From positions 1 through 38,754 of the forward strand of contig JAHJGQ010000081.1 in NCBI GenBank assembly GCA_018824365.1: DNA of 38,754 nt, written 5' to 3'. The notes beneath the pieces are model-generated. The model was not told the origin of the DNA and searched no databases. It saw only the letters and a program-made list of their open reading frames with translations. This stretch comes from Nanobdellota archaeon (GTDB lineage Archaea; Nanobdellota; Nanobdellia; Woesearchaeales; GW2011-AR9). A program made the position numbers and the translations under genes. Positions 1 to 38,754 of the stretch are shown piece by piece. Position 1 is the first letter of the stretch. Each line of letters begins with the position of its first letter.

Positions 1-85
1 CTATATATTATTTTTTTCATTTAGTTAATTAGAATGTTTCATAAATACCTCAAGCATTTCCGTTATATTTATATAATTAAATATA

Positions 86-622
86 TTGATTATATCCAAT
101 ATGAAACTTCGGCAAGTTACTTTACGTTATAATGGACTTTTTGATTTTGATGGTTTATATTCAGCAGTTATTGATTGGGCAAAGAATTATGGTTATATGT
201 GGCAAGAAACGTCCTATAAACACAAAGTGCCTTCACCCAAAGGAGCTGAACAGGAACTTGATTGGATTTTAACGAAAAAAGTTACTGACTATATGAGTTA
301 TGAGCTTAAGCTTACGGTTCATGCTTGGGATATGATGGAAGTTAATGTAGACGTTGATGGACGTAAAAAGTCCTTAAGCAATGCTCGAATATATATCTTG
401 ATAAATGGTAAATTGACTACTGATTGGCAGAATAAGTTTAAAGGAGGTAAGATTGCAGAAATTATCGGTAAATGGTATGGGAAAGTGATGAAGAGAGACA
501 TAGAAACTGCATATTTTGATACATTATATTACCGTATGTGGAACTTGCACGCAATCATGAAAAAATATTTTGATATGCAATCTAAGAAATATGCATATAA
601 AGGATATCTCGGAGAAAACTAA
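86..622 (+). CDS. uncharacterized protein, paralogous to the ORFs at 9973 and 10482 (start may be the ATG at 101)
   Basis: ORF; shares the layout 'L.YNGLF...LYS.I..........W.E.......P.G...' with the two tandem ORFs at 9973-11081. Confidence 0.8.
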   Translation: MIISNMKLRQVTLRYNGLFDFDGLYSAVIDWAKNYGYMWQETSYKHKVPSPKGAEQELDWILTKKVTDYMSYELKLTVHAWDMMEVNVDVDGRKKSLSNARIYILINGKLTTDWQNKFKGGKIAEIIGKWYGKVMKRDIETAYFDTLYYRMWNLHAIMKKYFDMQSKKYAYKGYLGEN

Positions 623-859
623 GCTTTAATTTTATGTTGCTAGAGGTATCTTGCGAACAAGGAAGTTTCACAACCATAAAGATTAACCAGCTGGATTTTC
701 TAAGCTAAACTCCCAATAGTTATCGCATACTCTCTAGCTTAATCTTGTAATAGTAAATAACTATATAATTATTTCTTACCACTAAATGTAGATAAAAATT
801 TAAAACAAACTTAATATCATTCTTTAGTAGTTACAAAAGCAACTTTTATAAACTAGATT

Positions 860-1762
860 ATGAAGCAGATAATAACTATGCTATTTAATCCAAAGATGGA
901 AAATTTTGGACTTGACAATTATATTATGTCTGAAGTAGATTCTACGTTTAAACCAGTGGTGGTTGAAATAGCAGATATGGTGGATATTCTAAGAACACAT
1001 AGAGTGTCTGAATTAAAATATTCTCTCAACGAAAACTTAGGAGACCTTTCAGCATCAAAATTTCCTACAGAATGTGAAGTAATCAATTATGAATTTGCAA
1101 AATTAGTTGTCTTAAATGAAATATATAAAGCACCTCAAAAAGTAAAAGTTGGAATGTTGTTATATCTTAAAAGTTTGTGTGTGGATAGTCTAAATAGTGA
1201 AAATTTACAAAAAGCAGAATCGGCTCTTAAACCAGTTGCAATTGAAGCTGCCGAGATGGTGGATATCTTAAGAAAATATGATTTATCTAGAGAAAATTAT
1301 TCATTGAGGGAAAGTTTAGATATTCAAATAAGTCCTAAAATACCTCTTGAACATGAAATAATTAACTATGAGTTAGCAAAAGGAAAAATATTGGGCAAAG
1401 TAAATAAAACTGCTTTAAATGTTGGAATTGAAATGCTGTTAATCCTAAAAGATTTATGTGTTAATGATTATAGTGAGAATGATTTGGATGAGTCAAAGAA
1501 AGCTCTCAAGAATGTTGTTGATAATGTCTTATATATTGCTAAAGTCTTTAGGAATTATAGGGTAGATGAATTAAGATATTGTCTAAATTCAAGTTTGACT
1601 GATATCTTAACTCCGAATATTCCATCAATGTCAGAAGTTCTAGAATTTAATATAGCAAGGAGTATGATATTAGGGGAAGCTGGTAAGAAGAATATCAAAA
1701 CCAGTGTAGGTATGTTTAGGCTGGTAAAAGATTTATGCTTTAATTTAAGGTATGATCTTTAG
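860..1762 (+). CDS. uncharacterized protein built of three ~85-100 aa internal repeats
   Basis: ORF; repeated pattern 'LKPV..EAA.MVDILR.....YSL...L......P...E.INYE.AK..IL.......K..V.MLL.LK.LCV'. Confidence 0.75.
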   Translation: MKQIITMLFNPKMENFGLDNYIMSEVDSTFKPVVVEIADMVDILRTHRVSELKYSLNENLGDLSASKFPTECEVINYEFAKLVVLNEIYKAPQKVKVGMLLYLKSLCVDSLNSENLQKAESALKPVAIEAAEMVDILRKYDLSRENYSLRESLDIQISPKIPLEHEIINYELAKGKILGKVNKTALNVGIEMLLILKDLCVNDYSENDLDESKKALKNVVDNVLYIAKVFRNYRVDELRYCLNSSLTDILTPNIPSMSEVLEFNIARSMILGEAGKKNIKTSVGMFRLVKDLCFNLRYDL

Positions 1763-1792
1763 AATATGTTATAAGATGCCAGAAAGATAATG

Positions 1793-1806
1793 TGCACCGG
1801 CCGGGA
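1793..1806. repeat. 14-bp direct repeat TGCACCGGCCGGGA (tRNA 3' end), left copy
   Basis: Exact match to 2927-2940. Confidence 0.85.
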
Positions 1807-1898
1807 CCTTCGCAGACACGAAGAGAGTAGTAAACATAAACAATGTAGGAACACAGTTACTGTCTCTATCTTCTCCTCAACAGTCTATTCGAACCCGA
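1793..1898 (-). tRNA. tRNA 3' module (T-arm plus 3' acceptor strand) with an 81-nt T-loop BHB intron (1807-1887); 5' part not found beside it; fragment, split-tRNA 3' half or att remnant
   Basis: Minus strand: TCGGG-TTCG-AA^T-AGAC...GTCT-G-CGAA-GG^T-CCCGGCCGGTGCA. Splicing gives TCGGGTTCGAATCCCGGCCGGTGCA, whose last 24 nt equal the mature 3' end of the tRNA-Gly at 2927-3058. Confidence 0.55.
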
Positions 1899-2123
1899 TA
1901 GGTTAAGTATCATATGTTTAACATCTTTATAAAAATTTTGTAAGTAGAAATACTCTTTTTAGAGAACATGTTTGTTGTTTCTTACACCACTCACCCACTG
2001 GACAAGTCCGGGTAGAGTTTATATATTAGCAAATTTACAGGATATTAAGAAAAAGAGGTTACACATAACAGCAATAAAATTCTTTTGACAAAGTAAAGAA
2101 GAAATTTAAACAGTGGTGCTTGG

Positions 2124-2178
2124 TCGCCTCTTTCTCTTGAAAACCCCGGGTTTTAGAATAATGCAAACTTGGAGGCGA
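2124..2178 (+). promoter_or_regulatory. hairpin enclosing the Shine-Dalgarno of the endonuclease gene
   Basis: TCGCCTC (2124-2130) pairs with GAGGCGA (2172-2178), which overlaps GGAGG upstream of ATG 2184; inner hairpin AAAACCC-C-GGGTTTT (2140-2154). Confidence 0.5.
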
Positions 2179-2183
2179 TAAGG

Positions 2184-2972
2184 ATGAATAAGAAAAGATT
2201 AAACAAAAGTGAACTTAAGCTTATTGGTACGTTAATTAAAAAAAATTACTCACTAAATGAAATTTCCAAAATATTAGGGAGGAGCAAAACTACAATATAC
2301 TATCATTTTAGAAAAATAAAAGGAAGATATGTTAAACCAGTAACTTTGATATCTGGTGATGAAGAATTAATTGGCGAGTTTATAGGCCTGTTTGCTGGTG
2401 ATGGCTCTTTCTACAAAATGCCTAATTACAAATACAATATTCGTTTACATTTTAATTCTACTGAAGCTAATTATGTTGATAATCTTATTCGAAATGTATT
2501 AATTAAGCTATTTGGCAAAAAACCAATGATGTTTAAACAAGAAAATAGGATAAATTTATGTTATTATTCTAAGAATATTTATGAGTTTGTTAAGGATTAT
2601 CTATGTTGGGATTTAAATGAACCTAAAACCTATTCTGTTAGGCTAAAGAAAGAGGATTATTCAAGTGCTTTTATGGTGGGTTTTATTAGAGGATCATTGG
2701 ATAGCGATGGGTATTTGTCTTCTAAAAAAGTCAGTTTTGCAACTGTTTCTCCAGGATTGAAAGAAAGTATTATAAGATGTTTAGATAGTTTAGATTTATC
2801 ATACAGTGTACGATTATACAAAGAAAAAAGAGAAAATCGTAGAGATATTTATCATGTTAATATTCTTAGAAAGGATTTCAACAAATTTTATCAAATTATT
2901 AAGCCAAGAAACATAAAAGGACTGAATGCACCGGCCGGGATTCGAATATCCGAACGTCCAGTCCAATTTTGA
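2184..2972 (+). CDS. LAGLIDADG homing endonuclease-like protein with N-terminal HTH
   Basis: Two LAGLIDADG-type motifs (LIGEFIGLFAGDGSF, FMVGFIRGSLDSDGYL), N-terminal HTH (LNEISKILGRSKTTIYYHF); ATG 2184 preceded by GGAGG; the ORF track starts at TTG 2169. Confidence 0.85.
   Translation: MNKKRLNKSELKLIGTLIKKNYSLNEISKILGRSKTTIYYHFRKIKGRYVKPVTLISGDEELIGEFIGLFAGDGSFYKMPNYKYNIRLHFNSTEANYVDNLIRNVLIKLFGKKPMMFKQENRINLCYYSKNIYEFVKDYLCWDLNEPKTYSVRLKKEDYSSAFMVGFIRGSLDSDGYLSSKKVSFATVSPGLKESIIRCLDSLDLSYSVRLYKEKRENRRDIYHVNILRKDFNKFYQIIKPRNIKGLNAPAGIRISERPVQF
2927..2940. repeat. 14-bp direct repeat TGCACCGGCCGGGA, right copy (3' end of tRNA-Gly)
   Basis: Exact match to 1793-1806. Confidence 0.85.
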
Positions 2973-3058
2973 CGTTTCCCGGATGACCGGCTTGGAAGGC
3001 CGGGATTCTTTACGGCGTGATAGGAAATTCTAACACGTAGCCATTAAACTACCGGTGC
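2927..3058 (-). tRNA. tRNA-Gly(UCC) with two introns: 3010-3038 (29 nt, D-loop) and 2947-2977 (31 nt, between T-stem and T-loop)
   Basis: Spliced 72 nt: GCACCGG TA GTTT AATGGCTA GAAT C CCGGC CTTCCAA GCCGG TCAT CCGGG TTCGAAT CCCGG CCGGTGC A. All four stems pair; anticodon TCC; both introns have a 4-bp helix flanked by 3-nt bulges. Confidence 0.9.
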
Positions 3059-3252
3059 ATAAAATAAGAAAATCGCACTTCTCTTTATAAAATTTCCTTT
3101 CTTGTTAAATAGATTCATCAAATAAACTTCTCAAATCTACGCTTTACCTAACTATTTCTAACTTAATTTATCTTCAATAAGACTTAAATACCAAATGATA
3201 GTAATTTTCTATCACAAAAAAGCATAATGCTTTGATTTTTTGGAGATAACTT

Positions 3253-3981
3253 ATGGTAAATTGTTCAGAGCTGATAATGAAAAGAAAAGAACTAGAGGAT
3301 TTGCTGGACAGATTAAGCCAAGACGAAACATTCACTTTATTAGATAAAAGTATTGAAATTAGAATATATGATTTAATGATTAACGCTAGAATAAAGTATA
3401 ATCAAGCAATGAATGAAGATTTAGATAATATAATTAAAGGCCTATTAGAAGTACCGAGTGATAAAATTGATAATCTTTCTGTTGGGTTCAGTGCTAAATC
3501 TACTCTTCTAAATTGGAAGGAAAAATATGGTCATGCACCAGCTTATATCTTTGTCTTGAACTTTGATCCAAATAATCCTCAACATAAAGAGCATAGTTTT
3601 GGTGCAATGTCTGGAAGATCTTTCCGCCCTTGCATTAATAGGAATATCAATGATCAAGATATAATTGAAGATATTGAAAAGATAGCTTATGAAGATAATG
3701 CAGTTATTATAGATAAAAAAGGATTAATTCTAGCAACAAATATACAGCTTGTTGATGTAAATCCTTCAGCAATACTTGGTGAATTCTCTAAAAATAGTGA
3801 TGATCATAAGAAGTTTGGTTTTGTTCATGAAGTGCATTCCAGACATTTTTCTTCTTTAGGAGCTTCTTATCATATTCCTGGTTCAGTAGTTTACACACTA
3901 GGGGAAGCTGGTTATATAAGGAGATTTGAAAAAGGTAAAATAACCTTCTCTACCGTCGAGCAAGAGATTAGGGCTTTGTAA
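3253..3981 (+). CDS. DisA_N/DAC-like (diadenylate cyclase-related) protein, divergent motifs
   Basis: C-terminal half 'DNAVIIDKKGLILATNIQLVDVNP...SRHFSSLGASYHIPGSVVYTLGEAGYIRRFEKG' resembles the DAC DGA...RHR layout. Confidence 0.65.
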   Translation: MVNCSELIMKRKELEDLLDRLSQDETFTLLDKSIEIRIYDLMINARIKYNQAMNEDLDNIIKGLLEVPSDKIDNLSVGFSAKSTLLNWKEKYGHAPAYIFVLNFDPNNPQHKEHSFGAMSGRSFRPCINRNINDQDIIEDIEKIAYEDNAVIIDKKGLILATNIQLVDVNPSAILGEFSKNSDDHKKFGFVHEVHSRHFSSLGASYHIPGSVVYTLGEAGYIRRFEKGKITFSTVEQEIRAL

Positions 3982-4129
3982 GGAATTCTTTTGGTATGTC
4001 ATTTTTATTCTAAATAACATCTTTTTTTATACACTATTTTTTATACTCCAATATTCATACGTTAAAATAGGCTATGAGAACCGCTTTGTTTCCGATATAT
4101 TTTTAAACATAATTCTCTTTACAAAAATT

Positions 4130-4642
4130 ATGGTAGAACTTACTGGACAAAATTGTAATTTTTGTGGAGAAAATAAACTTACTTTACGTGAAGAGGAGAT
4201 AGAGATCCCTTACTTCGGGCGGGTTTTTGTCTTTTCTATGGAATGTACAGCTTGTGGTTATAGAAAGTCTGATGTAGAACCAGCAGAAAGCAAAGAACCA
4301 TGTAAATATACATTAGAAGTAAGTTCAGAAGATGATCTTAACATTAAGATAATCAAGTCAGGAGAAGCTATACTTAAAATACCGCACATCATAACTGTTG
4401 AACCAGGACCTGCTGCAAATGGTTATGTTACTAATGTTGAAGGTCTTCTTGAGCGGATTAAAAATAGGATCACCTCTTCAGTTGAAGGGGAAGAAGATCC
4501 TGCTGCAAAGAAAAAGGCTAAAAATCTTATTAAGAAATTAAATAAAGTTTTAGTTGGCAGAGAACCATTAAAGATAATTATTGAAGATCCTACCGGTCAT
4601 AGTGCAATCGTTTCTGATAAAGCGCAAAAGAGTAAACTTTAG
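4130..4642 (+). CDS. ZPR1-type zinc finger protein
   Basis: CNFCGE...CTACGYRKSDVEP plus 'EPGPAANGYVTNVEGLLERI' typical of archaeal ZPR1 proteins. Confidence 0.85.
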   Translation: MVELTGQNCNFCGENKLTLREEEIEIPYFGRVFVFSMECTACGYRKSDVEPAESKEPCKYTLEVSSEDDLNIKIIKSGEAILKIPHIITVEPGPAANGYVTNVEGLLERIKNRITSSVEGEEDPAAKKKAKNLIKKLNKVLVGREPLKIIIEDPTGHSAIVSDKAQKSKL

Positions 4643-4645
4643 ATT

Positions 4646-4912
4646 TTATTCTCTTTCGCTCATTATAACTCTTTCTAACTCTCTTAAAACTTCATTGTCA
4701 TCTGGAGTTATTTCTATAGTAAATCTATTTCTAGGACCTATCTCCATTTCAACAGTTCTTCCTTTGTAACTAAAAGAATCCTGGCGATATTCTTCTTCAC
4801 GTTGATGACATCCAAAAGTAAATTCCCTGCTAATAAACTGGGCTTCTTTTAGCAAATAATCCCTAAGATTCTCATAGCCATTAATGTTTGGTTCAAATTC
4901 TATCTTTGCCAT
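4646..4912 (-). CDS. uncharacterized 88-aa protein
   Basis: ORF convergent with the ZPR1 gene, protein-like composition. Confidence 0.6.
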   Translation of the reverse strand: MAKIEFEPNINGYENLRDYLLKEAQFISREFTFGCHQREEEYRQDSFSYKGRTVEMEIGPRNRFTIEITPDDNEVLRELERVIMSERE

Positions 4913-5373
4913 TACTTATAATGATTAATTATCTTTTAAATATATTATGAATTATGGTATTTATCCAAGATCATTTGTTTAGAAATACTTTTTTTATATT
5001 ATCAGTGTAATGTTAAACTCAATAAATTTGGAGTCCTAAAAACGAAAAGGGCAATTTCTTCATAAGATTATTAAAACTCACTCATTTTTTAAATGTTTAA
5101 GAATTTTGATTTGGTTAAGTTTCAGATTAAATATTTGTTCCTGTGTTGTTAATTTGAAAAAAATTGGGTCTTCTGTATTTATGATCAAGAAATTGCTCAT
5201 TAATTCTTTTTCTAATGTATCACTTACGCTCTGTGAAAGACAGACTCCATATTTACTTTGCGGATGCAATTTTACCCCATTATGTAGGTAAAAGAGTTTA
5301 ACATGCTTTAGGGAATGTTATATGTAATGAAAACCATAAATAAATATAAATATACATTGTTCAATTTAATCTG

Positions 5374-5580
5374 ATGAAACACATGATTGGAGACAGTATT
5401 GATGTTCTTATTTGCCCAGAGGGGCATAGTGTGCCGTATGCACGTTGGAATTATGCAAAAGAATTATCTAAAACTGAAGTTGATGCAATGACATTATTAC
5501 CAGTATATGAATCCGGGCTATATTGTTCAAAATGTGATAAGCCTTACGGATTAAGTAAATTAACTAAACCACAAGTATAA
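5374..5580 (+). CDS. small putative zinc-binding protein
   Basis: CPEGHSVPYARW...YCSKCDKPYG cysteine/histidine pairs. Confidence 0.6.
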   Translation: MKHMIGDSIDVLICPEGHSVPYARWNYAKELSKTEVDAMTLLPVYESGLYCSKCDKPYGLSKLTKPQV

Positions 5581-5605
5581 TTGTTTGTAATCTTTTTTAA
5601 ATAAC

Positions 5606-6286
5606 TCACTGAAATATTTTTTCCCTTTCTTTATTAGTTAAGTATTTATATCCTTTTACTTCTAAAGTACCTAAACTTAGCTTTCCTATCCTTATCCTCT
5701 GTAAGTAAGATACTTTAAAATCCAAAGCATCAAAGATCCTTCTTATAATGCGGTTCTTTCCTTCATGGATAGTTATTTCAAGGAGATTATTTGTCTGCTT
5801 TCGAATCTTTGCAGGAGCGGTCTTTCCATCTTTAAGAACAATCCCTTTTTCAATCTGCTTAATCTCATTATCATTTATCGGCCTGTTAATTTCAACCAGG
5901 TATGTTTTCTTAATCTCATGGCTTGGATGCATTATCTTATTGGCAAAATCACCGTCATTTGTCAACAGAAGTAAACCTGTAGAATTATAATCTAATCTTC
6001 CTATGGGAAAGATTCTTTCTTTAACTCTAATATAATCCATCACTGTTTTATATTGTTTATCTCTTAAAGCTGTTACACAACCAAGCGGCTTATTGAATTT
6101 GATATAGACTTTTCTCTCTTTTCTTACTGATCTATTATCTACATAAATATTGTCATCTTCAGAAGCTTTATCGCCTAAAGAGATAACTTTATCATTAACT
6201 TTTACTCTGCCTTTCTCGATAAGTTCTTCAGCTTTCCTCCTTGAGCAATAGCCGTAATTGCTTAACAGTTTCTGTACTCTTTGCAT
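5606..6286 (-). CDS. RsuA/RluB/E/F-family pseudouridine synthase with S4 domain
   Basis: S4 domain 'MQRVQKLLSNYGYCSRRKAEELIEKGRVKVN' and catalytic region 'FPIGRLDYNSTGLLLLTNDG'. Confidence 0.9.
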   Translation of the reverse strand: MQRVQKLLSNYGYCSRRKAEELIEKGRVKVNDKVISLGDKASEDDNIYVDNRSVRKERKVYIKFNKPLGCVTALRDKQYKTVMDYIRVKERIFPIGRLDYNSTGLLLLTNDGDFANKIMHPSHEIKKTYLVEINRPINDNEIKQIEKGIVLKDGKTAPAKIRKQTNNLLEITIHEGKNRIIRRIFDALDFKVSYLQRIRIGKLSLGTLEVKGYKYLTNKEREKIFQ

Positions 6287-6584
6287 ATCTCTGGGTTGTC
6301 GGTTGTAAATATAAATTTTACTGCATGCAAAATAAATGTTTGAGAATTAATAAGGGATAATTTTGATTCTATTATTGGTTTGTTATTGGTGACTTATGAC
6401 CACCTCATAAAATAACTACCAACAACATAACTACTGGTTAGTGGTAATTTTAGAAAGATTTAAATAAAAGTAGGATATTATAGCTTAATATGAGGCATAA
6501 AATAAGCATTACATTAGACAAAGTGAAATATTAGATGAAAATACTAAAAAAAGCACGTAAATTGTCTTAAAAAACCACATTAAT

Positions 6585-8189
6585 ATGACAACCCCAATTG
6601 ACTTAGTTCGACAATATGGATCTGTACGAGAAATTCCAAATGCCGATTTGATAGCATTAGGATTTCAAAAGAAGATTATTGAAACAGATAGTGGAATATG
6701 CTATAAAATTGAGAAAGAAAGTGCTGCAAAGCAAATATCAGAAGCGCAGAAAGAAGCTCCTTTTGAAAAATTGGAAGTTATTTTGAGTAAAAATGATGTG
6801 TTTTGTTCTCTATCACAGGGATTATATTGCAAAGTAATGCAACTCATTAATAATTTAGAAAATGATATAGATATTTCTAATACTGATTTGACTAATTTTA
6901 AAAGGAAAACCCCTCCACGAACCTCATTAAAACAGTTTGGTACAGTTGCAGAAGAATATCTTGAAAAAAAGTTTGGTTCACATAAAGGTAAAGATTATTC
7001 AGAAGCAGACATACTAAAATCATATTGTAGATTATGGGAACTTCAGTGTGATGAAAGAGGCTGGATGATTGATATTGTACCTATAAGTAATCAAATCTTC
7101 TCAACTGTCCTAGATGAACTTGCACTTGAAGAATTGGTAATGCCAAAGAAACAAGTGGAAGCATTATATCGTGAATTAGAAAAAGTACGAAGTCAGCTTA
7201 CAGATGTTGACGAGTTAAAGCAATGGCAAGAACTAGGCGGTGGAATTTTTACTATTGAAGATACTGTTATGGCTTTTGGAGATGACTGGAGAGAGCTATG
7301 CAGCCCTGAATTCGTTAATTATATTACTGCAGATTTAGGCACGGTATATCAGAGATTAGTACGTGAAGTGTTAAAAGACAAAGGGTTTGATACAATTACA
7401 CAAAGTTTGGAACAATGTTTAGGAATAGATGAATATAGATTATTTTTACAATCTGTAAAAGGAGATCAATTGCCCTCATTTGAAAGAACAAAAGAAATAC
7501 AAAAGAAAATCAAAGACGCACCTCTTGAAGAAAGAAAAGTCTTAAGTCAAGAATTAAAACAAGCAAAAGAACAACAGAAATATGAAAGACAATTAGTAGA
7601 AGGCGCTCTTAACTTCCTGTCACCTGAAGTTTTATTTGCACAGCATATGAAAAGGGAGTTTAAAGAAATCCAACAAATCTTATATCGTCAAGGTAATGAT
7701 CAAGAACAACTTTATTTAGATGGAAGACCTAATAAAAAGTTAGATAAAGATCCTGGTGAAGTAAGTGGAGATTGCACAAGAGGAGCACCACTTCCATTTT
7801 ACGACTCTCGTGTCCATAATATCAAAGTACTCAAAGGGAGTGGACAACATATTGGGAACATCTATTTATTTGAGACTGCTGCTGAAGGGTATAGTAAAGT
7901 ATGGCATCTTGATGCAATTCAAGTTCCAGAACAAGCGGATTGGGATAAAAGTATCGAAGCATTAATATTTACCCTCGCAAAAGCGGCAGAAGCCAAAAAT
8001 GTTAGTTGTATTACTGTAAACAAAATAAAACACCTCATCTCAAACTTTGATTATATTGGTGAAGCAGTAGAAAAATATCACCGGGAACATGGTGGAGAGA
8101 TGACGATGGTTGATTTAGATATAAACATCAGACCTGATTATTCAGGATTCCAAGGTGATGGTGAAGCAAGAGTGTTATGGAAAAAATGA
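6585..8189 (+). CDS. large uncharacterized multidomain protein
   Basis: 534-aa ORF; C-terminal ~130 aa (GDCT...HNIKVL...IGNIYLFE...VWHLDAIQVP) looks like a distinct globular domain. Confidence 0.75.
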   Translation: MTTPIDLVRQYGSVREIPNADLIALGFQKKIIETDSGICYKIEKESAAKQISEAQKEAPFEKLEVILSKNDVFCSLSQGLYCKVMQLINNLENDIDISNTDLTNFKRKTPPRTSLKQFGTVAEEYLEKKFGSHKGKDYSEADILKSYCRLWELQCDERGWMIDIVPISNQIFSTVLDELALEELVMPKKQVEALYRELEKVRSQLTDVDELKQWQELGGGIFTIEDTVMAFGDDWRELCSPEFVNYITADLGTVYQRLVREVLKDKGFDTITQSLEQCLGIDEYRLFLQSVKGDQLPSFERTKEIQKKIKDAPLEERKVLSQELKQAKEQQKYERQLVEGALNFLSPEVLFAQHMKREFKEIQQILYRQGNDQEQLYLDGRPNKKLDKDPGEVSGDCTRGAPLPFYDSRVHNIKVLKGSGQHIGNIYLFETAAEGYSKVWHLDAIQVPEQADWDKSIEALIFTLAKAAEAKNVSCITVNKIKHLISNFDYIGEAVEKYHREHGGEMTMVDLDINIRPDYSGFQGDGEARVLWKK

Positions 8190-8217
8190 CATCAAAAAAC
8201 ATTACCAGACAAATCAA

Positions 8218-8589
8218 TCATTTTTCTTTCTTAAAAGCCTGAGGAAGATCGATCATATACTTACCTTCTTCAAGTTTGATAATCAAAGGATCTTTTTTGA
8301 ATAAATGGACCAGATCAAGTTCATATTTGCCTGGTTTAAGCACTCTTATTGCTTCAATGTCAAGAACTACTGGATCGTTAGCTTCTTCTTTGATATTAAG
8401 TATTTCACCGATATCTTTTTCAATATTCTTTTTATCTTCTATTGAAAGATTGGTCAATAATTCCTTACCTTTATCAATATCCTTCTTTTTTATGTAAAAG
8501 AAAAGTCTGGCACCACAACTACAGCCTTTAAGAATTTCTTCAGCTCCATCTGGATAAAATTTACTGCAACGTACACATTGATGTGGCAT
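8218..8589 (-). CDS. zinc-ribbon protein of the DUF2072 (OapC/ArvC-like) family
   Basis: CVRCSKFYPDGAEEILKGCSCGARLFFYIKK and position beside the DUF2073-like gene and GTPase. Confidence 0.7.
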   Translation of the reverse strand: MPHQCVRCSKFYPDGAEEILKGCSCGARLFFYIKKKDIDKGKELLTNLSIEDKKNIEKDIGEILNIKEEANDPVVLDIEAIRVLKPGKYELDLVHLFKKDPLIIKLEEGKYMIDLPQAFKKEK

Positions 8590-8634
8590 AAGAATAAAAA
8601 TATAATATAGTATTTATTTGTTTCTATTGGAAAG

Positions 8635-9033
8635 TTACTTTTTTTTTCTTTTTCTGTATCTAATTGTGCTTTCTTTGGTAAATAGTTCAATCTTATCAGG
8701 ATCTTTCTCAATCTTGTTGACTATTGATGCTGGTCCAATAATAGTTAAACCTTGCCTATCTCCTAAAAGAACGTTTGCAAAAACACCTTTGAGCCTTTGC
8801 AGTGGATACTGCTTTTCTTTATCCGGATAGATTACACTTAATTCTATACCTTTAAATTTTGGAGAAATCTCTTCCATAGTAATCTCAATAAGATCTGCTT
8901 CTTCTTGCTTCTTAAGACGCCCTTCCATGATTACAATCTTTTCTTCTTTAACAATCTTCAGAAGTTTGTTTACTCTCTTAGTAGGAGTTAGATTTTCTAT
9001 ATCATGATAAGGGACAAACTGAAACGTAACCAT
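8635..9033 (-). CDS. DUF2073 (OapB/ArvB-like) family protein
   Basis: Sequence 'VTFQFVPYHDIENLTPTKRVNKLLKIVKEEKIVIMEGRLKKQEEADLI' and gene neighbourhood. Confidence 0.7.
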   Translation of the reverse strand: MVTFQFVPYHDIENLTPTKRVNKLLKIVKEEKIVIMEGRLKKQEEADLIEITMEEISPKFKGIELSVIYPDKEKQYPLQRLKGVFANVLLGDRQGLTIIGPASIVNKIEKDPDKIELFTKESTIRYRKRKKK

Positions 9034-9087
9034 TTATATGTAACCTCTTTTATTTTAATAGTAAATCTTTATAGTTTTTAAACTTAA

Positions 9088-9729
9088 TTATTTTGCTAAT
9101 TTAAAGAGCTGTTCATAAAACTCTTCTATATTTTTCCCGTATTTTGCAGATATGCCCACAATTCCATATTGTGGAAAAGCAGCTTTTATGATATCAAGAT
9201 TAGCTTTCTTCAGATCAATCTTGTTTGCTGCAATCAAAACAGGAATGTTTCTTGCCTGTAAATTTCCGATGATAGTAATATTTACCTGAGAATATGGATC
9301 TTTAGTTGCGTCTAAAGTTACAATCACGGAGTCCATGTCATCAAGCCATTTTATTGAGTCGATAACTCCTTTTGTAGCTTCTTTTGCTCTCTTCTTAGCA
9401 TCATTTTTCTTCATCCCTTTTTTTATGAAGTCTTCATAATCAATTTTTGTAGAAATTCCCGGTGTGTCTACCAGCGAAAAAGTAAGTTCTTTACCTTTAC
9501 TATTCTTGATTGTAACTTGTTCTTTAATCTTGATTTCCCTTGTTTCATGAGCGATATGTGAAACCGTAGACATCTCTTCTCCTAACCAGTCCTGACAAAT
9601 CCTGTTTGCTAATGTTGATTTTCCGCCATTTGGCGGTCCATATAATCCTAATTTGAAGTTGTTCCTTTTACTGAAAGGATTAAAAGACAATTTCTTAAGA
9701 AGATTCTTGAAAAATGTTCTGACGGCCAT
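9088..9729 (-). CDS. Era/Obg-like small GTPase
   Basis: Walker A GPPNGGKST, switch DTPG, NKID, SAKYGKNIEEF. Confidence 0.9.
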   Translation of the reverse strand: MAVRTFFKNLLKKLSFNPFSKRNNFKLGLYGPPNGGKSTLANRICQDWLGEEMSTVSHIAHETREIKIKEQVTIKNSKGKELTFSLVDTPGISTKIDYEDFIKKGMKKNDAKKRAKEATKGVIDSIKWLDDMDSVIVTLDATKDPYSQVNITIIGNLQARNIPVLIAANKIDLKKANLDIIKAAFPQYGIVGISAKYGKNIEEFYEQLFKLAK

Positions 9730-9860
9730 CTTTTTTTTGTACTCCCTCTAATAATAGATGAATTTTCGTAATGGTTATTAAAGTTTTTGGTAGTGGAAAC
9801 AACTCTTTATTATCATCATAACAGAATGATTTATAAGTGTGTTAGTTATTTTTAAGAACT

Positions 9861-9965
9861 ATGGACACTGCATTACTGATTATTTTGATAGTAACAGGCA
9901 ACATCTGTTTATATTGGTTATTTTATGGAAAAAAAAAGTTTGAAGAGAAGCTGCAAAAGAGGTAA
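9861..9965 (+). CDS. putative 34-aa single-TM microprotein MDTALLIILIVTGNICLYWLFYGKKKFEEKLQKR
   Basis: ATG ORF ending 7 nt before the 9973 ORF; hydrophobic segment plus basic tail. Confidence 0.4.
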   Translation: MDTALLIILIVTGNICLYWLFYGKKKFEEKLQKR

Positions 9966-9972
9966 ATAGAAA

Positions 9973-10485
9973 GTGGTGGAGAGGACACTGGTCATCGATC
10001 GTCTTAAGCTTAGTTATGATGGTCTATTTAACACTTCTGAATTATATAGCGTAATCTCTTCTTTTTTCTTTGAAAGGGGCTGGGATTGGTATGAGAAAAT
10101 GAACCAGGAGCAAGTAACTCCTGAAGGAAAACAAATCCATATTATTCTTGAACCATGGAAAAACATCAGTGATTACTATAAGATTACTGCGAGTATAAAG
10201 ATACATCTCACAGATATAAAAGATGTAGAGGTTGAGCACGATAAACAAATTTTAAATGTAAGCCAAGGATCTGTCAAAATCACTTTTGATGGTTTTGTTG
10301 TCAGTGATAGGGCAAATAACTGGAATGAAAAACCGTTCTACTGGTTCTTAAGTATAATTCTTGAGAAATATTTTTTCAAGAACCATTATGATAAAGCTGC
10401 AAGCTGGATAGAAAGTGATGTTGAAGATCTGCATCATCAAATAAAGTCTTATCTTAATACGTTTAAATATATGTATGGTCGTTGA
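9973..10485 (+). CDS. uncharacterized protein, paralog family member
   Basis: Similar to the next ORF and to 86-622; GTG start. Confidence 0.75.
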   Translation: MVERTLVIDRLKLSYDGLFNTSELYSVISSFFFERGWDWYEKMNQEQVTPEGKQIHIILEPWKNISDYYKITASIKIHLTDIKDVEVEHDKQILNVSQGSVKITFDGFVVSDRANNWNEKPFYWFLSIILEKYFFKNHYDKAASWIESDVEDLHHQIKSYLNTFKYMYGR

Positions 10486-11081
10486 AAATGGCAGAAAATA
10501 TCTTTCACATGGAGAAGAACTTAATCGTAAACAATAAAGAGTTGAATCATGGCGGTTTTTTTATTGTCAACGAGATTTTTTCTACAATCAATAGAGCTAT
10601 CGAAGAGAGGGGTTATACTAAGAAAGAGAAACGAAGTGAGGAGACTGTAACCCCTTCCGGGAAATATTTATATCTTGAATTAAGGCCGTTTAAGGTAGTT
10701 ACCAATTATATCACTCTTATGATAAAGATTAAGATTAATTTAAACCATATTACTGAAACTGTCAAGGAGATTGACGGTAAAAAAACGATTTTTCAGAATG
10801 GAGAGGTTCATATTGCTTTTGATGCCTGGTCTTTGACGGATTATGAACATCGATGGGGAATGAAACCTTTTGTTTATTTCATGAAAGCTTTGATCAACAA
10901 GTTCATCTACAAGTTTCCTTTTGAAGCCGGAACTATAAGCATTGTAGGGGGAGATACTGCTTATATCTATGCGCAGGTGAAGAAATTATTAAATTCTTAT
11001 AAGAAAAAGGAAGAAAAAACGATTTCTGAAGAGGAAGTGAAGAAAGAAATAGAAGAAGAAGTTATGAAGGAAAAAGGTTGA
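10482..11081 (+). CDS. uncharacterized protein, paralog family member with acidic/basic tail
   Basis: 4-nt overlap with the previous ORF; shared 'V.I.FD......D....W..KPF..F' motif. Confidence 0.8.
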   Translation: MKMAENIFHMEKNLIVNNKELNHGGFFIVNEIFSTINRAIEERGYTKKEKRSEETVTPSGKYLYLELRPFKVVTNYITLMIKIKINLNHITETVKEIDGKKTIFQNGEVHIAFDAWSLTDYEHRWGMKPFVYFMKALINKFIYKFPFEAGTISIVGGDTAYIYAQVKKLLNSYKKKEEKTISEEEVKKEIEEEVMKEKG

Positions 11082-11117
11082 TAATTTTAACAAGTAAATT
11101 AATTTTTCTATTTTTCT

Positions 11118-11304
11118 TAAGTAATAGGTCTCCTTGAGAAAAATAGCAGTAGGCGAGTGAGGATGAGCGTTCGTTTTAAGGATTAAGATAAGATTCAATT
11201 GATATTGTTCTCTATAACGAATGCCATAGCTTGTCTTACGAATAGACCTGTCATCCTCACAACCTGACGCCAAACTGCTATTTTCCCACCCGACCTATTA
11301 CTTA
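11118..11304. ncRNA. large intergenic structured element (candidate RNA or hairpin element)
   Basis: Nested pairing: 11118-11130/11292-11304 (13 bp), 11140-11150/11274-11284 (11 bp), GGCG 11152-11155/CGCC 11268-11271, 11158-11166/11251-11259 (9 bp), 11167-11175/11216-11224, plus a GTCT/AGAC hairpin giving a three-way junction. Confidence 0.6.
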
Positions 11305-11374
11305 CTATTTTTCTGATGCGGGGAAAAATATTAAACATAAAATATAAGATGATTGTTTATCCAAGCGAATAATT

Positions 11375-11689
11375 TCAATTTATTTTCAGATGCTTATTGT
11401 TTTCTTTTTCATTATAGAACGTAGCAATATATACATAGTTAGAAAAGTCAAATTGGCTGCGATTTAGTTGAAGAGTATTGGATCCCAGAAGAACATAATC
11501 ACACTTGTATTCTTTTGCGAGTTGTATGGCTAAGATTCTAGCCCGCTCATCGGCTAAATTTTGGGGTGCATTGAACCAAATCAATTCACTGCCCATATGG
11601 ACAAGCTCTTCTAATCTTATCGGCTCAACTACTTTTTCATCATTGCGAATCCATGTTTTTCCTTTTACTCTTTCAATTAATTTAGGCAT
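11375..11689 (-). CDS. uncharacterized 104-aa protein
   Basis: ORF with plausible composition. Confidence 0.6.
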   Translation of the reverse strand: MPKLIERVKGKTWIRNDEKVVEPIRLEELVHMGSELIWFNAPQNLADERARILAIQLAKEYKCDYVLLGSNTLQLNRSQFDFSNYVYIATFYNEKENNKHLKIN

Positions 11690-11751
11690 TTATAATTTTT
11701 AAAAGCTAAATATATAAAAGAATTTAGTAACTCGGTTAATATGAAACCCTT

Positions 11752-11777
11752 GTAATTCTGATGAATATCAGAATTAC
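11752..11777. terminator. perfect 11-bp hairpin GTAATTCTGAT-GAAT-ATCAGAATTAC; terminator or other structure
   Basis: Inverted repeat followed by a pyrimidine-rich stretch. Confidence 0.35.
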
Positions 11778-12058
11778 TTCTTTTCCAATTCTTATCAGTC
11801 TATCAATGTTGTAAGCGATAACTCTTGTAATAATTTCTACTTTTTGTAGTTTGTCAATTCTTGATCAGGGCTTAGTTGAATATTAGAATTTTTTAGATAT
11901 TTCTCAGTCTGAACTTACATTAATATCTAATCATAAAAAAATTATTATTGCTTCTGAGAATTATTGATATATGAAATGTTTTATTTTTTTTAGTAATTTA
12001 TTTAAACGTAAGTTATTCTTCAGTACATATACATATTAAAAATAGGTGAAGATCAAAT

Positions 12059-12712
12059 ATGAAAAAAATAATTATCTTTTGTTTATTCTCTATTACTCTC
12101 TTTTTTTTAATAGGTTGTGTAATTGAAGAAGTTCCAGAAGAAAAAAAAGAAGAGATCATAATATGTACATCTGAATGGAAATGTATAAATTTTTCATTTA
12201 AAGCCTATCAAAATGAAAACTGTAATTTGACTGATGAAACAGAATGTACTTATGGCTGTGTGAACGGAAGTTGTACTGCTCCGACATGTACAACCGGTTT
12301 CAAATGTAAAGATAATTCTACTAAAGCTTTTCAAACAGAAAACTGTTCCTGGATTAATGAAAGTGATTGTGAATTAGGCTGTGAAGATGATGAATGTATG
12401 CCTCTACCTGAGGTTAATGAAAGTGAAGAAGAGATTGTTGAGGAAGTAGAAGAAGAGGAACCGGAACATGATATAATTGGGCAGCTTAGTATTGGTGAAA
12501 CAGAAGTTAGAGTGGTTGGCGGCATAGAACATAATATAAGTCTTTATTTTCTTCTGCCGGATCAAGCTAAGTTTGAAGTTGATGGAACACGAAGCGATTG
12601 GAAAGGGATAGGAGATAATTTCACGATTAAAAGTGTTGAAATTAATATTACTGACATACTTTACCAACATTATCTTGGTGGTATGCAGAAAGTTATTTAC
12701 AATATTAAATGA
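12059..12712 (+). CDS. secreted lipoprotein with two Cys-rich repeats
   Basis: Lipobox-like FFLIGC; repeats 'C(T)...KC....(T/F)KA(Y/F)Q.ENC........C..GC....C'. Confidence 0.8.
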   Translation: MKKIIIFCLFSITLFFLIGCVIEEVPEEKKEEIIICTSEWKCINFSFKAYQNENCNLTDETECTYGCVNGSCTAPTCTTGFKCKDNSTKAFQTENCSWINESDCELGCEDDECMPLPEVNESEEEIVEEVEEEEPEHDIIGQLSIGETEVRVVGGIEHNISLYFLLPDQAKFEVDGTRSDWKGIGDNFTIKSVEINITDILYQHYLGGMQKVIYNIK

Positions 12713-12897
12713 TAAGTTTTAGAAATGTATTTAAATGAAAAAAAATATGGTTTGTTAAATATTAAAAACGAGATGTTTGTTTATCTAACTAAATAACAGA
12801 GATTAATTAAGTTCTCGCTTAATATGGATGGAATTTTCAATAAAATTTAAATAAGCTAATTCTTTTCTTATCATTAATAAAAAAAGGTGATAAAAAA

Positions 12898-13176
12898 ATG
12901 GTAACTCATGTACTTAAGAGAAATAAAAAAAAGCAGCAGTTTATGCCAATAAAGATTAGGCATTCAGTTGAAAAAGCGGCGAAAGAAGCAAAACTTTCTT
13001 CAGCGAGAGTTAAACAACTGGTTCTAGACGTTGCTGAACCAGTAATTGAACTGGCTAAAAAAAAGAAAGTTGTGAAAAGTACAGATCTTCGCAGAGCTAT
13101 CTTAGGCAGGTTAGACAGGAGAACTAAGAAAACATCAAAGGCTTGGAGAAAATTTGACATAAAAAGAAGAAGTTAA
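12898..13176 (+). CDS. stand-alone ATP-cone-like domain protein
   Basis: 'VLKRNKKKQQFMPIKIRHSVEKAAKEA...RRAILGRLDRRTKKTSKAWRKFD' resembles the ATP-cone pattern. Confidence 0.6.
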   Translation: MVTHVLKRNKKKQQFMPIKIRHSVEKAAKEAKLSSARVKQLVLDVAEPVIELAKKKKVVKSTDLRRAILGRLDRRTKKTSKAWRKFDIKRRS

Positions 13177-13404
13177 AAATATTGTTGATAAATTATTTTT
13201 TTTGTTTTTATTCCTCGCTGAGTTTAATATCCCGCAGTTTGCTGTGATTGGGTAGCTGACTTTTAGGATTTCTCGTTTATTTTCGATTACACAAAAAGAT
13301 AATATAGTAAAATCTTTCGCGTGAGCGTGATGGTAGTCTAAGTATTCATTTGCATTTTCTAATGTTATGTTATCAATAGATGCAGCAAACTTTCCTTGAA
13401 TCAT
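13135..13404 (-). CDS. small protein, likely translationally coupled to the upstream metalloprotease
   Basis: ATGA overlap with the stop of the 13401-14030 ORF; its 3' end overlaps the ATP-cone ORF. Confidence 0.4.
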   Translation of the reverse strand: MIQGKFAASIDNITLENANEYLDYHHAHAKDFTILSFCVIENKREILKVSYPITANCGILNSARNKNKKNNLSTIFLTSSFYVKFSPSL

Positions 13405-14030
13405 AAACCACGGACATTTTTTTGTAGATCAGCTTGACATTGCCCACAAAAAGTAGGGCTATTGCTTAAGTGTATCTGATGGGTATATCTTGCAGATTTT
13501 TCTACAGTGTCTTTTTGTTGCATTACACAATTATTATTTATGCAATGGCTGCCCAGAAATATTTCAGTATTACTCCTATTGCTTGGAGCTGCTCCATAAA
13601 GATGACCCAATTCGTGTGCTAAAATATACTGCAGATGGATGATATCCTGCATCCTTTTAGTTGAAACCGTAACAAAATCAAAATTTTTATAATGATGATA
13701 CCCTCCAAAACACCAGTTTAGATTTCCAGCGTAAAGGTCATGTTCTATTAAAATGATGTGCTGCTGGTCACGATTATTTTGGATGACACTTGTATTAGTA
13801 AGAATCTCTTCTAATCTATCTCTATTTACTTGTCTTCTGTTTTGATCAAATGAACGGCGTTCAATATCTTTAACAAAATTATAACTTGGTAAATGAATCT
13901 CGCCTGGTTTTGGTTTTACGGATTTTATAGGATGATATCTAGATAATTCAGTTAAAGCCCAGCTTAAAGCTCTTCCTGCCATTTGTGTTCTAGTCCCATC
14001 ATGTATCATTAATCTGGCCATAAATCTCAA
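13401..14030 (-). CDS. archaemetzincin/metzincin-like zinc metalloprotease
   Basis: HELGHLYGAAPSNR...CINNNCVMQ...FCGQCQADL. Confidence 0.8.
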   Translation of the reverse strand: MRFMARLMIHDGTRTQMAGRALSWALTELSRYHPIKSVKPKPGEIHLPSYNFVKDIERRSFDQNRRQVNRDRLEEILTNTSVIQNNRDQQHIILIEHDLYAGNLNWCFGGYHHYKNFDFVTVSTKRMQDIIHLQYILAHELGHLYGAAPSNRSNTEIFLGSHCINNNCVMQQKDTVEKSARYTHQIHLSNSPTFCGQCQADLQKNVRGL

Positions 14031-14230
14031 CTTATCTGATTTAAATTAATACCCAAGAAACCACTTTAGTTCTAAGATATGTAATACTATAAAAACTTTT
14101 TTGTAAAAAATTTCCTTTTTCTCGCATGAATTAAGGATAACCCTATGAATAAGAAAGAAAGCGAAATTTATTTTCATTAAACTAATCATCTTCAGAAACT
14201 TTTATATCCCTTCTATAATTCTCTTACAAG

Positions 14231-15028
14231 ATGAACTTAGTAGACATCCACTGCCACTTGAACCATCAGTTATTCAAAGATGATCTAGATGAAGTCATCA
14301 AAAGGGCTAAAAAAGCCGGAGTAAAAGCAATCATCGTTTCCGGAGTCAATCCTCCTGCTAACAGAGAGGTATTGAAATTAGCCGAAAAAGATTCTATCAT
14401 TAAAGTTTCTTTAGGGATATATCCTATTGATGCTTTAGGACTTTCAGAAGGAGAGACTGGCCTTCCTAGACAGATAGTTCCAATAGATTTGGAAGAAGAG
14501 TTCAAATTCATTGAAAAGAATGAAGATAAAATTGTGGCTGTTGGAGAAGTAGGCATGGACTTTCATTGGGATAAAGAACATCATCAACAGCAGGAAGAGA
14601 ATTTTAGGAAAATAATCCGGTTTGTTAAAAAAATAAGAAAGCCTATAATTATACATTCTAGAAAAGCGGAAATAGAATGCATAGATGTTCTGGAAGAAGA
14701 GGTTCCAAATAAAGAAATTCCAATTATCATGCATTGTTTTTCCGGGAATAAAAAATTGATCAAAAGAGCTGCTGATTTTGGATGCTATTTTTCTATTCCG
14801 CCAATCATAACTAAACTACAACATTTCCAAACATTAACAGAGATCGCTCCGTTAACACAACTATTTACTGAAACTGATGCTCCCTGGTTATCTCCATTTA
14901 AAGATAAAAAGAATGAACCGGCTTTTGTAATTGAAAGTATCAAGAAGATAGCAGAAATCAAAGGTATTTCTCAGAGAGAAGTTGCAGAACAGATTTGGAA
15001 AAATTATGAAACGGTTTTTAAATCTTAA
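14231..15028 (+). CDS. tatD: TatD family deoxyribonuclease
   Basis: DIHCHLN, GEVGMDFHW, IIHSRKA, HCFSG, ETDAPWLSP. Confidence 0.95.
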   Translation: MNLVDIHCHLNHQLFKDDLDEVIKRAKKAGVKAIIVSGVNPPANREVLKLAEKDSIIKVSLGIYPIDALGLSEGETGLPRQIVPIDLEEEFKFIEKNEDKIVAVGEVGMDFHWDKEHHQQQEENFRKIIRFVKKIRKPIIIHSRKAEIECIDVLEEEVPNKEIPIIMHCFSGNKKLIKRAADFGCYFSIPPIITKLQHFQTLTEIAPLTQLFTETDAPWLSPFKDKKNEPAFVIESIKKIAEIKGISQREVAEQIWKNYETVFKS

Positions 15029-16209
15029 TTATCAATTCTTGCATTAAGATTCAATTCTGAACTTAGAAACTTAGAAAGGACATAATCAGGAAAGTATAAC
15101 AAGTTAGCAATTATTTCTTTCATTGCGTAAGCATCTTTATAATCAATTATGGCTCTTATTTGTTCTTCTGTGAATCTGAAATCTCCAAAAAAATTTCGGC
15201 AGTAATTACTTTCTACTTCTCTCATTCGGTTGAATTTTTCCCATTCATGATGAAGGCGGGCATCATATTTTCTGATGACTCCTTGAAACAGTTTTATCAA
15301 GTGTGTTTCATTTTTGTCTACTTTGGTCACTTCCCATACCCCTGATTTTTCCATAGCAAATTTTTTGAAAGCCAACTGGATCATTGACTGGGTATTCCCC
15401 ATCCCTTTCGCGAAACAAGTGTTACAGATGGTTAGAAAAGCATCATACGTTGATTTTGCACATCTTTTGAACAAGAGTTGAGTTGGAGATAATTCTTCAG
15501 ATTCTTTATTTTTATTCGCTTCTTCAAGCAGATAATTTTTAGTATTATTGAGGATAAAAAGATTCTTGAAACATTGGAAGATCCTTTTCTCCTCGCTGAA
15601 ACATTCAATACATTGGATGTTATGCATCCTGTCAGCCAGTTTAACTTGTATGGCAATCTCTTTGGCTTTTTCATCTTCACATTGAAAGATGTTAGAGATG
15701 GAGCGGTAGTAAAAGTCTCTTTTGTGTCTGGTAAGAAGCTTCAAAGTTTTTATGATTAGTTTAACTCTTTCTTCACATTCTTTGTCTTCATTTTCTATAT
15801 GGTTGCTTTTGTAGAATTCTCTCAGTTCTTTCTCTAATTTGTCAAGAACATTAATTTCATACTCATCTAGATATTTGATCCCTTCATCATCTTCTTCAAT
15901 TTCATGCGTAATCTTATATAAGTCAACATTATCTTCTATAAAATCATGAATCAAACCAACACAGAGGATGATCTCATCGTAAATTTTAGCATTTTTCAAA
16001 GCCAAAACAGTATTCAAAGGGTGGGTCAGGGTTTCCTGCCTGTTCTTACGTAAAGGAAGATGAGAATATAATTCTTCAACTTTTTTGTATAAGTAAGAAT
16101 AAAACAATCCATCATCTGAAACAGAGCTTTTTAGCTTTTCAAGATTGTCTTCTTTTTTCCAATGCTCTAAATATTTGAAAGAAGCATATTCTAATGATTC
16201 ATTGTCCAT
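15025..16209 (-). CDS. RelA/SpoT-type HD-domain protein
   Basis: HPLNTVLAL...LIHDFIEDN...VKLADRMHNIQ. Confidence 0.75.
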   Translation of the reverse strand: MDNESLEYASFKYLEHWKKEDNLEKLKSSVSDDGLFYSYLYKKVEELYSHLPLRKNRQETLTHPLNTVLALKNAKIYDEIILCVGLIHDFIEDNVDLYKITHEIEEDDEGIKYLDEYEINVLDKLEKELREFYKSNHIENEDKECEERVKLIIKTLKLLTRHKRDFYYRSISNIFQCEDEKAKEIAIQVKLADRMHNIQCIECFSEEKRIFQCFKNLFILNNTKNYLLEEANKNKESEELSPTQLLFKRCAKSTYDAFLTICNTCFAKGMGNTQSMIQLAFKKFAMEKSGVWEVTKVDKNETHLIKLFQGVIRKYDARLHHEWEKFNRMREVESNYCRNFFGDFRFTEEQIRAIIDYKDAYAMKEIIANLLYFPDYVLSKFLSSELNLNARIDN

Positions 16210-16391
16210 TTGATATTAAAATTAAGATGATTATTTTAATTTTTTGGGAATTTTTTAATTATTTTAGCAATATTTATAGATTAATAGGGTTTGTTTTATG
16301 TGTGCAATCAAATTGTCAATCTCTTTTAACTAAGATTTCTTAAATTATTTTCAGAAACCTTTATAAACAAATCATCTTAAAATATTAAATC

Positions 16392-16664
16392 ATGGAATTC
16401 AATGTTCTAGAAGAGACAAAAAATAAACTTGTTTTTGAACTAAAAGGAGAAACGCATACATTTTGTAATATCCTAAAAGAAGAATTGCTTACAGTTAAAG
16501 GCGTTTCTTTGGCAATCTATAGGATCGACCATCCTTTAATTGGTGTTCCTCAGATGAGGATAGAGACTACTAAAGGAACAGAACCTAGAAAAGCACTTAA
16601 AGAAGCTTTGGCAAACATAAAGAAAAAAGCAATTGAATTTCAAAAAGAAGTAAATAAGTTTTAA
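16392..16664 (+). CDS. rpoL: DNA-directed RNA polymerase subunit L (Rpb11)
   Basis: 'F.LKGETHTFCNILKEELL...YRIDHPLIGVPQMRIET'. Confidence 0.9.
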   Translation: MEFNVLEETKNKLVFELKGETHTFCNILKEELLTVKGVSLAIYRIDHPLIGVPQMRIETTKGTEPRKALKEALANIKKKAIEFQKEVNKF

Positions 16665-16772
16665 TTTGAGTTTCTTAGTTTAATGGATTTTCTAATAGAT
16701 TTTCTGTTTTTAATTAATTTTTATTGATTTTTTAGAAAAAAAATTTAAACCCCACCCCTCCTAAGTATCTTT

Positions 16773-18221
16773 ATGTCTCAACTTGATAAAGGTATTTGTC
16801 TAAGATTTTATAAACGTAGAGATGTTCAGGATGCTATAATAGTTCATGCACGGCAGAAAGAAATTGGGGTGAGATATGGGACTGATTTTGGCAAACGTCC
16901 AGATATCCTTTCTTATCCTCGTGAAATTTTGGAATTAGCTAAACAAGGGGTCACCTCATTTCATTGCAGTGAAGAACTATGGGAAAATCCTCTCTCTTTA
17001 GATAGTAATTTTAACCGGAAAGAACTGGATGAGCTGCGGATAGGATGGGACCTTGTATTAGATATAGATTGTAAATTTATTGATTATAGCAAAATAAGTG
17101 CAGATCTGATTGTCAGATTTCTTAAATATTGTGGAGTAAAAGATATATCGGTAAAGTTTAGTGGGAACAAAGGATTCCATATCGGCGTGCCTTTTGAAGC
17201 ATTTCCTAAAAAAGTAGGTGACTCACTCGTTAAAGATCTTTTTCCTGAGGCAGCTAAGAAAATAGCTTTTTATATTAAAGAGAACATCAAAGAAGAATTA
17301 GAAAAAAGAGTTCTTGAATTTGAGAAAAACGATTTTAATAAAGTAAAAGAAAAAGTTGAACTGCCTCAAGAAGAGATTATCCGTTATGAAGAAAATGAGT
17401 TTGGAGATAAGATCCCTAAATTAAGTGTTGATAAGTTTCTAGAAATAGATACTGTATTAATTTCTTCAAGACATTTGTATCGGGCACCTTACAGCCTGCA
17501 TGAAAAGTCCGGCTTAATAAGTCTACCAATCGATCCAGAAAAAGTGATGGGATTTGAAAAAAACATGGCCAGACCGGAAGATCTCATCATACCCAATTTT
17601 ATTTTTTTAGACAGGGATGTTAATGATGAGAGCGGCAGAAGATTGTTGATACAGGCTTTGGATTTTGAAGTTAAAGCCGAAGAAAAAGATTATAAGATCC
17701 ATCTTCATGGTAATGCTCAGGAATATGAAGAACTGGTGATTGAAAGCCCAATAAAAGAAGATTTCTTTCCCCCTTGCATTTTGAAGATCCTTGAAGGCGT
17801 AGAAGATGGTAAGAAAAGAGCAGTCTTTATCTTGATGAATTTCTTAGGTAAGATTGGTTGGAACAAGAATGAAATTGAGCTGTATATCCTTAAATGGAAC
17901 AAAGAAAAGAATAAAGAACCATTGCGTGAAAATTATGTCAAAGGGCAGTTAAGATATTTCAAGCCGGGAGATAAGCTGTCTCCTAATTGTGATAATGAAG
18001 CTTATTACAAAGATTTGGGAAATTGTTTACCAAATAAATTGTGTGGAAAGATCAAGAATCCCGTCAACTATACAATCTTAAGATGGAAGAGTCATTTAAG
18101 AGATAGAGAAGAGGAAAATGCAGGGAAAAAGATAGAAAAAAAAAGAGAGAAGAAAGATAAAAAAGAAGAAAAAGTCAAATTGTCTTCTGGTCAAGATCTT
18201 AACCCTCAAAATCCTAGCTAA
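16773..18221 (+). CDS. priS: single-chain DNA primase: PriS catalytic domain fused to PriL C-terminal Fe-S domain
   Basis: PriS features (LVLDIDCK, VKFSGNKGFHIGVP, ISSRHLYRAPYSLHEKSGLISLP) followed by PriL-CTD 'PPCILKILEG...IGW...NCDNEAYYKDLGNCLPNKLCGKIKNPVNYT' with four Cys. Confidence 0.9.
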   Translation: MSQLDKGICLRFYKRRDVQDAIIVHARQKEIGVRYGTDFGKRPDILSYPREILELAKQGVTSFHCSEELWENPLSLDSNFNRKELDELRIGWDLVLDIDCKFIDYSKISADLIVRFLKYCGVKDISVKFSGNKGFHIGVPFEAFPKKVGDSLVKDLFPEAAKKIAFYIKENIKEELEKRVLEFEKNDFNKVKEKVELPQEEIIRYEENEFGDKIPKLSVDKFLEIDTVLISSRHLYRAPYSLHEKSGLISLPIDPEKVMGFEKNMARPEDLIIPNFIFLDRDVNDESGRRLLIQALDFEVKAEEKDYKIHLHGNAQEYEELVIESPIKEDFFPPCILKILEGVEDGKKRAVFILMNFLGKIGWNKNEIELYILKWNKEKNKEPLRENYVKGQLRYFKPGDKLSPNCDNEAYYKDLGNCLPNKLCGKIKNPVNYTILRWKSHLRDREEENAGKKIEKKREKKDKKEEKVKLSSGQDLNPQNPS

Positions 18222-18340
18222 ATGTTTTGAACAACACAGATGCCATGCCAAACTTGATTTTCTTGCTAAAGCCTACGGCCATCTCAGCGAGCACTAATCT
18301 ACTCTGCTAATAAATCAATTAATACTTTCTTAACCAAAAT

Positions 18341-18350
18341 CTTTATAAAC
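18341..18350 (+). promoter_or_regulatory. putative TATA box for the r-protein operon
   Basis: CTTTATAAAC about 140 nt upstream of the rps13 ATG. Confidence 0.5.
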
Positions 18351-18384
18351 AAACCACCTCTTCAAGCATAAACTGGTCCGAGTT

Positions 18385-18461
18385 AACGCGCATAGGGCTA
18401 ACATTAAATGTTAATTCTAGCGTGTTATGTGCCGGTAGTCAGATTGCCGGTTCTGCTGGCA
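18385..18461 (+). promoter_or_regulatory. structured 5' leader of the rps13-rps4 operon
   Basis: AACGCGC(18385-18391)/GCGTGTT(18420-18426) extended by TAGGGCTAACAT-TAA-ATGTTAATTCTA, then TGCCGG(18430)/CTGGCA(18456). Confidence 0.55.
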
Positions 18462-18483
18462 GATAATAAAGGAAACTAAGAAA

Positions 18484-18972
18484 ATGGCTGAAAAACAAGC
18501 AAACTTTAGGCATATTGTACGTGTAGCTAATGTAGATTTGCCTGGAGAAAAACAAACAAGATTTGCACTTACAAAAATCAAAGGAATAGGCATAAATTTT
18601 GCTGATTCAATCTGTGCTGTGACTGGCGTAGATAAAAATGTTAAAGTTGGTATGCTTGGCGATGAAGATGTAAAGAAGCTCAACGACATCATTCAAACTC
18701 CGAAAGAGAATGGAGTGCCAGTATGGATGTTTAATAGAAGAAAAGATTATACAACTGGTGAAGATCAGCATTTAATCACAGGATCATTAGGATTTGTCAA
18801 AGAAAATGATCTTAAGCGTTTAAAGAAAATTAAAACCTTGCGTGGAATGAGACATCAGAAAGGTCTTCCAGTAAGAGGGCAAAGAACAAGATCAAATTTC
18901 AGAAAGAGTAAAGGTAAAGTAATAGGAGTTAAAAAGAAAGCAGCACCTGCAAAGGGTGGAGCTAAGAAATAA
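18484..18972 (+). CDS. rps13: 30S ribosomal protein S13
   Basis: 'FRHIVRVANVDLPGEKQTRFALTKIKGIG...LRGMRHQKGLPVRGQRTRSNFRK'. Confidence 0.95.
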   Translation: MAEKQANFRHIVRVANVDLPGEKQTRFALTKIKGIGINFADSICAVTGVDKNVKVGMLGDEDVKKLNDIIQTPKENGVPVWMFNRRKDYTTGEDQHLITGSLGFVKENDLKRLKKIKTLRGMRHQKGLPVRGQRTRSNFRKSKGKVIGVKKKAAPAKGGAKK

Positions 18973-19030
18973 ATAAAATGGGACAACAAAAAACAAGTTT
19001 TTTGAGCCCGATTTTTAGAGGTGAATAAAA

Positions 19031-19723
19031 ATCGGAGACCCTAAAAAACAAAGGAAGAAGTACTCAACACCAATGCATCCTTGGATTCAAAGTAATATTG
19101 AGTCAGAGAAGAAGATAAAAGAAGAGTATGGTCTTAAGAATAAAACAGAGATCTTCATAGCAAATTCATTTCTGAAAAAATATAAAAATATAGCTAAAGC
19201 ACTTATTGCTAAGAAAACGGAACAGGGAGAGAAAGAAAAATTACAAATTCTTAAAAAATTGCAGCAATTGGGCTTGCTTTCTGTTGGTTCAGACCTTGAT
19301 CAGATTCTTGGGCTTGAGATGAAAGATGTTTTAGAAAGACGCCTGCAGAGTATTGTTTTTAGGAAAGGTTTAGCCAAATCAATTAATCAAGCACGACAGT
19401 TCATAGTTCATCGTCACATTATGGTTGGAGATAAAGAGATCTCAATGCCTTCTTACTTGGTTTCTCTCGAAGAAGAGAACAAGATTGGTTTTAAAATGAA
19501 TTCTTCACTTGCCAGCGAAGATCATCCTGAAAGGATTAATACCGAGGCAAAGGAAATAAAAGAAGAAGTGGAAGCAATAAAAGACCATCAAAAAAAATCT
19601 AATAGTAAAAGTAAAAAGAAAGAAGTTGAAGACACTGAAGATTTAGATGCAGATGTTTTAGATGCAGAGGTGTTAGAAGAATCTGAAAATTTAGGTCTTG
19701 TTGAGGAAGAAAATGAAAACTAA
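19031..19723 (+). CDS. rps4: 30S ribosomal protein S4, apparent non-canonical ATC start
   Basis: Conserved N-terminus (x)[17 protein letters not shown] lies upstream of the ORF-track ATG 19073; in frame it begins TGA ATA AAA ATC GGA GAC; SD-like GAGGTGA sits 6 nt before ATC. Confidence 0.85.
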
Positions 19724-20165
19724 TAATTATCATAAAGAATCGGGCAATCATGATGGAAGAGTTCCAAGAACAAACTTTAATATCAAATGGGGAATTGCTC
19801 ATATTTACTCATCTTATAATAATACTATCATTACTGTTACAGATATAACGGGAACAGAAACGATTGCACGTTCAAGTGGTGGTCAGATTGTAAAGTCTGA
19901 CAGATTAGAAAGTTCACCTACCGCTGCAATGGGTGCAGCAAAAAAAGTGTCTGAGATCTGTAGAGAAAAAGGCATTAATGGATTATATATTCGTGTAAGA
20001 GCTAAAGGCGGGCATAATGGTCCTAAAAATACCGGTCCAGGAGCTCAGGCTGCAATAAGAGCACTTTCAAGAGTTGGTATGAGGATAGGTAAGATTGAAG
20101 AAGTGACTCCAGAACCTCATAACGGCTGCAGAGCAAAGGGCGGTAGAAGAGGAAGAAGAGTATAA
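19698..20165 (+). CDS. rps11: 30S ribosomal protein S11 (likely start ATG 19713)
   Basis: '[25 protein letters not shown]...[11 protein letters not shown]...[19 protein letters not shown]'. Confidence 0.95.
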
Positions 20166-20231
20166 AGATAGTATAAATAAATTTATCATATAAATCTTAT
20201 AAATCTAAATGAAGATTAAAAAATAAAAAAA

Positions 20232-21008
20232 ATGAAATGCGAAAAAATTAAGGAAGAAAAAAAGAAAGGCAAGCTTACATTCCTGCTTAAAGGAAGCAAT
20301 GAAGTTTTCGCTAATACTATTAGAAGGTTAATTATTGAAGAAGTTCCTACTTTAGCTGTTGAAGATGTAGAAGTAAAAGACAATAGTTCATCTTTATCTG
20401 ATGAAATGCTTGCTCTACGTTTAGGTCTGATTCCAATAAAAACAGATCTTAAGAGCTATAGGCTGCCAAAAAACCAAGACGAAGTTGATGAAAAGGTTGC
20501 TAGTTGTACCTTGCAGCTGAAATTAAAGTCAAGTAAAAAAGGTTATGTTTATGCTAAAGACACAGAAAGTTCAGATCCAAAATGCAACTTTGTTTATGAG
20601 GAGATGCCTGTCGTAAAATTACTTTCAAAACAAAAGTTAGATGTTACCATGACTGCAGTGATGGGCATGGGAAAAGATCACACAAAATGGTCGCCTGGTT
20701 TGATTTTTTACAAAAAAGAACCTGTCCTAAAATTAGGTAAAGTTGAAAATCCTGCAAAAATAGCAGAAGTATGTACTGACGGATTATTCAAGATAAAAGA
20801 CGGAAAAGTAGAGTTAATCGATGAAAAAGTATATGATAGTAAGCTGCTTGAGATGTATGCTGAAATTGATAAAGGGATTACGCTTGAATATTCTAATAAT
20901 ATTGTCTTTAATATGGAAAGCTGGGGCCAGTTAACTTGTAAAGAGATGCTATCTAAAAGTGCTGAAATACTAATCGAAAAAACTGAAGAATTATCAAAAT
21001 TGATTTAA
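20232..21008 (+). CDS. rpoD: DNA-directed RNA polymerase subunit D (Rpb3)
   Basis: 'FLLKGSNEVFANTIRRLIIEEVPTLAVEDVEV...LALRLGLIPIKTD'. Confidence 0.95.
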   Translation: MKCEKIKEEKKKGKLTFLLKGSNEVFANTIRRLIIEEVPTLAVEDVEVKDNSSSLSDEMLALRLGLIPIKTDLKSYRLPKNQDEVDEKVASCTLQLKLKSSKKGYVYAKDTESSDPKCNFVYEEMPVVKLLSKQKLDVTMTAVMGMGKDHTKWSPGLIFYKKEPVLKLGKVENPAKIAEVCTDGLFKIKDGKVELIDEKVYDSKLLEMYAEIDKGITLEYSNNIVFNMESWGQLTCKEMLSKSAEILIEKTEELSKLI

Positions 21009-21009
21009 A

Positions 21010-21369
21010 ATGGTAAAAAGAACAGGTCCAACAAATTATCAACTGCAACAATTGCTTGTCGAACTAGAAAGTAAAGCAATGGAAAGCAAATTTTGGAGCA
21101 GGATAAAGAAAGATTTGTGTAAGCCGACCAGACAGAGAAGAGAAGTTAACATCTACAAGATCAATCAGTTTGCACGTGATGGTGAAACTGTTGTCATCCC
21201 TGGAAAAGTATTAAGTGTAGGAGAGATGAACAAGAAAGTTGATGTTGCTGCATTCAGTTTTTCACAGGAAGCTAAAGTAAAGATTGAAAGTGCTAAAGGA
21301 AAAGCATTATCAATCAAAGAATTGCTCAAATTAAATCCAGACGGAAAGAAAGTGAGGATATTAGGATGA
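21010..21369 (+). CDS. rpl18e: 50S ribosomal protein L18e
   Basis: Sequence and operon position. Confidence 0.9.
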   Translation: MVKRTGPTNYQLQQLLVELESKAMESKFWSRIKKDLCKPTRQRREVNIYKINQFARDGETVVIPGKVLSVGEMNKKVDVAAFSFSQEAKVKIESAKGKALSIKELLKLNPDGKKVRILG

Positions 21370-21788
21370 AGATTTACAACGGAGAAAGCATGATTCTAGG
21401 AAGACTAGCAGCTAGAGTTGCTAAAGATGCTCTTTTAGGCGAAGAAGTAAAAGTTGTGAATTGCGACAAAGTCATAATAAGTGGAAGAAAAACAAATACT
21501 TTTGCTAATGAGAAACAAAAAAGAGACAGGAAAGGTTATCCATTAAAAAGTGCAAAGTTTTCCCGCCTATCAGATAGATTTGTAAGAAGAACAATCAGGG
21601 GTATGCTTCCTTGGAAGTTGACAAGGGGAAAAGAAGCGTTTAAGCGTATCATGTGTCATGTTGGTGTTCCTTCAGAATTAGCCGGTAAAGATTTTATTAC
21701 TCTTGAAGATTCATCTGTGAAAAAATTACCCGATTTAAAGTATGTAACTATCGGAGATATCTGTAAACAATTAGGGAGAGAAGAATAA
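21366..21788 (+). CDS. rpl13: 50S ribosomal protein L13
   Basis: 'ILGRLAARVAKDALLGEEVKVVNCDKVIISG...VRRTIRGMLPWK'. Confidence 0.95.
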   Translation: MKIYNGESMILGRLAARVAKDALLGEEVKVVNCDKVIISGRKTNTFANEKQKRDRKGYPLKSAKFSRLSDRFVRRTIRGMLPWKLTRGKEAFKRIMCHVGVPSELAGKDFITLEDSSVKKLPDLKYVTIGDICKQLGREE

Positions 21789-21795
21789 TTAAAAA

Positions 21796-22194
21796 ATGAC
21801 AAAAAAAGTAATCCTGATGCGAGGTAAAAGGAAAAGAGCTATTGCTAGGGCCAGTGTTGGTGCTGGAACAGGTAAAGTGAAAATCAATGGACAGTTTCTC
21901 GATAATTTTTCAAATGATATGTCAAGACTTAGAATAAAAGAGCCGTTAACCTTGGCAAGTGATGTTGTTTCAAAAATTGATGTTAAAGTAAATGTAATTG
22001 GCGGCGGTATGAATGGACAAGCTGATGCAATAAGGTTAGCCATTGCTAGGGCGCTTGTACAACACGAACCTAAATTGAAAAAAATTTTTGAAGATTATGA
22101 TAGATTATTATTGGTTGCAGATGTTCGTAGGAAAGAAGTATGTAAACCTAACGATTCTAAAGCAAGAGCTAAAAGACAGAAGTCTTACAGATGA
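21796..22194 (+). CDS. rps9: 30S ribosomal protein S9
   Basis: 'RGKRKRAIARASVGAGTGKVKING...GGGMNGQADAIRLAIARAL...DSKARAKRQKSYR'. Confidence 0.95.
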   Translation: MTKKVILMRGKRKRAIARASVGAGTGKVKINGQFLDNFSNDMSRLRIKEPLTLASDVVSKIDVKVNVIGGGMNGQADAIRLAIARALVQHEPKLKKIFEDYDRLLLVADVRRKEVCKPNDSKARAKRQKSYR

Positions 22195-22206
22195 GGTTAT
22201 AAAAAA

Positions 22207-22404
22207 ATGATTATCCCTATTCGTTGTTTTAGTTGTGGTAAACCAGTTGGCCACTTATGGGAACAGTATAAAGAACGTGTTGAAAAAGGAGAAGAGCCGA
22301 AGAAAGTGATGGATTCTTTAGGTTTAGAGAGATATTGCTGCAGGGGTTTATTCTTAGGACATGTTGATTTGATCGATATTGCTGGTGAGTTTAAGCGATC
22401 TTGA
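22207..22404 (+). CDS. rpoN: DNA-directed RNA polymerase subunit N (Rpb10)
   Basis: '[21 protein letters not shown]...[20 protein letters not shown]'. Confidence 0.95.
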
Positions 22405-22537
22405 TTTTTTTTTTGTTCATCTTGATAATCATGATTTCTTCTATTTTGGACAAAGCCTTTTAAATCATAATTTTTATAAAGATTCTACATTATGCTAATT
22501 GTAATAGATGTTCTATAATTAAATCGGGGGTTTACTT

Positions 22538-23308
22538 ATGGCAAAAAAAATAGTAACAGTATTTTTGGTAATTCTTCTTGTCTTAATGCAAGTTGCTGCT
22601 GTTAGTGCTTTAACTGCCAGTGAAGCAAAAGAAGACTGGCGTGATGCAAAAGAGCTAAGCAAAGAAACGCAAGAGAAAAATCAGGATGCAAAGATAAAAT
22701 ATGCAGGAAATAAGACTGTTGAGAATAATCAGGAAGTAATTGATACCGGAAAAGAAGTTCTTCATGCAGCTTTGAATGAAGCAGAAGCATGGTTGATCTG
22801 GAAAGATCTGGAAGCTGATGAAAATCAAGATGTTCCAGATGATCTGAAAGATTCAATCAAAGAAGATGTTGATGCTAATTTAGCAAAGATTGATTCTTTA
22901 AGAACGGAAGTTGATGGTATACAAACCAGATTCGATTTAGGTGTAGTTTTTCTGAAGATGATTGGGAATTATTTTGAACTGCTCTCTGATGTGGCAAGGA
23001 ATTCTGGTAATGTTTGGGTTTATATTGCTGATACTCATGCTGATAAAATTGAGAGTTATGAACTTAAATTACGTGATGCAGCCAATCATAAAGAAGATGT
23101 CTTGGCTAAACTTGATTCCGCACATTTGGAATTAGAAACTGCTAGGAAAAACATTGATAATGCGGAATTAACTTACAAAGAAGTAAAGCTTCCTGGAACT
23201 CCTTTAGTTAAATTTGCAGAAGGGAATAATTACTTGAGAGCTGCTAGAGCAAACATGATTGCTGCAAATCAGAACTTAAATCAAGCCTATAGGATGTTGG
23301 TGAATTAA
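22538..23308 (+). CDS. secreted helical/coiled-coil protein
   Basis: N-terminal signal peptide (VTVFLVILLVLMQVAAVSALTA), remainder helical. Confidence 0.7.
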   Translation: MAKKIVTVFLVILLVLMQVAAVSALTASEAKEDWRDAKELSKETQEKNQDAKIKYAGNKTVENNQEVIDTGKEVLHAALNEAEAWLIWKDLEADENQDVPDDLKDSIKEDVDANLAKIDSLRTEVDGIQTRFDLGVVFLKMIGNYFELLSDVARNSGNVWVYIADTHADKIESYELKLRDAANHKEDVLAKLDSAHLELETARKNIDNAELTYKEVKLPGTPLVKFAEGNNYLRAARANMIAANQNLNQAYRMLVN

Positions 23309-23309
23309 A

Positions 23310-23672
23310 ATGAAAAGGATAATCTTTATTTTAGGTATTTTGTTAGTGTTAAGTTTAGTAGTTGGTTGTGCACCTTATGAGGATAAAGGGGTAATTACAA
23401 AGAAAACTACTACTGTTGATGATGGAGTGAAAACTAAGACAACAACTAAACCCATAGCTAAGACAAGTGATTCTGAAAAAGAAGTAGAGACTAAGACTGA
23501 AACTAAAACTGAAGTAGAAGATGACGACGATGACGATTTAATACTTGAAGAAGAAGAGGAAGTTGTAGTTGAAGAAAGTAACGATTTAGACTTAACAGAA
23601 GACGATCTTGATCAGTTAGAGAAAGACTTGGAAAGTTTAGAGTTTGATGACTTGGGTGGATTGTCTGAATAG
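23310..23672 (+). CDS. acidic lipoprotein
   Basis: Lipobox LVVGC; highly acidic C-terminus. Confidence 0.7.
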   Translation: MKRIIFILGILLVLSLVVGCAPYEDKGVITKKTTTVDDGVKTKTTTKPIAKTSDSEKEVETKTETKTEVEDDDDDDLILEEEEEVVVEESNDLDLTEDDLDQLEKDLESLEFDDLGGLSE

Positions 23673-23741
23673 TTTTTTTTTATTTTTTTAATTTATTATT
23701 AATTTTTGTTCTATTAATGATTATATCTTTTATGGCTTTTC

Positions 23742-24017
23742 TCATTCATTCCAAAAAGTACTTTTAACTTCACCATCAACTATTCTTTCTATTCTAGTGG
23801 CACGGATTACTCCATCCACTTCTTTTCGCCAATGGTAAACTCTTATCGTATCTCCTTCATTAATAGCAGAAGGGTTGCTACCAAGTTGAACTTTAATTTC
23901 AGAACTATCTGTTGAAACAGTATACTCACAACAATTACCTGAGTTCCAATAACGATGTATGTTCATTATTGTACCTTCAAATGTAGTTGGATAATCGTCG
24001 TTTATCATTTTTATCAT
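23742..24017 (-). CDS. small uncharacterized protein, possibly OB-like beta fold
   Basis: ORF; beta-rich pattern 'GDTIRVYHWRKEVDGVIRATRIERIVDGEV'. Confidence 0.55.
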   Translation of the reverse strand: MIKMINDDYPTTFEGTIMNIHRYWNSGNCCEYTVSTDSSEIKVQLGSNPSAINEGDTIRVYHWRKEVDGVIRATRIERIVDGEVKSTFWNE

Positions 24018-24044
24018 TGAAAATATTTAATACTTTAGAAAATT

Positions 24045-24311
24045 TTACTTAAATTCATATTCTCTGCAGACTTCACTAGCAGCATAAAGAGTATAGAACT
24101 CTGTTGGATCTGTTGTCCTACATTTCTGATCATGGATTCTTTGAGCTGTTTCTTCAAACAATCTAACTTTATATAATGCCCCTTCAGCCAATTCTAATAC
24201 TCTTTCAGCTAAGCTTAACCCTTGTCTTTTAATGTGATCTTTCTTTTCAGTTAAGTCTAACCCCAGTCTTGTAATATAATCTCTCATATCCATTTCATTA
24301 TTGTGTTCCAT
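24045..24311 (-). CDS. uncharacterized 88-aa protein
   Basis: ORF. Confidence 0.5.
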   Translation of the reverse strand: MEHNNEMDMRDYITRLGLDLTEKKDHIKRQGLSLAERVLELAEGALYKVRLFEETAQRIHDQKCRTTDPTEFYTLYAASEVCREYEFK

Positions 24312-24412
24312 TTATAAAATTTTCTGAAATGACTATCAATTAGTAACAAAGACAACTAACTACCAAATCTACTACAACAATCTTTAAAAAACACTTCCAT
24401 TTGTAAAATGAG

Positions 24413-26902
24413 GTGGATAATACAAATATTTTAGACATTCCTACAGAACAACTAACTCCGGGAATGAGACAGTATCAGGAAGCCAAACGTAACAATCCAG
24501 ACTGCCTGATAATGCTTAGGATGGGAGATTTCTATGAGATGTTCTATGAAGATGCAGTTACTTCTGCAAAAGAATTAGAAATAACTTTAACAGCAAGAGG
24601 CAAGGGAGATAAAAGAGCACCATTGGCTGGGATACCATATCATGCTTTAGAATCTTACTTAGCAAGATTAATCAAGAAAGGTTTCAAGGTTGCTATCATT
24701 GAACAACTTGAAGATCCAAAGAATGCCAAAGGTTTAGTAAAAAGAGGTTTGGTAAGAATCGTCACTCCTGGAACGGTAATTGAATCTTCAATGCTTAATG
24801 AGAAAGAAAATAATTATATCATGTCTTTAACTTCTTTTGCAGATGAATACGCAGCGGCTTTTTGCGATCTATCTACTGGAGAATTTTTTACTGCAAAAAT
24901 TAACTCTTTCCCACAATTAATCAACGAGATTATCCGTCTTAACCCTTCTGAATGCATTATTCCTGAAAGTCTTAAAGTAAATCATGAATTGATTGAAAAG
25001 ATAAAATCCAATGGTGTTTTTGTCAACTCTTTAGAAGATTATTATTTCAGAAAAGAAAATGCCAGAAAAATTTTACTTAACCACTTCAATCTTGCTTCTT
25101 TAGATCCATTTGGTTTAGAAGATAAAAAGAGTAATTTAGTGGTATCAGGAGCATTGTTAAAATATCTTTTAGAAACACAAAAAAATTCTTTATCACATAT
25201 AAAAAAGATTAGTCTGAGAAGCAATCAGAACAAAATGCTTCTTGATTCCAGTACCCTAAGAAATCTTGAATTAACAAAGAATATCAAAGATGGAACTACG
25301 CGTGGTTCACTTCTTTCAGTATTTGACAAGACAGTTACAGCTATGGGTGCCAGACTATTAAAGAAATGGATTAAAGAACCTTTACTAAAAAAAGAGATTA
25401 TCAAAAGAAGATTGAATGCAGTTGAAGCATTAGGTAAGAATATTATCGTCAGGGAAGAAATCATCAATTTACTTAATGAAGTCTATGATTTAGAAAGATT
25501 GATCAGCCGGGTTAATTATGGGAACGCAAGTCCTCGAGATTTATCAGCTTTAAAAAAATCGTTAGAAAATATTCCTCCAATTAAAGAAAAATTAAATCTT
25601 TTAGAAAGCGATCTGCTTCTGAACATTTCAAAAATACACAGCTTAAAAGAAATCGCTTCTTTAATCAACAAAGCGATCAAAGAAGATTCTCCTTTAACAA
25701 TAAGAGAAGGCAATATCATTAAAGCAGATTACAACGAAGAACTTGATCAATTAAGAGACATTAAACTTAATAGTAAAAAATACTTAAAACAGATAGAAGA
25801 AAGAGAAAAAGAAAAGACTGGAATACAGACATTAAGAATTGGTTTCACGAGGGTTTTTGGGTATTTTATTGAAGTGACAAAAAAAAATCTTCATCTTGTT
25901 CCAGAAACTTATATCCGGAAACAGACTACTGCAAATTCTGAAAGGTATATAACTGAAGAGTTGAAGATTGAAGAAGAAAAGATCTTAGGGGCAGAAGAAA
26001 AAATTAATGAATTAGAATATAACTTATTTCAGGATATATTGAAAAAGGTTTCAGAACAAACTCTTGAAGTACAGGAAACTGCCAGTAAACTTTCAGTTCT
26101 TGATGTTTTATGCTCTTTAGCAAAAGTTGCTATGGAAAATAATTATTCAAAGCCAGAATTTGTAGATCAGAAAGTTATCCAGATCAAAAACGGTCGTCAT
26201 CCAGTTGTAGAAATTATAGAAAAAAGTTTCATTGCCAATGATATTTTTCTTAACGAAAAGGAAATGATGATCATTACCGGTCCGAACATGGCAGGGAAAA
26301 GTACAGTGATGAGACAGACAGCTTTGATAGTTCTTATGGCACAAATGGGCAGTTTTGTTCCTGCTGAACAATGTGTGTTGGGAATTGTTGACAGAATCTT
26401 TACCAGGGTAGGAGCGTACGATGATTTAAGTTCAGGACAGTCAACTTTTATGGTTGAGATGAATGAAACCGCTTCAATTTTGAATAATGCTACTAAAGAT
26501 AGTTTGATAATATTGGATGAGATAGGCAGGGGCACTTCCACGTTTGATGGAGTGAGTATCGCCTGGAGTGTTGCTGAACATATCTATAATAAAGTGCAGG
26601 CAAAAACATTGTTTGCTACACATTATCATGTGATGAACAAGTTAGCAGAAAAATTTAGCAAGATTAAAAATTATAACATTGCTGCTAAAGAGGTAAAAGG
26701 AGAAGTTGTTTTTCTTCATAAATTATTAGAAGGTGGAACCGATCAAAGTTATGGGATACATGTAGCCAAGTTAGCCGGCCTTCCTGACGAAGTGATCGGA
26801 CGTGCTAAAGAAATTCAGGAAATCTTGGAAAAAGATGATGAGATGGTCAGGAAGATCAAAGCAAAAAAGTTGCAAGAGCAGATGTGTTTAGATAAGTTCT
26901 AA
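24413..26902 (+). CDS. mutS: DNA mismatch repair protein MutS (bacterial MutS1 type)
   Basis: 'MRQYQEAKRNNPDCLIMLRMGDFYEMF', Walker A 'TGPNMAGKST', 'DEIGRGTSTFDG'. Confidence 0.97.
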   Translation: MDNTNILDIPTEQLTPGMRQYQEAKRNNPDCLIMLRMGDFYEMFYEDAVTSAKELEITLTARGKGDKRAPLAGIPYHALESYLARLIKKGFKVAIIEQLEDPKNAKGLVKRGLVRIVTPGTVIESSMLNEKENNYIMSLTSFADEYAAAFCDLSTGEFFTAKINSFPQLINEIIRLNPSECIIPESLKVNHELIEKIKSNGVFVNSLEDYYFRKENARKILLNHFNLASLDPFGLEDKKSNLVVSGALLKYLLETQKNSLSHIKKISLRSNQNKMLLDSSTLRNLELTKNIKDGTTRGSLLSVFDKTVTAMGARLLKKWIKEPLLKKEIIKRRLNAVEALGKNIIVREEIINLLNEVYDLERLISRVNYGNASPRDLSALKKSLENIPPIKEKLNLLESDLLLNISKIHSLKEIASLINKAIKEDSPLTIREGNIIKADYNEELDQLRDIKLNSKKYLKQIEEREKEKTGIQTLRIGFTRVFGYFIEVTKKNLHLVPETYIRKQTTANSERYITEELKIEEEKILGAEEKINELEYNLFQDILKKVSEQTLEVQETASKLSVLDVLCSLAKVAMENNYSKPEFVDQKVIQIKNGRHPVVEIIEKSFIANDIFLNEKEMMIITGPNMAGKSTVMRQTALIVLMAQMGSFVPAEQCVLGIVDRIFTRVGAYDDLSSGQSTFMVEMNETASILNNATKDSLIILDEIGRGTSTFDGVSIAWSVAEHIYNKVQAKTLFATHYHVMNKLAEKFSKIKNYNIAAKEVKGEVVFLHKLLEGGTDQSYGIHVAKLAGLPDEVIGRAKEIQEILEKDDEMVRKIKAKKLQEQMCLDKF

Positions 26903-26941
26903 TTCATAACATTTTTAATACAAAACTAAACTTCTAATCTT

Positions 26942-27634
26942 ATGAGTATAGATCATATTGGTATTATTCTTGATGGTAATAGGAGGTTTGCTAAACGTCT
27001 GATGATGCAGCCTTGGAAAGGCCATGAATATGGTATAAATAAAGTTGAAAAGCTGTTCAACTGGGGTAAAGAACTGGGAATTAAAGAATTAACTTTATAC
27101 GTTTTCTCTATGCAGAATTTCAACCGTCCGCAAAAAGAATTTGATTATCTGATGAAATTATTCTTAGAATTCTTTAGTAATGAAATGATCAAAGAAAAAA
27201 TTTATGAAAATAAAATTAAAATAAGATTTATCGGCAGAACCCATCTTTTACCTGAAGAAGTTTATTCAAAAATCATTAAATTAATGGATGAAACAAAAGA
27301 TTATGATGATTATATTATTAACTTTGCCATGGCTTATGGAGGACAAGAAGAAGTTGTTGATGCTGTTAAAATGTTGATTAAAGACATAAAAAAGAATAAG
27401 ATAAATGAAGATATCATCGATGAGGAATTGTTTGAAAATTATCTTTATCTAAAAAGTAAACCTGATCTGATCATCCGTACAGGAGGAGATCATCGAACTT
27501 CTAATTTTTTGATCTGGCAGAGCAATTATTCTGAATGGTTTTTCTTAGATAAATTCTGGCCGGAGTTTGAGAAAGAAGATTTGATGAAAGTTATTGATGA
27601 ATTTAATAATAGGGAGAGAAGGTTTGGTAAGTGA
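26942..27634 (+). CDS. uppS: cis-prenyltransferase (undecaprenyl diphosphate synthase family)
   Basis: 'HIGIILDGNRRFAKRLMMQPWKGHEYG', 'DLIIRTGGDHRTSNFLIWQSNYSEWFF'. Confidence 0.95.
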   Translation: MSIDHIGIILDGNRRFAKRLMMQPWKGHEYGINKVEKLFNWGKELGIKELTLYVFSMQNFNRPQKEFDYLMKLFLEFFSNEMIKEKIYENKIKIRFIGRTHLLPEEVYSKIIKLMDETKDYDDYIINFAMAYGGQEEVVDAVKMLIKDIKKNKINEDIIDEELFENYLYLKSKPDLIIRTGGDHRTSNFLIWQSNYSEWFFLDKFWPEFEKEDLMKVIDEFNNRERRFGK

Positions 27635-27635
27635 G

Positions 27636-28229
27636 TTATTCAGCATCTTCAAATCTATAAAGAGTCCTATACGTACAAAGATATTCCTTCTTTTGAGGTT
27701 TTTGATTTTTCTTTCTTATTTTTATGTATTGCTCTAATAATTTAATCTGGTTGCAAACATAATTTCTTCCTGTTGTTAGGTTATCTTTATTTATTTCTCC
27801 TTTACATATCTTTTGCATGCCTGAATAATATAAGACTAAATCACGCGAATCATTCTGACGAAATAGTACATCAATAGTGTTTTCATCATTTGGCACAAGA
27901 AGTACCGGTCCATAATCATGCAATAAAAGAGCATTAAAATTCACTTCACCACTAAATCCTAATCTTGATCCTTCGACTTCAAGCGCAGGTAAATCTATCT
28001 TTGTCTGCTGGACTTTGTAATCTCTTCTGTTTTCTTCTAACGAGCTAGTGATGAGGATGTGTGTTACTGGAACCAATTCAATTTTATCATAACTGGCAGT
28101 CATATCTAAGACATCATCAACAGGACTACGACCGATAGTAAAAAGATCTGATATACTAATCCCTAAATCATTTAATTCATAGACTGTTTGTTCATAAATC
28201 ATAATATCTACCTGCTTGGTATAAACCAA
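27636..28229 (-). CDS. uncharacterized protein
   Basis: 197-aa ORF. Confidence 0.6.
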   Translation of the reverse strand: MVYTKQVDIMIYEQTVYELNDLGISISDLFTIGRSPVDDVLDMTASYDKIELVPVTHILITSSLEENRRDYKVQQTKIDLPALEVEGSRLGFSGEVNFNALLLHDYGPVLLVPNDENTIDVLFRQNDSRDLVLYYSGMQKICKGEINKDNLTTGRNYVCNQIKLLEQYIKIRKKNQKPQKKEYLCTYRTLYRFEDAE

Positions 28230-28370
28230 TCTATCTCTTTAATTACACCTTTTAATAAACTTTTAATAAACCCAGAAAACCACTTGATTGATGATTTAGC
28301 TATGATTTTTTAAACTTTTCTACACCAAAGCATCAAAATGATTATAAAAAGAGAAATTGGAAAGCAATAA

Positions 28371-30260
28371 ATGTCAAAAATAACTGTTCTTGATGAGGAT
28401 CTTATTAATAAGATTGCTGCTGGTGAGGTGATTGAAAGGCCAGCTTCGGTAGTTAAAGAATTGATAGAAAATTCTTTGGATGCAAACTCAACTAAAATTA
28501 TAATAGAAATAAAAGATTCAGGTAAGAAATTAATCAAAATATCTGATAACGGAGAAGGGATGAGTGAAGATGATGCTAAAAAGTCTATACTAAGGCATGC
28601 TACCAGCAAGATCAGTTCATTAGATGATCTGTTTTCCATTAAAACTTTAGGTTTTAGGGGAGAAGCATTAGCCAGTATTGCTGCGGTTTCTCAGCTTTCT
28701 ATAACAACAAAACAGAAGGAAGGTGTTGGCGGTTTCAATCTTGTTGTGGAAGGAGGAAATGTTGTCAGTTCAGGGATTATAGCTGCAGAACAGGGAACAA
28801 CAATTGAAGTGCATAATCTATTCTTCAACACACCGGTAAGAAAAAAATTCTTGAAGACAGATACCGTTGAGCTGAGACATATTATTGATGTTGTTACACA
28901 GTATGCACTTGCTAATCCAGAAGTTTATTTTAAGCTTATTCACGAAAACCATTCTCTGATCAATTCACCGGCAGTTGAAGATCCGCGTAATAATATTGCT
29001 GCAATATATGGGATAACGATAGCTAAAGATTTGTTAGAAGTAAGATATGGTGGTAATAAAAAATTTAATGAACGGGACAATGAACTAGATAAAGAGCAAG
29101 ATCATGAGCAAGATTATGAATCGAGCAGTATAAATATAACCGGTTTTGTTGCCAAACCCCATCAAGCTAGGAATGATAAAAACCAGCAGGTTATTTTTGT
29201 CAATGGCAGGTGGGTAAAGAATAATGATATCACTAAAGCAGTATATGATGCTTTCCATTCTCTTCTTTTCGTCAATAAACATCCAATATTTGTCTTGAAT
29301 CTTGAATTAGATCCGGAGAAGATTGATGTCAATGTCCATCCTCAAAAGTATGAGATCAAGATTGAACAGAAAGAAAAAGTTATCAAAGCAGTTTTTACTG
29401 CAGTAAAAGAAACTTTAGAGAATAATAATCTTATTCCGATTGTTGACTTTGATTTTGAACAGCAATTAACTTTTGGCACACCTAAGAAAAAAGATGTTCC
29501 TAAACCGGAAGTAAAATATCGGTTTGAAAAAAGTCAACAATCCGTTTTTGCAGTTAGAGAAGAAAGTGAACAGTTAAAGAAAGAAGATGGGCAGTTAAAG
29601 GATGATGAACAATTTCATGAGAAATCATTTGTGTCAGAACAATCTCAAACTGAGGAAATTCCTGAGAGCGTAAAACTTCCGCCAATGAAGATACTTGGCC
29701 AGATACATAAAACTTTTTTCGTTGCAGAAACTCCCGGCGGAGTTTTATTTATTGATCAGCATGTTGTACAAGAAAGAGTTCTCTATGAAAAATTTATGAA
29801 TGAATTGATGGGTAAGAAGGTAAGTACACAGACACTTCTGCAAGAAGAAATCATCGATTTTACTCCAGTGCAGAGAATTGTTGTTGAAGAGAATAAAGAA
29901 ATTTTAGAAAAACTTGGATTTAAGCTGGAACATTTTGGAGAGAACACTTTTGTTCTTAAAACAATCCCTTCACTTTTTGGTCGCTTGCAATCAACTGAAT
30001 TGATTCATGAAATGATTGATTATTTTGATAATGGTAAAAATGAAAGAAAAACTAGGCTTGAAGAGATTCAAGAAGAGATTATTACCCGGATGGCCTGTAG
30101 AGCTTCTGTTAAAGCTGGGGACGATATGACTCTTCCGGAGATTCAGAAACTTTTAGCAGAACTAAGTGATTGTAAGCTTCCTTATACCTGTCCTCATGGA
30201 AGGGCAATCTTGATTAAAGTTGATGTAAATGAACTTGAAAAGAAGTTTAAGCGGAAATAA
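28371..30260 (+). CDS. mutL: DNA mismatch repair protein MutL
   Basis: GHKL motifs 'IAAGEVIERPASVVKELIENSLDA', 'DNGEGM', 'RHATSKI', 'GFRGEALASI'; C-terminal DQHVVQERVLYE and CPHGRA. Confidence 0.96.
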   Translation: MSKITVLDEDLINKIAAGEVIERPASVVKELIENSLDANSTKIIIEIKDSGKKLIKISDNGEGMSEDDAKKSILRHATSKISSLDDLFSIKTLGFRGEALASIAAVSQLSITTKQKEGVGGFNLVVEGGNVVSSGIIAAEQGTTIEVHNLFFNTPVRKKFLKTDTVELRHIIDVVTQYALANPEVYFKLIHENHSLINSPAVEDPRNNIAAIYGITIAKDLLEVRYGGNKKFNERDNELDKEQDHEQDYESSSINITGFVAKPHQARNDKNQQVIFVNGRWVKNNDITKAVYDAFHSLLFVNKHPIFVLNLELDPEKIDVNVHPQKYEIKIEQKEKVIKAVFTAVKETLENNNLIPIVDFDFEQQLTFGTPKKKDVPKPEVKYRFEKSQQSVFAVREESEQLKKEDGQLKDDEQFHEKSFVSEQSQTEEIPESVKLPPMKILGQIHKTFFVAETPGGVLFIDQHVVQERVLYEKFMNELMGKKVSTQTLLQEEIIDFTPVQRIVVEENKEILEKLGFKLEHFGENTFVLKTIPSLFGRLQSTELIHEMIDYFDNGKNERKTRLEEIQEEIITRMACRASVKAGDDMTLPEIQKLLAELSDCKLPYTCPHGRAILIKVDVNELEKKFKRK

Positions 30261-30442
30261 GATTTCTTTGAGATTTAATCTTTAAAAGATCAGTCATGGA
30301 AGCATAATAAGAATCTTAAAAAAAGTTTATTAAAAAAACATATTCATTTAAAATTTAATCGATTAACAAACCTAATATATTCAACTAATATATTCAAAAA
30401 TTAACAAATTTAATAAGGGGGTGCTTAATATAAGTACAAAAG

Positions 30443-31384
30443 ATGGGTATCGAAAATATTTTGGCTTTTTTAAAGGATAGTGCTAAGAACATAATTATTG
30501 TAGCTGTAGTGCTTATTATAACAACAATATCTCAAAAAATCATAAAATATCTGATAGTTAGGGCATTCAGAAAATCTTCCAGAATTCTTAAAGTTGATGA
30601 GACTAACTACAAATTTTTTCAACATGTAGTTTCAGCGATAATATATCTTGTTGGGATTGGTGTGGCTATATATGTGATCCCTTCATTAAGAACTTTATCC
30701 GTCTCGCTTTTTGCAGGAGCCGGTATTCTGGCAGTAGTTATCGGTTTTGCTTCTCAGCAGGCTTTGAGTAATGTGATCAGTGGAATGCTTATTACAATCT
30801 ATAAGCCGTTTAGGGTTGGTGACAGGATAAAGATTGGAACTGATGAAAGTATGCTTGGAATTGTAGAAGATATAAATTTACGACATACAACAATTAAGAC
30901 ATTCGAAAATAGGAGAATAATTGTGCCTAACTCGATTATAAGTACTGAGAAGATTGAGAATTCTAATATGGGAGATGAAAAAATACGTAAATATATTGAT
31001 TTTAGTATTAGTTATGATTCAAATATAAATTTGGCAATGAAAATTATGCGTGAAGAAACGCTTAATCATTCTTTTTTAATAGATAATAGAACTGAAGAAG
31101 AGAAGAAAAAAAACGAGCCCATCGTTCCGGTAAGATTAATTGGATTTGCTGATTCATCTGTAAACCTAAGAGCGTGGGTTTGGACAAAAGATTCTGCATC
31201 TTCTTTCATCTTAGGCTGCGATCTTAGAAAAAGTATTAAAGAAAGATTTGATAAAGAAGGAATCGAAATTCCTTTTCCATACAGAACAATTGTTTATAAG
31301 AATGATTTAGATAAAGCTGGAAAAAAAGTAAAAGAAAGAAATAAAGTAAAAGAACTAAAAGAATCAATTCAGTTAGGCAAATGA
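30443..31384 (+). CDS. mscS: MscS-family mechanosensitive channel
   Basis: TM segments then 'GAGILAVVIGFASQQALSNVISGMLITIYKPFRVGDRI'. Confidence 0.93.
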   Translation: MGIENILAFLKDSAKNIIIVAVVLIITTISQKIIKYLIVRAFRKSSRILKVDETNYKFFQHVVSAIIYLVGIGVAIYVIPSLRTLSVSLFAGAGILAVVIGFASQQALSNVISGMLITIYKPFRVGDRIKIGTDESMLGIVEDINLRHTTIKTFENRRIIVPNSIISTEKIENSNMGDEKIRKYIDFSISYDSNINLAMKIMREETLNHSFLIDNRTEEEKKKNEPIVPVRLIGFADSSVNLRAWVWTKDSASSFILGCDLRKSIKERFDKEGIEIPFPYRTIVYKNDLDKAGKKVKERNKVKELKESIQLGK

Positions 31385-31591
31385 GAAAAGTAAATGAGTT
31401 AAGTAGATTAAGTATAATTTAACTTTTAATGATATTTCTTTTTTCTAAGAGCAAGGGCATTATAATAATCATTATAATTACTAAACAACTTTAATATAAC
31501 TACTAATATGACTACTAATTAGTGATGCAACTGACAACTAATAAATTAATCTGGCTCTTACAGTAACAATAAATTTTAAAATGATGAGATT

Positions 31592-31639
31592 CACCATTGT
31601 ATTGGGGATGGTGGCTTATTAAGGCTTTACTAGTAAAGC
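31592..31639 (+). promoter_or_regulatory. two consecutive hairpins upstream of the GINS gene
   Basis: CACCAT(31592)/ATGGTG(31608-31613) and 16-nt perfect palindrome GCTTTACTAGTAAAGC (31624-31639). Confidence 0.4.
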
Positions 31640-31674
31640 TTTATGTTTTTAAGCATTAAGTATGGTTTTTTAAG

Positions 31675-32541
31675 ATGGAAAATATAAAAATTACGCTGGA
31701 AACATTGTACGATATTCTTCGTAATGAGAAGAAAAAAGAAGATTTACAAAAGCTAGAAGACTCTTTTTTTATCGATGTTATAGGCTATCTTAGAGAAAAA
31801 AGATTTTTACTGGAACAAAAAAATGAAGAAGAAGAACTCTTTGCTGCCGGCGAAAGAGAAAAGGTTGAATATGAATTAAGAAGCATTAAGCGTATTCTTA
31901 AAGAGATCTATGAAAAAAGGGAGAAAAAGATAATTGATATTGCTTTGAATAAAAGCAGAACTGGTTCTGATATAATTGATACCAGTGCAATGTTAAGGGA
32001 AGAAAAAGAATTCTATAAAAATTTCTTAAAAACATTAGACTTTTATCGTAGAGGTGTTCTTTTAAATCTGTTTAAGGGAGAATTGCCAGATATCTCTGAA
32101 GGAGAGGTTAAAAGGGCCAATGTAGAGATAAGAGACAGGAAAAAGTATGATTATCATATCGGTTCTCAAATTAGCTCTCAAGCAGATGAAAAAGTAAATT
32201 CATTCAGTAAGTTTGAAGGTGCTCCACCGATGGCAGCGGATGATTTGGATGAAGATATGGAAGATGATGTGAAAGAAGATATTCTTGTGAAAGATCTTTC
32301 TGAAAAAAAAGAAAAATCTCTCGATAATGAAGAAAATGATGAGAAAAGATTAGCTGAGAAAAAGGATGAAGAATCAAAACCTAAATTAAAATTGAAAAAA
32401 ATACGTTTTGTTCATCCCATGCCCAGCTTTGTCTGGAAAAATATGAAAGTTTATGGCCCTTACGATGAAGGTGACGAAATAGACATCTTTCCCGAAGTAG
32501 CTGAGTTACTTATTAAAAAAGGTAGAGCCGAGATATTATGA
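31675..32541 (+). CDS. GINS complex subunit, Gins51/Sld5-like
   Basis: N-terminal helical A-domain; C-terminal B-domain 'KKIRFVHPMPSFVWKNMKVYGPYDEGDEIDIFPEVAELLIKKGRAEIL'. Confidence 0.8.
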   Translation: MENIKITLETLYDILRNEKKKEDLQKLEDSFFIDVIGYLREKRFLLEQKNEEEELFAAGEREKVEYELRSIKRILKEIYEKREKKIIDIALNKSRTGSDIIDTSAMLREEKEFYKNFLKTLDFYRRGVLLNLFKGELPDISEGEVKRANVEIRDRKKYDYHIGSQISSQADEKVNSFSKFEGAPPMAADDLDEDMEDDVKEDILVKDLSEKKEKSLDNEENDEKRLAEKKDEESKPKLKLKKIRFVHPMPSFVWKNMKVYGPYDEGDEIDIFPEVAELLIKKGRAEIL

Positions 32542-32596
32542 ACTAAAGTATAAAAGAAAAAAAATATAAAATCAACCTATAATTTATTGAATAAAT

Positions 32597-33274
32597 ATGA
32601 TTAAAAAAATTCTTACGGCAGATAATACTGAAACTTTTCTTAATGAAGAAGTCGGAGAATCTTATCACTCACAAACTGGAGCAGTTGAAGAAGCCCTTAA
32701 GAAGTATGCAATTCCCTGTAAGATCAAAGAATTGGCTAAGACCGGAAATATAAAAATACTAGATGTTTGTTCAGGTTTGGGTTATAATTCTGCAATGGCT
32801 ATTGATGTTGCTCTAGAAGAAAATCTTAATTGTGAGATAGAAGTTGTTGCTTTGGAGTTTGATCCAGTTATTGTTAAGAAAGTTTTAGAAGTTAATCCTC
32901 CGATAAAAAGTATTGAGCTGTATAAAGAAATGGTAAAAGATAATGATCTTAAAAGTCGTAAAATAAATTTTAATAAGAACAACATAAAAATTAATTTAAT
33001 AATTGGTGATGCCCGGGAAACTTGTAAAGAACTTCCTGACAATTATTTTGATGCAATATTCTTTGATCCATTTTCTCCAAAAACTTCTCCTGAGATGTGG
33101 CAGGTTCCCTTCTTTTCAGAGATGTCAAGAGTTATGAAAAATTCTGCAATCTTAGCTACTTTTAGTTGTGCACGAATAGTAAGAGAAAATATCAGCAAAG
33201 CAGGATTATTTTATGATGACGGCCCTATTATTGGAAGAAGAGGCCCAGGTACGGTTGCTACTAAATGGGTTTAA
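32597..33274 (+). CDS. MnmC-like SAM-dependent methyltransferase
   Basis: 'ILTADNTETFLNEEVGESYHSQTGAVEEAL', 'ILDVCSGLGYNS', 'DAIFFDPFSPKTSPEMW'. Confidence 0.85.
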   Translation: MIKKILTADNTETFLNEEVGESYHSQTGAVEEALKKYAIPCKIKELAKTGNIKILDVCSGLGYNSAMAIDVALEENLNCEIEVVALEFDPVIVKKVLEVNPPIKSIELYKEMVKDNDLKSRKINFNKNNIKINLIIGDARETCKELPDNYFDAIFFDPFSPKTSPEMWQVPFFSEMSRVMKNSAILATFSCARIVRENISKAGLFYDDGPIIGRRGPGTVATKWV

Positions 33275-33288
33275 TTGATTGTTTATAA

Positions 33289-33624
33289 TCAATCTTTAAG
33301 AAGTTCATGTATTCTTTCTCTTGTCAAGACACATCCTCTTGCTCCATTACAATCATTTTTACATTCTTGTTCACATTGAGTGTAAATATCATATTTGTGG
33401 TCATCAAATCTTTTCCTGAATAGACCGGATGCAGGAGAACTTATCCAATCATTGAATGCCATTTCAAATCCAACATCATATCCTCTTTGTTCACTTAGAT
33501 ACTATTTATGTTCTTGAATCTCAACTACTTGAAAAGCCAGAGAACGTTTTAAGTATAACCTTCTTGTCATTATATCGTCTTGTTCAGTAATACTTGCTCT
33601 TGTTTCTTTAAAATTATGATTCAT
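33289..33624 (-). pseudogene. 111-codon gene interrupted by one in-frame TAG at codon 41 (33502-33504)
   Basis: Translation MNHNFKETRASITEQDDIMTRRLYLKRSLAFQVVEIQEHK*YLSEQRGYDVGFEMAFNDWISSPASGLFRKRFDDHKYDIYTQCEQECKNDCNGARGCVLTRERIHELLKD. Confidence 0.7.
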
Positions 33625-33694
33625 AGTATTTTCCCTAAGTTAAACGTCTGGTTTGATCTATTCTGATTAACTAAAGGTAAATAAGAATGGGCTT

Positions 33695-34315
33695 TCATTT
33701 TCTTTTGTTTCTTCCCCTATTTCGAACTTCTTCAAACCGTTCAAGAATCTTTTTAAATTCTTCGGGATTTGACTTTTTATAACCTTCAATAGCACTTTTA
33801 AAAATGTCTGGATAAATATCATAATGCGTACTTTCCAAAGCTCTGTCGAGTAAGAATAAATCTACCGCTTTATCTTCAATTTTTTCTGAAAAGAATGATA
33901 ATCCAAAATCAATTATATTTATTTTGCCAGTTTCCTGATGTTGGATCATATTGGAAGTAGTCAAATCTCCATGAATAATATGTTTCTGATGTAATTTTCC
34001 TACTCTTTCTCCTATCTCTTCAGCTAACTGCTGAAATCCTTTTCCTTCTTTGAGAACATCTTTCAATTTTTCTCCAGGTATGAAGTCCATAACTACAGAC
34101 ATTCTTTTATCAGAAAATTCTTTTAATTTAGGTGCAGGAAAATCCATTTCTTCCAGTTTTTGCAATACTTTGGCTTCTCTTCTGGTCCTGAATTTTCTTA
34201 AAGATTCGTCCAGATGAGGAAGACGATACTCTTTACTAAATCTTTCTTTGATGATTTCGTTATTATCTTTGTAAAGGATTGCTTCTGCCCCTTGTGCTAT
34301 TTTTATCATAAACAT
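33695..34315 (-). CDS. bud32: Bud32-type serine/threonine kinase (KEOPS)
   Basis: 'AQGAEAILYKDN', 'KERFSKEYRLPHLDESLRKFRTRREAKVL', 'IIHGDLTTSNMI', 'IIDFGLSF'. Confidence 0.95.
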   Translation of the reverse strand: MFMIKIAQGAEAILYKDNNEIIKERFSKEYRLPHLDESLRKFRTRREAKVLQKLEEMDFPAPKLKEFSDKRMSVVMDFIPGEKLKDVLKEGKGFQQLAEEIGERVGKLHQKHIIHGDLTTSNMIQHQETGKINIIDFGLSFFSEKIEDKAVDLFLLDRALESTHYDIYPDIFKSAIEGYKKSNPEEFKKILERFEEVRNRGRNKRK

Positions 34316-34342
34316 TAGAAATAAGATGGTTGTTTAAAAATA

Positions 34343-35305
34343 TTACTCAAAATAAAATTGAGTTGGTTTACTTCTTTCATAACAATCTTGACATTCAGAA
34401 AGATGTTTTTTGGTGATATCTATCAATTCTGGATGCCTTAAATGTTGTTGATTAAGTGCGCTTATTAATCTGAAATCAAAAGTACAGGTTCTTTTTGCTA
34501 TGAGTTTTAAGCTTTTTCTTGTTAAATTGTCCAATGTATTCCCATAAGTATAATCTCTGGGAACAATATAATGTACAAAACCAGCTAAATCTCTCACACA
34601 TCTGTAATAATCTTCTTGGTCGCCTTTCTTGAATACGCCGATGGAAATACCACCTAACTCTTTAATGAAATTTAAAATTCTTTGATCAGATTGACCATCA
34701 CCAAAACCAACAACACAATCATAAAGAATTTCATAATCTTTTAGTCTTCTCCTTTTTTCAACTTTTTCTCCTTTACAAATTTCCTTAAGAGGATCTGTTT
34801 TCTTGTAGGGATCAACAATAGTTTTAACTCTTGTTAGTTTACCATTTTCTTGTTCATATTCTCCAGCTCTAATTGAAGAAAAATGATGAGCAATCTTTAG
34901 CCCTTCAATTAACGGTTTAGTACCGGCACTTATAGCATGAGAACTTAAATCTAAGTCCAAAAATTTTGCATCATCAGTAATAGAGGGAAGCCAGATTTCA
35001 AGCCCCTCAGCAAGTTTAACTTTTGGACCGAATTCTTCCCGCATTTTTTCATTAGTTAGACCTTCGAAGGTTCCATCACGAACATCTATTAATAATTGTT
35101 CCATAGAACCAATTCCAATATCAATGTTGGTATCATCACAAAGGACAGGAAAATACTCTTCTGGTTCAGTAACGATTTTCGGATTATTTTTGCCGTCATA
35201 TTTTTCTCTAATTTTTTCTAAATAAGCTCGAAAAATAGGCATCTGTTGATATTCTTCTGTTAAAGTGAGATCAACATCAAAAATGAGTGCAGCTTTTTTT
35301 CTCAT
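34343..35305 (-). CDS. HAD-superfamily hydrolase
   Basis: 'ALIFDVDLTLT' and 'GFGDGQSDQRI'. Confidence 0.75.
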   Translation of the reverse strand: MRKKAALIFDVDLTLTEEYQQMPIFRAYLEKIREKYDGKNNPKIVTEPEEYFPVLCDDTNIDIGIGSMEQLLIDVRDGTFEGLTNEKMREEFGPKVKLAEGLEIWLPSITDDAKFLDLDLSSHAISAGTKPLIEGLKIAHHFSSIRAGEYEQENGKLTRVKTIVDPYKKTDPLKEICKGEKVEKRRRLKDYEILYDCVVGFGDGQSDQRILNFIKELGGISIGVFKKGDQEDYYRCVRDLAGFVHYIVPRDYTYGNTLDNLTRKSLKLIAKRTCTFDFRLISALNQQHLRHPELIDITKKHLSECQDCYERSKPTQFYFE

Positions 35306-35368
35306 ACAAATAAAAAATAATAAGAACTTTATTAAGTTTACTCCTCAAAAGTAAAAAAAATAATAAAA

Positions 35369-35695
35369 TCAAACTTTCTCCAAAATAGCATCAATTTTCT
35401 GTTTCAAAGCATCCTTCATGTTAAATCCAACAATCCTGTCAACTTCTTCTCCTTTATTAAAGATGATTAAACAGGGAATTCCCGTAATCATCTGCTCAGA
35501 AGCGATGTTAGGATAGTCTTCAGTAGAAATTTTAACAAATTTTAATCTTCCTTCATAATCTTTACTTACTTCTTCAAAAACAGGTGTAAGCATCCTACAG
35601 GGACCACACCACGTTGCCCAAAAATCCACTATTACGGGAATGTCAGATTCAATAACTTCTTTTTGAAAACTTTCTTCAGTTAATTCAAGTACCAT
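35369..35695 (-). CDS. trxA: thioredoxin
   Basis: '[23 protein letters not shown]'. Confidence 0.95.
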
Positions 35696-35859
35696 TTTTA
35701 TAACCTCCTTGTATTTAGATAATTATTAAGATAATTATTCAGATTATTGTTTTGTGAATACAACTCCTATTAAAAAGTATTGTTTATAAACTTGATAACA
35801 CATTTATAAACTTAAAGAAAACCTTTATAAAATCTTTAACCATACTAGAATAAAAAAAA

Positions 35860-37059
35860 GTGGTGATTATGTCAAAAAAGAATCATTTAGTGATGTTGCT
35901 TTATGTTTTAATAATTTTATCTCTCACTTTATCAGTTACTGCTTTAGTAGAAAATTCTAAACAAGTTTCAGTAACAAAAAGCATTTCAGTAACTGCTGAA
36001 AAAGATTGTATCTACTATTTTTATGGACAGGAATGTGATGGTTGCCAACCTTTAGATTCATATTTTATTGGTCTGAAAAAAAAGTTTCCTGAATTAAAGA
36101 TTGAGATTTATGAGGTTTATCATAATGCAGAAAATTTTGCGTTATTACAAAGTCTTTTCAATGCTTATAATGTAGATAAAGATCGTAAATTTGTTCCTGT
36201 AGTATTTACACATAATAGTTATTTTATAGGTGCGCAATCAATAACTTCTTTGTTGGATGACTGGATCAAAGATAATAAAGATCTTTCATGTCCTTCTACC
36301 GAAGGAAATAAAGCCGTTGGAATTGTTGGTAAAGGTTCTCCGTACAATGTTCTTAATATTCTCAATTTTTTTAAAGTTACGGGGGAAGCAATAAGAAATG
36401 TTTTTACTCCGGGCATAATAGCTTTATCTTTGCTATTTTTAGTTGTAATTTCTATTCTGAAAGAAAGAGAAAATTTGCTAAAGGGCGGGGTTGCTTATAT
36501 CGCAGGTGTATATCTTGCTTATCTTTTATTTAGTATGGGTTTATTTACAGTATTATACCAATCAGAGATTTATCATCTATTTTATAGGGGTATTGGTTTA
36601 ATTGCTGTAATTTTTGGTCTGATGGGCGTAAACACTTTCTTTGGATGGAAGAAGTTTCTTAATAATTTACCAAATGATTTGCATAAGCTGTTAAAGAGCA
36701 TTTATAATTTCATTTTTTCATTTTTTGGTGTTTTGGTAATAGGTTTCTTAAGCGGTTTGCTTACTTTTGCAAGTGTTGGAGAAACATTTATCCTAATGAG
36801 AAGCTTATTTGTTGGTGGCTTTAGAAGATGGCAGGTCTTTCCATTGTTACTTTACTATATTTTAATCATCATCTTGATTTTTGTTGTGTTATTATTGCTG
36901 TTCCGTTGGATAAAAAGATTGTTGGAAGAGCATGCAAAAAAGATGAAAGATACTTCTGATAATGATCGAAAGAAATGGGAAAAGCATTATCTCAAAGTAT
37001 TTTATCTTTCAATAAGAATTATTATCCTGATTCTTGGTTTGATTCTGTTGTTTGTTTAG
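35860..37059 (+). CDS. membrane protein: exported thioredoxin-like domain plus polytopic domain
   Basis: Signal/TM, 'YFYGQECDGCQPLDSYF' CxxC-containing domain, then about five or six TM helices. Confidence 0.75.
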   Translation: MVIMSKKNHLVMLLYVLIILSLTLSVTALVENSKQVSVTKSISVTAEKDCIYYFYGQECDGCQPLDSYFIGLKKKFPELKIEIYEVYHNAENFALLQSLFNAYNVDKDRKFVPVVFTHNSYFIGAQSITSLLDDWIKDNKDLSCPSTEGNKAVGIVGKGSPYNVLNILNFFKVTGEAIRNVFTPGIIALSLLFLVVISILKERENLLKGGVAYIAGVYLAYLLFSMGLFTVLYQSEIYHLFYRGIGLIAVIFGLMGVNTFFGWKKFLNNLPNDLHKLLKSIYNFIFSFFGVLVIGFLSGLLTFASVGETFILMRSLFVGGFRRWQVFPLLLYYILIIILIFVVLLLLFRWIKRLLEEHAKKMKDTSDNDRKKWEKHYLKVFYLSIRIIILILGLILLFV

Positions 37060-37108
37060 TTAAAAAAATGAATTTTTATGATTAATATATTTATGATTGA
37101 TAAAATTA

Positions 37109-37272
37109 AGATAATGTCAAGTTATGTAAGTAAGTCGCAAAAGCACTACGCACGGCGCCAGAGATTTTTGTTCAGATAATGTTAATTGAGTTTATTAATT
37201 AGTTGAACCTAACAAAAATGCGCCTCTTTTGGCGGTAGTGCTTTTGCTAACACAGGTAACTTGACTTTATCT
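37109..37272. ncRNA. large intergenic structured element (candidate RNA or MITE-like hairpin)
   Basis: 37109-37124/37257-37272, 37137-37149/37235-37247 (13 bp perfect GCAAAAGCACTAC), CGCC 37156-37159/GGCG 37231-37234, ATTTTTGTT 37164-37172/AACAAAAAT 37211-37219. Confidence 0.6.
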
Positions 37273-37315
37273 AAAATTAATAATTTATTTAAGTAAATCA
37301 CTATTTTTGAATTAA

Positions 37316-37915
37316 ATGAGTCTTGAAGATAAAGTCAAATGGGTAGAAAGAGAAGATAGAGAAATAAGTTCATTAGATTTCTATAGAGAGCATTATGATA
37401 GTTTGCCACGTAGGCAATTAAGAAATAAAGATCCTAATTTGTATAGACGTCTAAAGAAAGATGGATTTTTAGAATTTGTTCCAACAGTAAAAAGAGATTT
37501 TGGAGATAATCCTGTTGCCTATTATACTGAACGTTATAAAGGTTTGACACGCGGACAGTTAAAGAAAAAAGATCCAGGTTTATATGAACGTATAAAAAGA
37601 GACGGTTTTTTAAAATTTGTTCCAAAGATTATAAGAGATTTTGGAGATGATCCTGTTGTTTATTATACTGAACATTATAAAGGTTTAACACGTGGACAGT
37701 TAGAGAAAAAAGATCCTAGTTTGTATCAACATCTGCGAAAAAAGGGGTTGTTAGAACATATTCCTCTTGTTTGTAAGTATGAAGGTGATCCTTTGGCATA
37801 TTATAACAAATATTACAATAATCGTACACGTAGACAGTTAAGAAAAGAGAATGAGGCGTTATACAGGCGTTTGTGGAGAGATGGCTTGTTGAAACATGTA
37901 CCTTTGAAATTATAA
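37316..37915 (+). CDS. protein with four tandem ~48-aa repeats
   Basis: Repeated 'G D.P(V/L)(A/V)YY...Y.(G/N).TR.QL.K.DP.LY.RL...G(F/L)L..VP'; units 2 and 3 nearly identical at DNA level with 144-nt period. Confidence 0.8.
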   Translation: MSLEDKVKWVEREDREISSLDFYREHYDSLPRRQLRNKDPNLYRRLKKDGFLEFVPTVKRDFGDNPVAYYTERYKGLTRGQLKKKDPGLYERIKRDGFLKFVPKIIRDFGDDPVVYYTEHYKGLTRGQLEKKDPSLYQHLRKKGLLEHIPLVCKYEGDPLAYYNKYYNNRTRRQLRKENEALYRRLWRDGLLKHVPLKL

Positions 37916-37960
37916 CTTTTTTAAGAAAACTATAAAATAAAAAACATTTTTCTTAATTCA

Positions 37961-38590
37961 ATGATAAAAAAAATACTTTCCATTCTGGAAAAAGATCACA
38001 AAAAGACAATGTTAGAACAATTAAGCCATTATACTCATTTTCAAATGTTAATAGCAACTTTACTTAGTTCCAGGACTAAAGATTCAACTACGATTCCGAT
38101 AGTCAAAAAGATTTTTACAAAATATCCTGGTCCGGATGATCTTATCAAGATTGATCTTAAAGAATTGGAAAGCTTATTGTTTAGTATCGGTTTCTATAAA
38201 GTTAAAGCGAAGAATCTGAAAAAATTAAGTAGGATAATAATTGAGAGATATAATAGAAAAGTTCCTGAAACTTTTGAAGAACTGACTTCTTTGCCTGGTG
38301 TTGGCAGAAAAACTGCTAATTGCATATTAGCTTATACTTTCAATAAACCGGCCATAGCTGTAGATACTCATGTGCATCGAATATCTAACCGCTTAGAGTG
38401 GGTGAAGACAAAATATCCTGAAGAGACTGAAGAAGCACTTAAAAAAATAATTCCTAAAAGATTATGGATTGATGTAAATAGGTTATTTGTGAATCATGGT
38501 CAGACTACTTGTTTACCGGTGAATCCTAAATGTAAAATATGTCCTGTTTTAAAGTATTGTCGATTTGGTTTATCTAGAAAAGATTTATAA
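37961..38590 (+). CDS. nth: endonuclease III
   Basis: 'LLSSRTKDSTT', 'LPGVGRKTANCILAY', 'VDTHVHRISNRLEW', C-terminal Fe-S Cys (C-X6-C-X2-C-X5-C). Confidence 0.96.
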   Translation: MIKKILSILEKDHKKTMLEQLSHYTHFQMLIATLLSSRTKDSTTIPIVKKIFTKYPGPDDLIKIDLKELESLLFSIGFYKVKAKNLKKLSRIIIERYNRKVPETFEELTSLPGVGRKTANCILAYTFNKPAIAVDTHVHRISNRLEWVKTKYPEETEEALKKIIPKRLWIDVNRLFVNHGQTTCLPVNPKCKICPVLKYCRFGLSRKDL

Positions 38591-38617
38591 TTTTTTTTAT
38601 CACGCCCATTGCACTCT

Positions 38618-38754
38618 ATTGTCCCGAAACTGGTTCGCATCACGAAACTAATTCGTCCCACACTTCTTTAGGAGTTTTATAATGAAGGCTCATGTGGAGC
38701 CTCTTTTCATTATAATGCTTAATGAAGTCATTAAGCGAAGAAAATGTGTTTGTA
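38618..38754 (-). mobile_element. end of an insertion sequence (rest beyond the window)
   Basis: Transposase C-terminus plus presumed terminal sequence TTGTCCCGAAACTGGTTCG with repeated CGAAACTRRTTCG motifs. Confidence 0.6.
38640..38754 (-). CDS. DDE (rve-type) transposase C-terminus, truncated by window edge
   Basis: Minus-strand translation ...TNTFSSLNDFIKHYNEKRLHMSLHYKTPKEVWDELVS*. Confidence 0.8.
   Translation of the reverse strand, partial: TNTFSSLNDFIKHYNEKRLHMSLHYKTPKEVWDELVS

Follow-up and report, generated by a model that had tools for sequence, protein, structure and literature searches.

A doubly interrupted tRNA-Gly(UCC) gene meets a LAGLIDADG gene

The DNA analyzed here (the window) is a stretch of 38,754 nucleotides from a Woesearchaeales-type DPANN genome of 1.23 Mb in 122 contigs, scored 96% complete. 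Near its start, a tRNA-Gly(UCC) gene on the minus strand converges with a LAGLIDADG endonuclease-like open reading frame (ORF), and part of the tRNA 3' end is repeated on the far side of that ORF. The features of the locus are as follows.

2927-3058, minus strand: tRNA-Gly(UCC) gene with two bulge-helix-bulge (BHB) introns; 132 nt, 72 nt when mature including A73; supported by intron-free homologs
3039-3058, minus strand: exon 1, tRNA positions 1-20a
3010-3038, minus strand: intron 1, 29 nt, at 20a/21; strict 3-4-3 BHB with central helix ATGG/CCGT
2978-3009, minus strand: exon 2, positions 21-53, anticodon UCC
2947-2977, minus strand: intron 2, 31 nt, at 53/54; strict 3-4-3 BHB (TCCG/CGGA), supported by covariation
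2927-2946, minus strand: exon 3, positions 54-73, overlapped by the C-terminal codons of the LAGLIDADG ORF
2169-2972, plus strand: LAGLIDADG endonuclease-like ORF, 267 amino acids from TTG 2169, with an in-frame ATG at 2184; supported by Pfam, alignment, and a structure model
1793-1806, minus strand: 14-nt copy of the tRNA 3' end, reading TGCACCGGCCGGGA on the plus strand and identical to 2927-2940, beyond the LAGLIDADG gene

A first-pass annotation of the sequence had proposed a tRNA-Gly(UCC) with introns of 29 and 31 nt, both outside position 37/38, without giving its strand. Splicing at these positions does leave a 72-nt tRNA, and the introns lie at 20a/21 and 53/54. A template-free finder written for this analysis, which removes only BHB introns and scores the resulting cloverleaf, returned exactly these two introns with a score of 34.6 (highest score on shuffled loci from the same genome, 28.6). 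Both introns have the 3-nt bulge, 4-bp helix, and 3-nt bulge of archaeal BHB tRNA introns, with four of four central pairs once the single G-U noted earlier is counted. The expectation that simple scanners would overlook the gene was also borne out, since neither ARAGORN nor Rfam gave a match in the window. Precursor RNA folding was more stable than that of shuffled sequences (z = −2.7). An intact, intron-free tRNA-Gly(UCC) elsewhere in the genome had been named as evidence that would count against the proposal, and none was found: BLAST of the 132-nt gene against its own genome returned only itself, and RF00005 at E ≤ 10 matched 14 places, none of them another Gly(UCC). By sequence, the gene looks functional, and an archaeal splicing endonuclease would remove both introns. 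The first-pass annotation mentioned neither the adjoining LAGLIDADG gene nor the second copy of the tRNA end; we judge these two features to be the more important part of the locus.

Related genomes contain empty sites and covarying introns

Both splice junctions are confirmed by intron-free homologs in five related genomes (L022, L025, L026, L027, and L028), which match the spliced product across both junctions and show that removal of both introns gives a standard tRNA. All five belong to the same family as the host; four of them (G018, G004, G010, and G037) carry an uninterrupted 72-nt Gly(UCC) gene, and the fifth (G007) carries one of 71 nt with one base deleted. In the nearest relative, G033 (L017), the gene is interrupted at the same two positions by introns of different sequence, and in other relatives introns lie at 36/37 or 37/38 and at 53/54 or 59/60, in varying combinations. 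Across ten distinct 53/54 junctions (nine Gly, one Trp), 98.9% of cells in the helices pair, with 15 double changes compared with 4.4 in shuffles (0 of 500 shuffles reached 15). The sequence of the 53/54 intron is alike across families (GGACTGG.CGTTC..A).

Introns at other positions show patterns of their own. The 59/60 introns of the host's tRNA-Thr(GGU) (L159:463-617) and tRNA-Ile(GAU) (L175:161-330) are identical at 45 of 46 positions, pointing to recent intron copying between tRNA genes. Long conserved stretches are likewise common to the 74- to 76-nt 59/60 introns of the host's own Ile(UAU) (L178) and of Gly(UCC) in G048 (L252). In four genera, Gly(UCC) 59/60 introns (L021, L031, L036, and L038) have a conserved interior, GGTTTAGCTTAGAAAATCCAGCTGG...AAAACCTGTC, unlike the 37/38 introns, which have diverged; this 59/60 intron is possibly structured or functional, and Rfam gave no convincing match on the loci that carry it. 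An apparent BHB intron at 10/11 was read by eye in tRNA-Gln(UUG) (L183:380-760, minus strand).

The host genome has heavily fragmented tRNA genes and a single splicing endonuclease gene

Only eight matches to RF00005 at E ≤ 0.001 were found in the host genome (3 to 30 in relatives of its family). We recovered 21 tRNA genes, with about 39 introns in total (approximately 1.9 per gene), in a partial census that drew on box-A patterns and on stretches of sequence. On their own, the two short box-A patterns matched no more often than their reversed controls did, and a longer pattern gave 19 matches versus 6 in its reversed control. The BHB-removing finder called 37 of the introns (20 strict BHB, 17 with one mismatch), and two more, in Ile(GAU) and Pro(GGG), were read by eye. 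The tRNA genes absent from the census are probably interrupted as well, because RF00005 would have caught intron-free ones. Published figures are a mean of 0.84 introns per tRNA gene for Thermoproteales and 71 introns in 46 tRNA genes for Pyrobaculum calidifontis (PMC8450103). The tRNA counts used for judging such genomes are badly underestimated, as the eight RF00005 matches in a genome scored 96% complete illustrate. Elsewhere in the window, a single plus-strand ORF (16773-18221) matches both the small and the large DNA primase subunits, a fused primase, and full-length mutS and mutL genes (24413-26902 and 28371-30260, plus strand) lie near each other in this small DPANN genome.

Broad-specificity archaeal splicing endonucleases carry a 15- to 18-residue CSL or an 11-residue ASL near the active site, or a second subunit type. 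In the host genome, as in nearly all relatives, only one gene matching PF01974 was found (EndA; L009:1474-2217, minus strand). It encodes an alpha-type protein of 247 amino acids whose best PDB match is the Methanocaldococcus jannaschii EndA. Its relatives are labeled Candidatus Woesearchaeota/Nanoarchaeota, which places the host among DPANN archaea and not in the Thermoproteales-type crenarchaeal setting implied by the first-pass annotation. No insert of CSL length was seen in the alignment. At residues ~101-113, where ARMAN-2 has its ASL, there is a conserved FG....GK loop in which one basic residue (K/R) hardly varies, and this loop could bear on substrate range. According to reviews, alpha4 enzymes cut canonical introns only (PMC4033280). 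Heavy tRNA fragmentation alongside a single alpha-type EndA, as far as found, strains the published link of such introns to CSL- or ASL-bearing enzymes.

The flanking gene encodes a LAGLIDADG protein and is bordered by tRNA-end copies

The ORF that meets the tRNA gene has an N-terminal HTH_38 domain followed by LAGLIDADG_3 (Pfam), two G-D-G motifs, and invariant acidic residues D78 and D180 in the alignment. The structure model was confident (pLDDT 86.6), and its closest fold in the PDB was I-DmoI, a two-motif LAGLIDADG enzyme of an archaeal BHB intron that is intron-encoded in rRNA. The present protein shares the two motifs, is about 20% identical to I-DmoI, and differs from it in having the HTH_38 domain. 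By motifs, acidic residues, and fold, it is a putative LAGLIDADG homing endonuclease. The ORF overlaps the tRNA 3' end by about 46 nt: its last codons lie on the strand opposite the tRNA 3' exon, and it reaches its stop codon inside the 53/54 intron. An intron-encoded (I-type) endonuclease was rejected: the intron is just 31 nt long, and the gene lies outside it, overlapping only by its C terminus.

Homologs in G046, G055, and G014 adjoin the same end of a Gly(UCC) tRNA, the G014 copy with three in-frame stops, and G033 and G011 keep the 53/54 intron with no adjoining LAGLIDADG gene. The identity of the gene to copies in other families (56 to 61%) is no lower than within its own family (48 to 60%), unlike EndA, whose identity drops from 71 to 78% within the family to 65 to 66% in other families. 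Horizontal movement of the gene is only suggested by these values, and its tree is too unresolved to prove transfer.

Copies of the tRNA end also occur beyond the homologous genes: 17 nt in G046, and 21 nt with two mismatches in G055, where the copy extends into a T arm that has no intron. At 25 loci we searched the region past the distal end of the nuclease gene for a copy of the tRNA end that adjoins the gene. Seven of 25 had such a copy at a score of at least 11.5, versus 1 of 25 and 0 of 25 in two controls, and in six of these seven the copy starts precisely at the tRNA boundary. Where the gene lies on the 5' side (L277 and L289), the copies are of the tRNA 5' end; in the window, a 5'-exon copy of the tRNA was sought and not found. 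Such copies would be expected after insertions that interrupt a tRNA gene and restore the end it loses. One further copy stands apart from any nuclease gene: 18 nt of the tRNA-Thr(CGU) 5' end (L153:516-533 and 608-625) recur 92 bp upstream of that gene with no endonuclease gene between, perhaps the footprint of a lost 5'-side unit.

The LAGLIDADG family recurs at tRNA ends, and the 53/54 intron is associated with a 3'-side gene

A profile built from 16 members of the LAGLIDADG family matched 221 of the 295 genomes of the order. These order-level matches, considered with a view to bias from the tRNA-encoded C terminus, cover the LAGLIDADG core (about positions 3-224 of 228). We examined 50 family loci (the 30 best and 20 weaker ones), collected by HMM without regard to tRNAs, and scored adjacency as a tRNA within −130 to +60 bp of the 3' end of the gene, using a finder blind to the gene. 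A tRNA was present at 23 of the 30 best and 13 of the 20 weaker loci (36 of 50), whereas the same finder placed none at 410 gene 3' ends from 80 EndA loci, which rules out chance adjacency of LAGLIDADG genes and tRNAs. By eye, several other family loci also extend into tRNA-Leu or tRNA-Thr sequence. The gene lies on either side of its tRNA, and the tRNAs concerned include Gly, Trp, Arg, Ile, Asn, Met, Phe, Lys, Gln, Ala, and Ser.

The 53/54 intron was associated with the side on which the gene lies. For Gly(UCC), it was present in 8 of 8 loci with a 3'-side gene and in 2 of 20 without it (Fisher P = 1.4 × 10^−5); over all tRNAs, 12 of 24 loci with a 3'-side gene had a 53/54 intron, compared with 1 of 22 with a 5'-side gene (P = 8 × 10^−4). 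In both comparisons the loci are related and hence less independent than the Fisher tests assume. At Ile, Asn, Arg(UCU), and Met loci, a 3'-side gene occurs without a 53/54 intron. D-arm introns showed no bias with respect to gene side over all tRNAs. Three Gly(UCC) loci with a 5'-side gene do carry a D-arm intron; the idea that D-loop introns are 5'-side counterparts was nevertheless rejected on this lack of bias and on the Gly(UCC) locus L323, which has its gene on the 5' side, only a 37/38 intron, and no D-arm intron.

A homing unit is the preferred explanation of the locus

Taken together, these results suggest that the 53/54 intron, the present tRNA 3' exon, and the flanking LAGLIDADG gene probably form, or formed, one homing unit. 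We favor this reading because (i) a LAGLIDADG family recurrently flanks tRNAs; (ii) the 53/54 intron is tied to a 3'-side gene; (iii) tRNA-end copies lie beyond the nuclease gene more often than in controls; (iv) degenerate states exist, namely, a gene with stops and introns without a gene; (v) the protein models as the endonuclease of an archaeal rRNA BHB intron; and (vi) gene identity across families does not fall as that of EndA does. Counted against it are the Ile, Asn, Arg(UCU), Met, and L323 loci, the detection of tRNA-end repeats at a minority of loci, and the gene tree. The 20a/21 intron is left unexplained by the proposed unit, given that D-arm introns show no gene-side bias.

Cleavage specificity, homing, and splicing at the Gly(UCC) locus are steps that we infer as follows. 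The unit would span about 1.2 kb (about 1807-2977), with the nuclease beside the intron and not in it. The endonuclease would cut intron-less tRNA-Gly(UCC) alleles, and with repair from the donor the intron, a newly copied tRNA 3' end, and the endonuclease gene would be introduced together. The old tRNA 3' end would be pushed to the far side, leaving the 14-nt piece at 1793-1806, which under the homing model would be that displaced end. By splitting the cut site in DNA, the intron would protect the donor, and splicing would keep the tRNA functional, so that the target would be disrupted in DNA and not in RNA. Homing is the simplest account of the locus.

Three other accounts were weighed. A free-standing homing endonuclease may spread by targeting tRNA genes; the 53/54 intron would then be no cargo but an independent insertion, or would have spread as resistance to cleavage. 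Many tRNA-flanking members do lack an intron in the adjoining tRNA half, and 20-nt tRNA-end copies occur at the Ile (L269) and Arg(UCU) (L282) loci with no called 53/54 intron. However, the intron is present at every Gly(UCC) locus with a 3'-side gene, and its sequence is alike across families as if travelling or descending with the gene, which leaves this account rather unlikely.

We regard as improbable an old, vertically inherited arrangement in which an ancestor had the intron and adjacent gene, most lineages lost one or both, and there is no present mobility. It would fit the occurrence of the same locus with the same ZPR1 neighbor in G033 and the high divergence of the gene (about 60%), by which no recent transfer is seen. 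It sits poorly with family members beside many different tRNAs on either side, with the coexistence of intact and decaying gene copies, and with displaced tRNA ends, which imply insertion events. Integration by tyrosine integrases, in turn, typically leaves a tRNA 3' end directly repeated, and the locus might be the relic of such an element, with the repeat as att site and the LAGLIDADG gene as passenger. The repeats, however, leave room for the LAGLIDADG gene alone (840 to 1,134 bp at three loci); no integrase was seen, the LAGLIDADG ORF being the sole ORF between the repeats within the window; and insertions on the 5' side with 5'-end copies exist too (L277 and L289). We therefore give an integrase relic very little credence.

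Comparison with known systems and implications

Multi-intron tRNAs are known from Thermoproteales and other archaea, where BHB introns occur at 20/21, 53/54, 59/60, and other positions, up to three per tRNA, and similar introns occur in different tRNAs (PMC4090602, PMC8450103). The introns described here lie at positions already listed for those systems, from which the present case differs in its DPANN host, the single alpha-type EndA gene found, and the flanking endonuclease gene. The papers found in our literature search name Crenarchaeota, Thaumarchaeota, and Nanoarchaeota, and none of them deals with tRNA introns of Woesearchaeota. Nor was a description of tRNA-flanking homing genes in archaea found in the literature searched, a scope outside which most subscription journals fell.

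The closest precedents for the proposed homing unit are I-PogI and the collaborative homing of phages. I-PogI, from Pyrobaculum oguniense rRNA, co-converts a neighboring ORF-less intron (PMC4496867 and its reference 38). Both are archaeal LAGLIDADG enzymes that mobilize, or here would mobilize, an adjoining short hairpin BHB intron; I-PogI is encoded within another rRNA intron, whereas the present gene lies beside a tRNA and outside any intron. In phage collaborative (trans) homing with free-standing endonucleases (PMC3984707), the endonuclease gene likewise lies outside the intron whose insertion site is the proposed target. Those introns, however, are group I introns in phage protein genes rather than protein-spliced tRNA introns, and here the tRNA end would be regenerated and the old end displaced.

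The spread of noncanonical tRNA introns in archaea has been described as unknown (PMC4090602, PMC4496867). In a judgment that we consider evenly balanced, Woesearchaeales-type archaea may harbor a large family of LAGLIDADG homing elements directed at tRNA genes. These elements would insert at either end of many tRNAs, regenerate the interrupted end, and sometimes carry a short 53/54 BHB intron as self-protection, such that tRNA introns would be spread by homing from outside the intron. A nuclease gene tied to one intron position, together with displaced tRNA ends, offers a concrete and testable mechanism for intron spread.
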